The notes below the pieces were generated by a model. That model ran no database searches, had not been told where the DNA came from, and worked only from the letters and a program-made list of their open reading frames with translations. The position numbers and the translations under genes are program-made. From Janthinobacterium sp. LM6 (GTDB lineage: Bacteria > Pseudomonadota > Gammaproteobacteria > Burkholderiales > Burkholderiaceae_D), in assembly GCF_002002885.1 (NCBI RefSeq), contig NZ_CP019510.1, positions 5,766,001 to 5,830,000 of the forward strand: 64,000 nucleotides of DNA, written 5' to 3'. Shown one piece after another: positions 1-64,000 of this stretch; the first letter of the stretch is position 1, and the number at the start of each line of letters is the position of its first letter.

Positions 1-959
1 CCCCTGGGCTCCCAATTCCCCGTAAAACCCTTTTCGCCGGCCGCCACGCGCTTGCGGTCGAAGGGCACGGCGCTTTTCGCGAATTCCTCGTGCGTCTTTC
101 TGCCCTGCGCATACGGCGCCAGCCAGGCCAGCGCCTCGGCCAGGCGCCGCGCTTCCGGCGCGCCATACCAGTCGTCGCCATGCGCCTGCGCCATCAGGGC
201 CGTCGTCAACAACGGCTCCAGGCTGTAGGTGGTGTAATGCAGGGCGTCGCGCTGCTCGAAGTCGAAGGGCACGCCACCGGCGCCGATATTGCGCGGCACG
301 TGCGCCAGGAAGCGCTCCTTCGCGCGCGCGATCAGCAAGGCCTCGCCCGTGACATACGCGGCGGCCGTGCCGATCTTGATGCGGTGGCTATGCCAGTTGT
401 TGCGCGCCGTGGACGGGCCGCCCACCTTGACGGGATCACTCAGATACCCGTGCGCCAGGGTGCGGCAAAACGCCTGCACCTGCTCGCGCTCGACGCCGTT
501 CAAGCGTTCCTGTACCAGGTCAAAGCCCATCAGCAGGCTGGCCAGCTCCGTCTCGTCGACGGGACTGAACGATGGCTGATAAGTACCGCTCCAGGCCAGC
601 AACAGCTGGCGCGCTGCCTCGAAATGCGCCATCTCGCCCGATAATCTCCAGGCCAGCGCCTGCAGGCGCGCCTGGCGCCAGTCCTCCTGCGCCTGCTGGC
701 TGGTCTCGCGTCCGCCTTCTCCCTTCAGCAAGCCGCCCGTGCGCACTTCGGCCATCAGGTGCACGGGCCGCGCCGCATCCTTGCGCGCCGCCTTGAGCAC
801 CTGCTCGGCAATGGCCGGCGCCACCCGCGCCTTGAGCGTGCGGGCGCGCGCGGCGGACGTCAGCGCAAACGGCAGCGCGCCTTCAGGCGGGCGCGGCGCC
901 GCGCGCAAGCCGGCCAGGGGCAACGCCAGCAGGCCGGCCAGCACGGTGCGCCGGCGCAT
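1..959 (-). CDS. Alginate lyase family protein, 3' end outside window
   Basis: Read on the minus strand from ATG at 959, the frame stays open to the window edge (about 319 residues). The N-terminus is MRRRTVLAGLLALPLAGLRA, a Tat- or Sec-like signal peptide (twin Arg, then a hydrophobic run). Mid-protein it carries the NNWHSHRIK motif and later FDFEQRDALHYTTYSLEPL, both typical of the alpha/alpha-barrel alginate lyase superfamily (Pfam Alginate_lyase). Members cleave uronic-acid polysaccharides by beta-elimination in the periplasm; the actual substrate cannot be told from sequence. It begins 11 bp after the stop of the amidotransferase gene on the same strand, so the two are probably cotranscribed. 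The C-terminus is not visible. Confidence 0.8.
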   Translation of the reverse strand, partial: MRRRTVLAGLLALPLAGLRAAPRPPEGALPFALTSAARARTLKARVAPAIAEQVLKAARKDAARPVHLMAEVRTGGLLKGEGGRETSQQAQEDWRQARLQALAWRLSGEMAHFEAARQLLLAWSGTYQPSFSPVDETELASLLMGFDLVQERLNGVEREQVQAFCRTLAHGYLSDPVKVGGPSTARNNWHSHRIKIGTAAAYVTGEALLIARAKERFLAHVPRNIGAGGVPFDFEQRDALHYTTYSLEPLLTTALMAQAHGDDWYGAPEARRLAEALAWLAPYAQGRKTHEEFAKSAVPFDRKRVAAGEKGFTGNWEPR

Positions 960-970
960 CAGATGGGTAC

Positions 971-1972
971 TCAAAACCGCGTCTCCCGCGCCGCGCGCAA
1001 AAAGTTATCTAGGATGGGCGTGCAATCGAGCAGTTCGACGCCACCCGCCGAATGGAATTCCGGATGCCACTGCAAGCCCATGACGAAGCGTGCCCGCTGG
1101 TAGCGGATGGCTTCGACGATATTGTCCCCTTGCGAATACGCTTCCACGGTAATATCGCGCCCCAGATCCTTGACCGACTGGTGGTGGATGGAGTTGACGA
1201 GCGCCTCGCCCGCCTTCGGGAACATGCCTGCCAGCGACGAGCCTTTCGGGAAGACGATGCTGTGGCGGTGGCGGTCATACAGGTCGTTGACGTGCGAGGT
1301 GGCGCCTGCCACGTCCGAGGCGATGTCCTGGTACAGGGTGCCGCCAAAGCCCACGTTGATCAGTTGACAACCGCGGCAAATGCCCAGCACGGGTTTGCCC
1401 GCGTCGACGAATTCGTGCAGCAGTTCCAGCTCGTACAGGTCGCGCGCGCGGTCGCCGCTCCATTCGGGCCGCGTGGCCGCCTCGGAATACGTCTGCGGCG
1501 AGACGTCGGCGCCGCCCTGCAGCACCAGGCCGTCCAGGTGACGCGCATAGTGGCGCAACGTGATATTGCTCGGATGTAGCTGGCCACTGGTATTGACGGT
1601 CGGGATCATGAACACCAGCACGTCGCGCGACATGACCCACTGCGCGATCGACTCTTCCAGGTATTGCAGGTTCTTGCTGCGCAGGCCAGTGGCGCCCGGC
1701 TCCGGGTGGAAAATGCGCGCCGAGATGCCGATGCGCAGGGTGCGCCGCATGAAATCGCGGCTGGCCTTGTCGCGCATGGAGCGGTAGCGCGACGAGATCA
1801 CCCGCCAGGCCAGCGCCAGCGGCGTGTCGTTATCCTTCAGATAGCGGGGGGCGGCGTCGCGCGCACGGTGCTCCTCATCGGGCGCCCGGCGGCCCACCCG
1901 GTCGGGCCGCGACGGCGCCGGCGCTGCGGGATCGGTGGATAGGGGCTGCTGGGGATCTTTTTCGTCTGACAT
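971..1972 (-). CDS. Class I glutamine amidotransferase, gamma-glutamyl-GABA hydrolase (peptidase C26) family
   Basis: 333 residues from ATG 1972 (MSDEKDPQQ). The frame is open further upstream, but that extension is low-complexity and lacks family similarity. The nucleophile elbow is GICRGCQLINV (Cys in G-x-C-x-G) and the histidine partner is in LQWHPEFH, so the Cys-His-Glu triad looks intact. About 90 charged, Arg-rich N-terminal residues precede the fold. Relatives (PuuD type) hydrolyse gamma-glutamyl amides in polyamine or GABA catabolism; no other polyamine gene is adjacent, so the substrate is unknown. It is the upstream gene of a pair with the alginate-lyase-like gene. Confidence 0.8.
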   Translation of the reverse strand: MSDEKDPQQPLSTDPAAPAPSRPDRVGRRAPDEEHRARDAAPRYLKDNDTPLALAWRVISSRYRSMRDKASRDFMRRTLRIGISARIFHPEPGATGLRSKNLQYLEESIAQWVMSRDVLVFMIPTVNTSGQLHPSNITLRHYARHLDGLVLQGGADVSPQTYSEAATRPEWSGDRARDLYELELLHEFVDAGKPVLGICRGCQLINVGFGGTLYQDIASDVAGATSHVNDLYDRHRHSIVFPKGSSLAGMFPKAGEALVNSIHHQSVKDLGRDITVEAYSQGDNIVEAIRYQRARFVMGLQWHPEFHSAGGVELLDCTPILDNFLRAARETRF

Positions 1973-2190
1973 GGCAAGGCTGACTGAAAGCGGAGACGTT
2001 TTCAATATAAACCCCTGTCCCCGAAAGCACGATTCAATTTTGTAACAAAAGCCCACGCGCGGGACATCTGCGCAACACGCGAGCGCCCGCCGCATACAGA
2101 CCGTTTACGCCCACGGCCCCGCTTTTTAGAGAATCTTTACGCCCTCGCTGCTAATCTTGAACGTACCTCAACCACCGCTGCAAAGCCACC

Positions 2191-2490
2191 ATGGAACCCC
2201 ATTCACGCCTGCAATCGCATCAAGCCCTGCCCCACCGTCATCCCCGCCTGCCCACCTTCCTCATGCATATCACGGTCGACAAGTCCTGCCTGGCCGAGCT
2301 GCGCCAGCTGGTCGTGCGGACCTGCGGCGGCATGCTGTCGTTCATGCGCGTCGAGGCGGTCGACCATGCCGAGCGCATGAAAGTCTGGCTGTGCGTGACG
2401 GAACCGGCCCTGCGCCTGACCATGGATGCCGTCATGCGCCTGCTGCCGGCGGCGGAATTTGGCCGCATCAGCCAGGGGAAATCGCTATGA
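2191..2490 (+). CDS. Small conserved-looking protein, ACT-like length, first gene of a trio
   Basis: 99 residues from ATG 2191. A shorter form from ATG 2263 (MHITVDKSCLAELRQL) would contain the whole structured part. The region after MHITVDKS reads like alternating strands and helices (beta-alpha-beta-beta-alpha-beta, as in ACT-like folds), but no catalytic motif is visible and I do not recognise a named family. Its stop overlaps the start of the DapA-like gene (ATGA at 2487-2490), so translation is probably coupled. The first 24 residues are His/Pro-rich and may not be translated. Function unknown. Confidence 0.55.
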   Translation: MEPHSRLQSHQALPHRHPRLPTFLMHITVDKSCLAELRQLVVRTCGGMLSFMRVEAVDHAERMKVWLCVTEPALRLTMDAVMRLLPAAEFGRISQGKSL

Positions 2491-3524
2491 ACCAGTACTC
2501 CTGCGAGCACGCCATGTCTTCGTCGCGCATCACCGCCCACTTCCAGGGCATCTGGGTGCCGATGGTCACGCCCTTCCTTGATGGCGATGGCGACATCGAC
2601 TTCGACGCGGCCCAGCAGCTGGCATGCGAGCTGGCCGCCAGCGGCATCGATGGCCTGGTGGTGTGCGGCACCACGGGCGAAGCGGCCATGCTGAGCGCCG
2701 CAGAACAAACCATGCTGCTCGACAGCGTGCTTGAAGCCGTCGGCCCCCGCTTCCCCGTCGTGATGGGTATCGGCGGCAGCGATACGCGCGGCGTCGTCGC
2801 CACGGTACAGCGCTATCACGACCATCCGCTGGCCGGTCTGCTGATCTCGGCGCCGTCCTATGTACGCCCTTCGCAGGACGGCATCGTGCGCCACTTCCAG
2901 GCCATCGCCGCCGCCACCGACCAGTCCATCGTGCTGTACAACGTGCCGGCCCGCACGGGCGTCAATATCGAACCGCAGACGGCGGCGCTGCTGGCGCGCG
3001 ACTCGCACTTCGTCGCCATCAAGGAAGCGGGCGGCAAGCTGCAGCAGCTGGGCGAACTGCTGCTCGACACGCGCCTGGACGTGCTGTGCGGCGACGATGC
3101 GCTGCTGCTGGCCAGCCTGTCCATGGGCGGCCACGGCGCCATGTCGGCCGCCGCGCAGGTGCGCCCCGACCTGTATGCACAGTTGTACCACCTCGTCAGG
3201 CAGGGCCGCCACGGCGCCGCCGGCGCCCTGTTCAAGACCATGCTGCCCGTCATCCGCCTGCTGTTTGCCGAACCGAATCCCGCTCCCGTGAAAGCGGCGC
3301 TGGCCATGCAAGGCAAGGCGCGCGACGCATTGCGCCTGCCGATGACGCCCATGTCCGCCGCCGGCCAGGCCGCCCTGGCCGCGGCGCTCGAACCCCTGAT
3401 GGAATTGCCCGTCTGGACCGCCAGCGACAGGGATGCGCCGCGCGAAGGCTGTCTGCTCCAGCTGGTCTCCCCCGCCAACATCATGCCAGCCGTGCGCCAA
3501 GATGATCATCGCCATCACGGATGA
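2487..3524 (+). CDS. Dihydrodipicolinate synthase family protein (DapA-like)
   Basis: 345 residues from ATG 2487; ATG 2514 (MSSSRITAHF) is an alternative. This is a class I aldolase of the DapA/N-acetylneuraminate lyase family. It has VVCGTTGEAAMLS (substrate-binding Thr-Thr), LYNVPARTGVNI (active-site Tyr) and FVAIKEAGGK (Schiff-base Lys). The family is usually about 290 residues; this one has about 50 extra C-terminal residues ending in QDDHRHHG. It could be the lysine-pathway enzyme 4-hydroxy-tetrahydrodipicolinate synthase or a paralogue. The neighbours (small protein upstream, ParA-like gene overlapping downstream) are not lysine-pathway genes, so the symbol is withheld. Confidence 0.82.
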   Translation: MNQYSCEHAMSSSRITAHFQGIWVPMVTPFLDGDGDIDFDAAQQLACELAASGIDGLVVCGTTGEAAMLSAAEQTMLLDSVLEAVGPRFPVVMGIGGSDTRGVVATVQRYHDHPLAGLLISAPSYVRPSQDGIVRHFQAIAAATDQSIVLYNVPARTGVNIEPQTAALLARDSHFVAIKEAGGKLQQLGELLLDTRLDVLCGDDALLLASLSMGGHGAMSAAAQVRPDLYAQLYHLVRQGRHGAAGALFKTMLPVIRLLFAEPNPAPVKAALAMQGKARDALRLPMTPMSAAGQAALAAALEPLMELPVWTASDRDAPREGCLLQLVSPANIMPAVRQDDHRHHG

Positions 3525-4044
3525 ACGCGGGGGCATGGAGAAATCCATCCTGGCCGGGCGGCTGGCCGCCTCGCGCGCGCTGGCCGGACGCAAGGTATTG
3601 CTGCTCGATGCCGATCCGCGCCAGGGCGCCATGGCGCAAGCCAGGAACATGCACGACGGCGCCATGCACGGCAGCCTGACCCGGCCGCGCCTGATGGCGC
3701 GCGCCATCAGCGCCAAGGGCTTGCAACCGGAGCTGGAACACCTGGTGCACTGCTACCACGACATCGTCATCGACAGCGAAGGCCGCGACTCCATGGGCAG
3801 CCGTTCGGCCCTGATCGCCGCGCGCGTGCTGGTGGTGCCGCTCGACGGTGTCGTCGATGGCGCCGCGCAGGCGGGCCTGGCGCGCCGCATCGCGCACGCG
3901 CGCAGCGTCAACCCGGGCCTGCGCGTCCTGCTGGCAACGGATGCGCAAGCGGCGCCCGCCCATGCGCTGGCCGCGCAGATTCCAGCCGCCCGCGTGGTCG
4001 GACTGGGACAGCTGTACTGCGCCGTTTTCAACCTGCCAGCGTAA
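3502..4044 (+). CDS. ParA/MinD-like P-loop protein with degenerate Walker A
   Basis: 180 residues from ATG 3502 (MIIAITDERGGMEKSILAGR), overlapping the end of the DapA-like gene by 23 bp. Family features: the N-terminal strand-P-loop, then KVLLLDADPRQGA (the ParA Walker A' Asp), then DIVIDSEGRDS (Walker B region) and VLVVPLDGVVDG. The usual deviant Walker A KGGxGKS/T is RGGMEKS here: the Gly before the catalytic Lys is Glu, and the first Lys is Arg. At 180 residues it is shorter than chromosomal ParA (about 210-260) and has no ParB partner beside it. It is more likely an orphan regulatory or positioning ATPase, or a nucleotide-binding protein with altered activity, than a partition protein. 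Confidence 0.65.
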   Translation: MIIAITDERGGMEKSILAGRLAASRALAGRKVLLLDADPRQGAMAQARNMHDGAMHGSLTRPRLMARAISAKGLQPELEHLVHCYHDIVIDSEGRDSMGSRSALIAARVLVVPLDGVVDGAAQAGLARRIAHARSVNPGLRVLLATDAQAAPAHALAAQIPAARVVGLGQLYCAVFNLPA

Positions 4045-4050
4045 GCGCGC

Positions 4051-4080
4051 AAAAAAAGGCGGCGCATGCGCCGCCTCTCC
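4051..4080 (-). terminator. Intrinsic terminator of the TorF-type porin gene
   Basis: An 18-nt perfect palindrome GGCGGCGCATGCGCCGCC at 4058-4075 is flanked by A7 at 4051-4057, which reads as T7 after the hairpin on the minus strand. It lies between the convergent ParA-like and porin genes and mainly suits the minus-strand gene. Confidence 0.8.
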
Positions 4081-4099
4081 TTTCAGTCAACTCAGTCCA

Positions 4100-4849
4100 T
4101 TAAAACGTCTTGCTGACCGTCAGCTGCAGCGCCGTCTTGCCCATGAATTTGCCATTCACGGGCGAGGCATAGGCCGATTTGCCCGCATTCGTGCCGATCA
4201 CAGCCAGCGCGCCCGAAACAAAACCGAAATCGCGCGTGACGCCCACTTTCCAGTCCGTGTAGCTAGCCGCGTCATTGTTTTTGACCTTCTGATGGCCCGC
4301 GTGCAGGTTGCCGGTCCAGCCATTCGTCAGGTCGATATTCGCGCCGATGTCCAGGTAAGCGCTGTTCTTGCTGTTGACGATGCCGAACAGGTTGGAGACG
4401 GCGTGCGAATACTTGACGTAGGCGGGGCCGTACGACAGCTGGCCGTAGACTTCCTGCGTGTCCGCGTTGGCCAGGCCGCCGACGTGCTTCAAGCCGTTGT
4501 CCGCGTACACATACGCCAGCACGCCCACGTCATAGCCGACATCGCCGCCCAACTGGCCGCGCTTGCCCGCATACAGGTCCACTTCCACGTCGCCGCTGCC
4601 GCCCGCATCCTTGGTCCACTTGATGGTGGAAGCCCATGCGCCCGCATACAGGCCGGTCGGATTGTTGACATAGTCGACGCCGCCCTGCAGCGCGGGTTTC
4701 AAACGCGTCTGCGAGATGCCCCGATAACGGTAGTCGGACACGCCGGCCACGTTGAAACTGACTTCGTTGTCGGGCTTGGCCTCATCCGCGTGGGCCAGGC
4801 TGCCCGTCAAGGCTGTGGCGACGGCAAGTGCAAGTAGCATTTTATTCAT
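4100..4849 (-). CDS. TorF family putative porin
   Basis: 249 residues from ATG 4849, with an AAGAAGAAAAAA purine-rich stretch before it. The signal peptide is MNKMLLALAVATALTGSLAH, cut after AHA. The mature part starts NEVSFNVAGVSDYRYRGISQ, the signature of the TorF/TIGR02001 outer-membrane proteins, and continues as alternating beta strands to a C-terminal LQLTVSKTF ending in Phe, as expected for BAM-assembled beta barrels. Its substrate is unknown. It lies 131 bp downstream of kdpE on the same strand, but no functional tie to potassium transport can be claimed. Confidence 0.85.
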   Translation of the reverse strand: MNKMLLALAVATALTGSLAHADEAKPDNEVSFNVAGVSDYRYRGISQTRLKPALQGGVDYVNNPTGLYAGAWASTIKWTKDAGGSGDVEVDLYAGKRGQLGGDVGYDVGVLAYVYADNGLKHVGGLANADTQEVYGQLSYGPAYVKYSHAVSNLFGIVNSKNSAYLDIGANIDLTNGWTGNLHAGHQKVKNNDAASYTDWKVGVTRDFGFVSGALAVIGTNAGKSAYASPVNGKFMGKTALQLTVSKTF

Positions 4850-4980
4850 GGTTTTTTCTTCTTCATGGGTGGTATGGGCCTTTGCCAACATGGCGCAGCT
4901 GGCCCGCCGCTGCAAAATTTTGGGTAAAGCGTCCCCCTGGCGCGCGCGGCGCCTGTTGTCCAGCAGGGGATTCACAGGTG

Positions 4981-5679
4981 TTAGAGCGGCAGCAGCAGCC
5001 GGTAGCCGACGGCCGTTTCCGTCAGCAGGTACTGCGGCTGGGCCGGGTCGGCTTCCAGCTTCTGGCGCAGGTGGCCCATGTAGATGCGCAGGTAGTGGCC
5101 GTTTTCGCTGTTCGACGGCCCCCACACTTCACGCAGCAGCTGCGGATTGGTGACCACCCTGCCCGCGTTTTTCACCAGCACCGACAGCAGACGGAATTCC
5201 GTCGGCGTCATGTGCACCAGCTGCTTGTTGCGCGTCACCAGGCGGTCCTTCAGGTCGACGCGCACGTCGCCGAACTGCACCACGCCATCGTCGCTGGCGG
5301 CGGGCTGGCGCTGGCGGCGCAGGGTGGCGCGCACGCGGGCCAGCAGTTCGCCCACGCCGAACGGCTTGGTGAGATAGTCGTCGGCGCCCGCATCGAGCGC
5401 GCGGATCTTGTCCTGCTCGTCGACCCGCGCCGACAGCACGATGATGGGCACGGCCGACCATTTGCGGATGTCGGCGATGAAATCGATGCCGTCGCCGTCG
5501 GGCAGGCCCAGGTCCAGCACGATCAGGTCGGGCCGCCGCGTGCCGGCATCGATCAAGCCCCGCTGCATGGTGGCGGACTCGAAAATCTGCCAGCCCTCGT
5601 CTTCCAGCGCGGCGCGCACGAAGCGGCGGATTTGCGGTTCATCCTCGACCAGCAAGGCGGTGGCGGAAGGTTCGTTCAT
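4981..5679 (-). CDS. kdpE: Response regulator KdpE
   Basis: 232 residues, OmpR/PhoB class. The receiver domain runs from residue 7 to about 120, with acidic VEDEP, phospho-acceptor D56 (LIVLDLGLPDGDG), and the conserved Thr/Ser and Lys in VLSAR and LTKPFGVGELLAR. A C-terminal winged helix contains LTPTEFRLLSVLVKNAGRVVT-like sequence (here HMTPTEFRLL) and the YIGHLR-like YMGHLRQKLE. It is activated by the sensor kinase KdpD and drives kdp transcription under K+ limitation. The start overlaps the kdpD stop (5676-5679, ATGA), giving coupled translation. Confidence 0.95.
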   Translation of the reverse strand: MNEPSATALLVEDEPQIRRFVRAALEDEGWQIFESATMQRGLIDAGTRRPDLIVLDLGLPDGDGIDFIADIRKWSAVPIIVLSARVDEQDKIRALDAGADDYLTKPFGVGELLARVRATLRRQRQPAASDDGVVQFGDVRVDLKDRLVTRNKQLVHMTPTEFRLLSVLVKNAGRVVTNPQLLREVWGPSNSENGHYLRIYMGHLRQKLEADPAQPQYLLTETAVGYRLLLPL

Positions 5680-8417
5680 GTTGGTTTTCCTGTTTCATGG
5701 TCGTTGGCGTCATCGAGCTCGATCTCCGGCGGCGCCGGCGGCGTGCCCAGCGGCAGGCTGAAGACGATGGCGGCGCCCTGCCCCGGCGTGTGGGGCTGCG
5801 CGTGGATGGTGCCGCCATGGGCTTCGACGATGGCGCGGCAAATGGCCAGCCCCAGCCCGACGCCCGGCTTGTTCGATTCGCGCTCGCCGCGCGTGAATTT
5901 TTCAAAGATGGCTTCTTCGCGGCCCGGCGGCAGGCCCGGGCCATCGTCAAGCACCGTCACCTGCAGGAACTGGCCGTGCACCCCGGCCGCGACCGTGATG
6001 GTGCTGCCGGGCGGCGTGTACTTGGCCGCGTTTTCCAGCAGGTTGCACAGCACGCGCTCGATCAGCACGGCATCGTAGCGCACCAGTGGCAGGTCCGGCG
6101 CCAGCTGCGTCTGCACGGCGTGCTGCTGCAATTGCGGGCCGCTGGCGCGCAGCGCGCTGCCCACCACTTCTTCCAGCGCCTGCCATTGCAAATTCAGGCG
6201 CACCTGGCCGCTCTCGATTCGCGCCATGTCCAGCAAGTTCGCCACCAGGGCGCTCATGCGCACGGTTTCGGACTGCAGCGAGCGCGCCATGTCCAGTTGC
6301 GCGGGCGACAACGCAGGCCGGGACAGGGCCAGCGATTCGGCCAGGCCCACCAGCGACGTCAATGGCGTGCGCAAGTCGTGCGACAGGGCCGCCAGCAGCG
6401 AATTGCGCAGCCGCTCGGACTCCATCTGCAGCAGCGCGCCCTGGGCCACATCGATGTAATGCACACGTTCAAGCGCGATGGCCGCCAGCGCGGCAAAGGT
6501 ATCGAGGTGCTGCCGCTGTTCCGGCACCAGCAGCCAGCGCCCCCGCTGCGCGCCATCGAGCGGCAGCAGCGCCAGCACGCCACGCGTGCGCATGGGCGCG
6601 ATCAGCGGCAGGTAGAAAATGGGCGACGCCGGCAAGGTATCCGTGCCCGTCCCCGCCGCCTGCGCATGGTCGAAGGCCCACTGCGCGATGCCGATATCGA
6701 GCGGTTCGCCGCCGTTCGTGGCCTGCAAGCTGCCCTCGTCATCGGGCAGCAGCAAGGTGGCGCGCGCGCGGAACGCCCGTTCGATGGCACTTTTCGTGAT
6801 GTCGAAAATCTGCTCCGTCTGCAGCACGCCGGACAACTCGCGCGAGAATTCGTACAGGGCGCGGGCGCGCGCTTCGCGGTGCGAGGCCACGCGCGCCTGG
6901 AAGCGCAGGCCGGCCGTCAGGTGGCCCGTGATCAGTCCCACGGCCAGCATCACGCCAAACGTGATCACGTACTGAAAATCGCCCACAGCAAACGAGAAAC
7001 GGGGCGGTACGAAGATGAAATCGAAGCAGGCCACGCCCACCAGGCTGGCCAGCGCCGCCGGCCCACGCCCCAGGCGCACGGCCACCAGCACCACCGTCAG
7101 CAAGGACAGCATGGCGATATTGGCCAGGTCCAGGTAAGGTTGCAATGGGACCGAGGCGAGGGCCGTGCCCAGGCTGGCGCCGCCGGCCAATATGTAACGC
7201 CAATGGCGCGACGGCCGGCGCGGCGTCTCCGCGTCGTCGCCGGCTGCGCGCCGCGGCGCCGCATCGGCTGGCGGCAAGCCCACCTCGATCAAATCGATAT
7301 CGGGCGCCAGGCTGGCCATGCGCGCGGCCGGCGGCGCATGCCACAGGCGCGCCAGCGCGCCGGCGTGGCCACGCCCGACGATGACTTTAGAAATATTCGC
7401 GCTGCGCGCATATTCGACCACGGCGCCGGCGATGTCGGCGGATGGCACAATGGCGGTGCGCGCGCCCAGGTCCTGCGCCAGTTTCAGCGTTTTCAGGATG
7501 CGTTCGCGCTGGCTCGCCGGCAGGCGCTGCAAACGCGGCGTTTCCACGTACAGCGCGTGCCATTCCGCGTTCAGCTGACTGGCCAGGCGCGCCGTGCTGC
7601 GGATCACGTGCTCCCCCCCCGCGTGCGGTCCCACGCAGGCCAGCAGCGCGGCGCCCGTCTTCCACACGGGATTGATGGATTTCTCGACGCGGTAAGCTTG
7701 CACGTCGTCCTGCACCCGGTCCGCCGTGCGGCGCAAGGCCAGTTCGCGCAGGGCGATCAGGTTCCCCTTGCGGAAAAAATGCTGGGACGCCCGCTCGGCC
7801 TGCAGCGGCTGATACACCTTGCCCTGCTTCAGGCGGCGCAGCAGTTCATCGGCGGGGATATCGACCAGCACCACTTCATCGGCGCGGTCGAACACCGTGT
7901 CGGGCAAGGTCTCGGCCACGCGCACGCCCGTGATACCGCCTACCACATCGTTGAGGCTTTCCAGGTGCTGCACGTTGACGGTCGACAGCACGTCGATGCC
8001 GGCCGCCAGCAATTCCTCGACATCCTGCCAGCGCTTCGGATGGCGCGAACCGGCCACGTTCGAATGGGCCAGTTCATCCATCAGTATCAGCGCTGGCGCG
8101 CGCCGCAGCGCTTCGTCCAGGTCGAACTCGTACAAGGTCTTGCCCCGGTACTCGATGGCCTTCAGGGGCAGCACGGGCAAGCCGTCAAGCTGGGCAGCCG
8201 TATCCTGGCGCCCATGCGTCTCCACCACGCCCACCAGCAAATCCTGGCCGTCGGCCAGCAATTTGCGGGCGGCCGCCAGCATCGCGTAGGTCTTGCCGAC
8301 GCCGGCCGAGGCGCCGAAATAAATGCGCAGCCGGCCGCGCGCGGCTTTCTTTTCCTGCGCCTGCACTTGCGCCAGCAGGGCATCAGGGTCGGGGCGTTGG
8401 CTGTCGTTGGGGAGCAT
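5676..8417 (-). CDS. kdpD: Sensor histidine kinase KdpD
   Basis: 913 residues, full length. Order: N-terminal KdpD domain with the P-loop GASAGVGKTYAML (about residues 34-46); a UspA-like nucleotide-binding domain (about 250-370); four close transmembrane segments (DUF4118, about 400-500); a GAF-like region; a HisKA domain with phospho-acceptor H680 in ALSHDLRTPLTSL; and a HATPase with the N box LLENAAKYTP and G boxes LDDGPGLPPG and GVGLGLAI. It senses K+ limitation and osmotic state and phosphorylates KdpE. It lies 58 bp after kdpC and overlaps kdpE by 4 bp. A long open frame on the opposite strand is a composition shadow. Confidence 0.96.
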   Translation of the reverse strand: MLPNDSQRPDPDALLAQVQAQEKKAARGRLRIYFGASAGVGKTYAMLAAARKLLADGQDLLVGVVETHGRQDTAAQLDGLPVLPLKAIEYRGKTLYEFDLDEALRRAPALILMDELAHSNVAGSRHPKRWQDVEELLAAGIDVLSTVNVQHLESLNDVVGGITGVRVAETLPDTVFDRADEVVLVDIPADELLRRLKQGKVYQPLQAERASQHFFRKGNLIALRELALRRTADRVQDDVQAYRVEKSINPVWKTGAALLACVGPHAGGEHVIRSTARLASQLNAEWHALYVETPRLQRLPASQRERILKTLKLAQDLGARTAIVPSADIAGAVVEYARSANISKVIVGRGHAGALARLWHAPPAARMASLAPDIDLIEVGLPPADAAPRRAAGDDAETPRRPSRHWRYILAGGASLGTALASVPLQPYLDLANIAMLSLLTVVLVAVRLGRGPAALASLVGVACFDFIFVPPRFSFAVGDFQYVITFGVMLAVGLITGHLTAGLRFQARVASHREARARALYEFSRELSGVLQTEQIFDITKSAIERAFRARATLLLPDDEGSLQATNGGEPLDIGIAQWAFDHAQAAGTGTDTLPASPIFYLPLIAPMRTRGVLALLPLDGAQRGRWLLVPEQRQHLDTFAALAAIALERVHYIDVAQGALLQMESERLRNSLLAALSHDLRTPLTSLVGLAESLALSRPALSPAQLDMARSLQSETVRMSALVANLLDMARIESGQVRLNLQWQALEEVVGSALRASGPQLQQHAVQTQLAPDLPLVRYDAVLIERVLCNLLENAAKYTPPGSTITVAAGVHGQFLQVTVLDDGPGLPPGREEAIFEKFTRGERESNKPGVGLGLAICRAIVEAHGGTIHAQPHTPGQGAAIVFSLPLGTPPAPPEIELDDANDHETGKPT

Positions 8418-8475
8418 GGGTATCTTTTAAGGTCAAAACCAGGGGCAAAACCGGCGGCTCTGCCCCTGCATCATC

Positions 8476-9051
8476 TTACTTCGCGGCCGCATCAAGCGCC
8501 AGATTCAGTTCCAGCACATTCACGCGCGGTTCGCCGAAAAAGCCGATATACGCGGTTTTCTGCACCTTGGCGATGGCGTTTTCCACCTGCGCCAGCGGCA
8601 CGGCGCGCACGCGGGCCACGCGCGGCGCCTGGTACAGGGCCGCCGCCAGGCTGATTTCCGGGTCCAGGCCGCTGCTCGACGCCGTCACCAGGTCGACAGG
8701 GATCGGGTTGCGGTTGCCCGGATCGGCTGCCTGCAGGGCGGCGATGCGCGCCTTGACGGCGTCCACTAGGGCCGGGTTGCTCGGTCCCTGGTTGGAGCCG
8801 CCCGAACCGGCGCCGTTATTGGCCATCGGCGCGGTGGCCGATGGACGGCCCCAGAAATACTTGGGCGAGGTGAAGGACTGGCCGATCAGGGTCGAGCCGA
8901 CGGGCTTGCCACCACGCTCGACGATGCTGCCGTTGACTTCATCGCTGAAGGCCAGCTGGCCGATGCCGGCCGTGGCAAACGGATAGACGACACCGCAGAT
9001 CACGGTCAGCGCGGCAAACAAGACCAGGGCGGGACGTACGATAGTGCTCAT
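8476..9051 (-). CDS. kdpC: Potassium-transporting ATPase subunit KdpC
   Basis: 191 residues. A single N-terminal transmembrane helix (VRPALVLFAALTVICGVVYP) is followed by a soluble domain with the family motifs GSTLIGQSF, YFWGRPSAT, NNGAGSGGSNQGPSNPAL and DLVTASSSGLDPEISLAAA. KdpC is the chaperone-like subunit that raises ATP affinity of the KdpFABC complex in the inner membrane. It is 10 bp downstream of kdpB. Length and motifs are normal. Confidence 0.96.
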   Translation of the reverse strand: MSTIVRPALVLFAALTVICGVVYPFATAGIGQLAFSDEVNGSIVERGGKPVGSTLIGQSFTSPKYFWGRPSATAPMANNGAGSGGSNQGPSNPALVDAVKARIAALQAADPGNRNPIPVDLVTASSSGLDPEISLAAALYQAPRVARVRAVPLAQVENAIAKVQKTAYIGFFGEPRVNVLELNLALDAAAK

Positions 9052-9061
9052 GATGGTTCCT

Positions 9062-11140
9062 TTAAACTAAATTGAGTGCGGACAGCAGCATATCGATCAA
9101 CTTGATGCCGATGAAGGGCAGGACGATGCCGCCCAAGCCGTAGATCAGCAGGTTGCGGCGCAACAGGCTGGCCGCGCCGATGGCCCGGTATTGCACGCCT
9201 TTCAACGCCAGTGGAATCAGCACGACGATGATCAGGGCATTGAAGATCACGGCCGACATGATGGCCGAGGCGGGGCTGGCCAAATGCATGATGTCGAGCG
9301 CCTTCAACTGCGGATAGGTGCCCACGAAGGCGGCCGGGATGATGGCGAAGTACTTGGCGATGTCGTTCGAAATCGAGAACGTCGTCAGCGAACCGCGCGT
9401 CATCAGCATCTGCTTGCCGATTTCAACGATTTCCAGCAGCTTGGTCGGGTTTGAGTCCAGGTCGACCATATTGCCCGCCTCCTTCGCCGCCTGCGTGCCC
9501 GAATTCATGGCCACGGCCACGTCGGCCTGCGCCAGCGCCGGTGCGTCGTTGGTGCCGTCGCCCGTCATCGCCACCAGACGGCCTTCGGACTGGTAGCTGC
9601 GAATCAGTTTCAGCTTGTCTTCCGGCGTCGCCTCGGCGAGGAAATCGTCCACGCCCGCTTCGGCGGCAATCGCGGCGGCCGTCAGCTTGTTGTCGCCCGT
9701 GATCATGACGGTCTTGATGCCCATGCGGCGCAATTCCGCGAAGCGCTCCTTGATGCCGCCCTTGACGATATCCTTCAGTTCCACGACACCCATGACCTTG
9801 CCATCGTCGACCACTACCAGCGGCGTGCTGCCGCGGCGCGCGATGTCGTCGACGGCGCGCGCCACCTCGGCCGGATACGGCTGGCCCAGCGCTTCCACGT
9901 ACTTCTTCATGGAGTCGGCCGCGCCCTTGCGCAGCTGGCGCACCTGCTGCTCGCCAGGGATATCCACGCCGCTCATGCGCGTCTGTGCAGTGAATGGCAC
10001 GAAGGTGGCGTGCAGGCTGGCCATCTCGCGTTCGCGGATGTTGAACTTCTGCTTGGCCAGCACGACGATGCTGCGACCTTCCGGCGTTTCATCGGCCAGC
10101 GAGGCCAGTTGCGCCGCATCGGCCAGCTGCTGCTCCGTCACGCCGGGCGCCGGCACGAAGCTGGAAGCCTGGCGGTTGCCCAGGGTGATGGTGCCCGTTT
10201 TGTCGAGCAGCAGCACGTCCACGTCGCCGGCCGCTTCCACGGCGCGGCCCGAGGTGGCGATCACATTGGCCTGCATCATGCGGCTCATGCCAGCCACGCC
10301 GATGGCGGACAGCAAACCGCCGATGGTGGTCGGAATCAGGCACACGAGCAGCGCGATGAGCACGGTGATCGTCACCGGCGTGCCAGTGCCGGCCGCCGCC
10401 ACGGAAAACAGCGAGTACGGCAGCAAGGTCACGGTGACGATCAGGAACACGATCGACAGCGCCACGAGCAGGATCGTCAGGGCGATCTCGTTCGGCGTCT
10501 TCTGGCGCTTGGCGCCTTCGACCATGGCGATCATGCGGTCGATGAAGGCTTCGCCCGGGTTGACGGAGACGCGCACCAGCAGCCAATCCGACAGCACGCG
10601 CGTGCCGCCCGTGACGGCCGAAAAGTCGCCGCCCGATTCGCGGATCACCGGCGCCGATTCGCCCGTAATGGCGCTTTCGTCGACGGAGGCCACGCCGGCC
10701 GTCACTTCGCCGTCGGCGGGAATCACGTCACCCGCCTCGACCAGCACCGTCATGCCCTTGCGCAGGTCGGTGGCCGGCGTGGGCAGCCAGGACGTGCCGT
10801 ATTTCGGCGTTTGCATTTTCTTTGCCATCACCGTTTGCTTGAGGGCGCGCAGCGAGGCCGCCTGGGCCTTGCTGCGGCCTTCGGCCAGCGCTTCGGCGAA
10901 GTTTGCGAACAGTACGGTAAACCACAGCCACACGGCGACGGCGACGATGAAGCCGAATGGCGCTTCACCCTGGCCATTCAGGGCCTGGATGGCCAGCAGG
11001 GTCGTGATGATGCTGCCGACATAGACGACGAACATCACGGGGCTGCGCCACTGCGTGCGGGGGTCGAGTTTTTTGAACGCATCGACGACGGCGGGGCCAA
11101 TCAGTGCGGAATCGAACAAAGTCAGGCTTGTGCGTGACAT
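9062..11140 (-). CDS. kdpB: Potassium-transporting P-type ATPase subunit KdpB
   Basis: 692 residues, the catalytic subunit of the Kdp pump (P1A ATPase). Visible motifs: TGES actuator loop ([12 protein letters not shown]), phosphorylation motif DKTGTITLG with D313, [11 protein letters not shown] in the nucleotide-binding domain, [14 protein letters not shown], and the hinge [15 protein letters not shown]. Transmembrane helices lie near residues 35-85, 215-275 and 570-690. It hydrolyses ATP to drive K+ through KdpA. Gaps of 9 and 10 bp to its neighbours support one transcript. No anomaly seen. Confidence 0.97.
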
Positions 11141-11149
11141 GGTAGCCTC

Positions 11150-12958
11150 TTATTTGATGAAAAGTTGCAGGTGTTCGACGATCGGGCCCAGGGCCAGCGC
11201 GGGAACGTAATTCAATACGCCGACCAGCACGACAACGCCGATCAGCAGGCCGATGAACATGGGGCCGTGCGTGGGCATGGTGCCGGCATTGGCCGACAGG
11301 CGCTGCTTGGCCGCCAGCGAACCGGCCACCGCCAGCACGGGCACGATCACGCCGAAGCGGCCGAACCACATGGCAATCGCCAGCATCACGTTGTAGAACG
11401 GCGTGTTGGCGGACAGGCCGGCAAACGCGCTGCCGTTGTTGTTGGCCGCCGACGTGAAGGCATACAGTATCTCGGAGAAGCCGTGCGCGCCCGGATTGGC
11501 CACGCCGATCTTGCCCGGTTCGACCATCACGGCGATCGCCGTGCCCGTCAATACGAGGGCTGGCGTAATCAGGATGGCCAGCGACACCATCTTCATTTCA
11601 TAGGCCTGGATTTTCTTGCCCAGGTATTCAGGCGTGCGGCCGATCATCAGGCCGGCGATGAAGACGGCCAGGATGGCGAACATCAGCATGCCGTACAGGC
11701 CCGTGCCCACGCCGCCGAAAATCACTTCGCCGAACTGCATCAGCAGCAGCGGAACCATGCCGCCCAGGGGCATGTAGGAGTCGTGCATGGAATTGACGGC
11801 ACCGCACGATGCGGCCGTCGTCACCGCTGCGAACAGGGTCGAAGAGCTGATGCCGAAGCGCGTTTCCTTGCCTTCCATATTGCCGCCCGATTGCAGACTG
11901 CTGGCCTGCTGGTCCACGCCCAGGCCTTGCAAGGCGGGATTGGCTTGCTGCTCGGCGCTCATCACGCCAGCCGTCATGACGACGAAGATCAGGCTCATCG
12001 CGGCCAGCACGGCCCAGCCCTGGCGCAGGTCGCCCACCATGCGGCCGAATGTGAAGCACAGGCCGGCGGGAATGATGAAGATGGCCAGCATCTGCAGGAA
12101 GTTCGACAGCACGGTCGGATTTTCGTACGGGTGCGAGGAATTGGCATTGAAGAAGCCGCCGCCATTCGTGCCCAGCAGCTTGATCGATTCCTGCGACGCG
12201 ACGGGGCCCATGGCGATCGTCTGCGTCGTCGCCACTTGCGCTTCCATCACGGGCTTGCCGGCCGCATCGAGCACGGGCTGGCCGTCGGCCGTCGTTTTCG
12301 GCGTTTCATACGCCACGTGGTCGAGCAGGGTCACTTCCTTGTAGGCGGAAAAATTCTGGATCATGCCTTCGCCCATGAAGACGACGGACAGGGCCAGGGA
12401 CAGCGGCAGCAGGATGTACAGGGTCGAGCGCACAAGGTCGACCCAGAAATTGCCGATCGATTTGCCCGAGCGCGAGGCGAAGCCGCGCACCAGCGCGAAG
12501 ATCACGGCGATGCCGGTGGCCGCCGAGAAGAAATTCTGGCAGGCCATGCCCAGCATCTGCGTCAAATAGCTCATGGTCTGTTCGCCGCCGTAGCCCTGCC
12601 AGTTGGTGTTGGCGACGAAGCTGACGGTGGTATTGAACGAGGAATCGGGGCTGACGGCACCCAGGCCCTGGGGATTCAAAGGCAGGAAGCCCTGCAGGCG
12701 CTGCAGGCCGTAGACGAAGACGGCGCCCACGGTATTGAAGACGATCAGGGCGATGGCATAGCTTTTCCAGCCCATGGCCTTGTCGGCGGGAAGGCCGGAC
12801 CAGCGGTACAGCAGATTTTCCAGCTTTTGCAGCCAGCCCAGGCCGCGCACGGGGCCATCGCCGGCCACCCTGGCCATGTACAGGCCCAGCGGATAGCCGG
12901 CGGCCAGCAGCACGGCCAGGAAGGCCACCAACAACAGTATCGATTGCGTCGTCATCAC
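11150..12958 (-). CDS. kdpA: Potassium-transporting ATPase subunit KdpA
   Basis: 602 residues, all membrane: about ten hydrophobic helices and four pore-loop repeats of the SKT superfamily, for example NTNWQGYGGEQTMSYLTQM, GTNGGGFFNANSSHPYENP and TSAANNNGSAFAGLSANTP. It selects and translocates K+ with KdpB as motor. Residues about 205-245 carry a periplasmic insertion (DGQPVLDAAGKPVMEAQ) seen in some KdpA. The start overlaps the stop of kdpF by 4 bp. Confidence 0.97.
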   Translation of the reverse strand: MMTTQSILLLVAFLAVLLAAGYPLGLYMARVAGDGPVRGLGWLQKLENLLYRWSGLPADKAMGWKSYAIALIVFNTVGAVFVYGLQRLQGFLPLNPQGLGAVSPDSSFNTTVSFVANTNWQGYGGEQTMSYLTQMLGMACQNFFSAATGIAVIFALVRGFASRSGKSIGNFWVDLVRSTLYILLPLSLALSVVFMGEGMIQNFSAYKEVTLLDHVAYETPKTTADGQPVLDAAGKPVMEAQVATTQTIAMGPVASQESIKLLGTNGGGFFNANSSHPYENPTVLSNFLQMLAIFIIPAGLCFTFGRMVGDLRQGWAVLAAMSLIFVVMTAGVMSAEQQANPALQGLGVDQQASSLQSGGNMEGKETRFGISSSTLFAAVTTAASCGAVNSMHDSYMPLGGMVPLLLMQFGEVIFGGVGTGLYGMLMFAILAVFIAGLMIGRTPEYLGKKIQAYEMKMVSLAILITPALVLTGTAIAVMVEPGKIGVANPGAHGFSEILYAFTSAANNNGSAFAGLSANTPFYNVMLAIAMWFGRFGVIVPVLAVAGSLAAKQRLSANAGTMPTHGPMFIGLLIGVVVLVGVLNYVPALALGPIVEHLQLFIK

Positions 12959-13044
12959 AGTTCCTCCGCCTTCAGCAGCGCCACCAGCAGGTACACGAGC
13001 AGGCCAGCCGACACGACGGCGCCCAGCACATAAAACGCGTTCAT
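12955..13044 (-). CDS. kdpF: KdpF, small subunit of the Kdp complex
   Basis: 29 codons from ATG 13044: MNAFYVLGAVVSAGLLVYLL followed by VALLKAEEL. A single transmembrane helix ends in KAEEL, the typical KdpF pattern (about 29 residues). KdpF stabilises the KdpABC complex in lipid. Both ends overlap: ATGA with kdpA at 12955-12958 and ATGA with the upstream 30-codon peptide at 13041-13044. Confidence 0.93.
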   Translation of the reverse strand: MNAFYVLGAVVSAGLLVYLLVALLKAEEL

Positions 13045-13133
13045 TTGACGCTCCCTAATTTGTCGCAGGCGACGGCAAAGCCGGCCGCCACGACGAAAAA
13101 CACGGCAATCAAGCCGAGATACACGAGATCCAT
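13041..13133 (-). CDS. 30-residue membrane peptide, first gene of the kdp operon
   Basis: Reading from ATG 13133, preceded by the Shine-Dalgarno-like GAGGGTGGGA, the frame encodes MDLVYLGLIAVFFVVAAGFA then VACDKLGSVK and stops at 13041-13043. The stop overlaps the kdpF start as ATGA. It is one hydrophobic helix with a short Cys-Asp-Lys tail. The tight overlap and good ribosome site argue it is translated. I recall similar short peptides annotated ahead of kdpF in other beta- and gammaproteobacteria, without a function. It may be an extra Kdp accessory subunit or a coupling leader. Confidence 0.7.
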   Translation of the reverse strand: MDLVYLGLIAVFFVVAAGFAVACDKLGSVK

Positions 13134-13180
13134 TCCCACCCTCATTCAGGTTTGTTTTGATAGTGAGCAGATTAGCCAAA

Positions 13181-13201
13181 AGGGTCTAAAAAATTCGTAA
13201 A
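13181..13201 (-). promoter_or_regulatory. Candidate KdpE operator upstream of the kdp operon
   Basis: On the minus strand, 48-68 bp upstream of the first kdp codon, the sequence is TTTACGAATTTTTTAGACCC plus T. As I recall it, the E. coli KdpE footprint is TTTA-N4-TTTTTTA-N-ACCC; that spacing and those bases are reproduced exactly. It is the most AT-rich run in the intergenic region. No clear -10/-35 pair could be fixed, as expected for an activator-dependent promoter. Confidence 0.6.
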
Positions 13202-13391
13202 GACTGGGGAGGTGCTTGTAAACAAGATGTAAAAACGGGGGCTTTACCGCATAAAATCCTTCACAATGGGCGCCAAACCACGCGCGCGGCGCACTGTTGT
13301 TGCCTTGGAGTAGCGCTATTGCTCGCCGGACAAGATAGAATGCGCGAGCGTCCGCACAAGGACGCCAAGCCTGCCGCACTGCCCTCCCCCA

Positions 13392-13429
13392 GTGACGCTG
13401 GACGGGATATACTGTATATTCATACAGTT
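13392..13429 (+). promoter_or_regulatory. Promoter overlapped by a LexA (SOS) box upstream of parE
   Basis: TACTGTATATTCATACAGTT at 13410-13429 matches the E. coli-type LexA consensus TACTGTATATATATACAGTA at 17 of 20 positions, with both CTGT and ACAG half-sites intact at N8 spacing. A sigma70-like promoter fits around it: GTGACG at 13392-13397, a 17-bp spacer, and TATATT at 13415-13420 inside the box. Bound LexA would cover the -10. It lies 79 bp before the parE ATG, with no reading frame between. The rest of 13134-13507 holds only this and the KdpE-like site. Confidence 0.75.
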
Positions 13430-13507
13430 ATCGCCGCCGCTGTCATTGCGCCCCGCAGTGCCCTGGCCTGGCGTTCCAACCACTGTCTTTACTTAGCTTG
13501 AACACGT

Positions 13508-15505
13508 ATGGCCACTAAAAAACCAGCATCCGACTACAGCGAATCATCCATCCGTGTCCTGAAAGGACTGGAACCCGTCAAGCAGCGCCCGGGGATGTAC
13601 ACCCGCACTGAAAATCCGCTGCACATCATTCAGGAAGTGATCGACAATGCCTCCGACGAGGCGCTGGGCGGTCATTGCACGCATATCGCCGTGACGCAAA
13701 ACACGGATGGCAGCATCACCGTCGAAGACAATGGCCGCGGCATTCCCGTCGGCCTGCACCCGGAAGAAGGCGTGCCGACGGTGGAAATCGTGTTTACACG
13801 GCTGCACGCGGGCGGCAAGTTCGACAAGGGTTCGGGCGGCGCCTACGCGTTCTCGGGCGGCTTGCACGGCGTCGGCGTATCCGTCACCAATGCGCTGTCG
13901 ACGCGCCTGGAAATCACCGTCTGGCGCAAGGAAAGCGATGGCAACGGCTTGCACCACATGGTGTTTGCCAACGGCGACGTGATCGAGCCCCTGAGTTCCC
14001 GCCCCGCCCCGCGCGACGGGAAAAAATCCGGCACGCGCGTCACGGCCTGGCCCGATGCAAAATACTTTGACTCGCCGAACATCTCGCAAACGGAGCTGCA
14101 ACGCCTGCTGCGCTCGAAAGCCGTGCTGCTGCCGGGCGTGACCGTCACGCTCACCAACGCGAAGACGGGCGACACGCAGACCTGGCAGTACGCGGAAGGC
14201 TTGCGCGGCTACCTGACCGAAACGCTGGCGCAGGTATCGAATGGCGAAACCCTGATTCCCCTGTTCGAAGGCGCGCAATACGCGGGCCCGGACTCGGAAG
14301 GCTTTGCCGAAGGCGAAGGCGCGGCCTGGGTGGTGGCGTGGACGGAAGAGGGCGCCATCGTGCGCGAATCGTATGTCAACCTGATCCCCACCTCGAATGG
14401 AGGCACGCACGAATCGGGCTTGCGCGACGGCCTGTTCGGCGCCGTGAAAAACTTCGTCGAAATGCACTCGCTGCTGCCGAAGGGCGTGAAACTTCTGCCG
14501 GAAGACGTGTTCGCGCGCGCCTCGTTCGTGCTGTCGGCCAAGGTGCTGGACCCGCAATTTCAGGGCCAGATCAAGGAACGCCTGAACTCGCGCGACGCCG
14601 TGCGCCTCGTCTCGACCTTCACCAAGCCGCCGCTGGAACTGTGGCTGAACCAGCACGTCGATTACGGCAAGAAGCTGGCCGAGCTCGTGATCAAGCAGGC
14701 GCAGTCGCGCCAGCGCTCGCTGCAAAAAGTGGAAAAGAAAAAATCCTCGGGCGTCGCAGTCCTTCCCGGCAAGCTGACCGACTGCGAATCGTCGGACATC
14801 ACGCGCAATGAACTGTTCCTCGTCGAGGGTGACTCGGCGGGCGGTTCGGCCAAGATGGGCCGCGACAAGGAATTCCAGGCGATTCTGCCCCTGCGCGGCA
14901 AGGTCTTGAATTCGTGGGAAACGGACCGCGACCGCCTGTTCGCCAATAACGAGATCCACGACATCGCCGTGGCCATCGGCGTCGATCCGCACAGCGTGGG
15001 CGACTCGCCCGACCTGTCCGGCCTGCGCTACGGCAAGATCTGCATCCTGTCGGATGCAGACGTGGACGGCTCGCACATCCAGGTACTGCTGCTGACGCTC
15101 TTCTTCAAGCACTTTCCGGCGCTGATCAACAAGGGCCATATCTGCATCGCCCGTCCGCCGTTGTACCGCGTGGATGCGCCCGCGCGCGGCAAGAAGCCGA
15201 TGCAGAAAATCTACGCGCTCGACGACGGCGAACTACTCGCCATCGAGGACAAGCTGCGCAAGGAAGGCGTGAAACAGGGCGCCTGGTCGATCTCGCGCTT
15301 CAAGGGCCTGGGCGAGATGAACGCCGAGCAGCTGTGGGAAACGACGATGAACCCGGACACGCGCCGCCTGCTGCCCGTCACGCTCGGTGAAGTAGACCAC
15401 ATGGCCTCTGCCTCCCGCTTCAATATGTTGATGGGCAAGGGCGAAGCGGCCGGACGCCGCGCCTGGATCGAAGAACACGGCAATGAGGCGGAGGCGGATA
15501 TCTGA
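13508..15505 (+). CDS. parE: DNA topoisomerase IV subunit B (ParE)
   Basis: 665 residues. GHKL ATPase: QEVIDNASDEALGG (Mg-binding Asn), VEDNGRGIPVG, LHGVGVSVTNALS. TOPRIM: LVEGDSAGGSAKMGRD and ILSDADVDGSHI. The C-terminal GLGEMNAEQLWETTMNP is also typical. The start RVLKGLEPVKQRPGMYT and the length of about 650 favour ParE over GyrB (about 800). It decatenates replicated chromosomes with ParC. The last base of its stop is the first base of the hscC start, so this is the first gene of a four-gene unit ending in parC. Confidence 0.95.
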   Translation: MATKKPASDYSESSIRVLKGLEPVKQRPGMYTRTENPLHIIQEVIDNASDEALGGHCTHIAVTQNTDGSITVEDNGRGIPVGLHPEEGVPTVEIVFTRLHAGGKFDKGSGGAYAFSGGLHGVGVSVTNALSTRLEITVWRKESDGNGLHHMVFANGDVIEPLSSRPAPRDGKKSGTRVTAWPDAKYFDSPNISQTELQRLLRSKAVLLPGVTVTLTNAKTGDTQTWQYAEGLRGYLTETLAQVSNGETLIPLFEGAQYAGPDSEGFAEGEGAAWVVAWTEEGAIVRESYVNLIPTSNGGTHESGLRDGLFGAVKNFVEMHSLLPKGVKLLPEDVFARASFVLSAKVLDPQFQGQIKERLNSRDAVRLVSTFTKPPLELWLNQHVDYGKKLAELVIKQAQSRQRSLQKVEKKKSSGVAVLPGKLTDCESSDITRNELFLVEGDSAGGSAKMGRDKEFQAILPLRGKVLNSWETDRDRLFANNEIHDIAVAIGVDPHSVGDSPDLSGLRYGKICILSDADVDGSHIQVLLLTLFFKHFPALINKGHICIARPPLYRVDAPARGKKPMQKIYALDDGELLAIEDKLRKEGVKQGAWSISRFKGLGEMNAEQLWETTMNPDTRRLLPVTLGEVDHMASASRFNMLMGKGEAAGRRAWIEEHGNEAEADI

Positions 15506-17214
15506 TGATCATCGGCATCGACCTGGGCACCACCAACAGCCTGGTCGCCATTTGGCGCGACGGCAAGGCTTCCATCATCCCGAATGCGCTCGGTGAACAC
15601 CTGACGCCGTCGTGCGTGAGCATCGATGACGACGGCACCGTGCTGGTGGGCCGCGCCGCGCGCGAGCGCCTGCAGACGCACCCGCAGCTGACGGCGGCCG
15701 TCTTCAAACGCTACATGGGCAGCGAAAAGAAGATCACCCTCGGCACGCAGCAATTCCGCCCGGAAGAACTGTCGTCGATGGTGCTGCGCGCGCTGAAGGA
15801 AGATGCCGAAGCCTTTTTGGGGCACAAGGTCGAGGAAGCCATCATTACGGTGCCCGCGTATTTCAGCGATGCGCAGCGCAAGGCCACGCGCATCGCGGGA
15901 CAACTGGCGGGCTTGCGCGTGGAGCGGCTGCTGAACGAGCCGACGGCCGCCGCGCTGGCCTACGGCATCCGCGACAAGGAACAGGAAAGCAAATTCCTCG
16001 TCTTCGACCTGGGCGGCGGCACGTTTGACGTGTCGATCCTGGAACTGTTCGAAGGCGTGATGGAAGTGCGCGCCTCGGCCGGCGACAATTTTCTGGGCGG
16101 CGAAGACTTCGTCACCGTGCTGGTCGACGCCTTTTTGGAAGGCAGCGGCTTGCGCGATGCGGCCGGCAGCCGCCTGTTCGACCCGCGCCAGCAGCAGCTG
16201 CTGCGCGATGAGGCAGAGCGCGTCAAGCGCTTGCTGTCGGAGCAGCCGTCCGTGCGCATGGCCACACGCTACCAGGACAAGGAATACAGCTGGGAGATCG
16301 GCGAAGACAAACTGGCGCAATTGTGCGAGCCCCTGCTGGCGCGCTTGCGCCTGCCCGTGGAGCGGGCGCTGCGCGACGCCACCATCCGCGCCGCGGAATT
16401 GAATGAAGTGGTGCTGGCCGGCGGCGCCACGCGCATGCCGCTGGTGCGTAAACTCGTCTCGCGCATGTTCGGCCGCTTCCCCGCCATCCACCTGGATCCG
16501 GACGAAGCCGTGGCGCTGGGAGCCGCCGTGCAGGCGGGCCTGAAGATGCGCGACTCTGCCCTCGATGAAGTGGTGATGACGGACGTGGCGCCGTACTCGC
16601 TGGGCATTTCGATTTCGCGCCAGGTCGGCGCGAACCAATATGAAGGCGGGCATTACCTGCCCATCATCGAGCGTAACTCCGTGGTGCCCGTCTCCCGCAC
16701 GGAAAACATCACCACCATCTACGACAACCAGAAGGAAATCAACGTGGCGATCTTCCAGGGCGAGTCGCGCCTGGTGGCCGACAACGTCTTCCTCGGCAAG
16801 ATCAGCTTCCCGATACCCGCAAAAAAGGCGGGCGAGATCGGAATCGACGTGCGCTTCACCTACGACGTCAGCGGCGTGCTGGAAGCGGAAGTGACGGTGC
16901 TGGCCACGCAGGAAAAGCACAAGATGGTCATCAGCGACAATGCGGGCGTGATGACGCCGGAACAGATCGAGCAGCGCTTTGCGGAACTGGCCGACCTGAA
17001 GATCCACCCCCGCGAGCAGATAGAAAACCGCACCCTGGTCACGCGCGCCGACCGCCTGTATGAACAGTCGCTGGGCGACGTGCGCCAATACCTGGCGGCG
17101 CACACGGCCAATTTCCAGGCCGCGCTGGAAACGCAGGACCCGAACACCATCCGCAAGGCGCGCCAGGCATTGGATGAGGTGCTGCGCCAGGTCGAGAGCG
17201 AGAGCTTTTTGTAG
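15505..17214 (+). CDS. hscC: HscC-type Hsp70 chaperone
   Basis: 569 residues, an Hsp70 lacking the long C-terminal lid of DnaK (about 640). N-terminal ATPase: IIGIDLGTTNSLVAIW (phosphate 1), FLVFDLGGGTFDVSILEL (phosphate 2), VVLAGGATRMPLVRKLV (adenosine). A beta-sandwich substrate domain and a short helical lid follow (ETQDPNTIRKARQAL). Vocabulary such as FKRYMGSEKKI and APYSLGISISR matches the HscC branch (Hsc62). It starts inside the parE stop (TGATG) and abuts the J-protein start, its likely cochaperone. Client proteins are unknown. Confidence 0.88.
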   Translation: MIIGIDLGTTNSLVAIWRDGKASIIPNALGEHLTPSCVSIDDDGTVLVGRAARERLQTHPQLTAAVFKRYMGSEKKITLGTQQFRPEELSSMVLRALKEDAEAFLGHKVEEAIITVPAYFSDAQRKATRIAGQLAGLRVERLLNEPTAAALAYGIRDKEQESKFLVFDLGGGTFDVSILELFEGVMEVRASAGDNFLGGEDFVTVLVDAFLEGSGLRDAAGSRLFDPRQQQLLRDEAERVKRLLSEQPSVRMATRYQDKEYSWEIGEDKLAQLCEPLLARLRLPVERALRDATIRAAELNEVVLAGGATRMPLVRKLVSRMFGRFPAIHLDPDEAVALGAAVQAGLKMRDSALDEVVMTDVAPYSLGISISRQVGANQYEGGHYLPIIERNSVVPVSRTENITTIYDNQKEINVAIFQGESRLVADNVFLGKISFPIPAKKAGEIGIDVRFTYDVSGVLEAEVTVLATQEKHKMVISDNAGVMTPEQIEQRFAELADLKIHPREQIENRTLVTRADRLYEQSLGDVRQYLAAHTANFQAALETQDPNTIRKARQALDEVLRQVESESFL

Positions 17215-19038
17215 ATGGACGGCGGCATGCACAACGGGCAGCGCAGCCTGTGGGATATCCTGGGCACGGAGCCGACCGGCGACGAGCGCGCCCTCAAGCG
17301 CGCGTATGCGAAGCGCCTGAAGGTGACGCGTCCCGAAGACGATCCGGCCGCCTTCCAGGAGCTGCGTGAAGCGTATGAATACGCGCTGCGCCATGCATCC
17401 CATTTTGCCGGGGAACTGTCGGAAGCGGAATCGGCCGGGGCCGAGGCGGAAGCCCTGGAAACGCCAGAAGCGCCACCCATGGAACCGGCCGACCTGTGGG
17501 GCGTCATCGACGAGGCGGCGCAGGAAGCGCCTGCGGAACTGTGGGGCATCATTGCCCAGGAACCGGCTCCGCCCCCGGAACAATGGGGCGTGGTCGCCAT
17601 CGACCCGGCGCAGGAAGCGGCCAGCCTTTGGCAAGGCTGCCAGGCGCTGGCGCGGCACGCGGATGCCGGCGAGGTGCTGACCCGCGTGCTGCAAGACGAC
17701 ACCATGCTTAACCTCGACGTGCGCGAGGAATTCGAGCTGTGCGCGCTGCGCTATTGCGCCAGCGCCGGCTACGACCTGTCGCTGCGCCAGGCCCTGTTCG
17801 AGCTGCTGGGCTGGGACCACGATTTTTCCTACCTGGCGCGCAGCCATGCGGATCTGGTGCGCAGCGCCGTGCAGCGCTACCGGGCGGACCGCTCGTTCGC
17901 CCATTTCAGCGACAACCGCGACAGCTATCCGGGCCTGGACTGCATCATGTCGCAGCAGTCGCCATCGGCCTACGCGCGCCAGCTGTTCGACCAAAAATTC
18001 ACGCTGCAGCTGCGCGAGCTGCTGCATACGATACGCTGGCAGCACGGCGAGATGCTGGCCTACAAACTCGATACGGACCTGTTCGAGCAGTGGGAACACG
18101 CCGTTCATGCAAAGCGCTACTTCAAGCAGACGGCGCTGGCCTCGGGGGGCCTGGGTTTCATGCTGCACTTCATGCTCGCGGGCGTGCTCGATGCGGCCGG
18201 TTTCAAGCTCGGCGACACGGCTGCCTATGCCAGCCTGCTAGGCTTCCAGGCATTCGCCTTTGGCCTGCTGGCCATGCATGCCTTGCGCTGGCCGGCGCCG
18301 CTGTTCACGCAGCTAGATACACTCCAGGAAGCGCTGCAGGAACGCCTGCCCACGCTGTGGCAGCGGCCCGGCTTGCGACAGCTGGGCTGGATCGCGCCCT
18401 ATCTCGTGCTGGCCTTGCTGCTGTTCCTGCCCGAACGCGGCGAGACCGTGCGCCTCGTCACCGCGGCCGGTTTGTGCGCGTCGGCCCTGCTCGCGTATGC
18501 GCTGAACCGCCAGCTGCTGCATGGCATGCTGCTGTTCCTGTGTCTGGGCCTGTCGCTGTTCGCCGCCATGTTCATGAGTGGCAAAGGCCCTGCGGCGCTG
18601 GCCATCGGCGAAGCCATGCCATTGATGTTTTGCCTGGCGGCGCTGGCCCTGCGCAGCGCCACCGGCCTGTATGGCGATTGCGGCTGGCCGGAGGCGCTCT
18701 TGCCCCGCCTGCGCGCGGCATGGCTGGTCGGCTGCGCGGGCTTGCTGCTGCAACTGTACTTGCAACTGCTGCCGGCCGCCTTCGTCGGCGCCGCGCTATA
18801 TGTCTGGTCGTGCGCCGGCTTGCTGTTTTCCCCCAGCGATTTCAAATGGAAGACGATCTGGCCGGTGGTGCTGGTGCCGTCCATCGCCACTTTCGTGCTG
18901 GCAGGCCAAGCCCCGGCCATCCGCGCCATGCAGATGATGCACAACAGCGTGGAGCTGGCCCTGGCCGTGCTGTATTTCACCATGTGCTACATCTACAAGA
19001 CCTACGGCAAATCCTTCTCCAAATCCGGGCTGTCATAA
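17215..19038 (+). CDS. Membrane-anchored J-domain-like protein, HscC partner (DjlB/DjlC type)
   Basis: 607 residues; the ATG follows the hscC stop directly. Residues about 12-60 form a J-like helical hairpin (LWDILGTEPTGDERALKRAY, then RLKVTRPEDDPAAFQELREA). Where canonical J proteins have HPD, this has RPE, so the J domain is non-canonical, as in the HscC-associated class. Residues about 95-130 hold three short repeats around LWGVI, LWGII and QWGVV in an acidic Ala/Pro-rich linker. A soluble helical middle and about nine hydrophobic helices from about residue 310 onward put the J domain on an inner-membrane anchor. Inferred role: recruiting HscC to the membrane. Confidence 0.75.
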   Translation: MDGGMHNGQRSLWDILGTEPTGDERALKRAYAKRLKVTRPEDDPAAFQELREAYEYALRHASHFAGELSEAESAGAEAEALETPEAPPMEPADLWGVIDEAAQEAPAELWGIIAQEPAPPPEQWGVVAIDPAQEAASLWQGCQALARHADAGEVLTRVLQDDTMLNLDVREEFELCALRYCASAGYDLSLRQALFELLGWDHDFSYLARSHADLVRSAVQRYRADRSFAHFSDNRDSYPGLDCIMSQQSPSAYARQLFDQKFTLQLRELLHTIRWQHGEMLAYKLDTDLFEQWEHAVHAKRYFKQTALASGGLGFMLHFMLAGVLDAAGFKLGDTAAYASLLGFQAFAFGLLAMHALRWPAPLFTQLDTLQEALQERLPTLWQRPGLRQLGWIAPYLVLALLLFLPERGETVRLVTAAGLCASALLAYALNRQLLHGMLLFLCLGLSLFAAMFMSGKGPAALAIGEAMPLMFCLAALALRSATGLYGDCGWPEALLPRLRAAWLVGCAGLLLQLYLQLLPAAFVGAALYVWSCAGLLFSPSDFKWKTIWPVVLVPSIATFVLAGQAPAIRAMQMMHNSVELALAVLYFTMCYIYKTYGKSFSKSGLS

Positions 19039-19086
19039 TCAGCTCCAAGAATTCAACCGCAACCACTTCACACCGAAACAAGCGCC

Positions 19087-21441
19087 ATGTCCACACAAAC
19101 CAATTTATTTGACGATGCCCAGCCTGAGCCGATCGAGCCGGATGAACCGGTATTCGACGGCGAAGCGCTGACCCTCTCCACCTTTGCCGAGCGCGCCTAT
19201 CTCGATTACGCCATCTCCGTCGTCAAGGGCCGCGCCCTGCCCGACGTGTGCGACGGCCAGAAACCCGTGCAGCGCCGCATCCTGTATGCGATGAATGAGC
19301 TGGGCTTGAATTCCACGGCGAAGCCGCGCAAATCGGCGGCCGTGGTCGGCGACGTGCTGGGTAAACTGCATCCGCATGGCGACCAGTCCGTGTACGACGC
19401 GCTGGTGCGCATGGCGCAGGACTTTTCCTTGCGCTACCCGCTGATCGATGGCCAGGGCAACTTCGGCTCGCGCGATGGCGATGGCGCCGCGGCCATGCGT
19501 TACACGGAAGCGCGCCTGACGCCGATCGCCAAGCTGCTGATGGATGAAATCGGCATGGGCACCGTGGACTTCCAGCCCAACTACGACGGCTCGACGGAAG
19601 AACCGAAGCTGCTGCCGGCCCGCCTGCCGATGGTGCTGCTCAATGGCGCTTCCGGCATCGCCGTGGGCCTGGCGACGGAAATCCCGTCGCACAACCTGGC
19701 GGAAGTGGCAAAAGCGGCTGTTGCCATGATCCGCGATCCGAAGATGACGCACGCCGAACTGATGGCCATCATTCCTGGCCCGGACTTCCCCGGCGGCGGC
19801 CAGATCATCACGCCGCCGTCGCAAATTCAGGACATGTACGCGAGCGGCCGTGGCAGCATGAAAGTGCGCGCGCGCTGGAAGATCGAAGAACTGGCGCGCG
19901 GCCAGTGGCAAGCCGTCGTGACGGAACTGCCGCCGGGTACCTCGTCGCAAAAGGTACTGGAAGAAATCGAGGAACTGACGAATCCGAAGATCAAGCTGGG
20001 CAAGAAGGCGCTGTCGCCGGACCAGGTGGCCCTGAAGGCGCTGATCCTCAATTCGCTCGACACCATCCGCGACGAATCGGGCCGTGCCGCGCCCGTGCGC
20101 CTCGTGTTCGAGCCGAAATCGAAGAACCAGGACCAGACGGAATTCATGCTGATGCTGCTGGCGCACACCTCGCTGGAATCATCGACCTCGATCAACCTGG
20201 TGATGATCGGCGGCGATGGCCGTCCGCGCCAGAAGGGCCTGGGCGACATCCTGCGCGAGTGGATCGACTTCCGCTTCGAGACCGTCACGCGCCGCACCGG
20301 CTACAAACTGGGCAAGGTCAAGGACCGCATCCATATCCTGGAAGGACGCGAAGCGATCCTGCTCAATATCGACAAGGTAATCCAGATCATCCGCAATTCG
20401 GATGAACCGAAGGCGGCCCTGATCGAGGCGTTCAAGCTATCCGAACGCCAGGCCGACGACATCCTGGAAATCCGCTTGCGCCAGCTGGCGCGCCTGGAAA
20501 CGATCAAGATCCAGCAGGAACTGGCCGAGCTGCGCAAGGAAGAAAAGTCGCTGCAAGACCTGCTCGACAACCCGGGCTCGATGAAGCGCGCCATCATCCG
20601 CGAGATCGAGGCCGACGCCAAGCAGTTTGGCGACGCGCGCCGCACCCTGATCGAGGAAGCGCAGAAAGCCGTGGCCGAACAGAAGGTCGTCGATGAACCC
20701 GTCACCGTCATCATTTCGGAAAAAGGCTGGGTGCGCGCACGCACCGGTATCGGCCACGATGCGGCGCAATTCACCTTCAAGGCGGGCGACAGCCTGCATG
20801 GCGCCTTCGAGTGCCGCACGGTCGATACCCTGCTGGGCTTTGGCAACAACGGCAAGATTTACTCGGTTCCCGTCTCGGCGCTGCCCAACGCGCGCGGCGA
20901 CGGCGTGCCGATCACGACCTTGTGCGACCTGAGCGGCGGCACTCCCGGCAACGCCGTGCGCATCCTCCATTACTTTGCGGGCAATGGCGCCACCAATTTA
21001 CTGCTGGCGTCGAGCGCCGGCTACGGCTTCATCGCCAAGGCAGGCGACATGACGAGCCGTCTGAAAGGCGGCAAGGCCTTCATCACCCTGGACGATGGCG
21101 ACGTGCCTCTGGCGCCCAAAGTCATTCCCGAGGCGGCCAGCGCCCTGGCCTGCCTGACGGAAGGCGCGCGCCTGCTCGTGTTCGGCCTCGATGAAATGAA
21201 AACCCTGTCCAAAGGCGGCACGGGCGTCAAGCTGATCGACCTCGATGCCAAGGACAAGCTGCTGGCCGTGCAGCCAATCACCCAGCGCGGCGTGGTGGTC
21301 TCGGGCATCGGCCGAGCATCGAGACCGCAGGATGCGTCGCTGGGCGCCACGGCCCTGGCCGAGCACTTCGGCAAGCGCGCGAAGAAGGGCAAGGCGCTGG
21401 CGGCCAAGCTGAAACCGGTCTCCATGGCGGCCATCGGCTGA
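19087..21441 (+). CDS. parC: DNA topoisomerase IV subunit A (ParC)
   Basis: 784 residues. The winged-helix region has [19 protein letters not shown], and [18 protein letters not shown] carries the catalytic Tyr (R-Y-T). The quinolone-determining segment reads [38 protein letters not shown] and [11 protein letters not shown] are also conserved. A shortened C-terminal beta-pinwheel (about residues 520-770), with no GyrA box seen, supports ParC over GyrA. It works with ParE. It lies 48 bp after the J-protein gene and ends at a strong terminator. Confidence 0.95.
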
Positions 21442-21460
21442 TCGCCATCCGGTCATACGA

Positions 21461-21487
21461 AAAGACAGGTTCGCCTGTCTTTTTTTT
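21461..21487 (+). terminator. Intrinsic terminator after parC
   Basis: The hairpin AAAGACAGG-TTCG-CCTGTCTTT (21461-21482) with a UUCG-type tetraloop runs into T8 (21480-21487). It closes the parE-hscC-J-parC unit 20 bp after the parC stop. Confidence 0.92.
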
Positions 21488-21534
21488 CGCCCATCACCTC
21501 GCAGCGGCGCAGGAAAAAATATTTCACAGATAAT

Positions 21535-21589
21535 TTGACAGATATGTCCCGCGTTACCGTTATCCCTGCAGGCATGCCACCGGCATGCC
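21535..21589 (+). promoter_or_regulatory. Promoter and tandem palindromes upstream of the small HTH gene
   Basis: TTGACA at 21535-21540, a 17-bp spacer and a weak CGTTAT at 21558-21563 form a plausible promoter. Right at the expected start point, the 8-bp palindrome GGCATGCC occurs twice (21571-21578 and 21582-21589) with 3 bp between, so repeat centres are 11 bp (one helical turn) apart. This looks like an operator for a dimeric regulator, possibly the HTH protein itself; it could also form a 5'-UTR hairpin. Confidence 0.5.
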
Positions 21590-21628
21590 GCACACGGACA
21601 GGAGAACAAGGATGACAAACAACGTTTC

Positions 21629-21829
21629 ATGCAGGCTGCCATGCAGCGCCTGACCCCGGCCGAACGGCGGGTGGCGGCCATGGCGGCCGAAGGATTGCCG
21701 TATAAAAGCATCGCCAGGGAACTGGGCAAGTCGCCGGCCACCGTGCGCAACCAGCTGCATGCGATTTACCAGAAGCTGGGCGTGGACAACCGCACGGCGC
21801 TCGCCTGCAAACTGCGCGACACGCCTTAA
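21629..21829 (+). CDS. Stand-alone LuxR-type helix-turn-helix protein
   Basis: 66 residues (MQAAMQRLTPAERRVAAMAA onward). Almost the whole protein is a LuxR C-terminal (GerE) DNA-binding domain: LTPAERRVAAMAAEGL, IARELGKSPATVRNQLHAIY and KLGVDNRTALACKL. There is no receiver or ligand domain. The start is uncertain: the best ribosome site (AGGAGAACAAGG) serves ATG 21612, which opens a different frame that stops after 13 codons at 21653. One more A in the run at 21617-21619 would join it in frame as MTKQRFMQAAM. Either ATG 21629 is used with a weak site or the gene carries an indel. Its stop overlaps the convergent gene. Confidence 0.65.
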   Translation: MQAAMQRLTPAERRVAAMAAEGLPYKSIARELGKSPATVRNQLHAIYQKLGVDNRTALACKLRDTP

Positions 21830-22173
21830 CGTCGCGACAAGCGCAGCACATCGGGCGTCGCTTCAACGATGTCGATCACCTCCTGCGCCCCGCTAACATC
21901 GCCCAGCGCATAACGGCCCATTCCCAGGGGCAGCAACCGGGTCACGGGGCCGGCGCGGGGCCGGTCATCGGGGCCGGGCGCCATGGACGTCAAGGTCGCC
22001 TCCCCTGGCGCCATGGCGCCGGCGGGCGCGCCGAACTCCAGCACCTTGCGGCCCTTGCGGCTGGGAGGAAAGGCGAAGGTGGCCGTGGGCCGGTACACCT
22101 CGATACCATCCGCATCCTCCTCGAAGGAATGCGTCCAGCTACCGCTGGGCAAAGCCATCGTCATGCCGTGCAT
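21826..22173 (-). CDS. Hypothetical protein, 115 residues
   Basis: Starts at ATG 22173 (MHGMTMALPSGSWTHSFEED), 26 bp after the stop of the metalloprotease-lectin gene on the same strand, so probably in its transcript. Its stop overlaps the convergent HTH gene by 4 bp. Features: WTHSFEEDADGIEVYRPTAT near the N-terminus and a Pro/Gly-rich middle. There is no signal peptide, membrane helix or known catalytic motif. The strand-rich N-terminus suggests a small beta domain. I do not recognise the family. Confidence 0.55.
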   Translation of the reverse strand: MHGMTMALPSGSWTHSFEEDADGIEVYRPTATFAFPPSRKGRKVLEFGAPAGAMAPGEATLTSMAPGPDDRPRAGPVTRLLPLGMGRYALGDVSGAQEVIDIVEATPDVLRLSRR

Positions 22174-22199
22174 GCCGCCTCCCGTTTAACAGATTGTCA

Positions 22200-23225
22200 T
22201 CAGAAACACGATACCACGCCGCCCAGGCTTTCATAGCCGCTCACGGAAGGCGACCAGGCCGTGCCATTCCACGCCTTGTGGAACAGGGCGCCATTCGTGC
22301 CCGTGACAAACACGTCGAGGCGGTTCGGCGCCCATGCCGTGGCGCGCGGACGCGAGGTGCAGATGCCGCCCAGGTTTTCAAACCCCGTCACGGAAGGCGA
22401 CCAGGCAGATCCATTCCACGCCTTGTGATACAGGGCGCTGTCCGTGCCGATGACAAAGACATCGAGCCGGTTGGGCGCCCACGACACGGCTTCCACTTCG
22501 CCCACGCAGATGCCGCCCAGGCGCTCGAAGCCGTCGTTGGAAGGGCCCCATTTCGCGCCATCCCACCACTTGTGGTACAGCGCGCCATCGGTGCCCGTCA
22601 CAAAAACGTCGAGACGGTTCGCCCCCCACGCCACCGCCTTCGGCGACGAGGTGCAGATACCGCCCAAGCGCTCATAGCCCGTCAGCGACGGCCCCCAGGC
22701 CGTGCCGTTCCACCACTTGTGGTACAAGGCCCGGTCCGTGCCGATGACGAAGACATCGAGGCGGTTCGGTCCCCAGGCCACGGCTTCCGGCTGGCCCAGA
22801 CAGATGCCGCCCATGGCTTCGTAACCCGTCAGCGACGGCCCCCAGGCCGCGCCATTCCACCACTTGTGGTACAGCGCCCGGTCCGTGCCGACGACAAACA
22901 CGTCGAGGCGGTTCGGACCCCAGGCCACGGCGCGCGGGTCGCCCACGCACAAGCCGCCCATCGCCTCATAGCCGGTCAGGGACGGTCCCCAGGCCGTGCC
23001 GTTCCACCATTTGTGAAACAAGCCGCTGTCGGTGCCCGTGACAAACACGTCGAGCCGGTTCGGCGCCCACGACACCACCTGCGGCGCACTGGTGCAGATG
23101 CCGCCCTGGCCTTCATAGCCGGTGACGGACGGCGCCCAGGCCGTGCCATTCCAGGCCTTGTGGTAGAGCGCGCGGTCCGTGCCGAGCACGAACACGTCGA
23201 GGCGGGTCGCGCCCCAGGCCACGAC
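22200..23225 (-). repeat. Seven tandem propeller repeats inside the metalloprotease gene
   Basis: Seven in-frame units of about 147 bp encode W(G/A)xxRLDVFVxGTDxALxHKxWNGxxWxPS. Units 3 and 4 are almost identical at the protein level; units 1 and 7 are the most divergent, and unit 7 ends the protein. Seven units match a closed seven-bladed propeller. Confidence 0.9.
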
Positions 23226-24509
23226 GGGAGAAGAGCTCTGGCGCGGCGTGGCGCCTGCGCCTGTGCCGCCCGTGCCGATGCTGGCGCGCGGGCCATCGAG
23301 ACAGGCCTGCATGCGCGCCACCTGGCCCGCCGTAAACATGAACATGGCGGGATCGTCGACGTAATCCATGTAGTTCATGAACATGTCGCCATTCGGCCCG
23401 TTGCTGCAGGAAACGTGGGGGAACGAAGGCTGGCCCGTGTTCGGCCCGCCCTGGTTCGGCGTATCGGCCACGTTGTCCGTGCCCGAGCACCCAGTGCCGT
23501 CGTCGCCCCAGATATGATTCAGGTTCAGCCAATGGCCGATTTCATGCGTGGCCGTGCGCCCCAGGTGGAACGGCGGCGCGGCCGTGCCCGTCGTGCCGAA
23601 GGCCGATTGCAGGATCACCACGCCGTCAGTGGCGGCCGGGCCGCCGGGGAACTGCGCGTAGCCCAGCAAACCGCCACCGAGCTGGCACACCCAGATATTC
23701 AGGTAGCTGTCGGCCGGCCAGGCATCCATGCCGCCCGTTGCCTGCGACTTGACGGCATCGTCCGCGCCAAACGAGGCGACCGTCGTCTGGCGCCGCTCGA
23801 TGCCGCTGGTGGCCGCGCCATGCGGATCGGTCGTGGCCAGCGCAAACTCGACGCGCGCATCGGCCGTCAGCGGCAAAAATGGCGCCGGCGTGCTGTTCAC
23901 ATCCGGGTTGACGCGCCGGAAATCGCGATTGAGGACATCGATCTGGCTGGCGATCTGCGCATCCGAAATATTCTGCGCGGCCGTATTCCACACCACGTGC
24001 ACCACCACTGGTATCTGCGTCACGCCGGAACGTCCGGCAATGCTGCTGTCACCCTCGTAGAGTCCGGCCAGATTTTCAATATCGGCGCGCACATTCGCAT
24101 AGGATGGATCTTCGGTCAGCAAGCGGCGATGCACGTCCATCGTGGCGCAGGTGCGCGTCTGCGGCGTACCGCCACCCTGCCCTCCGCCTCCGCCATTGCC
24201 ACCGCCACCATCGCCGCCCATGCCGCCGCCACCGATCTGCATGCAGCTGGTGCCCGCCATGCCTTGCGGCGCCTGCTGCATGCCGCCACCCGGCATGGCG
24301 CCGGCATCCGCGGCGGCAGCGCCCTGGGCGAGCGCCGCCTGGTCCGCGTACGACACGCCCAGGCGCGGCCCCGGCATGGCGTCACCGCCCACCGCATCAG
24401 CATCGGCCTGCATGTTGCCCTCGACCGGCATCGCCTGCATGGCGGACATGGCTGGCGCACCTTCAGCCGAACCGGTAGCCGGTGATTTTTTCGTTTTAGC
24501 GGTGTTCAT
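22200..24509 (-). CDS. M43-type metalloprotease fused to a seven-repeat lectin-like beta-propeller
   Basis: 769 residues from ATG 24509 (ribosome site GGGAG). Residues 1-125 are Ala/Met/Gly-rich, with a run of Gly near 100-115, and contain no obvious Sec signal peptide. Residues about 130-415 are an M43 (pappalysin-like) peptidase: zinc site [11 protein letters not shown] from H322, and a later Met-turn region in [11 protein letters not shown]. From residue 429, seven repeats of about 49 residues carry the core NRLDVFV-GTD-ALYHK-WNG-WGPS-GYE-GG, as in PLL-type fucose-binding propellers. Inferred: an exported protease targeted to glycans; the export route is unclear. The 9-mer GCCAGATCA occurs twice (24531, 24570) just upstream. 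Confidence 0.82.
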
Positions 24510-24616
24510 GGTGTCTCCCTTCGTCTGTTTGCCAGATCACTATGGCACGGCGAAAAGAGGAGCATTTGCGCCAGATCAAGACTGGCAAGCGGTGCCAAGG
24601 AAAAGTGGCAGACGAA

Positions 24617-24646
24617 AAAAAAGACAGCCGAAGCTGTCTTTTGGGT
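24617..24646 (-). terminator. Terminator of the Ala/Lys-rich protein gene
   Basis: The hairpin AAAAGACAGC-CGAA-GCTGTCTTTT (24619-24642) reads into T8 on the minus strand. It lies 29 bp beyond the stop of the gene that ends at 24675. Confidence 0.88.
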
Positions 24647-24674
24647 TTGCAGGCCGAGGCCCGCAAACAGGGCA

Positions 24675-25151
24675 TTACTTGGCGGCGGCGGCCTTGACTT
24701 CAGCGTCGGCCTTGGCCTTCACTTCTTCCGTCTTGGTGGCGGCGATGGCCTTGTCGGCGTTCGCTTCCACTTTTTCCTTGGCGACCTTGGCATCCGCTTT
24801 CACGGCGGTTTTGCCCGCTTTCGCATCGGCCTTGGCGGCAGCCTTGTCAGCCTTGGCTTGCGCCTTCATCTTGTCTTCCGGATCGGCATCGACCACTTTA
24901 TCGTGAGCCTTGGCCTTGGTTTTGTTCGCCTTGTGCTGGGCGTCGGCTTTCTTTTCGTCGGCCTTCATTTCTGCCTTGGCGACATTGGCGTCAGCCTTCG
25001 CATCGACTTTGGCTTCCTTGTTGGCAGCCTTGTTGATGTCATGCTGCGCAGACGCCTGGGCGCTGGCAACGGCTGGGGTAACTGGCGACGTTTGCGCGAT
25101 GGCAGCGGTAGCAAACAGGGTGGCGATCAGGGCGGCGAGTAATTTGTTCAT
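24675..25151 (-). CDS. Secreted Ala/Lys-rich repetitive protein (histone H1-like composition)
   Basis: 158 residues from ATG 25151 (AAAGG site upstream). The signal peptide is MNKLLAALIATLFATAAIAQ, cut after AIA. The mature protein is almost only Ala, Lys, Asp, Glu and Val in degenerate KADAKA-type units, giving a long amphipathic helix or disordered polycation/polyanion. It has no aromatic residues after the signal peptide, no Cys and no enzymatic motif. Candidate roles are a periplasmic stress or scaffold protein or a DNA/metal-binding coat. Monocistronic: its own terminator lies downstream and 214 bp of AT-rich DNA upstream. Confidence 0.7.
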   Translation of the reverse strand: MNKLLAALIATLFATAAIAQTSPVTPAVASAQASAQHDINKAANKEAKVDAKADANVAKAEMKADEKKADAQHKANKTKAKAHDKVVDADPEDKMKAQAKADKAAAKADAKAGKTAVKADAKVAKEKVEANADKAIAATKTEEVKAKADAEVKAAAAK

Positions 25152-25365
25152 GATGAGACCTTTCAATATGGTTTAATTTTATTCTTACTAAAGGCGGGCA
25201 AAATGTTCAAAATTTGCCAGGCATCGCGCTGTTTCTTGATGTAGCGCAATGGCATGACTTCATAGTAAAGATAACGGGCAAACCACACAGTGCGTTAGCG
25301 CACTCAACGGAAAATATATGCATTTCGGCAAACTTCCCATCGAGCGCTGCCGTACGCTGCAGGAC

Positions 25366-26583
25366 TCACACGCTGACGGCCAGGGCCGCGTGGCGCGCCG
25401 CCACCCACTCCTCGTTGGCCGGCTCCACGCCCACCACGATGCGGCTGGCATCGCTGGAAATGCGGCTGGCATTGCGCGCATTGGCCTGCGCGTCGAGCAC
25501 GGGACCAATAAAACCCAGCTCGGCGCAGATGCGCTGGCGCAGCTCGGCGCTGTGCTCCCCGATACCGGCCGTAAACACCAGCATGTCCAGCCCCCCCAGC
25601 ACGGCCGTCAGGGCGCCGATCTCGCGCACGATGCGGCGGATATATAAAGCCAGCGCGGCGCGGATGCGTTCGCCCGTCGCATCCTTCCGGTCCTGCTGCG
25701 CCAGCAAGACCGGCGGGTCGGCCGACACGCCCGACACGCCCAGCAAGCCCGATTCGTGGTACAGCACGTGCGCCACCTTTTCCAGCGACAGTTTTTCGAT
25801 TTCCATCAAATAGATCACGGCGCCAGGATCGAGCGAACCGCAGCGCGTGCCCATCATCAGGCCGTCGAGCGCGGAAAATCCCATGGTGGTGGCCACGCTG
25901 TGCAAATTATTCATGGCGCACAGGCTGGCGCCGCTGCCCAGGTGCGCCACGATGACCTTGCCGCGCGCGACAGCGCCGAAACGCTGCTCCAGCACCAGCG
26001 ACTGGTATTCGTACGACAGGCCGTGGAAGCCATAGCGGCGCAAGCCCCGCTCCCACGCATCGTACGGCAGTGCCAGCATCTGCTCGACCTGCGGCACCGT
26101 GTGGTGGAAGGCCGTGTCGAAGCACGCCACCTGGGCGATGTCGGGCCGCGATGTGAGCAGCACTTCGATCGCCTCAAGGGCGAACGGCTGGTGCAGGGGC
26201 GCCAGCGGGACGAAGCTTTTCAGGTCGGCCAATACGGTGAAATCGATGCGCACGGGGGCGAAATACTTGCTGCCGCCATGCACCACGCGGTGCGCCACGG
26301 CGCGCAGCGGACGCCCGTCCAGCTGCGCGACCACTTGCGCGCGGATGTATTCGAGGGCCGCGTGATGCGGCTGCTCCGGGTCCAGCTGCAAGGCGACTGC
26401 CGGCAGTCCGCCGGCGCGGTACGTGGCGTTTTCGCGGCCGATGCCTTCGACCTTGCCGCTCCATTGCGCCTGCTGCGGCAGCACGCCGCCCGCTTGCTCG
26501 AACAGGGCGAACTTGATGCTCGACGAGCCGCAATTGAGCACCAGGATCAGGGTGCCATCGGCATGGATGATTGGTGCGTTCAT
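25366..26583 (-). CDS. ackA: Acetate kinase
   Basis: 405 residues from ATG 26583. Family motifs: LVLNCGSSSIKFALF (phosphate-binding), RVVHGG, FDTAFHHTVP (catalytic Asp), RRYGFHGLSYEY, VAHLGSGASLCA, GLMMGTRCGSLDPG and FTAGIGEHS. It makes ATP and acetate from acetyl phosphate. It is the last gene of the array; its start overlaps the Pta stop by 4 bp (ATGA), so the acetyl-CoA to acetate steps are cotranslated. Length and motifs are normal. Confidence 0.95.
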   Translation of the reverse strand: MNAPIIHADGTLILVLNCGSSSIKFALFEQAGGVLPQQAQWSGKVEGIGRENATYRAGGLPAVALQLDPEQPHHAALEYIRAQVVAQLDGRPLRAVAHRVVHGGSKYFAPVRIDFTVLADLKSFVPLAPLHQPFALEAIEVLLTSRPDIAQVACFDTAFHHTVPQVEQMLALPYDAWERGLRRYGFHGLSYEYQSLVLEQRFGAVARGKVIVAHLGSGASLCAMNNLHSVATTMGFSALDGLMMGTRCGSLDPGAVIYLMEIEKLSLEKVAHVLYHESGLLGVSGVSADPPVLLAQQDRKDATGERIRAALALYIRRIVREIGALTAVLGGLDMLVFTAGIGEHSAELRQRICAELGFIGPVLDAQANARNASRISSDASRIVVGVEPANEEWVAARHAALAVSV

Positions 26584-27995
26584 GGCGGCGTGCTCCGGTA
26601 ATGGTTGGCCAGCATCACGGCGATGGCGCACGAAGCGATGCGGCTGGCGCGCGAATCGGCGCGGCTGGTGAGGATGACGGGGATCTTCGCGCCCAGCACG
26701 ATGCCGGCGCTGTCCGCGTCGCCCATGTATTCGAGCTGCTTGGCCAGCATGTTTCCGCTTTCCAGGTCGGGCACCAGCAAGATATCGGCGCGGCCCGCCA
26801 CCTCGGAGACGATGCCCTTGACGGTGGCGGCGGCGATCGAGACGGCGTTATCAAAAGCCAGCGGGCCGTCGAGGATCGCGCCCGTGATCTGCCCGCGGTC
26901 GGCCATCTTGCACAGGGCGGCCGCGTCCAGGGTGGCCGGCATGTCCGCGTTCACCGTTTCCACGGCGGCCAGGATGGCCACGCGCGGGCAGGCCACGCCG
27001 ATCACGTGCGCCAGGTCGATGGCGTTGCGCACGATATCGGCCTTCATGGCCAGGTTCGGCGCGATATTGATGGCCGCGTCCGTGATGATGAAAGGACGCG
27101 GATACGCGGGTGTCTGCATCAGGAAGCAGTGGCTGATGCGGCGCTTGGTGCGCAGTCCGGCGCTGGCGGCCAGCACGGCCGACATCAATTCATCCGTGTG
27201 CAGGCTGCCTTTCATCAAGGCTTCCACTTCGCCCTTGCCCGCCAGTTCGGCGCCGCGTGCAGCTGCCGCATGGCTATGCTCGACGTCCTCGATGGCGATG
27301 CCGGCCAAGCTCAGGCCCGCTTCGGCCGCCACCGCTTCCAGGCGCGCGCGCGGCGCCACCAGCACGGGCGTGATCAGGCCTGCCGCATGCGCGTCGAGCG
27401 CGCCCGACAGGCTCAGTTCATCGCAAGGGTGGATCACGGCCACCCTGATCGGCCCCAGGGTGCGCGCGTGTTCCAGCAGGCGCCGCGTGCCGTCGCCGTT
27501 ATGCAGGCGTACCTCGGGCAGGGTGGCGCGCTGGCGTTCGATCTGCTCGGCCGGCGCGATCACCTGCGCCTCGCCGTCGAGCACCACGGCGCCATGCTGG
27601 TTGACGCAGCGGCACGCCAGAGTCACGTGGCGGCTGCGCGGATCGAGCGCCGTGACGGTGACGCTGATGGCCAGCGTATCGCCCACGCGCACGGGCTGCA
27701 AAAAGCGCAGGGTCTGGCCCGTGTAGACTGTGCCGGCGCCGGGCAGGCGCGTGCCCAGCACGGCGGAAATGAGGGCCGCGCCCCACATGCCGTGGGCGAT
27801 CACGCCCTGGTAGCGGCTGGCGGCGGCAAATTCGGCATCGAGGTGCTGCGGGTTGTCATCGCCCGACATCACCGCGAACAGGGCGATATCGTCCATGCTC
27901 AGGGTGCGCGTGATGCTGGCGCTGTCGCCGATGGCGATCTGGTCGAAGGTGCGGTTACGTACGATATTCAAGTCATCGTCTTGGGTAGTAGTCAT
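26580..27995 (-). CDS. Bifunctional MaoC-type enoyl-CoA hydratase / phosphate acetyltransferase
   Basis: 471 residues. Residues 1-150 are a MaoC hot-dog hydratase with LFAVMSGDDNPQHLD and GVIAHGMWGAALIS. Residues about 165-471 are a PTA_PTB phosphotransacetylase/phosphotransbutyrylase domain with GEVEALMKGSLHTDEL, RRISHCFLM, FIITDAAINIAPNL and VPDLESGNMLAKQL. The C-terminal half should convert acyl-CoA plus phosphate to acyl phosphate for the adjacent ackA. The N-terminal half points to (R)-3-hydroxyacyl-CoA chemistry, in keeping with the PhaC-like DUF3141 gene 9 bp upstream. Whether the hydratase half is active is not known. Confidence 0.9.
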   Translation of the reverse strand: MTTTQDDDLNIVRNRTFDQIAIGDSASITRTLSMDDIALFAVMSGDDNPQHLDAEFAAASRYQGVIAHGMWGAALISAVLGTRLPGAGTVYTGQTLRFLQPVRVGDTLAISVTVTALDPRSRHVTLACRCVNQHGAVVLDGEAQVIAPAEQIERQRATLPEVRLHNGDGTRRLLEHARTLGPIRVAVIHPCDELSLSGALDAHAAGLITPVLVAPRARLEAVAAEAGLSLAGIAIEDVEHSHAAAARGAELAGKGEVEALMKGSLHTDELMSAVLAASAGLRTKRRISHCFLMQTPAYPRPFIITDAAINIAPNLAMKADIVRNAIDLAHVIGVACPRVAILAAVETVNADMPATLDAAALCKMADRGQITGAILDGPLAFDNAVSIAAATVKGIVSEVAGRADILLVPDLESGNMLAKQLEYMGDADSAGIVLGAKIPVILTSRADSRASRIASCAIAVMLANHYRSTPP

Positions 27996-28004
27996 CGTGA
28001 TCTT

Positions 28005-30269
28005 CTATACAGGGGTAATGTGTTTGGCCGGCTTGGCTTTTGGCCCGGCAGGGGATGAGCGCGCGTCCGACGGCAACGCCTTCGCTTGCGCCTTGATCGC
28101 GCGCTCGAAGACGCCCTGCATCTGCTGCAGACTCGCTTCCTCGTCCGGCGTTGGCGCTTCGGGCACTTGCAGCACTTGCTGCAGCCATTCGGACAGCGCG
28201 CCGATGTCGTCCGGGCTGGCACGCGACAGCAGGATCGGCAAGGCGGCGATGGCGGCATCGAAATCATGCAGCATCAAGCGCGCCTGCTGGCGCACGATGC
28301 CGCGAAATTCCTCCATGTTGACATCCTGCCGGTACTGCGGCTTGATCAATTTCAGGGCCAGGTTGACCCTGCGCTCGTCGGCGATCATGCGGAAGCGGTA
28401 GATGTAGAACAGCGCGCGCACGGCCGCTTCCACCAGCCCGCCACGCTGCATGTCTTCGTCCATCTTGCGCGTTTCGCAGCGCACGTACTCGCAATGCTCG
28501 GGCGAGATGCCGGGATGCGGGCGCGGCGGCGTCGTGTCGCCAAGGGCTTGTCCCGTCAGCGCCTGCACCAGCGGTGAACCGTACACCAGGTCGAAGGTGG
28601 TTTCCTGCACCGTATCGCGCCAGTCGCGCCAGCTGTTCAAGCCGGCCGTGATGGCGCCGGAGAAGGCCTCCTGCATGGCCAGCAGCGGATTGTCGGGTGC
28701 CACCGGCTGACGCTGGGCGCGTACCTTTTCCGCCTCCTTGGCCACCAGCCTGGCCAGCGGATTGTGATCGGTCCAGCGCTCGTACGACACACGCAGCGGA
28801 TGCGCGAGCTGCAGGAAGCGCGCCGTCTGCGGCGTGACCATGGCGCGCACCCACGGCTGCGCAAACGTGCGATACAGGGCCAGGTTCACTTCGGACACGC
28901 GCGCGGCAGCGGCGAACTTGCGGTCGTTTTCCACGCTTGGCTGCACGATGGCGCGCACGTCGTCGATGCCGCGGTGTTCGACCTGCAGCACATAATCGCC
29001 GCTGGCCAGGTCCGCGTTCGGCGTGTCGGGCGTCTTGTCGACGATCCTCGCTTCGTAGATGCCGGCTGGCAGCAGGTTGATCAGGTCGATATTGCTGGCG
29101 AATTTCTGGTGTTCCTTGTGCCCCACCTTGGCCGAGACGAAGATACCCAGGTGGCCGATGCTGTCATGCACGGCATACACGATGGTCTGGTCGTGCATCA
29201 GCACATCCTTGTCGTCGCGGTACAGGTCCGTGATCCAGCCCAGCGCCTGCGGCGGCGGCGTGATGTTGTCGCCGTTCGAGCAGAACACGACGATGGGCGA
29301 ACGGATATTGCGCAAGTCCAGGCGCACGCCGTCGGAGGTAATCAATTCCGCCGTGGCCAGACGGTTGCCGATGAACAGATTATCGACGATGTACTGCATC
29401 TCGACGTCGTTGAGGAAGACATGGCCGCCCCAGTATTTTTCAAATTCCAGGTAGCGTGGCGCTTCCGTATCGATGTTCGCATACAGGTTGTACTGTTTGC
29501 TCCACAGGGTATTGGCCGGGTTGAGTTTCTCGAAATTCTGCACCAGGCTGGCGCCGTCGAAACGGCCGTTGCCCAGATCGCCGGCCAGCGCCGTGGCCCA
29601 GCTTCCGCCCATCAGCCCACCCGCGTAGCGCATCGGGTTGCGGCCATGCCAGCCGGCCCAGTAGGACACGGGTGCGCCGGCCACGATGATGGGGCCGAAC
29701 AATTCCGGACGCATCGCCGCCGTCATGAGGATTTGCCAGCCCGCCTGGCAATTGCCGATGACGACGGGCTTGCCTTCGCTGAGCGGATGCAGGGCGATGA
29801 CTTTTTCCAGGAAGGCCGCCTCGGCGTGCATCACGTCTTCCACCGTCTGTCCCGGCACGGGATCGGGCAGGAAGCCGATGAAGTAGCACGGATGGCCGGC
29901 GCGCAGGGCCACGCCGATTTCGCTTTCCGCCTTGAAGCCGCCGATGCCGGGACCGTGTCCCGCGCGCGGATCGACGACGACGAAGGGCCGCTTCGACGGA
30001 TCAGGATCCGGCGCATCGGGAGTGAGGATGCGCGCCAGGCCGTAGTTGACGGGACGCGCCAGCTCCAGGCCGGACATCACCAGTTCGGCGGGGAAGTCCA
30101 GCACGTTCGGCACCTCCTCGGCCATGTGCTCCTGGTACTGGTTGCCGCGGCGACGCATCACGTCCGCGTACAGCACGATGCGCTGCCACGAATCGCGCGC
30201 ATAGTCGCCCAGCACGCCCAGCGACGGCAAGCCGCCGGTGGAGAAAAATGGTGCAGCTTCGATCTTCAT
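28005..30269 (-). CDS. DUF3141 domain protein, PhaC-like alpha/beta hydrolase
   Basis: 754 residues from ATG 30269 (site AAAAGGATAG); ATG 30284 in the same frame lies at the edge of a terminator. Residues about 70-400 resemble the catalytic region of class I-type polyhydroxyalkanoate synthases: VVVDPRAGHGPGIGGFK, PVVIGNCQAGWQ with Cys in the G-x-C-x-G lipase box, SNGDNITPPPQAL (Asp) and VHDSIGHLGIFVS (His). The C-terminal 350 residues are helical and charged, ending SPAGPKAKPAKHITPV. Grouping with MaoC-Pta and ackA suggests a role in 3-hydroxyacyl-CoA or fermentation metabolism; polymerase activity is not established. Confidence 0.82.
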   Translation of the reverse strand: MKIEAAPFFSTGGLPSLGVLGDYARDSWQRIVLYADVMRRRGNQYQEHMAEEVPNVLDFPAELVMSGLELARPVNYGLARILTPDAPDPDPSKRPFVVVDPRAGHGPGIGGFKAESEIGVALRAGHPCYFIGFLPDPVPGQTVEDVMHAEAAFLEKVIALHPLSEGKPVVIGNCQAGWQILMTAAMRPELFGPIIVAGAPVSYWAGWHGRNPMRYAGGLMGGSWATALAGDLGNGRFDGASLVQNFEKLNPANTLWSKQYNLYANIDTEAPRYLEFEKYWGGHVFLNDVEMQYIVDNLFIGNRLATAELITSDGVRLDLRNIRSPIVVFCSNGDNITPPPQALGWITDLYRDDKDVLMHDQTIVYAVHDSIGHLGIFVSAKVGHKEHQKFASNIDLINLLPAGIYEARIVDKTPDTPNADLASGDYVLQVEHRGIDDVRAIVQPSVENDRKFAAAARVSEVNLALYRTFAQPWVRAMVTPQTARFLQLAHPLRVSYERWTDHNPLARLVAKEAEKVRAQRQPVAPDNPLLAMQEAFSGAITAGLNSWRDWRDTVQETTFDLVYGSPLVQALTGQALGDTTPPRPHPGISPEHCEYVRCETRKMDEDMQRGGLVEAAVRALFYIYRFRMIADERRVNLALKLIKPQYRQDVNMEEFRGIVRQQARLMLHDFDAAIAALPILLSRASPDDIGALSEWLQQVLQVPEAPTPDEEASLQQMQGVFERAIKAQAKALPSDARSSPAGPKAKPAKHITPV

Positions 30270-30286
30270 GGCTATCCTTTTCATGC

Positions 30287-30310
30287 AAAAAACGCCGGAC
30301 CATTCCGGCG
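30287..30310 (-). terminator. Internal intrinsic terminator between the exporter genes and DUF3141
   Basis: On the minus strand the hairpin CGCCGGA-ATGG-TCCGGCG (30310-30293) is followed at once by T6 (30292-30287). The DUF3141 ribosome site and ATG 30269 start right after it. It would separate or attenuate the fabI-exporter genes from DUF3141-pta-ackA. Confidence 0.75.
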
Positions 30311-30316
30311 CGGGGG

Positions 30317-31441
30317 CTACGCCATCTGGCTGATGGTCTTGCGAAAGCGCGCCAGCGCGAAGGTAAACAGCGCCGTGCCGATGGCCAGCAAGGCCAGAAA
30401 CGGTTTCCACACCACGTCGATGCCGGCACCCCGGTACAAAATCGCCTGGCTCAATTCGACGAAATGCGTGGTCGGGGCGATCAGCATGATGTTCTGCACC
30501 AGCTGGGGCATGCTTTCACGCGGCGTGCTGCCGCCCGACAGCATCTGCAGCGGCAGCAGCACGAGGATCAGCAGCATGCCGAACTGCGGCATGCTGCGCG
30601 CCACGGTGGCGAGGAAAATGCCCATCGAGGTGGTGGCAAACAGGTGCAGGGCCGCGCCGCACAGGAACAGCGCGATGGAACCCTCGATGGGCACGTGCAG
30701 CATGCCGCGCACCACCAGGTTAAGCGACAGGGCGGCGGCCAGCAGCACCACGAGACCCATCGACCAGACCTTACCCAGCATGATCTCGGCCGGCGTGACG
30801 GGCATCACCAGCAAGTGTTCGATGGTGCCGTGTTCGCGCTCGCGGATCAGCGCCGCCCCCGTCAAAATGATCGACAACATCGTTACCTGGTTGATGATTT
30901 CCATCAGCGAGCCAAACCATGCCTGGCTCAGCGATGGATTGAAGCGCGCGCGCATCACCAGCTCCACGGGCGAGACGGTCGCGCCCCGATAGCGCTTGGC
31001 GAATTCGGACACTTCGCCGGCGACGATCTGCTGGATGTAGCCGCTGCCGCTGAAGGCCTGGCTCATGCGCGTGGCGTCCACGTTCAGCTGCAGCTCCGCC
31101 TGGCGCCCGCCCAGCACGTCGGCCTGCAGCTTGGGCGGTATCGTCAGCACGAAGGTGTACTGGCCCGCATCGAGGCCCGCATCGACCTGGCTCTGGTTGA
31201 TCATGGCCGGCGGCGTGAACTGCGGCGGGAAGAAGGCCGAGGCGATGCGCCCGGACAGAGGCGAGCCATCCTCGTCGACGATGGCGATCGACGCCATGTG
31301 CAGGGTTTCCGGCTTGGCCGTGGCGGCCACGTAGATGGCCAACGTAAACGTGTAGAGGATCAGGATCAGCATCATCGGGTCGCGGATCAGGCTCCAGATT
31401 TCCTTCACGCCCAGGCGGTAGATATTTTCAAGGTGGCGCAT
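30317..31441 (-). CDS. ABC-2 type permease (YhhJ-like)
   Basis: 374 residues. One N-terminal helix (PMMLILILYTFTLAIYV), a periplasmic domain of about 140 residues (IAIVDEDGSPLSGRI), then five or six C-terminal helices with IREREHGTIEHLLVMPVTPAE, the conserved ABC-2 loop. It matches the second permease (YhhJ) found with RbbA-type ABC proteins and HlyD adaptors. It sits 4 bp after the RbbA-type gene. Inferred role: half of an inner-membrane exporter linked to the adaptor and outer-membrane factor upstream. Confidence 0.88.
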   Translation of the reverse strand: MRHLENIYRLGVKEIWSLIRDPMMLILILYTFTLAIYVAATAKPETLHMASIAIVDEDGSPLSGRIASAFFPPQFTPPAMINQSQVDAGLDAGQYTFVLTIPPKLQADVLGGRQAELQLNVDATRMSQAFSGSGYIQQIVAGEVSEFAKRYRGATVSPVELVMRARFNPSLSQAWFGSLMEIINQVTMLSIILTGAALIREREHGTIEHLLVMPVTPAEIMLGKVWSMGLVVLLAAALSLNLVVRGMLHVPIEGSIALFLCGAALHLFATTSMGIFLATVARSMPQFGMLLILVLLPLQMLSGGSTPRESMPQLVQNIMLIAPTTHFVELSQAILYRGAGIDVVWKPFLALLAIGTALFTFALARFRKTISQMA

Positions 31442-31445
31442 ATGC

Positions 31446-34193
31446 TTACGACTCCTGTTTCTTCAGCAGCGCCACCGTCACGCCGAGGATCACGGGAATG
31501 GCGACGATCAGGGGCCAGAACGAGGCGTGCAGGTCGCCAAAGCCCAGCGCCTTGTTGAACACGCCGCGGCTGATATTGAGCATGTGCGTGGCGGGGTACA
31601 TCAGGCCGATGGCCTTGCCCACGCCTTCCATCGACGAGACGGGATTGAGCAGGCCGGAAAACTGGATGGCCGGGATCATGGTGCCGATCATGGTCACGAA
31701 CAGGGCCGCGATCTGGCTGCGCGTAAACGTCGAAGCGAACAGGCCGATGCCCGTGGCGCAGATATTAAAGATGAAGGTGGCGCCGATCAACGTCAGCAAG
31801 CTGCCCTTGACCGGCACGCCGAACGCCGTCACTGCCAGCAGCGCCATGAGGATGAAATTGAGCATGGCCAGCAGCACGTACGGCACTTGCTTGCCGAGCA
31901 AGAATTCCAGGCGCGTGACGGGCGTCACGTACAGGTTGATGATGGAGCCGAGTTCCTTTTCTCGCACCACGGACAGCGCCGCCAGCATGGCCGGCAGCAT
32001 CAGCAGCAGCAAGGGAATCACGGCCGGTACCATCGCCGGCAAGCTTTTCACGTCGGGGTTGTAGCGGTAGCGCGTCTGGATGGCAACGGGGTTGTTCATC
32101 TTGATGCCATAGCGGTGCAGGGCCTGGTCGGCCAACCACAGCTGATGCATGCCCTGCACGTAGCCCTGCACGGTTTCGGCGCGCATCGGCATGGCGCCGT
32201 CGATCCACGCGCCCACCTGGGCCGGCGCGCCGCGCTGCACGTCGCGCGCAAAGCCGGGCGGAATCTCGATGGCCAGCGACAGTTCGCCGCTGCGCATGCG
32301 CTTGTCGATATCGGCATAGTCGCGCAGGGGCGGTCGCTCGATGAAGTAGCGCGAGCCGGCCAGATTGTTCGTGTAATTCTGGCTCAAAGTCGTCTGGTCG
32401 TGGTCGAGCACCGCGTAGCTCAAGTCTTCGACATCCAGGCTGATGCCGAAGCCGATGACGAACAGCAGCAGCACGGAGCCGCCCAGCGCCAGGGTCAGGC
32501 GCACGGGGTCGCGACGCAGTTCCAGCGTCTCGCGCCACATGTAGCTGAGCATGCGGCCCAGGCTGAAACGGCTACGCCGGTGCTGCGGCGGCTGCGCTGC
32601 CGCCTCCTGCTGCACCGGCACCGGTGTTTCCTGCACCGCCGGCGCCGTCCCGCCGCCCGCCTCTTCCAGGTAGGCGATGAAGGCCGCTTCCAGCGACGGC
32701 GCGCCCTTCTTGCGCGCCAGTTCGGTCGGCGCATCGCTGACCAGCACTTTCCCCGCATGCATCAGCGAAATGCGGTCGCAGCGCTCGGCCTCGTTCATGA
32801 AGTGGGTGGAAATGAAAATGGTGACGCGGTCGCGCCGCGCCAGCTCGATCATCAGGCGCCAGAAATTGTCGCGCGCAATCGGGTCGACGCCGGACGTCGG
32901 CTCGTCGAGAATCAGCATTTCCGGCTTGTGCACCATGGCCACGGCCAGCGACAGGCGCTGGCGTATGCCCAGCGGCAGGCTGTCGGGTAAGTCGTCCATC
33001 ACGGCGCGCAAGTCGAAGCGCTGCGCCATCTCGTCGATGCGTGCGGCGATTTCAGCTTCCGGGACGTGGAACAGGCGCGCGTGCAGCACCAGATTCTGGC
33101 GCACCGTCAATTCGCTGTACAGAGAGAAGGCCTGCGACATGTAACCGACCCTGCGGCGCGTGTCGATATCGTTGGAATCGACTTCCTTGCCGAACAGCCA
33201 GGCCTTGCCTTCCGTCGCCGGCAGCAGGCCCGTAAGCATCTTCATGGTGGTCGACTTGCCGCAGCCGTTCGAGCCGAGAAAGCCGAAGATCTCGCCGCGG
33301 CCGATGCGGAAATTCACATGGTCGACGGCCGTGAAGTCGCCGAAGCGCATGGTCAGGTCCTTCGCCTCGATGGCGACGTCCTGCGCGCTGGCAGCGTCCA
33401 GCGGCGTGATCACAACGGGCTGGTGACCGGCGCGCTTGGCTTCGGGCAGCAGCTTGATGAAGGCCGCTTCCAGGTTGTCGCTTTGCGTGCGCGCCAGCAG
33501 TTCGGCCGGCGTGCCCGTGTCCAGTACCTTGCCGTCATCCATGGCCACCAGCCAATCGAAGCGCTGCGCCTCGTCCATGTAGGCGGTGGCCACCATCACG
33601 CTCATTTGCGGCCGCTGCACGCGGATGCCGGCGATCAGGTCCCAGAACTGGGCGCGCGCCAGCGGATCGACGCCGGTGGTGGGCTCATCGAGAATGAGCA
33701 GGTCGGGATCGTGGATCAGGGCGCAGCACAGGCCCAGCTTCTGCTTCATGCCGCCCGACAGCTTGCCCGCCGGGCGCGCCAGGAACGTCTGCAGGCCCGT
33801 ACTGCGGGTCAGCTGGTCGATGCGGCGGCGGCGTTCGGCCGCGTCGTGGCCGAACAGGCGCGCGAAAAACTGCAGGTTTTCCTCGACCGACAAGGTCGGA
33901 TACAGATTCTTGCCCAGGCCTTGCGGCATGTAGGCGATACGCGGGCAGACGTCGTCGCGGTGGCGCGCATCGCGCATGTCGCCGCCCAGCGCCATCACGC
34001 TGCCCTGCTGCACGGCACGCGCGCCGGCCACCAGCGACAGCAAGCTCGATTTGCCCACGCCATCGGGACCGATCAGTCCCACCATGCGGCCGGCCGGCAC
34101 GTCCAGGTCGATGGCGTCGAGCGCCACCGTCTTGCCGTAATGCTGGCTGACGCCCTGGATGCGGACGACAAAGGGGTTCACGTCCATGCTCAC
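31446..34193 (-). CDS. rbbA: RbbA-type protein: two ABC ATPase domains fused to an ABC-2 permease
   Basis: 915 residues. ABC domain 1 (about 8-235): [39 protein letters not shown] domain 2 (about 270-500): [25 protein letters not shown] (a degenerate signature), [14 protein letters not shown] linker rich in Gln and Pro follows, then a permease from about 550, with [20 protein letters not shown] in the periplasmic part and [21 protein letters not shown]. coli RbbA (YhiH) has the same layout and was named ribosome-bound ATPase; here the adjacent HlyD, permease and outer-membrane genes favour export. Overlaps the adaptor gene by 4 bp. Confidence 0.88.
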
Positions 34194-35263
34194 TGCGGAA
34201 CCTTGGCCGTCAGTTCAGCGGGCCATGGCTGCTTCGCATCGAGGCGCACCCAGGCCACGCCGGGCAAACCCACTTTGACCAGGGCCAGGTGTTTTTGCAG
34301 CAGCTCGCGGCTGATCTGCGCCTTCACGCGGAACATCAGCTTCTGGCGCTCGCTGGCCGTTTCCACCGTCTTCGGCGTGAACTGCGCGCTGGCCGCGACA
34401 AACGAAATCGTCGCGGGAATCACGTACTGAGGCGCCGCGTCGAGGATGATGCGCACTTCGCCGCCCAGCGCCACCTTGCCGGCCGCCGTCTCGGGCAGGA
34501 AGAAGGTCATGTAGACGTCCGACAGGTCGACGAGGTTAAGCACCTTGCCGCCGCCGGCCAGTACTTCGCCCTGCTGCGCCACCAGGTATTGCACGCGGCC
34601 GTCGCGCGGCGCCGTCAGCTGGCCATCGGCCAGGTCGGAATCGATGCGCGCCGTCGTCGCCTCGGCGGCGACGACGGCGGAGCGCGAACCCACCACCTGC
34701 GCCCTGGCTGCGTCAATGGCTGCCTGCGCCGCCGTCACCTGCGCCTTGGCCGCGTTCAATGCTGCTGCCACGCTGCGCACGCGGGCGCGGTCGTCGTCGA
34801 GTTCCTGCACCGAGGAAGCGCCTTCCTTCGACAGGGTTTCGGAACGGGCCAGGCGGCGCCTGGCCGCATCGAGTTCGCTTTCGCGCTGCGCCACCATGGC
34901 CAGCGCGGCCGCCTTGTCGCTCTCACGCACGGCCACCTGCGCCTGCGCGCCGACCACGGCATCGGACGCCTGCTGCTGGCGCGCGCGCGCCTCGTCGCGC
35001 TGGGCCGACAACGAGTCTACCTGCATGGTGGCCAGCGGCTGGCCCGCCTTGACGAAGTCGCCCTCGCGCACGAGGATCTCCTTGACCCGGCCTGCCAGCT
35101 TGGTGGCGACGTCGATTTCCGTCGCTTCGATGCGGCCATTGCCGCTGACAAAACCTTCGCCAGGGCCCGTGGGACGCATTTTTTGCCAGGCCACGTAGCC
35201 CAGCACGAGAACGGCCACGACCAGCGCCGCGGGGATGAGTTTTTTCTTCAGTTGAGCATTCAT
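34190..35263 (-). CDS. HlyD family periplasmic adaptor (YhiI-like)
   Basis: 357 residues. N-terminal anchor helix ([20 protein letters not shown]), then [20 protein letters not shown] (first half of the lipoyl domain), a helical hairpin of about 130 residues rich in Ala, Gln and Arg, and [20 protein letters not shown] closing the lipoyl domain. A beta-barrel domain follows, with [20 protein letters not shown]. It links the inner-membrane ABC parts to the outer-membrane factor encoded 18 bp upstream. Confidence 0.92.
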
Positions 35264-35281
35264 GGTATCGGGGCGATCAAA

Positions 35282-36727
35282 TTAGTGGGTGGAAGCGGCG
35301 GCGGAGGCGGCGGAGGTATTGGCAGGTACGCCGCCGCCCAGCGCCGCATACAGGCTGACCTGGCTCGAGAGCAGCGCGCGGCGCGTCTGCACCAGCTGCT
35401 GCTCCACCGTCAGCAGGTCGCGCTGCGCATCGAGCACTTCCAGGTAGGGCGCGGCGCCATTGTCGTAGCGCAGCTTGGCCAGGCGCGCCCGTTCGCTCTG
35501 CGCGGCCAGCGTCGTCTTGCCGATGTCGACCTGCAGCGCCAGCCAGCGCCGGTTCGACAGCGCATCGGCCACTTCGCGGAAGGCGCCCTGCACGCTTTTT
35601 TCATAGTTGGCCACAGCCACGTCGCGGCGCACCTCGGCCAGGTCCATATTGGCGCGCAGGCGGCCTGCGTCAAAGATCGGCAGCACCAGGCGCGGCGCGA
35701 GATTCCAGGCGCCGCTGCCAGAATCGAACAGGCCGTTCAATTCCGCGCTGGCCGTGCCGTAGGCCGCCGTCAGCGAAATCGTCGGGAAGAAGGCGGCGCG
35801 CGCGGCGCCGATATTGGCTTGCGCGGCGCGCAGCTGGTGCTCGGCCGCTATCAGGTCGGGACGCTGCGTGAGCAAGGCCGAAGGCAAGCCCGCATGCAGC
35901 GGCTGCAGCACGCTGGCGTCGTCGAAGCGGCGCGTGTCCGGAGTCAGGTCGACGGGGCCGCCCACCAGTTGGGCCAGCGCATGCGCCTGCACGGCGCGCG
36001 CCTGTTCCAGCTGGGCCGACAGCGACAAGGCCTGGCTGAGCAAGGTTTCCACCTGCGTCAGGTCCAGCTTGGAAATCGAACCCACTTCGAAGCGGCGCGT
36101 GAAGATGCGCAGCGATTCGGCGCGGCTGTCGACCGTGGCGCGCGCCAGCGCCACCCGTTCATCGAGTTCGCGCAAGCCCAGGTAGCCATTGGCCACCTGC
36201 GCCACCAGGGCCACGCCGACGGCGCGACGCGCCTCGTCGCTGGCCAGCAGGGTTTGCAGCGCGCTGTCCTTCAAGCTGCGCACGCGGCCCCAGAAATCGA
36301 GCTCCCAGGCGCTCACGTTCAAGCCCGCCTGGTACTGCGCGCTCGTCATGGCGCGCCCCGTCGGACTCAGGTCAGCCGGCACGCGCGCACGGCTGCCGGA
36401 GGCGCCCAGCGCGATGGTGGGGAACTGCTCCGCACGCTGGATGCCATACGCGGCGCGCGCCTCTTCCACGCGCAGGGCGGCAATACGGATATCGCGGTTG
36501 CTGGCCAGCGCCTGCGCAATCAACGCCTGCAGGCGCGCGTCGGCAAAGTAGGCTTGCCAGGCGACGTCGGGCGCCTGCGCGCCGGCGGAATCGGTCTCCG
36601 GATACTGCGTCGCCACGGGCAGCGGCGGTGGCGCATACAACGGCGCCATCGAGGCGCAGCCGGCCAGGGCCAGCGTGGTGGCCAGCGCGGCCATCCTGGC
36701 GCGGTTGGGCAAAGTAGGAACAGCCAT
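35282..36727 (-). CDS. Outer-membrane efflux factor, NodT/OprM type lipoprotein
   Basis: 481 residues. Lipoprotein signal MAALATTLALAGCASMAPLY with the lipobox LAGC. Two TolC-like repeats follow, with typical strings DLTPDTRRFDD, QRPDLIAAEHQLRAAQANIG, FFPTISLTAAYGTASAEL, ANYEKSVQGAFREVADAL and LLSSQVSLYAALGGGV. It forms the trimeric outer-membrane channel of the tripartite exporter. It lies 16 bp after fabI and 18 bp before the adaptor. NodT-type factors usually pair with RND pumps; here the partner is an ABC exporter. Confidence 0.93.
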   Translation of the reverse strand: MAVPTLPNRARMAALATTLALAGCASMAPLYAPPPLPVATQYPETDSAGAQAPDVAWQAYFADARLQALIAQALASNRDIRIAALRVEEARAAYGIQRAEQFPTIALGASGSRARVPADLSPTGRAMTSAQYQAGLNVSAWELDFWGRVRSLKDSALQTLLASDEARRAVGVALVAQVANGYLGLRELDERVALARATVDSRAESLRIFTRRFEVGSISKLDLTQVETLLSQALSLSAQLEQARAVQAHALAQLVGGPVDLTPDTRRFDDASVLQPLHAGLPSALLTQRPDLIAAEHQLRAAQANIGAARAAFFPTISLTAAYGTASAELNGLFDSGSGAWNLAPRLVLPIFDAGRLRANMDLAEVRRDVAVANYEKSVQGAFREVADALSNRRWLALQVDIGKTTLAAQSERARLAKLRYDNGAAPYLEVLDAQRDLLTVEQQLVQTRRALLSSQVSLYAALGGGVPANTSAASAAASTH

Positions 36728-36743
36728 GGTTATCTTCTTCCAG

Positions 36744-37526
36744 TCAATTCAGAATGTTGTAGCCGCCATCGACATACAGGGTGCCGCCCGTGATGGCGCG
36801 CGCGCCGTCGCCGGCGAGGAAGGCGCACAGCGCGCCCACGTCCTCGATGGTGGCCAGGCGCCGCATAGGCGAGCGCTCGATGGCGTCGGCCATCAGGCGG
36901 TCGAAATGGGCGATGCCGGAAGCGGCCCGCGTTTCCAGTGGCCCCGGCGAAATGGCGTTGACGCGGATGCCTTGCGGGCCCAGTTCGGCGGCCAGGTAGC
37001 GCACCGACGCTTCCAGCGCCGCCTTCACGGGTCCCATCAGGCCGTAGTCGGCGATGACTTCCTCGGCGCCCAGGTAACTCATGGTGGTCAAGCTGCCGCC
37101 GTCCGGCATCAGCGGTTCGGCCAGTTTTGCCATGCGCATGAAGGAGTGGCAGGAGATATCCATCGCCTGCGCAAAACCGTCTGCCGAACTGTCGGTCACG
37201 CGGCCATGCAAATCCTGTTTCGGTGCGTAAGCGATGGAATGGACGACGAAATCGAGCCGCCCCCATTGCCGTTCGATCTGCGCGAACAGCGCCTCCAGTT
37301 GACCCGGTACGGCCACGTCGAGCGGCGCCATGATGGCCGCCTGCACTTGCTGCGCCAGCGGTTCCACGTATGGACGGGCCTTGTCATTGAGCCAGGTCAC
37401 GGCCAGTTCGGCGCCGGCCGCGCGCAGTGCGCTGGCGCAGCCCCAGGCGATGCTTTGCGTGTTGGCGATACCCACCACCAGGCCCCGCTTGCCCTGCAAA
37501 GGCAAGGACCGCAAGTCGGCCGTCAT
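36744..37526 (-). CDS. fabI: Enoyl-[acyl-carrier-protein] reductase, FabI type
   Basis: 260 residues from ATG 37526 (MTADLRSLPLQGKRGLVVGI). FabI hallmarks: GIANTQSIAWGCA for NAD binding, the SYLGAEEVIADYGLMG-PVK catalytic region with two Tyr and Lys (Y-x6-K), and ISPGPLETRAASGI. C-terminal GGTLYVDGGYNI. It performs the last reduction of fatty acid elongation. Its position at the head of a fermentation/exporter array behind an FNR box suggests a second, oxygen-regulated copy, or use of crotonyl-type substrates from the MaoC domain. The start overlaps a short upstream frame (ATGA). Confidence 0.9.
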   Translation of the reverse strand: MTADLRSLPLQGKRGLVVGIANTQSIAWGCASALRAAGAELAVTWLNDKARPYVEPLAQQVQAAIMAPLDVAVPGQLEALFAQIERQWGRLDFVVHSIAYAPKQDLHGRVTDSSADGFAQAMDISCHSFMRMAKLAEPLMPDGGSLTTMSYLGAEEVIADYGLMGPVKAALEASVRYLAAELGPQGIRVNAISPGPLETRAASGIAHFDRLMADAIERSPMRRLATIEDVGALCAFLAGDGARAITGGTLYVDGGYNILN

Positions 37527-37708
37527 GCCTGGACCGGACGCAGGGCGGGCCACGGCGTGGCCGCATGCACGCATCGCACCGCGCCGGCGCGCATGGCGGC
37601 GGCGCAAGTGGCCAGCGTCACGCCGCCGGCACGCGCATACGGCAAGGCAATGGGAGTGTGGGGGTGTAAGGAACTGCACGCGTCAGGCGCGGGGGTCTGC
37701 ATCTTCAT
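37523..37708 (-). CDS. Possible 61-residue peptide ahead of fabI
   Basis: From ATG 37708 (GGAAG seven bases before it) a 61-codon frame begins MKMQTPAPDACSSLHPHTPI and ends in an ATGA overlap with the fabI start. Ribosome site and overlap suggest translation and coupling. The product is Ala/Pro/His-rich with no known motif, and the GC-rich codons could be chance. It could be a leader or a remnant. Confidence 0.35.
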   Translation of the reverse strand: MKMQTPAPDACSSLHPHTPIALPYARAGGVTLATCAAAMRAGAVRCVHAATPWPALRPVQA

Positions 37709-37851
37709 GAATCGGCTTCCGTCACTGAAATTCGAGGCACGCACCAGTGCATTTTCGGGGAACTGGTACGGGGCGAAATTACTCTACAGCATTTAGACGC
37801 GTGATTCGTGATGAGTCCGATCCGCATTCCATGACGCTTTGAGCTAGGTCA

Positions 37852-37894
37852 ACTATAAGTGCGATTGCGGCAATGCAACATTGATGTAAATCAA
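37852..37894 (-). promoter_or_regulatory. FNR/ANR-dependent class II promoter of the fabI-exporter-ackA array
   Basis: TTGATGTAAATCAA at 37881-37894 is a perfect FNR/ANR palindrome (TTGAT-N4-ATCAA). On the minus strand TATAGT at 37857-37852 is a good -10. A start at about 37846 puts the box centre about 41.5 bp upstream, the class II activator position. The gap 37709-38135 is otherwise AT-rich and, besides this, shows no gene. Confidence 0.8.
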
Positions 37895-38135
37895 ATTTTA
37901 CCTCAATATTATCTAAATGAAATATTTTTCAGGCAAGCGTGCGGGCGTATTGATTTGATAATATCACTGGGCTAGCGAGAAGAAAAGCGCGCAGGTGAGC
38001 GACAATTGGTATTGCCTGAAAAACAAGCAGCGCTGGGCAGGGACGGAAGGCAGACGGTGGGGAGAGGCAGAAAGGGGGCCATGCTATTGCGATGCAACAT
38101 GACCCCCATGCATTACGGACGCGGCAGGAACGGCA

Positions 38136-39578
38136 TTATTTGCCCGGCGCCGCGGCGCCACGCGAATACAGGTCGATGATGGTACTGATGCCATCCTGGC
38201 ACACGGAGCAGAACGTCTCGCTGCGGTCGAACATAATGCACTGCATCTCGGGCCGGTAGTAGCCGGACGACTCGTAGTTCGCGCCTTCGAAGGCGCCCAC
38301 CGTATGGCGCTGCGGCGCCTTCGAGAACAGCTGCTGCGTGTACGCCAGGTCGGCCTTGAACAAGGCGCTCATCTCGCTTTCCGGGCGGTTCGCCGCGCGC
38401 AGGGCCGCGCGCTGCTGCTGGTATTCGCGCGCATGGCTGTCGTATGCTTCCTTCGGCCATGGCGTCGGCAGCGGCGTGCCGGCCTTGATGTGGCTCTTCC
38501 ATTTCAGTTTGGACGGATCGCGCAGCGCCGTGGCGTTCGGCTCCCACGGTTCCTGGCGCTCGCCATTCGACTGATAGGCCACGGGCGAAGTGTAATACTC
38601 GTCGGCCAGGCCGGCGAAATGGTGGCCGAATTCATGCACGAACAGGTAATTGGCCCAATCGTTGTTCGCCGCCGCCGTGCTGAACTGGCCGAAGATGCCG
38701 CCGCCGCCATAGGTATCGTTATTGACGAGGATTTCGATGAACTCATACGGCGCGTATTGCGCCAGGTCGCGCAAAGCGCGGTTGTCCGTCGTCAGCACAT
38801 AGCGCTCGCTGCCGAAGATATCGTAGCGCGTGCCCAGCGGCGAGGCGTGGTGCACGCCCGTCGATGGACGCGACACGCCCGACTCCTGCGTCGGCGCGGC
38901 CATGGCCCACACGTTGAAGTCATTGGCCCGCTCGCGGAATGGCGAGACGGTAAACAGGTGCTCGGCCAGCTTGCGCGCCGTCGCCTCGAACTTGTCCATT
39001 TCGGCCGCCGTGTAGCCGTCGCCCATGATCAGCAGGTCGACCTTGTCGGGCGATGGCCCACTGATGCGGATCGGGATCGGCTTGACGGTCGCCGGCGGCT
39101 GCTTGCGGATCACGTCCTGCGCGGCAGGATCGACATCGGTGCTCCACACAACAGAAAACAGGCCTCGTTCGTCGCGTTTCAGGATGCGCACGCGCACGGG
39201 GTGCTCGGGCTGCGGGAAGCGCACGGATTCCTGGAAGGCGCGCGTGGTGGTTTTCGCCTCATCGGTGCTGGCCCATTCGCCGAAGATGGTGGAAAAACCG
39301 CGCGAGTACAGCACCTTGCCCGACTTGATGTCGACCACTTCCAGCATATTGTTGCCGCGGTTGCTGTCGTCGATGGGGCGCGCCAGGTTGCCCGGCCATG
39401 GCAGCGGCTCGACCAGCACGCGCTCGACCGCATAATGCTCGCCCAGCGCATTGCCGCTGTGCTGGTAATCGAGGCGCATGGTGGCCGGCTGGGCGGCACC
39501 GGCAGCCTGCGCGGCTGGGACGATGCCGGCGGCAAGCGCCAGCGCGCAGAGGAAGGATCGAATCGGGGTCTGCTGCAT
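38136..39578 (-). CDS. Secreted M64 family (IgA peptidase-type) metallopeptidase
   Basis: 480 residues from ATG 39578 (TTTAGGA site). Signal peptide MQQTPIRSFLCALALAAGIV, cut after AQA. An N-terminal beta domain (about 30-145) precedes the peptidase, which has DKVDLLIMGDGYTAAEMDKF and the zinc motif HEFGHHFAGLADEYY from H315 with its downstream Glu. The C-terminal region has the Cys-containing MQCIMFDRSETFCSVCQDG. M64 peptidases are zinc endopeptidases of secreted or surface proteins. It is monocistronic, with AT-rich DNA downstream and the divergent TetR gene upstream. Confidence 0.88.
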   Translation of the reverse strand: MQQTPIRSFLCALALAAGIVPAAQAAGAAQPATMRLDYQHSGNALGEHYAVERVLVEPLPWPGNLARPIDDSNRGNNMLEVVDIKSGKVLYSRGFSTIFGEWASTDEAKTTTRAFQESVRFPQPEHPVRVRILKRDERGLFSVVWSTDVDPAAQDVIRKQPPATVKPIPIRISGPSPDKVDLLIMGDGYTAAEMDKFEATARKLAEHLFTVSPFRERANDFNVWAMAAPTQESGVSRPSTGVHHASPLGTRYDIFGSERYVLTTDNRALRDLAQYAPYEFIEILVNNDTYGGGGIFGQFSTAAANNDWANYLFVHEFGHHFAGLADEYYTSPVAYQSNGERQEPWEPNATALRDPSKLKWKSHIKAGTPLPTPWPKEAYDSHAREYQQQRAALRAANRPESEMSALFKADLAYTQQLFSKAPQRHTVGAFEGANYESSGYYRPEMQCIMFDRSETFCSVCQDGISTIIDLYSRGAAAPGK

Positions 39579-39710
39579 GTCATTCCTAAAACGGTAGAAA
39601 AACAGGTGAAGGGAACGGTTTTCCAAACAATCGGCGGGCCTACCGGCAGGCGCGGGAAAAACCGCTGCGGCACATTGTAGCGACAGGAATCGGCACTGCA
39701 AAGCACCCGT

Positions 39711-39752
39711 TTGACCGCGCCACGCAATCCATTTATATTAGACTGACTAGTC
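39711..39752 (+). promoter_or_regulatory. Promoter and self-operator of the TetR gene
   Basis: TTGACC (39711-39716), a 17-bp spacer and TATATT (39734-39739) form a strong sigma70 promoter. The palindrome GACTAGTC (39745-39752), a common core of TetR-family operators, covers the predicted start point. AAAAGGAGAG precedes ATG 39780. Confidence 0.7.
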
Positions 39753-39779
39753 GATTAATTAAAAGGAGAGAAAACCGCC

Positions 39780-40382
39780 ATGCGCACCATCGATCCCGGC
39801 AAACACGCGGCCCGTCGCGACGCCATTCTCGCCGCCGCGCGCAGTTGCTTCGCACGCAAGGGCTTTCACCAGACCAGCACCGCCGCCATCTGCGCGCAAG
39901 CGGGCATGAGTCCCGGCAACCTGTTTCATTACTTCCCCACCAAGCAAGCCATCATCGCCGCCATCGTCGACCAGGAAGGCAGCGAGACGGCCGCCTATTT
40001 CGCCGGCGTGCAAGGCAGCGCCGATGCGTACGGCGCCCTGCTCGATTTCATGGACCTGGTGCTGGCGCTGGCGGCCGACGCGGATTTCGCGGGACTGGCG
40101 CTGGACATTTCCGCCGAAGCGATGCGCGATCCAGATATCGCGGCCAGGGTGGCGCGCAACGATGCCGTGCTGCGCGCCGGCGTGCAGGCGCTGCTGGAAA
40201 ACGCTGCGGCACAAGGCCAGGTCGACGCCGCGCTCGACCCCGCGCAAACGGCCGGCTGGATCGCCGCGCTGATCGACGGCATCTTCAACCGGGTCGCCGT
40301 CGATCCTCATTACGCGCCGCCGGCGCAGCGGGCCAGCCTGCACCTGCTATTGGCGCGCTTCCTGCGCCCTGCCCTGGCATGA
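39780..40382 (+). CDS. TetR/AcrR family transcriptional repressor
   Basis: 200 residues. The N-terminal HTH has ARRDAILAAARSCFARKGFH, TSTAAICAQAGMSPGNLFHY and FPTKQAIIAAIV, which is textbook TetR. The C-terminal helical ligand domain has no diagnostic motif. It probably represses its own promoter through the GACTAGTC palindrome and controls the DUF418 gene, whose ATG overlaps its stop (ATGA at 40379-40382). Ligand unknown. Confidence 0.92.
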   Translation: MRTIDPGKHAARRDAILAAARSCFARKGFHQTSTAAICAQAGMSPGNLFHYFPTKQAIIAAIVDQEGSETAAYFAGVQGSADAYGALLDFMDLVLALAADADFAGLALDISAEAMRDPDIAARVARNDAVLRAGVQALLENAAAQGQVDAALDPAQTAGWIAALIDGIFNRVAVDPHYAPPAQRASLHLLLARFLRPALA

Positions 40383-41575
40383 GCGCCGCCATGCAAACCC
40401 GGCCCACGCGCATCGCCGACGTCGACGCCCTGCGCGGCTGCGCCCTGTTCGGCATTTTGGTCGTCAATATCGGCGCCTTCGCCACGCCCTGGTTCGGCCT
40501 GGGATTGACCGATCCCGCCTTTCACGGCGACGTGGACCGCGCCACGCACTTTATCGTCGCCCTGCTGTTCGAAACCAAGTTCTACCTGCTGTTTTCCTTC
40601 CTGTTCGGCTACAGCTTCACCTTGCAGATGCAGGCGGCCGCGCGCGCCGATGCGCCGTTCGTGCCGCGCATGCTGCGCCGGCAAGCGGGCCTGTGGCTGA
40701 TCGGCGCCCTGCATGCCGTGCTCCTGTTTCATGGCGACATACTCACGACCTATGCTCTGCTGGGCATCGTGCTGCTGGCGCTGCACCGCTGCGGCGAGCG
40801 CCAGGCACTGTCCCTGGCGTCGATACTCGTCGCCGTCTGCGTGGCATTCTGGGCAGGCATGGCCTGGCTGCAAAGCCTGCAGCCGGCGGGAGACGCCACG
40901 GACAACGCCGTGGCGATGGCGCAAAAGGCGGCAAGCGCGCTGGCCGCCTACCGCGCCACGCCGGCCGCCGTCATCCATCAGCACCTGCGCGAACTGGGTG
41001 ACATCTGGATCGTCCTGCTGCTGGTGCAGGCACCGTGCGCGCTGGCCATGTTCCTGTGCGGCCTGGCCGCCGGCAAGCGCGAGATGCTGCTGCACGCAAG
41101 CGATTACCTGCCGCTGCGCCGCCGCCTGCTGTGGGCCGGAGCGCTGGCGGGATTGCCTGGTGCTGCCTTCTATGCGTGGACTTCCGTGTATGGCGACAGC
41201 CAGGCATGGCAGGTGGCGGGACTGGCCGTGGGCCTGGCGAGCGCGCCACTGCTGGCGGGCGCCTACCTGGCGCTGGCGCTGGCCCTCTTCGAGCGCCTGC
41301 GCAACGGCACGCTGTTTGCGCTGCTGGCGGACACGGGCCGCATGGCCCTGTCGAACTACCTGCTGCAGTCGGCCATCTGCGCCGTGCTGTTCCTCGCGTA
41401 TGGCGCGCGGTTGATGGGGAGTGTGTCTCCGCTGGGCGCGCTGGCGCTGGCAGCCATCATCTTCGGCCTGCAGCTGCCACTGAGCCGCTGGTGGCTGCGC
41501 GGCCACGCGTATGGCCCCGTCGAATGGCTGCTCAGGGCCTTGACGATCGCCGCGTGGCCGCGCTGGCGGCGGTAA
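40379..41575 (+). CDS. DUF418 (YeiB-like) integral membrane protein
   Basis: 398 residues with about ten hydrophobic helices. N-terminal RIADVDALRGCALFGILVVN is the heparan-N-acetyltransferase/YeiB-type start; C-terminal GRMALSNYLLQSAICAVLFL and PLSRWWLRGHAYGPVEWLLR are the DUF418 signature. The family is a polytopic inner-membrane acyltransferase-like group of unknown substrate. Controlled with the TetR regulator upstream. It ends 8 bp from the convergent cyanophycinase gene, and I see no terminator between. Confidence 0.88.
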   Translation: MSAAMQTRPTRIADVDALRGCALFGILVVNIGAFATPWFGLGLTDPAFHGDVDRATHFIVALLFETKFYLLFSFLFGYSFTLQMQAAARADAPFVPRMLRRQAGLWLIGALHAVLLFHGDILTTYALLGIVLLALHRCGERQALSLASILVAVCVAFWAGMAWLQSLQPAGDATDNAVAMAQKAASALAAYRATPAAVIHQHLRELGDIWIVLLLVQAPCALAMFLCGLAAGKREMLLHASDYLPLRRRLLWAGALAGLPGAAFYAWTSVYGDSQAWQVAGLAVGLASAPLLAGAYLALALALFERLRNGTLFALLADTGRMALSNYLLQSAICAVLFLAYGARLMGSVSPLGALALAAIIFGLQLPLSRWWLRGHAYGPVEWLLRALTIAAWPRWRR

Positions 41576-41583
41576 CGCGCCGC

Positions 41584-42837
41584 TTACTTGTAGCGGTACA
41601 GGGGCTGGCGCAGCTGGATGGGGCGGATGTCGAGGCGCAGTTTCAGCACCGAATACGCTTCCGCCTCGGTCGAGCTGTAGCCGACGCTGTTGACCGTTTT
41701 ACTGAAGCGGAACTCGAAGCCCAGGTCCGGATATGGGTCGCGCGGGTTGCCGAAGGCGATGCCGATGGCTTCCTGCTGCGCGTTGTCGATCAAATTACCC
41801 ATTAGGTCGAGCACGGCGTTATTGCCGAGGATATCGTTGGTAAACACGGGTTCGCGCATGTCTGGCTGGTTCGGATCGAGCTTGTTGTCAGCCTTGTCCG
41901 GCGAGGGCGTAAACACGCGCGTGACGAGGTTGAATTTATCGCCCCGGTCCAGGTAGCTGATGGCCGCATTGCTGATATTGAAATTTTTCACGCCACGATC
42001 GCTGATGGCGCCCGACAGGTCGATCAGCAGGGCGCCGCTGTAGCCGATGACTTCCACGTCGCGCATGGCGTCGACCACCATGGCGCTGTTTTCATCGATG
42101 CCCAGTCCCAGGTGATAGCCTTTTTTCAGCATCACGGGAATCATGCGCGCAAAGCGGCCGCGCACCAGCAGATGCTGGTCGACGAAAACGTCGCTGCCGA
42201 TGAAGCCGAGGCCCGGCGCGATCTCGCGCCCGTCCGTCACGCCCATCTTGAGCATGTCGAGCACGGGCTTGGCGTCGTAGAACATGGTGGTGCTCATGAT
42301 GGCCGCGCCGGCGCTGGAACCGGCGATCACGCCGCCGTTGCGGTAGACCGACCAGATGGCTTCCAGCGCGGCCGTGCGGCTGCCGTCCGGGCGCAGCAAG
42401 GCTTGCGTGATGCGCCCCTGGTCGCCGCCGGCAAAATAAATGCCGCTGGCCGACTTGATCTGCGTGACGATGGCCGGGTCTTCGGCCGCCTTGCGGTAAT
42501 CGCGATTGGCCAGCTTGACGGCCAGCGGCACGAAAAAGGCGTCGGCGCCATACTGGTTCAGCTTCTTGATGATGCTTTCGCCCGATTTTTCCGGATTCAT
42601 CGCGGCCGAGGCCAGCACGGCGATGCGCGCGCCTGGCCCGCCCGACAACTTGACGATGCGCTGCCAGACTTCGGCATTGTCGGCGCGCAGGCCGCCCCCG
42701 ATGATGACGAGGGTGCCCTGCGGCGCGCTGCCGATGGCGCTGCCGCCGGGCGCTGCCACGGCATGGACGCTGCACAATGCCAGCGCGAACAGCAGCGCGG
42801 CGCACAATTGTTGATACAGGCTTGAAGATGATTTCAT
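41584..42837 (-). CDS. Secreted cyanophycinase (peptidase S51)
   Basis: 417 residues from ATG 42837 (site AAAGG). Signal peptide (QLCAALLFALALCSVHAVAA). The S51 fold shows TLVIIGGGLRADNAEVWQRI, IYFAGGDQGRITQALL, and the nucleophile S175 in AGSSAGAAIMS; LGLGIDENSAMVV follows. Cyanophycinases cleave the Arg/Asp storage polymer cyanophycin to beta-Asp-Arg dipeptides. The signal peptide implies extracellular or periplasmic action, like the CphE subgroup. A C-terminal domain of about 100 residues is beyond the usual intracellular enzyme. Downstream of the TonB receptor gene, same strand. Confidence 0.88.
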   Translation of the reverse strand: MKSSSSLYQQLCAALLFALALCSVHAVAAPGGSAIGSAPQGTLVIIGGGLRADNAEVWQRIVKLSGGPGARIAVLASAAMNPEKSGESIIKKLNQYGADAFFVPLAVKLANRDYRKAAEDPAIVTQIKSASGIYFAGGDQGRITQALLRPDGSRTAALEAIWSVYRNGGVIAGSSAGAAIMSTTMFYDAKPVLDMLKMGVTDGREIAPGLGFIGSDVFVDQHLLVRGRFARMIPVMLKKGYHLGLGIDENSAMVVDAMRDVEVIGYSGALLIDLSGAISDRGVKNFNISNAAISYLDRGDKFNLVTRVFTPSPDKADNKLDPNQPDMREPVFTNDILGNNAVLDLMGNLIDNAQQEAIGIAFGNPRDPYPDLGFEFRFSKTVNSVGYSSTEAEAYSVLKLRLDIRPIQLRQPLYRYK

Positions 42838-42999
42838 GGTGCCTTTCGAATACAAGGAAAGTGGCGCATATTTGTTGATACAGGCACGCGCCCTTGCTGC
42901 CAAAACTGCTGCTTGCAATCCAACGCCATCGCACTACGATACTACTTGCTGCATATGACAACGTTGTTGCGCTATCTCCACGCTTCTATGTAAAACTGC

Positions 43000-45756
43000 T
43001 TACTTGAAGCTGTAATTGGCGCTGGCATAGAAGCGCCGGCCGCGCGGGTCCGCGTAAGTCGGGTCATAGCCGGAGAGGAAATAGTAGGCCTGGTTCGAGT
43101 ACGGCGGACTGGTATTGAACAGATTCTGTATGCCCGCGCGCAGCTTGAACTGCTTGCTGACGGCATACGCGCCCGACATGTCCCACAAGGTATACGCCTT
43201 CACCCGGTTCGGCTTGACGACGCTGCCGTCGTCCGTGTTGATGGCCGAGTTCTGGTCATCGTAGCTGCTCGAATAGGTGTTCGACAGGCTCGCCGAATAC
43301 GGGCCATTGTCCCAGTCGAGGGTGATCGTGTGGCGCCAGCGCTGCACCACGCCATCCGTGACGAACTTGTTCAGGTTGCTGATAAAGACGTCGCCGGGAC
43401 TGGTCTGGATGCTTGAATCGAGCACATAGGTGCCGCTCAGGTGGCCGCCAAAGCGTCCCCAGGCCGTTTGCACGCCATGCAGATCGGCCGTCAAGTCGAT
43501 ACCCGCGGCCTTTTGCGCGCCGCGGTTCTCCTTGCGCAGCTCGATATAGCGGATTTCATTGTCTTCATCGCGGTGCACCAGGTCGCCATACTTGGCCAGG
43601 TTGCCGAGGATGATGTCGTCGCCGATTTCGCTGATCAGGTCCGTGCGCTTGATGTTCCAGTAATCGGCACTGAAGGTCCAGTGCTGGCTCGGTTCGAGCA
43701 CCAGGCCGGCCGTGAACTGGCGGCTGCGCTCCGGTTTCAGCTTGTCGTTGCTGTAGCGGCGCGTACGCCAGTTGTCGGCGCAAATCGAGTAGTCGTTGTC
43801 CTCGGCTTCGCAGTAGACGGGATCGGGCAGGGTCGCCGTCTGGCTGTAGACGGTGGGACGGTGCAGGTCCGACATCGACGGCGCGCGAAAGCCCTTGCCG
43901 GCCGAGGCGCGCAGCAGCACCTGCTTGCTGGGCATGTAGCTCAGCCCGATCTTCGGACTGAGGGCGCCGCCCACCTGCTGGTAATGGTCGTAGCGGCCCG
44001 ACAGCTGCGCCTGCCACTGCTTGGTAAACGGCAGCAGCAGTTCGCCGTAGATGGCCTTTACATTGCGGCTGTCGCTGGTGGCCACGCCGCCTTCCGGCGC
44101 GTCATCGTTGGTGATGTTATTACTCATCAGCAATGCGGATGGCCGGAAGTCCGTGCGTTCGCGCCGCACTTCGCCGCCCACGGCCAGCGCCAGGTCGCCG
44201 CCGCCCATGGGCATCAATGCGCGCGACACCTTGAAGTCGAACGAGTCCATGACGCCGCGCGCATGCCGCACTTCGTCGTTGACCTGGATGCTCTCGAGCA
44301 GCGCCTTGCCCGCCGCGCTGGAGGGGCCGAACGGATTGATGGTGCCATCCGTGATGCCCTTCTGTAGCTGGTCGGCCAGAAGATAGCCGTGCGTGTCCTT
44401 GTCCCTGACCACGTTGACGCTGTGATTCAAGCCCACGTCGTAATCCCAGCCGCCGACGGTGCCGGTGGCACCGACCACGTAACGCTGGCTTTCGCTCGTC
44501 AACTCGCTGGTGCGCATGCCCGCTTCGTTCAGGCGGATGCGCAGGGCCAGCGTGCCGGTCAGCCCGGCGGCGCTCAGCTGCGGCACCATGCTGGCGTCGA
44601 TTTCGCCGTCCGGCCGCGCCGTCGATCCCACATAATAGCTGCGCGCACGGCTCAACGCCACCTCCGCATACAGCTGGTGGTCATCGTTCAATTTCAGCAC
44701 GCCGCGCGTCAGCAGATTCTGCTTGTCCGTCTTGGGATACAGCTCGGTATCGCCCATATAGTTATAGGTACACGCATCGACGCCGCCCGTGCCCGCCGGC
44801 AGGTACACATTGGCGGGACCGCTGCAGCCGGGAATCGACAGGTTGACGAGACGATTCGTGATCGGCTGGCCATTGAGCAGGAAGCCCTGTTCCTGCAGGT
44901 AGTCGCGCTGGTCGCTGGAGAGGCGGATATTCGCCGGACTGGTATAGCTGGACAACAAATGGCCGAGGCGTTCCGCCACATGCAGATTCGGAATGAACTT
45001 GCGCTGCGACGTGCTCAGGCGGTCGGTTTTTTGCAGGTCGACCACGGCAAAGATATTGTAGCCATCCGTGGCCATGTCGCCCGTGCCGGCCGTGATGCTG
45101 GCCGTGCGCTTGCCGGCCCCACCTTCCTGCGTGCCGCTGCCGTAGACGTTCAACTCCACGCCCTGGTAATCCTTGCGCGTAATAAAATTGATGACGCCGC
45201 CGATGGCGTCCGTGCCGTACAGGGCCGAGGCGCCGTCGAGCAGCACTTCCACGCGCTGCAGGGCGGCGGCGGGGATGTTGTTCAGGTCCACGCCCGCATC
45301 GTCGCCGGGCGAGGCAAAGTTGGCCATGCGCCGGCCATTGAGCAGCACCAGGGTCGACGACGTGCCCACGCCGCGCAGGTTGGCGCTGTTGAAGCCGCGC
45401 TGGTCGCCGCCCACGTTGATGCTGACGCCATCGGTCAGGCCGCCCACGTTGGCCGACACGCGCGCCATCAGCTCGGCCGCCGTCGTCACGCCCGCCTTGT
45501 CGATCTCGGCGCGCGTGATGATCTGCACCGGCAGCGCCGTCTCCGATTCCAGCCGCTTGATGGCCGACCCAGTGATTTCCACGCGCTGCATTTTTTTCTG
45601 CGTCGGTTCTGCATCCTGTTCCTGCGCCTGCGCGGCGCCGGCCAGCATGCCCAGCGCCGCCGACAAGCCCACGGCCCCCAGCGCCAGGCGCACGGCATGC
45701 GCCAGCGCCGACTCGCGTGGCAATACGGAACGACCCACCTGTCTTTTCATGTGCAT
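43000..45756 (-). CDS. TonB-dependent outer-membrane receptor, probable peptide importer
   Basis: 918 residues from ATG 45756 (or 45750). Long signal peptide ending in AGAAQAQEQD. The plug domain follows with MQRVEITGSAIKRLESETAL, LPVQIITRAEIDKAGVTTAA and VEVLLDGASALYGTDAIGGV. A barrel of about 22 strands ends RGRRFYASANYSFK. The style (VEITGSxIKR, NLRGVGTSSTLVLLNGRR) is that of receptors for peptides and polymers, not siderophores. Its location between the RpiR regulator and the secreted cyanophycinase suggests uptake of cyanophycin fragments. Confidence 0.9.
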   Translation of the reverse strand: MHMKRQVGRSVLPRESALAHAVRLALGAVGLSAALGMLAGAAQAQEQDAEPTQKKMQRVEITGSAIKRLESETALPVQIITRAEIDKAGVTTAAELMARVSANVGGLTDGVSINVGGDQRGFNSANLRGVGTSSTLVLLNGRRMANFASPGDDAGVDLNNIPAAALQRVEVLLDGASALYGTDAIGGVINFITRKDYQGVELNVYGSGTQEGGAGKRTASITAGTGDMATDGYNIFAVVDLQKTDRLSTSQRKFIPNLHVAERLGHLLSSYTSPANIRLSSDQRDYLQEQGFLLNGQPITNRLVNLSIPGCSGPANVYLPAGTGGVDACTYNYMGDTELYPKTDKQNLLTRGVLKLNDDHQLYAEVALSRARSYYVGSTARPDGEIDASMVPQLSAAGLTGTLALRIRLNEAGMRTSELTSESQRYVVGATGTVGGWDYDVGLNHSVNVVRDKDTHGYLLADQLQKGITDGTINPFGPSSAAGKALLESIQVNDEVRHARGVMDSFDFKVSRALMPMGGGDLALAVGGEVRRERTDFRPSALLMSNNITNDDAPEGGVATSDSRNVKAIYGELLLPFTKQWQAQLSGRYDHYQQVGGALSPKIGLSYMPSKQVLLRASAGKGFRAPSMSDLHRPTVYSQTATLPDPVYCEAEDNDYSICADNWRTRRYSNDKLKPERSRQFTAGLVLEPSQHWTFSADYWNIKRTDLISEIGDDIILGNLAKYGDLVHRDEDNEIRYIELRKENRGAQKAAGIDLTADLHGVQTAWGRFGGHLSGTYVLDSSIQTSPGDVFISNLNKFVTDGVVQRWRHTITLDWDNGPYSASLSNTYSSSYDDQNSAINTDDGSVVKPNRVKAYTLWDMSGAYAVSKQFKLRAGIQNLFNTSPPYSNQAYYFLSGYDPTYADPRGRRFYASANYSFK

Positions 45757-45791
45757 TGCATCTCTCCCCGATGGTGTATGTCTGATTTTTA

Positions 45792-46871
45792 TCATGATTT
45801 TTGTACTGCCTTGCGCTGCTTTACCGCTGTTTTCCGGGTGGCCTGCACGCCATGCTCGCCGCCGTACAGATAGGCGGCGATGACTTCGCTCAGGCGGGCC
45901 GCTTTGTCAACATTCTTCTTGTTCGACACCATCAGCGCCACGGCCAGCGCCTCGATCATGGCCAGCGCCGTACTGGCGCTGCTGGGCAGGACGGGATGCG
46001 TGCTTTGCGCATACAGCGCGTGATCGGCCAGTTCGGCAAGAGGCGACGCGGGCGCGTCGGTGAGCGCCACGATGCAGGCGCCGCGGTCGCGCGCGAAGCT
46101 GGCCAGGCCGATGCAGTCGAGCGTGTAACGGGGGAACGAGATCACCACCAGCACGTCCTGCGCCGTCAGGTTGACCAGGTGGCCAGCCGCCACTTCCGAA
46201 CCGCCGATGCCCACCACTTCCACCACGTGCGGGCAAAACGGCTGCAGATGCTGCACCAGCATGCCGGCCAGGTTGGCCGACAGGCCAAAGCCCATCACAT
46301 ACACCACTTTGGCGCGCGTCAGGCGGCGCACCACGGCCTGCATGGCGTGCGGCGACAGGGCACCGGACGTGGCGGCGATGTTCGCGGCCGCATATTCCAG
46401 GCTTTCCGTGACGGGCGAGGTGGCGCGCGCGCGCCGCTCTATCGTGCGGCGCAATTTGTCGACGGGCTGCAACAGCGATTGCAGGGTTTCGGCCATGGCG
46501 CCGCGCATGGCCGAATAATTCTTCTGGCCGATGTCGCGCGCGAAGCGGCTGATGGTGGCCGTCGACACCTGGCAGCTGTCGGCCAATTCCTCGATGCCCA
46601 GCGCAATGACGCGCATCTGGTTGCGCAGCAGGTAATCGGCGATCTGCCGCTGCGACGCCGAGCCGCTCGCCAGCACGTGCATCAGCGCCTGCCCCAGCGG
46701 CGATTGCGCGAACGCGGCATCGGGCGACGCCAGCGTGGTGGCAAGTGGCGTGGGGGCGCTGCTTCTGGCAGGACTGGCGGATGCTTTCATATCACTGGCG
46801 GCCTGTATTCTTGGACACTGCGGATCACTGGCGGAAGGCGAAATCGGGTCGCTGGAACTTACTGTACTCAT
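45792..46871 (-). CDS. MurR/RpiR family transcriptional regulator
   Basis: 359 residues from ATG 46871 (MSTVSSSDPISPS); an upstream in-frame ATG at 46892 is less likely. A Ser/Ala/Pro-rich N-terminal tail of about 60 residues precedes an HTH_6 domain (SQRQIADYLLRNQMRVIALG, VSTATISRFARDIG). A SIS domain follows (VVYVMGFGLSANLAGMLVQH, VLVVISFPRYTLDCIGLASF). SIS regulators usually bind sugar phosphates; here it lies between the receptor gene (35 bp downstream) and the divergent metallopeptidase, so it likely controls the locus, perhaps with a peptide-derived ligand. Confidence 0.9.
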   Translation of the reverse strand: MSTVSSSDPISPSASDPQCPRIQAASDMKASASPARSSAPTPLATTLASPDAAFAQSPLGQALMHVLASGSASQRQIADYLLRNQMRVIALGIEELADSCQVSTATISRFARDIGQKNYSAMRGAMAETLQSLLQPVDKLRRTIERRARATSPVTESLEYAAANIAATSGALSPHAMQAVVRRLTRAKVVYVMGFGLSANLAGMLVQHLQPFCPHVVEVVGIGGSEVAAGHLVNLTAQDVLVVISFPRYTLDCIGLASFARDRGACIVALTDAPASPLAELADHALYAQSTHPVLPSSASTALAMIEALAVALMVSNKKNVDKAARLSEVIAAYLYGGEHGVQATRKTAVKQRKAVQKS

Positions 46872-46886
46872 ATCAAAAAGAAAACT

Positions 46887-46946
46887 CAACAAATATTTGT
46901 AAAAGGATTTTCATTGATTTACTTCGTGAAAATATTGCTACATAAT
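46887..46946 (+). promoter_or_regulatory. Divergent control region with a palindromic candidate RpiR operator
   Basis: The perfect palindrome ACAAATATTTGT (46889-46900) lies inside CAACAAATATTTGT. The 10-mer CAACAAATAT also occurs in the cyanophycinase upstream region on the minus strand (42877-42868). Downstream, TTTACT (46918-46923), a 17-bp spacer and CATAAT (46941-46946) make a promoter for the metallopeptidase gene. A CGCCCC-GTTTT-GGGGCG hairpin (46967-46983) sits 8 bp before ATG 46992, which has no Shine-Dalgarno sequence. Confidence 0.5.
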
Positions 46947-46991
46947 CGACCGGAATCCATCAACCGCGCCCCGTTTTGGGGCGAATTCATC

Positions 46992-48128
46992 ATGCAAGTA
47001 CAACAGCATCCCATCTCCACCGCGCACGCCAGCGTAGCGTGCCAATTGAGCAGCTTCCACTTCGGCAGTGCAGCCGCCGCTAGCCGCAGCGGCAAGAAGG
47101 TGTACATCCAGGCGGCGCTGCATGCGGATGAAGTGCCGGGCATGCTGGTGTCGCAATTCCTGCGCCGCGAACTGCTGGCGCTGGAGGCAGCCGGCAAGGT
47201 GCATGGCGAAATCATCCTGGTGCCGGCCGCCAATCCGATCGGCCTGGCGCAAGCCATCCATGGCGCGCCGTTCGGCCGCTTCGACCTGACCACCGGCATC
47301 AACTTCAACCGCGCCTACCGCCATGTGGCCGATGAACTGAAAACCACGCTCGACGGCCAACTGGGACAGGATGCGCAAGCCAACGTGGCGCTGATACGCG
47401 AGCATGCGCGCGCCGCCGTCGCCGCCTGGCGGCCGGGCACGGATGCGGAATCGCTGAAGAAAACCCTGCTGGGCATGGCCATCGACGCCGACATCGTGCT
47501 CGACCTGCATTGCGATAACGAAGCGGCCCTGCACATTTACACGGGCACGCCGCTGGCGGCGCAGATCGCGCCCCTGTCCGCGTTGCTGGGCGCGCGCGCC
47601 GTGCTGCTGGAACTGGCGGCCGGCGAAGAACCGTTCGACGAAGCCTGCAGCCGATTGTGGTGGGATCTCGACGCGCACTTCCAGGGCCGCTATCCGATTC
47701 CCGCCGCCTGCCTGTCGACCACCGTCGAACTGCGCGGCGAAGTGGAGGTGAGCTACGCCCTGGCCGAACGCGACGCCGCCGCCCTGCTGCGCTTTCTCGC
47801 CATCGAGGGCGTGCTGGACATCCCCGGCGCCGGCGACGACCTGCCCGCGCCGCAATGCCAGCCGACGCCGCTGGCCGGCGTGGAACCGATCCTCGCGCCG
47901 CATCACGGCGTGCTGGTCTACCTGCGCGAAATGGGCGAGGTGCTGGCCGCCGGCGACGCGGTGGCCGACCTGATCGACCCTGTCAGCGGCGAGACGACGA
48001 CCTTGCGCTGCACCGTCGCCGGCGTCTTCTTTGCGCGCAGCGCGCACCGCCACGTCCTGCGCGGCATGAACGTCGGCAAGGTCGCAGGCGCTGTCGCTTT
48101 CCGCGGCGGCAGCCTGCTGAGCCAATAA
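46992..48128 (+). CDS. AstE/aspartoacylase-family zinc metallopeptidase, candidate cyanophycin-dipeptide hydrolase
   Basis: 378 residues. An M14-like zinc hydrolase of the succinylglutamate desuccinylase/aspartoacylase group: zinc ligands in ALHADEVPGMLVSQFLRREL (H-x2-E) and DIVLDLHCDNE (H), catalytic Glu in TVELRGE, and a C-terminal beta barrel with HHGVLVYLREMGEVLAAGD. Family members remove acyl or amino groups from Asp/Glu/Arg derivatives. Given its neighbours, beta-Asp-Arg is a plausible substrate, as for the CphZ enzymes I recall from cyanophycin operons. The next gene starts at the base after its stop. Confidence 0.82.
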   Translation: MQVQQHPISTAHASVACQLSSFHFGSAAAASRSGKKVYIQAALHADEVPGMLVSQFLRRELLALEAAGKVHGEIILVPAANPIGLAQAIHGAPFGRFDLTTGINFNRAYRHVADELKTTLDGQLGQDAQANVALIREHARAAVAAWRPGTDAESLKKTLLGMAIDADIVLDLHCDNEAALHIYTGTPLAAQIAPLSALLGARAVLLELAAGEEPFDEACSRLWWDLDAHFQGRYPIPAACLSTTVELRGEVEVSYALAERDAAALLRFLAIEGVLDIPGAGDDLPAPQCQPTPLAGVEPILAPHHGVLVYLREMGEVLAAGDAVADLIDPVSGETTTLRCTVAGVFFARSAHRHVLRGMNVGKVAGAVAFRGGSLLSQ

Positions 48129-49535
48129 ATGTCACAAAAAAGCGCCATGAGAAAATTCAAGCTCCCCAATACCTTCGTCCTGCTGTGCGGCATCCTGGCC
48201 ATGATCGCTCTGGCGACGTGGCTGGTGCCGGGCGGGAAATTCGACACGCAACTGGTGAACGGCAAGCAGCTGATCATCCCCGGCACGTTTCACTACGTGG
48301 ACAACAAGCCACAGGGACTCGCCGCCCTGATGATGGCGCCCATCAAGGGCTTCGTCGACGCCAGCCTGATCATCGGCTTCGTGCTGATCGTCGGCGGCGC
48401 CTTCGCCGTGCTGCAAAAGACGGAAGCCTTCGACTCCCTGATCAAGGCCATCGCCAAGGCGCACACCAGTTCGCGCTTCGTGCGCGCCGCCATCATCCCC
48501 GTCTTCTTCACCATGTTCTCGCTCGGCGGCGCCACTTTCGGCATGAACGAGGAAGCCATTCCCTTCATCCTGATCTTCGTGCCGCTGGCGCTGGCCCTGG
48601 GCTATGACACCATCACGGGCGTGTCGATTCCCTTCATCGGCTCGCAGGTGGGCTTTTCCGCCGCCTTTTTAAATCCGTTCAACGTCGGCATCGCGCAGGG
48701 CATCGCCGGCGTGCCGATCTTTTCCGGTATCGGCTATCGCCTGATCGTGTGGGCCATCGCCACGGCCGTCAGCATCGTGTTTTTGATGTGGTACGCGGCC
48801 CGCATCAAGCGCCATCCGGAAAAAAGCCCCACCTACTTGCTCGACATCGAAAAGCGCGGCGAGCACTCGATGGACCTCGACAGCTTTGCCGGCATGACGC
48901 GCACGCACCGCGCCGTGCTGTGGATTTTCATGGCGACCTTGCTGACGATGGTCGTCGGCGTCGTCAAATACGACTGGTTCATCGATGAAATTGCCGCCCT
49001 GTTTCTGGTGATGGCCATCGTCGTCGGCCTGGTCGGCCGGCTCGACATGGACAGCCTGGTGGCGTCTTTCGTGCAGGGCGCGCGTGACATGGTCAGCGTG
49101 GCGCTGGTCATCGCGCTGGCGCGCGGCACCATGATCCTGGCGCGCGACGCGCAGATCATCGACACCATATTGCATGCATTGACGCCCCTGGTGGCCTCGT
49201 CGAGTCCCGTCTTCGCCGCGCAAAAGATGTTCTTCATGCAGTCGGTGATCAACTTCTTCATCCATTCCGGCAGCGGCCAGGCGGCTCTCACCATGCCCAT
49301 CATGGCGCCGCTGGCCGACCTGGTAGGCGTGACGCGCCAGACGGCCATCCTGGCCTTCCAGTTCGGCGAATTCACCACGCCGATGATTCCCACGTCCGGC
49401 ATCACCGTCGGCGTGCTGGCGCTGGCGCGCGTGCCCTGGATTACGTGGGCCAAGTGGATGATCCCGCTGCAGCTGATTTACCTGGCGCTGGCGCTCCTGC
49501 TCTTGATTCCGCCCTGCCTGATGCACTGGCAATAA
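48129..49535 (+). CDS. YfcC family membrane transporter
   Basis: 468 residues with 11-12 predicted helices. N-terminal FKLPNTFVLLCGILAMIALA, the conserved TWLVPGGKFDT, FTMFSLGGATFGMNEEAIPF and FIHSGSGQAALTMPIMAPLA are YfcC/DcuC-type signatures. It is probably a secondary transporter of amino acids or small peptides in the inner membrane. It is cotranscribed with the metallopeptidase (TAAATG junction, no gap) and could import the dipeptides or export/exchange the amino acids produced. Confidence 0.88.
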   Translation: MSQKSAMRKFKLPNTFVLLCGILAMIALATWLVPGGKFDTQLVNGKQLIIPGTFHYVDNKPQGLAALMMAPIKGFVDASLIIGFVLIVGGAFAVLQKTEAFDSLIKAIAKAHTSSRFVRAAIIPVFFTMFSLGGATFGMNEEAIPFILIFVPLALALGYDTITGVSIPFIGSQVGFSAAFLNPFNVGIAQGIAGVPIFSGIGYRLIVWAIATAVSIVFLMWYAARIKRHPEKSPTYLLDIEKRGEHSMDLDSFAGMTRTHRAVLWIFMATLLTMVVGVVKYDWFIDEIAALFLVMAIVVGLVGRLDMDSLVASFVQGARDMVSVALVIALARGTMILARDAQIIDTILHALTPLVASSSPVFAAQKMFFMQSVINFFIHSGSGQAALTMPIMAPLADLVGVTRQTAILAFQFGEFTTPMIPTSGITVGVLALARVPWITWAKWMIPLQLIYLALALLLLIPPCLMHWQ

Positions 49536-49567
49536 CCACGGCCACGCGCCGTCGCCGTGGCGTTATT
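49531..49567. terminator. Bidirectional hairpin between convergent genes
   Basis: AATAAC-ACGGC ... GCCGT-GTTATT spans 49531-49567 and includes the stop codons of both the YfcC gene and the convergent hydrolase gene. The A/T-rich stem ends can act as a T tract on both strands. Confidence 0.65.
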
Positions 49568-50828
49568 TGCGGTACGCCTGTCCGTAGGCACCATGGATGC
49601 CGCCCTTCGCCCAGTCGGCCATCAGGTCGTAAAACCCGGGCGTGATGACGGTAGGCTTGCGCGTTCCATCGGGCGCCTGAACATAGCTGCGCATACCGTG
49701 ATCGGCCTGCGGGAAAAGGTAGACAGAAATAGCCTGGCCCTGGCCGCGCAACGCCGTCAGGCGCTCGACGGTAACGGCCGGCGGCGCCTGGCGGTCATCC
49801 TCTGCCAAGGCCCACAGCTGCGGCACCGTGACTTGCCGCGCGACCTGCACGGGATCGAGCGACCAGTCGATATCGAGCTTGTCGAACCGCGGTATGCCAT
49901 TCTTGCGCAGCTCATCGGCCGGCATGCCCAGCAACACGCCCGTGTAGCCGCCCTTGATGAGGGCAAACCACGGTTCCTTGCCAAACTGCTGCTGGAATGC
50001 CGACAGGTCGTCCAAGCCATCCTTGTAGCCGGACTTGACGATTCTGGCCGTGATATCCGTCACCGTCCTGGCCTTGGCGATGACGTCGCCGCCATAGCCC
50101 TTGCCCTGCAGTTCCCTGGCAACCTGCGCCGCATCCTGCTCCGTGATATCGGTCACCAGGCCATAGCCGATGCCGAGAAAGTGCGCCTTGGCGCGCGCCT
50201 GCGCCAGTGGGGCGATCCAGCCGCCCTGGCTCACGCCCATCAGGCCGAAGCGGCCGTAACGTCCTTGCGCCAGCCGTTTTGCTTCGCGCGACGCGGCCAC
50301 CAGGTCATCGGCCAGGCGCGGAAAATTCTGCGTATATTCGCCTTCGGACAGCCCGGTACCGCGCTTGTCATACACGAAAACGGACACGCCCCGTCCCACC
50401 ATCTGATAAGGGTCGCGCGCGCGGTCGATCCAGCCGCTGCTTTCGGAACCATGGGCATACACGACCAGTGGCGTGTCCTTGCCGGCGCCCGGCGCTTCCA
50501 TCAGACGGCCTGCCAGCATGACGCCATGCGATTCAAAGCGCGTATCTGCTTCGGCCAAAGCCACTTTCGGCCAGCGTTCCTTGCCGTTGACAAGCACGGC
50601 GTCCTTTCCGCACGCGAGCAACGCGCCGGCATCCTGCGTGTTGCCAACGGTCCCGTCGCTGAAGGTATAGCCATAGCCTTTCGCCCCCTTGGTGAGGGCG
50701 ACAAAGCCCGTCTGGTCCAGGCGAAAAATACCCGTCTCGCAAGGTGCCGGGCTGAATGCCTCCGGCATGGGCGCAGCAGTCGCCGAGAACGATATGGCAA
50801 GCAGAGGCCAGAAAAAATTTGAGGTCAT
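49563..50828 (-). CDS. Secreted alpha/beta hydrolase (S9/serine-aminopeptidase-like)
   Basis: 421 residues. Signal peptide MTSNFFWPLLAISFSATAAP. N-terminal beta region of about 110 residues (GIFRLDQTGFVALTKGAKGY), then the hydrolase fold: TPLVVYAHGSESSGWIDRAR (oxyanion strand), VYDKRGTGLSEGEY, nucleophile elbow FGLMGVSQGGWIAPLA (Ser), and a late FPQADHGMR (His). The catalytic Ser and His are plain; the Asp is probably in LWALAEDDRQAP. Substrate unknown. It lies 43 bp downstream of the 65-residue peptide gene on the same strand, so they may share a transcript. Confidence 0.82.
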   Translation of the reverse strand: MTSNFFWPLLAISFSATAAPMPEAFSPAPCETGIFRLDQTGFVALTKGAKGYGYTFSDGTVGNTQDAGALLACGKDAVLVNGKERWPKVALAEADTRFESHGVMLAGRLMEAPGAGKDTPLVVYAHGSESSGWIDRARDPYQMVGRGVSVFVYDKRGTGLSEGEYTQNFPRLADDLVAASREAKRLAQGRYGRFGLMGVSQGGWIAPLAQARAKAHFLGIGYGLVTDITEQDAAQVARELQGKGYGGDVIAKARTVTDITARIVKSGYKDGLDDLSAFQQQFGKEPWFALIKGGYTGVLLGMPADELRKNGIPRFDKLDIDWSLDPVQVARQVTVPQLWALAEDDRQAPPAVTVERLTALRGQGQAISVYLFPQADHGMRSYVQAPDGTRKPTVITPGFYDLMADWAKGGIHGAYGQAYRK

Positions 50829-50871
50829 GGGATCAGGGTCCGATATCCAGTCTGTCGTGTTGCCTTCATCC

Positions 50872-51069
50872 TTACAGAGCGGCTTTTTCTTCCGCGCTCA
50901 GGCGCTTGGCGCTGACATGCACGGTGTGCATGGTGGCTTGATCGGCGCTGGCGATCATGGATGCCGGCGCGGCGCGGAACTTCGGCACGGCGGCGGTGGC
51001 CAGGCTGGTAGCAGCGGCGATGGCGATGACGGCAACGAAGATGGCTTCCATGTTTTTAGCGATGTTCAT
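50872..51069 (-). CDS. 65-residue secreted or membrane peptide, copy 1
   Basis: MNIAKNMEAIFVAVIAIAAA begins a single hydrophobic segment, followed by VPKFRAAPASM and a hydrophilic C-terminus with SAKRLSAEEKAAL. It could be cut at ATA-AVP and secreted or stay as a one-helix membrane peptide. A second copy at 54752-54949 is identical at 58 of 65 positions. Ribosome site CAAAGGAACC. The upstream control element is duplicated with it. I recall similar short proteins in Oxalobacteraceae; function unknown. Confidence 0.75.
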   Translation of the reverse strand: MNIAKNMEAIFVAVIAIAAATSLATAAVPKFRAAPASMIASADQATMHTVHVSAKRLSAEEKAAL

Positions 51070-51109
51070 GACGGTTCCTTTGGGTGGCGGGTTGTCTGCT
51101 GCGATGATG

Positions 51110-51177
51110 GAACTGTAGGCGCATCGGCCGGCCATCTCCAGCGGCTTGCGACCAACCGCCCAAAAGAAGGGACAGAA
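51110..51177 (-). promoter_or_regulatory. Bipartite control element of the 65-residue peptide, copy 1
   Basis: On the minus strand: TTCTGTCCC (51177-51169), 13 bp, TTGGTCGCAA (51155-51146), 28 bp, TACAGTTC (51117-51110, likely -10). The same three blocks with the same two spacings occur before copy 2. The two left blocks form an imperfect direct repeat 22 bp apart, the geometry of LytTR-type activator sites. No -35 is present. Confidence 0.6.
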
Positions 51178-51265
51178 TGCCAACCGGCCCGATGAAAGGC
51201 AGGAAGGCTGGCTGGACGCCGTTCCCTGCGGCGGACAAGCCGCCGCCTGCATTGCTTGCAAGGGT

Positions 51266-51295
51266 GCTACAAATGTGGCATGCTACATTTGTAGC
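51266..51295 (+). promoter_or_regulatory. BlaI/MecI-type operator over an extended -10 promoter
   Basis: Inverted repeat GCTACAAATGT-N8-ACATTTGTAGC. It contains TACATTTGTA (51284-51293), an exact TACA-N2-TGTA BlaI/CopY half-operator, and TACAAATGTG (51268-51277), one mismatch, with centres 16 bp apart. TGC-TACATT (51281-51289) is an extended -10, so repressor would block it. It lies 23 bp before ATG 51319. Confidence 0.8.
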
Positions 51296-51318
51296 CAACT
51301 CAATCACCAAGGAAAACG

Positions 51319-52567
51319 ATGCTCTCATTCGCATGGAAGTGGCCTGCTGTCTGCCGCCGTCCTGACAACGCCGGCCGTCGCCGCCGATTTTGACGGCATG
51401 GTCAGCGTCGGCGGGCATCCGCTGCACGTGGCGCAGGCTGGCACCGGACCATATACCGTCGTCTTCGAGGCGGGCTTCGCCAGCGACCTGTCGGTATGGC
51501 GCAAGGTGGCGCCGGAGGTGGCGAAGAAGGCGGCGGTGCTGCTCTACTCGCGCGCCGGCTACGGCGAGTCGCCGGCGCGCCCGCAGCCGCTCAGCATGGA
51601 GCAAAGCGTCGCCGAGTTGGCCGACGTGCTGCGCCTGCGCAAGGTGGAGGGACCGCTGATCCTGGTGGGTCATTCCTATGGCGGCTTCCTGATCCGCTAT
51701 TTCGCGGCCACGCATCCGCAGCGTATCGCGGGCCTGGTCTTTGTCGACCCTGCGGATGAAGGACTGGAGGCCGCTCTCAAGCGCATCGATCCGGCGCGCG
51801 TGCAGCAGGACCAGCGCATGCTCGCTGCCAGCATCCCGGCCAAGTGGCAGGGCGAGCTGCAGACGGTCCAGGCCATCCTCGATGCGGGCAAGCTGCCGGC
51901 GATGCCGGCACTGCCCGACGTGCCGGCGGTGCTCCTTACATCCGTGCAGGCGCGTGCCGGTTCGGACTTTTTCCAGGAGACGCCGGCCATCGTCAAGATC
52001 AAGCGCGAGCGGCACGCCGCCTTCCTCAGCCAGTTTTCCAGCGGCGCGCACGTCTTCACGCCGAACAGTGGCCATGGCATCCAGATGCAGGAGCCGGAGC
52101 TGGTCGTTGCCGCCATCGGCCAGGTCATGACCCTGGCCACGCAGGGCGCCGCACGCGTGGCCAGGGCGCAGGCCAGACAAAAACTGATGGGGGAACTGGA
52201 GCACAGCGCCGCCTTGCTGGGCGAGCAGCAGAACGACGCGGCCGCAAGCCGCATCGCGCTCGCGCTGCGGGACAGCGCCCTGAGCGAAGCGGAGATCAAT
52301 ACGCTGGGTTTCGACCTGCTGACCAGAGCGAAGCAGACGGCGCTGGCCACGCTGGTGCTGGCGTACAATAACCAGGCTCACGCGCAGTCCGACAATGCCG
52401 CGGACAGCTACGGCGAAGCCTTGCTGGCGGACGCCCGCCCTGCGGAAGCGCAGCGCGAGTTCACGCGGGCGCTTGCGCTGGGACAGGCCAACGGTGCACG
52501 CGAACAGGCAATGGCCGGCTACCGCCAGCATCTTTCACAAGCAGAGCAAGCATTGAAATCACCATGA
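51319..52567 (+). CDS. Secreted alpha/beta hydrolase with apparent frameshift in the signal peptide
   Basis: The fold is open from at least 51398 (MVSVGGHPLHVAQAG) to 52567: VVFEAGFASDLSVWRKVAPE, SRAGYGESPA, nucleophile LVGHSYGGFLIRYFAA, NSGHGIQMQEP (His), then a helical TPR-like tail of about 130 residues. The best start, ATG 51319 with AAGGAAAACG, is one frame off: it reads MLSFAWKW and stops at 51393. Dropping one base after the AAG at 51337-51339 gives MLSFAWKGLLSAAVLTTPAV then AADFDG, a perfect signal peptide in frame with the hydrolase. Real frameshift or sequencing error cannot be decided here. Stop overlaps blaI (ATGA). Confidence 0.7.
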
Positions 52568-52980
52568 AAAAGAAACCCTTAGCCACTGTCCCCGCCGAGA
52601 TGTACGGACTGGAAGACCTGGCACCGCGCGAGCGCCAGGTCGTCGAATGCGTGTACCGGCTGCAGGAAGCCACCGCGTCGCAAATCCAGGAAGCACTGGG
52701 CCCGGACTTGAGCAATTCGGCGGTGCGCGCCATGCTGGCGCGCCTGGAAACGAAGGGCGTACTGCAGCATCGCGTCGATGGCCAGCGCTATTTGTACAGC
52801 GCCGTGGCGCCGCAGGCGCAGGTGCGCGAGTCGGCGCTGAAAAAACTGGTCGGCACCTTTTTCAACAACTCCAAGGCCAGCGCCGCGACGGCCTTGCTCG
52901 GCATGTCCGGCGAACTGAGTGCGAAGGAGCTCGATGATCTCGAAGCGATGATCGCGAAGGCACGCCAGGAAGGCCGCTGA
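52564..52980 (+). CDS. BlaI/MecI/CopY family repressor
   Basis: 138 residues. Winged helix: LAPRERQVVECVYRLQEATA, SQIQEALGPDLSNSAVRAML and LETKGVLQHRVDGQRYLYSA, the normal BlaI layout. A C-terminal dimerisation part follows (ESALKKLVGTFFNNS). It should bind the TACA-N2-TGTA operator found upstream of the hydrolase and be inactivated through the BlaR1-like protease encoded next. Its start overlaps the hydrolase stop by 4 bp and its stop overlaps the protease start by 1 bp. Confidence 0.92.
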   Translation: MKKKPLATVPAEMYGLEDLAPRERQVVECVYRLQEATASQIQEALGPDLSNSAVRAMLARLETKGVLQHRVDGQRYLYSAVAPQAQVRESALKKLVGTFFNNSKASAATALLGMSGELSAKELDDLEAMIAKARQEGR

Positions 52981-54527
52981 TGGCGGGAACCGACCTCGCG
53001 CAGCTGCTGTTGAAGCATAGCGTGACGGTCGTGCTGCTGCTCTGCATGCTGCGCCTGCTGCACCGCGCATCTGCCTCGCGCCGCGTGTTTGCCACGCGCT
53101 GCGGCCTGGTGGCGCTGCTGTTGATGCCCTTGTTCTGGCTATGGCTGCCGCAGCTGCCCATGCGCATGCCGCTGGCCCTGTCGGCCCTGCTCGATCCTCC
53201 TCTGCGCATTCCCGCCGGCGTGACGACGGCCGCACTGCCCGACATCGACGCAGCCGTAGCTGCCCCGGCACGTGCCGCATGGCTGGGCCGCTGGCTGCTG
53301 GCCGCGTATGCCGTCGGCGTGGCATGCCACCTGCTGCGCCTGGCGCTGAACCTGGTGCGCCTGCACCAGGCGAGCATCGCCGCACAGGTGCTCGAAGCGC
53401 CGGCATGGACAACGGCCCTGCAAAGGCTGCATCGGTCGCTGGGCCTGCGCCGCCCCGTGCGCCTGCTGGTCTCCGCTACGGCCGCATCGCCATACAGCTG
53501 GGGCTGGCGTCAACCCGTCATCGTGCTGGACCGGCACAGCACCGGCAACGCACAGGCCGATGCCGTGCTGGCCCACGAACTGGCGCATATCCGCACCCAT
53601 GACTGGCCCATGCTGCTGCTGGCGCGCGTGCTGCTTGCCCTGTACTGGTGGCACCCGCTGATGTATCCGCTGTTGCGCATGTTCGAACACGATACGGAAT
53701 GCGCTGCCGATGATGCGGTGCTGGCTGCCGGCGCCACGCCATCGCGTTATGCCCACACCCTGCTCACGGTGTCGCGCCAGGCCTTCGGCGCAGGAACGGC
53801 AGGCAAGCCGGCAGCGAGCATGGCCAATCGCATTGCCAGCCGCGGCGCCATGCTGGGCGCACGCATCGCGGCGCTGCTGGAAGCCCATCGCCCGCGCGGG
53901 CGCGTCACGCTGCGTCAATGGTGGAGCGGCATGCTGTCCACCGTGGCGCTGGTGTGCGTGATCGGCAGTATCACGCTGCAAGGGGAACGGGTGCTGTGGC
54001 CGGACAGCCTGCTGCCGGGTCCCGACAGCCGGCAGCAAGACCCGGTCGCCTTGCTGCAAGCGCTCGACAACCCGAATTTCACCCGGCTTGCCAGCGCGAT
54101 GCGCACCAGGGACTACACGCTGCGCCATGCGGCCGAGACGGAATCGTTCCGCCAGCGCGCCGCCATACCGGCGCTGCTGCTGGCCTTGCGCGACCCGCAG
54201 CCTGTCGTACGCCAGCTTGCCGTCTGGGCCTTCGGTGAAATGCGTTTTACGGAAACGGCACCCGCGGTGGCGGCGCTGCTGGCCGATCGCGACGCCGCGG
54301 TGCGCGCCGAGGCTGCCGCTGCGCTGGGCGACATGGGCGAGCGGCGCTGGCTGGCGCCGATGATCGCCATGCTGGGCGACAACGACGCTCTGGTGCGCCG
54401 CCGCGTGGCGCATGCGCTGGGCGACTTGCAAGCCGGCACCGCCATTCCCATGCTGCAAAGCTGCTTGAACGATCCCATTCCCGACGTGGCCAGCGAAGTG
54501 CGCTGGGCGCTGGACGAAATGCGCTAG
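52980..54527 (+). CDS. BlaR1-like M56 membrane metallopeptidase with HEAT repeats
   Basis: 515 residues. Four membrane helices (about 12-32, 38-58, 95-118, 320-338). An M56 zinc-protease loop has VLAHELAHIRTHDW (H199-E-x2-H) and the downstream EHDTECAADDAVLA. In place of the penicillin-binding sensor of BlaR1, the C-terminal 160 residues are HEAT-like repeats: IPALLLALRDPQPVVRQLAV, VAALLADRDAAVRAEAAAAL, IAMLGDNDALVRRRVAHALG. It probably cleaves or triggers the BlaI-type repressor when an unknown signal is felt by the HEAT domain. Confidence 0.88.
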   Translation: MAGTDLAQLLLKHSVTVVLLLCMLRLLHRASASRRVFATRCGLVALLLMPLFWLWLPQLPMRMPLALSALLDPPLRIPAGVTTAALPDIDAAVAAPARAAWLGRWLLAAYAVGVACHLLRLALNLVRLHQASIAAQVLEAPAWTTALQRLHRSLGLRRPVRLLVSATAASPYSWGWRQPVIVLDRHSTGNAQADAVLAHELAHIRTHDWPMLLLARVLLALYWWHPLMYPLLRMFEHDTECAADDAVLAAGATPSRYAHTLLTVSRQAFGAGTAGKPAASMANRIASRGAMLGARIAALLEAHRPRGRVTLRQWWSGMLSTVALVCVIGSITLQGERVLWPDSLLPGPDSRQQDPVALLQALDNPNFTRLASAMRTRDYTLRHAAETESFRQRAAIPALLLALRDPQPVVRQLAVWAFGEMRFTETAPAVAALLADRDAAVRAEAAAALGDMGERRWLAPMIAMLGDNDALVRRRVAHALGDLQAGTAIPMLQSCLNDPIPDVASEVRWALDEMR

Positions 54528-54751
54528 GCGTGGCTGTCCGCTGCCGCCGGCGCGATGCCGATGGCTGATGATGGCTGGCTGATAAAAAAAATAGGGTGCC
54601 TGGCTGGAAGCGTGCGTTCCGCCTGTTGCTACGCTGTGTTGTGGATTGCTGCTGTCACCTGGGCTGGAGAGAACCGGGGGCGCCGCCCGTTCGAATTGCC
54701 TGTGACAAGATACTGCGATGTACTGCTACTGCCTGCATGGCACGGCCACGC

Positions 54752-54949
54752 TTACAGGGCGGCTTTTTCTTCGGCGCTCAGGCGCTTGGCGCTGACGTAC
54801 ACGGTGTGCATGGTGACTTGCTCGGCACTGGCGGCAATGGGTGCCGGCGCAGCGCGGAACTTCGGCACGGCGGCGGTCGCCAGGCTGGTGGCGGCGGCGA
54901 TGGCGATGATGGCGACGAAGATGGCTTCCATGTTTTTAGCGATGTTCAT
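54752..54949 (-). CDS. 65-residue secreted or membrane peptide, copy 2
   Basis: MNIAKNMEAIFVAIIAIAAA then the same layout as copy 1 (50872-51069); seven of 65 residues differ, clustered at 37-45. The ribosome site CAAAGGACATCATC and the whole upstream element are conserved too. The C-terminal SAKRLSAEEKAAL is identical. It is not followed by a hydrolase gene; 54528-54751 downstream holds no gene I can support. Function unknown. Confidence 0.75.
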   Translation of the reverse strand: MNIAKNMEAIFVAIIAIAAATSLATAAVPKFRAAPAPIAASAEQVTMHTVYVSAKRLSAEEKAAL

Positions 54950-54990
54950 GATGATGTCCTTTGGGTGGCTGGTTGTGTGCTGCGATGATT

Positions 54991-55058
54991 GAACTGTAGG
55001 CCGATCCCCGCTGAACCGCCATCGGATTGCGACCAAACGCACAATTCGCGGGACAGAA
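54991..55058 (-). promoter_or_regulatory. Bipartite control element of the 65-residue peptide, copy 2
   Basis: TTCTGTCCC (55058-55050), 13 bp, TTGGTCGCAA (55036-55027), 28 bp, TACAGTTC (54998-54991). Block sequences and spacings match copy 1 exactly while the sequence between blocks has diverged, which indicates selection on the blocks. Confidence 0.6.
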
Positions 55059-55214
55059 TACAAAAAGCCCGGATGGAACGCACAACGTGCCCGCGCCGTG
55101 GCATTTGAGGCTTGCCAGCCCCAATCCTGGCCATTTCAGCGCCCTGCAAGCCCCTAAAAGCCCTACCACCGGCCAACCTTGTTTATAATCGCCCTACACT
55201 AAAGGACTTCTTTC

Positions 55215-56612
55215 ATGACTGATCAATTCTCCAAAAAGGGCGAAGCCTGGTCGGCCCGGTTTTCCGAACCGGTCTCGGACCTCGTCAAGCGCTACACAGC
55301 TTCTGTATTTTTTGACAAGCGCCTGGCGCTGTTCGACATCGAAGGTTCGCTGGCCCATGCGGAAATGCTGCATGCGCAAGCCATCATCAGCCCGGCCGAC
55401 TACGCGGAAATCCAGCGCGGCATGGCGCAAATCTCGCAGGAAATCGCCGCCGGCCAGTTCGAATGGCTGCTGGACCTGGAAGATGTCCACCTGAATATTG
55501 AAAAACGCCTGACCGAACTGGTAGGCGATGCGGGCAAGCGCTTGCACACGGGCCGTTCGCGCAACGACCAGGTAGCGACAGACATTCGCCTGTACGTGCG
55601 CTCCGCCATCGACGACATCACCGCCCTGCTGGCGACGTTCCGCAGCGCGCTGACGGACCTGGCCGAACAGCATGCCGACACCATCATGCCGGGCTTTACC
55701 CACATGCAGGTGGCCCAGCCGATCACCTTCGGCCACCACATGCTGGCGTATGTCGAGATGTTCGGCCGCGACGCCGAGCGCATGGCCGATTGCCGCAAGC
55801 GCGTCAACCGCCTGCCGCTGGGCGCCGCCGCCCTGGCCGGCACCACCTTCCCCATCGACCGCCTGCGCGTGGCCAAGACGCTGGGCTTTGACGACGTCTG
55901 CCACAACTCGCTCGACGCCGTGTCGGACCGCGATTTCGCCATCGAATTTTGCGCCGCCTCCGCCGTGCTGATGATGCACGTGTCGCGCATGGCCGAAGAA
56001 CTGGTGATCTGGATGAGCCCACGCATCGGCTTCATCGACATCGCCGACCGCTTCTGCACCGGCTCGTCGATCATGCCGCAAAAGAAAAACCCTGACGTGC
56101 CGGAACTGGCGCGTGGCAAGACGGGTCGCGTGTATGGCCACCTGACTGGCCTCTTGACCCTGATGAAAGGCCAGCCGCTGGCCTACAACAAGGACAACCA
56201 GGAAGACAAGGAACCGCTGTTCGACACCGTCGACACCGTCATCGACACCCTGCGCATCTTCGCCGACATGGCCGGCGGCATCACGGTGAAACCGGAAGCG
56301 ATGCGCGCGGCAGCCCTGCAGGGTTATGCCACGGCGACCGACCTGGCCGACTACCTGGTCAAGAAGGGCTTGCCGTTCCGCGACGCCCATGAAGCGGTAG
56401 CCCTGGCCGTGCGCGCCTGCGTCGACGCCGGCTGCGACCTGGCCGACCTGTCTTTGGCCCAGCTGCGCGCGTTTTCCCCGCTGACGGACGAAGACGTGTT
56501 TGCCGTGCTGACCCTGGAAGGTTCCGTCGCCGCGCGCGACCACGTGGGCGGCACCGCTCCCCGCCAGGTACGCGCCGCGATCGCCCGCGTGCGTACGCAG
56601 CTGGAAAAATAA
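55215..56612 (+). CDS. argH: Argininosuccinate lyase
   Basis: 465 residues, normal length. Fumarase/aspartase superfamily: [37 protein letters not shown] and the signature [20 protein letters not shown]. It splits argininosuccinate into arginine and fumarate, the last step of arginine synthesis. TATAAT at 55184-55189 is a perfect -10 without a clear -35; AAAGGA precedes the ATG. Monocistronic, closed by a strong terminator. Not linked to the cyanophycin locus except by theme. Confidence 0.97.
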
Positions 56613-56631
56613 ACGGGCTGCGTCCCGCCAG

Positions 56632-56664
56632 CGCCCCGCTGCATCGCTGCAGCGGGGCGTTTTT
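56632..56664 (+). terminator. Intrinsic terminator after argH
   Basis: A 12-bp perfect stem CGCCCCGCTGCA-TCGC-TGCAGCGGGGCG (56632-56659) is followed by T5. It abuts the stop of the convergent ACT-domain gene. Confidence 0.93.
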
Positions 56665-57320
56665 CATTGGGCGACGATTTTCGACAGCACGGCAAAGGCG
56701 GCCCCCGTCTGCGAGGCCTCCAGCAGCAAGGTCAGCTCCGTATAGGTGCAGATGATGTTGATCAGATTGATGCGCTCCCACGCCAGGCGCTTGAGAATGG
56801 CGTGATACACGCCCGGCGTGTAGCAGGTTTCGGGCGCCAGGTGCAAGGTCACGGCCGTCACGCGTTCGAGGCGCGCCAGCTCCTGCTCTTCGCCGAAAAC
56901 CTCTTCCACCAGCGCATGCAGGCTGCGGCTGCAGATCACCATCACCTCGTTGACGCCGCGCGTGACGGTAATGAACGTGCCCCGCTGGGGCGCGGCCAGC
57001 GCCAGCAACTGGCGCTGGCAGGCATACGTCTGGTCGGAGTAACGGTAGGTAAAAATCATCAGTTCGCTGCGCGTGGACAGTTCGCCCGCGCGGTGCGCCA
57101 GTACGATCTCGCCGCTGTTCTGCTGCGGCATGCGTTCGGCCAGGCGGCGCAGCGCCATCACCACGGCGGCCTGGCCCACCGGTTTCCATAAGTCGCTCTG
57201 CAATTGCGGCTGCAGCTGGCGCGCCAGTTCCGACAGGTTGAGCAAGCCCCGGCCCAGTCCCTCGCTGAGAAAAGCCGATTCCATCACGATCTGTTCCACT
57301 TTGGTCGCTATCGAAAGCAT
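56664..57320 (-). CDS. ACT-domain amino-acid-responsive regulatory protein
   Basis: 218 residues from ATG 57320 (weak ribosome site; ATG 57284 is an alternative). The N-terminal 60 residues look like a helical HTH (GRGLLNLSELARQLQPQLQS, then AAVVMALRRLAERM). Two ACT-like units follow: STRSELMIFTYRYSDQTYAC to VMVICSRSLHALVEEVFGEE, and VTAVTLHLAPETCYTPGVYH to INIICTYTELTLLLEASQTG, the usual beta-alpha-beta pattern of ligand-binding ACT domains. No kinase or dehydrogenase domain is attached. Predicted sensor or regulator of amino-acid metabolism; it sits behind a leader-peptide attenuator. Confidence 0.65.
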   Translation of the reverse strand: MLSIATKVEQIVMESAFLSEGLGRGLLNLSELARQLQPQLQSDLWKPVGQAAVVMALRRLAERMPQQNSGEIVLAHRAGELSTRSELMIFTYRYSDQTYACQRQLLALAAPQRGTFITVTRGVNEVMVICSRSLHALVEEVFGEEQELARLERVTAVTLHLAPETCYTPGVYHAILKRLAWERINLINIICTYTELTLLLEASQTGAAFAVLSKIVAQ

Positions 57321-57430
57321 AGTTCGTCGGGCCGGTGATTCCGGTGCACGCACCAGGAGCCGGCAACCCTTCCTGAAAAAAGGATGCACTGCGCCAGCGG
57401 CCGCACCGGGCGGCGCGGTCGGACTCGCTG

Positions 57431-57460
57431 AAAAGCCCCCCTCGCGGGGGAAGGGCCGGT
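57431..57460 (-). terminator. Attenuator-like hairpin between leader peptide and ACT-domain gene
   Basis: Minus strand: CCCCC (57450-57446), GCGA loop, GGGGGG (57441-57436), then CTTTTC. The strand GAGGGG (57443-57438) can instead pair with CCCCTC (57509-57504) inside the leader reading frame, which is antiterminator geometry. The T tract is short. Confidence 0.45.
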
Positions 57461-57469
57461 TAGCGGCGG

Positions 57470-57550
57470 CTAGGAAGGCGGATGCAGCATGAATGCCGCT
57501 CCAGAGGGGAAATGGCTGAAACCAACAGCAGAAAACAGAACTGACGTCAT
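57470..57550 (-). CDS. Phe-rich 26-residue leader peptide
   Basis: From ATG 57550 (GGGAG six bases upstream): MTSVLFSAVGFSHFPSGAAF then MLHPPS and TAG at 57472-57470. Four of 26 residues are Phe. It ends about 20 bp before the hairpin. The promoter -35 TTGCAT / -10 TACACT lies 106-135 bp upstream of the ATG. The layout suggests ribosome-mediated attenuation; the cognate amino acid is most likely phenylalanine. Confidence 0.45.
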   Translation of the reverse strand: MTSVLFSAVGFSHFPSGAAFMLHPPS

Positions 57551-57655
57551 GTGAAACTCCCGATTTTTTTCCCGATGCGCTGTATCTGGACGCGGTCATT
57601 GCCGCGTGCGCTTTTTTTGTCTTCGCGTGATCCGCTGGGGACCACGTGAAGACCT

Positions 57656-57685
57656 AGTGTAGATCGCAACATTTAGAAAATGCAA
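57656..57685 (-). promoter_or_regulatory. Promoter of the leader-ACT transcript
   Basis: TTGCAT (57685-57680), 18 bp, TACACT (57661-57656). It gives a 5' leader of about 100 nt before the leader-peptide ATG. Confidence 0.45.
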
Positions 57686-57834
57686 CAGTGTTTTTCCAAC
57701 AGAGCGCGCCATTAGGGGAAGTAGTCCAAAACAAAAGTTGCAGCTTGTGGTAGATCAAACTTTCCAACGATACAGCGCCGATAAATGTTCAATTCTTAAC
57801 AAAAATTCGCGTAGTGACCCATTTCTTGAATTTT

Positions 57835-57862
57835 TTGACATGGCGATCTCGACAAGTTTAGT
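57835..57862 (+). promoter_or_regulatory. Promoter of the M4 protease gene
   Basis: Perfect -35 TTGACA (57835-57840), 16 bp, TTTAGT (57857-57862), giving a 5' UTR of about 125 nt before ATG 57993. The gene-free stretch 57551-57992 otherwise holds only the divergent promoter and AT-rich DNA; I see no other feature. Confidence 0.5.
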
Positions 57863-57992
57863 GTCCCCCTACCCGGCGTCATGCCGCCACAAAACGGCAG
57901 GCTATCCGCCCGCCGCCAGGCACGCCGGGGTGGCCATCAGGCATCGCGGCCAGCTCATTCACCATTTCCTTAACCGATACCATGGAGCAGAA

Positions 57993-60524
57993 ATGAATTT
58001 ACGTTTGACGATAGTTGCCGCATCCATCGCCGCCCTGCCGCTGATGGCCACCACGGCAGATGCCGCCACGCCGCTGCCACAGACCCTGATGGCCGCCCCG
58101 GTCAGCCTGGCCTCTCCACAAGAGAACGCCAGCCTGGTCAACAAGCTGGCCGCGCAGGCACGCAGCCGCGGCCTGAATACCGAGCATGGCTTTGCCGTCG
58201 GCGCCCAGCATCCGGGCGTCAGCGGCACGCGTGTGAGCCGCGTACAGCACACCTACAAGGGCTTGCCCGTCTTCGGTTCCGAGACGGTCGTGGTCAGCAA
58301 CAACGCCGGCGACATCGTCAGCGAATCCGTGTCGGACCGCGCTTCCGGCCTCGGTAGCGGCGGCGTCAATTCCGTCACCCGCAGCGCCACCACCGACATC
58401 GACACCACGCCGGCCGTCAGCACCGCCGCCGCCATCGCCGCTGCCGTGAAAAGCATCGGCGTGCAGGCCGTCGACCATGTGCCGCCGCATGCGCAGCTGC
58501 TGATCTACCCCGTCATGAAAACGGTGCGCGTGGCCGGCGCCGAGAACAAGTCGGAAGCCGCGCTGAACGCCCTCGACGTGCAGGACGTGGTCGACCACTA
58601 CGAGCTGGCCTATCTGGTGCAGACGCGCATGATCAGCGGCAGCAAGCCGGTCTACTACGACACCGTCGTCAGCGCCAAGGATGGCCGCATCCTGCGCCAG
58701 TGGAAAGCCCTGAAAACCGTCGCCGGCATCGGCAACAGCCAGTACAACGGCCAGGTACCGCTCAACACCACGCTCACGGGCAGCACCTACACCATGAAGG
58801 ACCCGAGCCGCGGCACGGGCGGCAGCTTCGGCGGCATGGCCATCACGAATGCCAACCACGGCACCACCTCGGGCAGCGTGTACAGCAGCACCAGCAATAC
58901 CTGGGGCGACGGCCAGCAGTACATCAACGGCGGCAGCACCACCAACGCCAACGGCCAGACGGCGGCCGTGAACGCGATGTGGGGCCTGATGAACACCTAC
59001 GACACGCACAAGAATGTGCTGGGCTGGTCCAGCCTGGACGGCAACAACACGGCTACCCACATCGCCGCCCACGTCAACACGGCCTACGACAACGCCTACT
59101 ACGACAGCAGCTGCAAGTGCATGTACATCGGCGACGGCGGCAGCTCGTTCAACAACCTCGGTTCCATCGACGTGATCGGCCACGAAATGGGCCACGGCAT
59201 CACGGACGCCACCTCGGGCCTAATCTACTCGCAAGAGTCGGGCGGCTTGAACGAATCGAGCTCGGACATCGCGGGCGAGATGGTGGAAGCCTATGCGCGC
59301 GCCGGCGGCACGGGCAGCAGCATCCCCAACACGGGCAACGATTGGATGACGGGCAAGGAAATCGCCAAGAATGGCCAGCCGCTGCGCTGGCTGTACAAGC
59401 CAAGCAAGGATGGCAGCAGCCCGAATGCGTGGAGCAGCACCATCAAGAACCTCGACGTCCACTACAGCAGCGGCCCGAACAACCGCATGTTCTACTTCCT
59501 GTCGCAAGGTTCGAACTCCACGTCCAGCAGCGACTACTACAGCTCGTACCTGAACAAAAGCCCGCTGGCCATGACCGGTATCGGCAGCGACAAGGCATAC
59601 CGCATCTGGTTCAAGGCCGCCACCACCAAGTTCACCTCGTCGACCAACTATGCCGACGCGCGCAACAAGGTGCTGCAGGCAGCCGAGGAACTGTATGGCG
59701 TGGGCAGCGCCGAGGCTATCGCCGTCAAGCGCGCGTATGCGGCCATCAACGTGGGCGCCGACGTCGATGAATCGACCACGGGCGGCGCGGTGACCATCAC
59801 CAGCCAGCCGGCCAGCATCACCGTCGCACCGGGCGCCACCGCCTCGTTCGCCGTGGGCGCGGGCGGCGGCACGGCGCCGTACACCTACAAGTGGTACCGC
59901 AACGGTGCCGTGATCAGCGGCGCCACGTCGCCCGCCTACAGCTTCACGACCGTGGCGGCCGACAGCGGCGCCGTCTTCAAGGCCACGGTGACGGATTCCT
60001 CCTCGCCCGCCGTGACGGCCACATCGAACAACGCCACGCTGACGGTGGGCACGAGCAGCGCCACCGAACGCGTGACGAACGGCGGTTTCGAGTCCGGCGC
60101 CACGGGCTGGAGCGGCACCACGGGCGCCATCGGCACGTTTACGGGGCAAACCGCGTACGAAGGCACGCAGTACGCCTGGCTGGGCGGCAATGGCGCCACG
60201 GCCAGCGAATCGCTGACGCAAAGCGTGGCCATTCCGGCCGCCGCCACGTCCGCCAGCCTGACCTTTGCGCTGCATATCGACACGGCTGAAACGGGCAATA
60301 CCGTGTACGACAAGCTGGTCGTCACCGTGAAAAACAGCGCCGGCACGGTGCTGGGCACCCTGGCCTCGTACTCGAACGTGAACAAGGCTGCCGGCTACCA
60401 GATCCGCACGTTTGACCTGATCGCCTACAAGGGCCAGACCGTGCAGATCTCGTTTGCCGCGACCGAGGACGCATCGCTGCAAACCTCGTTCGTGATCGAC
60501 AAGGTCAGCCTGGTTACCCAGTAA
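57993..60524 (+). CDS. Secreted M4 (thermolysin-type) metallopeptidase with Ig-like and C-terminal beta domains
   Basis: 843 residues from ATG 57993 (GGAG site). Signal peptide MNLRLTIVAASIAALPLMAT, cut after ADA. An FTP/PepSY-type propeptide reaches about residue 245. The peptidase has DVIGHEMGHGITDATSGLIY (H397-E-x2-H401) and GGLNESSSDIAGEMVE (third zinc ligand Glu, about 421). After about 590 comes an Ig-like domain (TSQPASITVAPGATASFAVG), then a jelly-roll-like domain (TNGGFESGATGWSGTTGAIG) of about 150 residues, which may bind carbohydrate or act as a proprotein-convertase-like tail. Probably exported by type II secretion, whose genes begin 240 bp downstream. Confidence 0.93.
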   Translation: MNLRLTIVAASIAALPLMATTADAATPLPQTLMAAPVSLASPQENASLVNKLAAQARSRGLNTEHGFAVGAQHPGVSGTRVSRVQHTYKGLPVFGSETVVVSNNAGDIVSESVSDRASGLGSGGVNSVTRSATTDIDTTPAVSTAAAIAAAVKSIGVQAVDHVPPHAQLLIYPVMKTVRVAGAENKSEAALNALDVQDVVDHYELAYLVQTRMISGSKPVYYDTVVSAKDGRILRQWKALKTVAGIGNSQYNGQVPLNTTLTGSTYTMKDPSRGTGGSFGGMAITNANHGTTSGSVYSSTSNTWGDGQQYINGGSTTNANGQTAAVNAMWGLMNTYDTHKNVLGWSSLDGNNTATHIAAHVNTAYDNAYYDSSCKCMYIGDGGSSFNNLGSIDVIGHEMGHGITDATSGLIYSQESGGLNESSSDIAGEMVEAYARAGGTGSSIPNTGNDWMTGKEIAKNGQPLRWLYKPSKDGSSPNAWSSTIKNLDVHYSSGPNNRMFYFLSQGSNSTSSSDYYSSYLNKSPLAMTGIGSDKAYRIWFKAATTKFTSSTNYADARNKVLQAAEELYGVGSAEAIAVKRAYAAINVGADVDESTTGGAVTITSQPASITVAPGATASFAVGAGGGTAPYTYKWYRNGAVISGATSPAYSFTTVAADSGAVFKATVTDSSSPAVTATSNNATLTVGTSSATERVTNGGFESGATGWSGTTGAIGTFTGQTAYEGTQYAWLGGNGATASESLTQSVAIPAAATSASLTFALHIDTAETGNTVYDKLVVTVKNSAGTVLGTLASYSNVNKAAGYQIRTFDLIAYKGQTVQISFAATEDASLQTSFVIDKVSLVTQ

Positions 60525-60535
60525 GCGGCTAAACA

Positions 60536-60569
60536 TGCGGGCAAGCCATCGATACAAGGCTTGCCCGCA
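60536..60569 (+). terminator. Hairpin after the M4 protease gene
   Basis: A 12-bp perfect stem TGCGGGCAAGCC / GGCTTGCCCGCA with a 10-nt loop lies 12 bp after the stop. No T tract follows, so it may be a weak terminator or mRNA-stabilising hairpin. Confidence 0.6.
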
Positions 60570-60767
60570 CAGCACGATTGATTTTCTGGCAATTACAGTC
60601 TACCCTGAGGCAGTGATTGCATCTTGCCTGCTGCCGGTACCCGCGACGAATTGAACTTTTTTTGGATTGTTCCTGACCGATGCCTACTTCGACCTTGTCC
60701 GCACGCGCTTTCCCCCATTCCAGCCTGTCCATTTTTACGCCTGCCACCATGCTCGCCTGACGCGACC

Positions 60768-61961
60768 ATGCAGTTCCACCTCCAGGTGCAGGGCCCGGCG
60801 GGCAGCCAGGCGCTGGCCATCGACGCCGCCAGCGAGGCCGAGGCGATCCGCGCGGCCGTGCGCGGCGGCTGGCGCGTGCTGGCCGTCGACGATGGCGCGG
60901 CGCAGGAGGCTGGCGTCGCGCCGCGCCCGGGCAAGCAGGGCTTGCCCCTGCTGCAATTCAGCCAGGAGCTGCTGGCCCTGCTCGAAGCGGGCCTGAACCT
61001 GGGCGAGGCCATGGCCACCCTGCACAACAAGGAAACGCGCGCGGGCGCCAGGGCCACCCTGGCCGCCATCGTGCTCACCCTGCAACAGGGGCAAAGCTTT
61101 TCCGACACCCTGGCCGGTTTCCCCGACATTTTCCCCGACATCTACATCGCCACCGTGCATGCGGCCGAACGCTCAGGCAACCTGCCCGAGGCGCTGGCGC
61201 GCTTCGTCGGCTACCAGCTGCAGTTCGACGCCATCCGCAAAAAACTCATTTCCGCCGCCATCTACCCGTGCATGCTGCTCGTCGTCGGCGGCCTGGTGAC
61301 CCTGTTCCTGCTCGGCTATGTGGTGCCGAAGTTCAGCGTCGTCTACGAAAGTTCGGGCCGCGAAATCCCCTGGATGTCGCAGATGCTGCTGGGCTTTGGC
61401 CAGACCCTGGCCGCGCATCCGCTGCTGTGCGCCGGCGCGCTGGCCGCGGCCGTCGGCGCCGTGGTCTTCGGCATCGCCAATGCCGGTGCGCGCCAGGCCC
61501 TCATCTTGCGCCTGCTGCGCCTGCCCGTGCTGGCCGGGAAGGCGGCGGAATTCCGCCTGGCGCGCTTCTACCGGGCCCTGAGCCTGCTGCTGCACGCCGG
61601 CATCCCGCTGCACAAGGCGCTGGCCATGGTCGCGCCCATGCTGCTGCCGGCGCAGCAGGAGCAGCTGGCGCAGGCACGCCGCGCGGTGCAGGAAGGCATG
61701 CCGTTTTCCACCGCGCTGGAATACGCCGGCATGGCCACGCCGGTGGCGCAATCGCTGCTGAAAGTGGGTGAAAACACGGGCCGCCTGGGCGACATGCTGG
61801 AACGCTCGGCCAAGTTCCACGACGAAGAATTCGCCCGCTGGGTGGACTGGGCCTCGCGCCTGCTCGAACCGCTCTTGATGACCATCATCGGCGTCGTCAT
61901 CGGCGGCGTGGTGGTGCTGATGTACATGCCGATCTTTGAACTGGCCGGGAGCTTATCGTGA
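60768..61961 (+). CDS. Type II secretion / type IV pilus inner-membrane platform protein (GspF/PilC family)
   Basis: 397 residues from ATG 60768. Two T2SSF repeats: LLQFSQELLALLEAGLNLGE with SFSDTLAGFPDIFPDIYIAT, and RFYRALSLLLHAGIPLHKAL with EYAGMATPVAQSLLKVGENT. Three membrane helices (about 165-190, 215-240, 370-395). It is the platform that couples the ATPase to pseudopilus assembly. It comes before the ATPase gene (22 bp), a reversal of the common gspE-gspF order. Confidence 0.9.
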   Translation: MQFHLQVQGPAGSQALAIDAASEAEAIRAAVRGGWRVLAVDDGAAQEAGVAPRPGKQGLPLLQFSQELLALLEAGLNLGEAMATLHNKETRAGARATLAAIVLTLQQGQSFSDTLAGFPDIFPDIYIATVHAAERSGNLPEALARFVGYQLQFDAIRKKLISAAIYPCMLLVVGGLVTLFLLGYVVPKFSVVYESSGREIPWMSQMLLGFGQTLAAHPLLCAGALAAAVGAVVFGIANAGARQALILRLLRLPVLAGKAAEFRLARFYRALSLLLHAGIPLHKALAMVAPMLLPAQQEQLAQARRAVQEGMPFSTALEYAGMATPVAQSLLKVGENTGRLGDMLERSAKFHDEEFARWVDWASRLLEPLLMTIIGVVIGGVVVLMYMPIFELAGSLS

Positions 61962-61983
61962 ACGTTATCGTGAGGATCATGCC

Positions 61984-63681
61984 ATGAACGCACGCGACGA
62001 AGAACGGGCCGTGCTCGATGCCGCCATGCTGCGCCGGGCCCACGCCAGCGCGCTGGAACAGGGTCGTCCGCAAATGGCCGTGCTGCAGGAAACGGCGGCC
62101 CTGCCGCCCGAAGTCTTTTTGCGCCAGCTGGCCGCCCTGTTCCGCTATCCGGCCTGGACGATGGCCGAACTGCAAGCCGCCTTGCCCGCCTTTGCCCTGC
62201 TGCCCTACACGGATTGCGCCCAACGCGACTGCGTGCTGCTGCACCCAAGCGTTCCCGGCACGCCGCCCGTGCTTGTCATCGGCAACCCATTTGCCGAAGA
62301 CTTGCTGCAGTGGGCCGACTTCGCCCTGTCCACGCCCTTCACCGTGGCGCTGGCGCACCCGGACGACCTGGCCGCCTATCTGCTGCAGCAGGAAAGCGTG
62401 CAGCAGGCGATGCAGGAAATGCAGCACGGGGATGACGTGCCAGGACTCGACCAGAGCATCGAAGACATCTCGCTGATACGCATCAGCGAGGACAGCAGCC
62501 CCGTGGTGAAACTGGTGAACTCCACCATCTACGACGCCCTGAAATTCCAGGCCAGCGATATCCACCTCGAATGCGACGTGGCCAGCCTGGTCATCAAATA
62601 CCGCGTCGACGGCGTGCTGGTACAGGCGGGCCAGGTGCAGGGACTGGCGATGGCGGAACAGATCATCTCGCGCATCAAGGTGATGGCCGATCTCGACATC
62701 GCCGAGCGCCGCATCCCCCAGGATGGCCGCTTCAAGGTGCGCGTGAAAGGGGCGGAAATCGATTTTCGCGTTTCCATCATGCCCAATATCTTTGGCGAGG
62801 ACGCCGTGCTGCGCCTGCTGGACCGGCGCGCGCTGACGGAGGCGGCGCAGGCGCTGCGCCTGGAAAGCCTGGGCCTGAACGAGGACGCCATCGAACATAT
62901 CCGCCGCCTGGCCGCCAAGCCGCACGGCATGCTGCTGGTGACGGGGCCCACCGGTTCCGGCAAGACCACCACCCTGTACGCGGCCATCACGGAAATCAAT
63001 ACGGGGCGCGACAAGATCGTCACCATCGAGGACCCCGTCGAATACCGGCTGCCGCGCGTGCTGCAGATCCCCGTCAATGAAAAGAAGGGCCTGACGTTCG
63101 CGCGCGGCCTGCGCTCCATCCTGCGCCATGACCCCGACAAGATCATGATCGGCGAAATCCGCGACGATGAAACGGCGCAGATCGCCGTGCAGGCCGCGCT
63201 CACGGGCCACCTGGTATTTACCACCGTGCACGCGAATAACGTCTTCGACGTGGTCGGGCGCTTCCTGCACATGGGCGTCGATGCCTACAGCTTCGCGGCG
63301 GCCCTGAACGGCATCGTGGCGCAGCGCCTGCTGCGCCTCAATTGCGCCCATTGCGCCGTCGACGCCAGCGCCGAGGTGCTGGCCGATGCGCAGCAACTGC
63401 GCGACAGCGGCCTGGCCCTGCACCAGGTGCAGGACTGGCAATTCATGGCCGGCAAGGGCTGCGGCCATTGCCGCGGCACCGGCTACAAGGGCCGCAAGGC
63501 CGTCGCCGAAGTGCTGATGCTCAACGACGCGATGCGCGAAATGATCTGCACGCGTGCTCCCCTGAGCCAGATGAAGGAAGAGGCGGCTCGCAACGGCTTT
63601 CGCCTGGCGCGCGAAGCGGGCCTGGACCTGGTGCGGCGCGGCGAAACCACTTTAGCGGAGCTCAATCGTGTCACTTATTGA
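61984..63681 (+). CDS. Type II secretion / type IV pilus assembly ATPase (GspE/PulE family)
   Basis: 565 residues from ATG 61984. An N-terminal domain of about 150 residues is followed by FQASDIHLECD (Asp/His box region), Walker A TGPTGSGKTTTLYAAITEIN, IMIGEIRDDETAQIA (Walker B), and the His box TGHLVFTTVHANN. The zinc motif has two CxxC pairs, NCAHCAV and GCGHCRG. ATP hydrolysis here powers pseudopilin or pilin assembly. The next gene starts inside its last 14 bp. Confidence 0.93.
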   Translation: MNARDEERAVLDAAMLRRAHASALEQGRPQMAVLQETAALPPEVFLRQLAALFRYPAWTMAELQAALPAFALLPYTDCAQRDCVLLHPSVPGTPPVLVIGNPFAEDLLQWADFALSTPFTVALAHPDDLAAYLLQQESVQQAMQEMQHGDDVPGLDQSIEDISLIRISEDSSPVVKLVNSTIYDALKFQASDIHLECDVASLVIKYRVDGVLVQAGQVQGLAMAEQIISRIKVMADLDIAERRIPQDGRFKVRVKGAEIDFRVSIMPNIFGEDAVLRLLDRRALTEAAQALRLESLGLNEDAIEHIRRLAAKPHGMLLVTGPTGSGKTTTLYAAITEINTGRDKIVTIEDPVEYRLPRVLQIPVNEKKGLTFARGLRSILRHDPDKIMIGEIRDDETAQIAVQAALTGHLVFTTVHANNVFDVVGRFLHMGVDAYSFAAALNGIVAQRLLRLNCAHCAVDASAEVLADAQQLRDSGLALHQVQDWQFMAGKGCGHCRGTGYKGRKAVAEVLMLNDAMREMICTRAPLSQMKEEAARNGFRLAREAGLDLVRRGETTLAELNRVTY

Positions 63682-64000
63682 ACGCCTTACCCGCGCCACC
63701 CTGTGCCTGCACCTGGCGCCGCACGGACTGCACGGCGTGCTGCGCCGCGCCGGCCGTCCCGTGTCCGACAGCACCTTCCACCTGCCCATTGCGAACCCCG
63801 ACGCCAGCTGGGAAGTGGCGCTGGCCGCCCTGCGCGGCTGGCTCGAACAGCACAATGAAAAAAAACTGCCGCTGGCCGTCAGCCTGGCCAGCCGCTGGTG
63901 CGCCATGCTGATGGTGCCGTGGAGCGGCGCCCTGCTCGACGCGGCCAGCGCACAGCGCTTCCTGCACAGCCAGTTCGCTGCCGTCTATGGCGATGGCGCG
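63668..64000 (+). CDS. Start of a PilM/GspL-like protein, truncated by window end
   Basis: A GTG at 63668, overlapping the ATPase gene end by 14 bp, opens a frame (SLIERLTRATLCLHLAPHGL) that runs to the window edge for 111 codons. The content (LHLAPHGLHGVLRRAGRPV, then LPLAVSLASRWCAMLMVPWS) resembles the actin-like cytoplasmic N-terminus of PilM/GspL assembly proteins. GTG is preferred because no ATG lies in frame nearby and the overlap is typical of operon genes. Confidence 0.6.
   Translation, partial: MSLIERLTRATLCLHLAPHGLHGVLRRAGRPVSDSTFHLPIANPDASWEVALAALRGWLEQHNEKKLPLAVSLASRWCAMLMVPWSGALLDAASAQRFLHSQFAAVYGDGA

What the first reader, a model, noticed from the sequence alone, without database searches (positions are those of the whole stretch)
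50872..55058. Duplicated 65-residue peptide gene with a shared three-block control element
Two copies (50872-51069 and 54752-54949, 58/65 identical) flank the hydrolase/BlaI/BlaR1 genes. Upstream of each, TTCTGTCCC, TTGGTCGCAA and TACAGTTC recur with identical gaps of 13 and 28 bp, while the filler sequence differs. No -35 box is present. The first two blocks are an imperfect direct repeat spaced about two helical turns, as in LytTR-type response-regulator sites. This suggests an activator-controlled small secreted-peptide family, possibly signalling or membrane-active.
Basis: partly seen in the sequence, partly recalled or inferred. Interest (0 to 1): 0.8.

Follow-up and report, generated by a model that had tools for sequence, protein, structure and literature searches.

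The report
Envelope-regulon small secreted peptides
Two near-identical genes for a tiny, probably secreted protein belong to a large family in one group of bacteria, appear to be switched on by one membrane sensor system together with cell-envelope genes, and end in a motif like the one nutrient receptors use to contact their energy supplier TonB.

Summary
Confirmed, and part of a regulon. The genome (Janthinobacterium-like) holds five such peptides; relatives occur in 37 of 40 genomes of the genus and 153 of 294 of the family. In 96 of 98 upstream regions a TT-N-GTCGCAA-like box lies exactly 28 bp from a TANAGT -10. A model of this 86-bp element also finds DUF2807, HAAS, adaptor, hydrolase and small membrane-protein genes, and the promoter of one LytS-type kinase/LytTR-regulator operon. 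That kinase is in 152 of 153 peptide-bearing genomes; its locus carries the element in 39 of 41 loci; in one genus (4 genomes read) peptide genes with one or three motifs lie between element and kinase. The LytTR idea is well supported and the likely regulator named. The mature peptide ends in M-x-x-V-x-V-[ST]-A-K-R-L, in register with TonB boxes of the same genome's receptors (good as a family, weak per sequence). Most likely: an envelope-stress regulon whose secreted peptides bind TonB and throttle TonB-dependent traffic. Binding is inferred, not shown. The BlaI/BlaR1 genes between the copies look incidental.

The parts
50872..51069 (-). peptide gene copy 1 (65 aa): probable signal peptide 1-26, TonB-box-like motif at residues 47-57
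54752..54949 (-). peptide gene copy 2 (65 aa, 58/65 identical to copy 1)
51102..51184 (-). promoter element of copy 1, model R1 62.2 bits, E 2.4e-18 (copy 1 was in the training set)
54983..55067 (-). promoter element of copy 2, model R1 75.4 bits, E 1.8e-22
51169..51177 (-). distal box TTCTGTCCC, copy 1
51146..51155 (-). proximal box TTGGTCGCAA (AlgR-like), copy 1
51112..51117 (-). -10 element TACAGT, copy 1, 28 bp from the proximal box
55050..55058 (-). distal box TTCTGTCCC, copy 2
55027..55036 (-). proximal box TTGGTCGCAA, copy 2
54993..54998 (-). -10 element TACAGT, copy 2, 28 bp from the proximal box
49563..50828 (-). S33/S9-like hydrolase, 43 bp downstream of copy 1; possibly co-transcribed (inference)

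Best explanation
The two genes are output genes of one autoregulated two-component system: a LytS-type membrane kinase (by eye two hydrophobic segments around an extracytoplasmic part) and a REC-LytTR response regulator, encoded near G000:C1 1.918-1.921 Mb. The phosphorylated regulator binds the two boxes, the proximal one centred near -45, and recruits RNA polymerase to a -10 with no usable -35 (inferred; about 0.85 for this system being the regulator). The regulon is largely envelope proteins (DUF2807/toastrack, HAAS, a HlyD-type adaptor, serine-hydrolase-like proteins, small membrane proteins), so the signal is probably an envelope disturbance (inferred, about 0.6). The peptide is exported and cut after A-x-A (inferred, about 0.8). 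Its roughly 39-residue mature form ends in a TonB-box-like strand plus a basic tail; I think it most likely binds the periplasmic domain of TonB or a TonB-like protein and competes with TonB-dependent receptors, lowering that traffic under stress (inferred, about 0.35).
For: Promoter: 96 of 98 upstreams with a 28-bp gap; 48 non-redundant promoters taken from these 96 align gap-free over 86 columns (the box-to--10 distance in that set is fixed by the choice, the rest is not). An R1 hit lies in 77 of 78 named loci, directly upstream of the matched gene in 76 and before its tandem partner in L265; many of these are the same species as the training loci. Specificity: 23 of 25 genomes of the genus have best E of 3.5e-17 or better, 16 genomes of 16 other families no better than 0.011. 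Regulator: of 8 LytTR genes only one operon has an R1 hit; PF06580 and REC-LytTR domains; kinase sensor in 190 of 294 genomes, peptide in 153, both in 152, LytTR domains at large in 270 of 294; R1 hit at the kinase in 39 of 41 loci given (41 of the 50 held) and in 17 of 18 loci read out of 38 kinase-only genomes. Linkage: in G060 the order is element, three-motif peptide, one-motif peptide, kinase, DUF2807, LytTR; in G085 the same up to the kinase; G164 and G191 have the three-motif peptide between element and kinase. TonB box: the best outsider for the C-terminal motif in the whole genome is the TonB box of a receptor; a motif learned from 30 receptors without the peptides puts 35 of 37 peptides on the conserved motif, 28 of 37 above the 99% level of window frames.
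Against: No binding, transcript or protein was measured. The outsider match has E 1.4 and shuffle p-values for nine single sequences are 0.0005-0.066; in one of the nine the top place is another stretch; only 20 of 37 peptides exceed the 99% level of shuffled peptides. The motif is short and beta-prone, and it lacks the acidic first residue seen in about half of consensus TonB boxes (PMC6118199 passage). The strongly conserved KNME at the N-terminus is unexplained by a plain signal peptide. The distal box varies between groups. The kinase/peptide co-occurrence is partly shared ancestry. Several regulon members rest on weak hits: DUF2807 genes L156 (E 0.012) and L158 (0.064), L157 (0.016), L155 (0.004), L159 (0.19); hits L154 and L161-L163 look like chance matches inside genes.
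Confidence: 0.55

Rival explanations
1. Feedback peptide: the exported peptide binds the extracytoplasmic part of its own kinase and damps (or boosts) it, as MgrB does for PhoQ; the TonB-box likeness is incidental.
For: Peptides are a main output of the regulon and, in genus g22 (4 genomes read), lie next to the kinase; the conserved N-terminus (mostly KNME) could contact a membrane partner; small-protein feedback on kinases is known (PMC8404706 and PMC12714742, starts of abstracts in a listing).
Against: Mostly four to six divergent copies per genome of the genus (range 0-6) and three motifs in one protein fit a general ligand better than one kinase; the g22 and G278 proteins lack KNME; the conserved C-terminus matches TonB boxes in register.
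Confidence: 0.25
2. Secreted signal or antimicrobial peptide under activator control, comparable to LytTR-controlled bacteriocins.
For: Small, probably exported, LytTR-like promoter with fixed spacing, as in Gram-positive bacteriocin regulons (recalled).
Against: No conserved Gly-Gly leader by eye in the 98 members, modest charge (mean +2), fixed place beside argH in 36 of 42 loci read, presence in 37 of 40 genomes of the genus; the conserved end is strand-like.
Confidence: 0.08
3. The element is real but read by another factor (an alternative sigma factor or a different LytTR protein), and the kinase/LytTR operon is only one more target.
For: No DNA binding was tested; seven other LytTR proteins exist in the genome.
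Against: Kinase present in 152 of 153 peptide genomes although LytTR domains in general are more widespread (270 of 294); element at the kinase in 39 of 41 and 17 of 18 loci; genome G002 has only two LytTR matches yet carries two peptide matches and 13 R1 hits; 28 bp to the -10 does not fit a sigma -35/-10 pair (recalled).
Confidence: 0.12

Closest known systems
AlgR/AlgZ (FimS) of Pseudomonas aeruginosa
   Same: LytTR response regulator with a sensor of the LytS kind (recalled); site CCGTTCGTC, 8/9 identical to CAGTTCGTC of many elements here; one AlgR site (RB3) lies at -45 of algD, in opposite orientation (PMC4064291, passages)
   Different: AlgR sites are dispersed; here two boxes keep a fixed distance from the -10; different regulon
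LytTR-controlled promoters such as AgrA P2/P3
   Same: Pairs of direct repeats upstream of promoters with poor -35/-10 spacing (PMC4227749, passages)
   Different: Gram-positive; proximal repeats near -60; the peptide there is a processed quorum signal (recalled)
PSP/Lia-type envelope stress systems with toastrack (DUF2807/DUF4097) and HAAS domains
   Same: DUF2807 and HAAS proteins are among the targets here; LytTR in operons with toastrack is described for Firmicutes (PMC11237479, passages)
   Different: No PspA, PspC or LiaF match among the proteins scanned; the toastrack proteins here begin, by eye, like signal peptides, whereas that paper argues for an intracellular domain; secreted peptides are added
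TonB box of TonB-dependent receptors and colicins
   Same: Same register M/L-x-x-V-x-V-[TS]-[AG]
   Different: No plug, barrel or toxin follows; the motif sits near the end of a short exported protein, sometimes two or three times
MgrB and other small regulators of kinases
   Same: Short exported or membrane protein made by the regulon (listing)
   Different: Sequence likeness was not tested; conserved end is TonB-box-like

Membership tests
LytS/LytTR two-component system | kinase with His_kinase (PF06580) and HATPase_c domains | tested here: met
   E 1e-20 and 2.3e-10
LytS/LytTR two-component system | response regulator with REC and LytTR domains beside the kinase | tested here: met
LytTR-type promoter | direct repeat of about 9 bp spaced 21-22 bp (recalled) | tested here: inconclusive
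   GTC at 21-bp offset in the window group, but the distal box varies between peptide groups
LytTR-type promoter | binding by a LytTR protein | not testable with these tools
   needs EMSA or footprint
AlgR regulon | CCGTTCGTC site | tested here: inconclusive
   8/9 in many elements, 7/9 and 6/9 in the two window copies, counted by eye
TonB-box protein | TonB-box sequence in register with the receptors of the same genome | tested here: met
   as a family; weak per sequence
TonB-box protein | binds TonB | not testable with these tools
   none
TonB-dependent receptor | plug and barrel domains | tested here: not met
   no Pfam match in the two window peptides
double-glycine bacteriocin | conserved Gly-Gly leader | tested here: not met
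   by eye not conserved in the 98 members
PSP/Lia system | PspA, PspC or LiaF partner in the regulon | tested here: inconclusive
   no such match in the proteins scanned, but not every target was scanned and the genome was not searched for them

The most novel reading that the evidence does not exclude
Bacteria make dedicated exported proteins that consist of little more than a signal peptide and one to three TonB boxes, and release them on an envelope-stress signal through a LytS/LytTR system to compete for TonB and shut down TonB-dependent uptake, and with it the entry of bacteriocins, phages or siderophore-like antibiotics: a natural TonB decoy.
Probability: 0.3. Interest if true: 0.9.

Novelty: new variant of a known kind. 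Interest (0 to 1): 0.72.

Why it matters
It gives a family-wide regulon with a nameable sensor, regulator and promoter code for a group of bacteria in which, in the library searched, no paper holds both LytTR and Janthinobacterium. It ties unexplained small proteins and DUF2807/HAAS proteins to one control system. If the peptides bind TonB, they would be a regulated periplasmic brake on TonB-dependent transport, the gate for iron, vitamin B12, many bacteriocins and phages.

Tried and rejected
Pfam, NCBIfam (E up to 1: two chance-level hits, both far under cut-off) and PHROGs (one hit at E 0.096) give no family for the peptides; tblastn against phage records finds none, so a phage origin has no support. 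The BlaI/BlaR1 link was checked with short tags (4 of 42 loci) and dropped. A sigma-factor reading of the element was set aside for its 28-bp spacing. A Gly-Gly bacteriocin reading was rejected. Hits L154 and L161-L163 were not counted as targets. No structure could be predicted. Searches of papers that gave nothing on this system. No signal-peptide or membrane predictor was run; those readings are by eye and from the alignment. Ascertainment: the named loci were found with a pattern demanding M[NHK]x[AL]KNME[AIV], so the invariant KNME of alignment A4 is forced; in the 98 members variants such as KHME, KHIE, KYME, NNME, KNLE, KNFE and QNME occur. Rows dropped: L269 (masked residues) from the protein alignments; 33 of 38 non-redundant peptides entered A3, 31 of 38 (plus the two window copies) A4; 37 of 38 entered the TonB-box tests; 30 of 71 plug matches were held as loci; 41 of 50 kinase loci were given, mostly leaving out those at contig ends; 25 of 113 hits were read, and for 4 of these 25 my filter named no gene. 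In one search the receptor register was picked with the peptide profile, so repeats the test with a motif learned from receptors alone. The window frames used as null are the longest frames and may hold false ones.
Full report
OBSERVATION. The two 65-aa genes and the three blocks are present as described. The exact two-block pattern occurs only at the two sites in the window, expected 0.02. In the whole genome a close pattern with up to 3 mismatches has 8 places against 4 for a backwards control; the exact string alone is too narrow, so a profile was needed.

THE FAMILY. The genome, one 6.29-Mb contig, holds five members: the two window copies, one upstream of a serS-like gene, one beside a DUF2807 gene and one beside a YXWGXW-like gene (the serS and YXWGXW names are recalled from the sequences). 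A profile of the five matches in 37 of 40 genomes of the genus and in 153 of 294 genomes, 12 of 34 genera, of the family. A scan of named genomes confirmed 186 stretches and kept the best 80, 78 loci; their titles name Janthinobacterium, Duganella, Massilia, Pseudoduganella and Rugamonas, beside bins named only to family or phylum. Pfam, NCBIfam and PHROGs hold no such family.

THE PROMOTER. From 110 loci 98 distinct members were taken. In 96 of 98 the best box and -10 are 28 bp apart when gaps of 22-34 were allowed; the exceptions are one tandem copy in L050 and L094. Forty-eight non-redundant promoters out of these 96 align without a gap over 86 columns; their box-to--10 distance is fixed by the choice, the remaining columns are not. 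Among the 48, C at -3, T4, C5, C7, A8, G17, TA-N-AGT and CA at the probable start never vary. The distal box is TTCTGTCCC in the window group and looser elsewhere. The proximal box resembles the AlgR site CCGTTCGTC. With the start taken 6-7 nt after the -10, its centre lies near -45 (inferred).

THE REGULON. The sequence-only model R1 gives 24 hits at E up to 5 in the own genome, 14 of them below 1e-3. In 41 genomes, 23 of 25 of the genus have a best E of 3.5e-17 or better; G021 (0.07) and G037 (0.39) do not; 16 genomes of other families reach 0.011 at best, with filters that lose some weak matches. Downstream genes were read and scanned: DUF2807 proteins (L149, E of the site 8e-6; L156, 0.012; L158, 0.064), a HAAS protein behind a 51-aa ORF (L150, 2e-5), a HlyD-type adaptor (L146, 1e-8), a beta-lactamase-fold protein (L148, 5e-6) and a second one by eye (L155, 0.004), a DUF4440 protein (L159, 0.19), an unclassified protein (L157, 0.016) and small membrane proteins without a family (L145, L147, L151). 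In eight further genomes of six genera the model gives 113 hits at E up to 0.1. Of 25 read, 13 precede a peptide of this kind, three a relative of the L147 protein, two a HAAS protein, one a relative of L157, one the kinase, one a peptidase-like frame, and four no gene that my filter named. Five of the peptides are followed by a DUF2807 gene.

THE REGULATOR. The genome has 8 LytTR domains. Only one LytTR operon has an R1 hit: behind the site follow a LytS-type kinase, a REC-LytTR regulator and a PAS/HisKA_3 kinase. The first 208 residues of the kinase are found in 190 of 294 family genomes; peptide and kinase occur together in 152, peptide alone in 1 (G180, E 4e-4), kinase alone in 38, neither in 103. 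LytTR domains at large occur in 270 of 294. The Fisher p of 1e-45 ignores shared ancestry and is only descriptive. Of 50 kinase loci held, 41 were searched and 39 have a hit. My position script counted 38 of 41: in L174 the site is visible by eye though not reported, in L203 the script chose too early a start, and in L211 the site lies further up. Half of these 41 loci are close relatives within one genus. From the 38 kinase-only genomes 18 kinase loci were read; 17 have a hit on the kinase's strand near or before its start, the weakest at E 0.0024. In G060 the order is element, peptide with three motifs, peptide with one motif, kinase, DUF2807 gene, LytTR gene; G085 shows element, both peptides and kinase; G164 and G191 show element and the three-motif peptide before the kinase. 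No genome of that genus was used to build R1.

THE PEPTIDE. A-x-A at 24-26 is kept in 37 of 38 non-redundant members (S allowed at 24), as for signal peptidase I. In 33 aligned members M1, K5, N6, M7, E8, A24, A26, R56, K62 and A63 do not vary, but KNME is forced there by the search pattern; in the 98 members it varies somewhat, and the multi-motif proteins lack it. The C-terminus, which no pattern forced, reads M-x-V-V-T-V-x-A-K-R-L-T-A-A-E-K-A-A-L. A model of this part finds the five peptides in the own genome and then, at E 1.4, METVTVSARR just before the plug of a TonB-dependent receptor; one more hit, E 2.6, lies in an ABC-transporter-like frame. In 30 of the 71 plug-bearing proteins the peptide profile scores the pre-plug region above the rest of the same proteins: 17 of 30 above the 95% level and 6 of 30 above the 99% level. 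A motif learned from the 30 receptors alone (MQRVEVTGSSI) puts 35 of 37 peptides on the C-terminal motif; 34 of 37 exceed the 95% and 28 of 37 the 99% level of 857 stretches of window frames, and 20 of 37 the 99% level of shuffled peptides. The best-scoring window stretch is itself a receptor's TonB box. In the three-motif proteins of G060 and G085 the top three places are the three motifs. Against this, shuffle p-values for nine single sequences run from 0.0005 to 0.066, copy 1 having 0.035 and copy 2 0.0105, and in the serS-side peptide another stretch scores slightly higher than the C-terminal one.

MECHANISM. Shown by sequence: family, promoter code, regulon membership, co-occurrence, operon linkage. 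Inferred: binding by the regulator, export, the stress signal, TonB binding. I favour a TonB competitor released on envelope stress; a feedback peptide for the kinase is the main rival.

NOVELTY. LytS/LytTR systems, toastrack/HAAS envelope proteins and TonB boxes are known. Their combination with a dedicated exported TonB-box peptide family was not seen in the ten searches made, of which I saw listings and starts of abstracts; passages were read of PMC4227749, PMC4064291, PMC11237479, PMC11658791 and PMC6118199. Subscription papers are mostly not in that library.

Noticed in passing
window 52980-54527: The BlaR1-like M56 protein beside BlaI ends in HEAT repeats; no penicillin-binding domain was matched.
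   Followed up: no
L164, about 6800-7300: The kinase/LytTR operon lies next to what reads as the start of a 16S rRNA gene (recalled signature); in many draft genomes the kinase sits within about 700 bases of a contig end, probably for that reason.
   Followed up: no
G021 (same genus): This genome, 98% complete, has no match for peptides, kinase or LytTR domains at the thresholds used and only weak promoter hits: a natural loss or a misplaced lineage.
   Followed up: partly
L003 1501-1701: The serS-side peptide has a second TonB-box-like stretch, NTVEVSAS, right after the probable signal-peptide cut, and it scores slightly above the C-terminal one.
   Followed up: partly
argH locus across the genus: Peptide copy number in the stretches read beside argH varies between one and three, with different genes between the copies.
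   Followed up: partly
L360 898-1203 (G278): A 101-aa, probably exported protein with two motif copies, found only through the promoter model in a genome where the peptide profile gave no match.
   Followed up: partly
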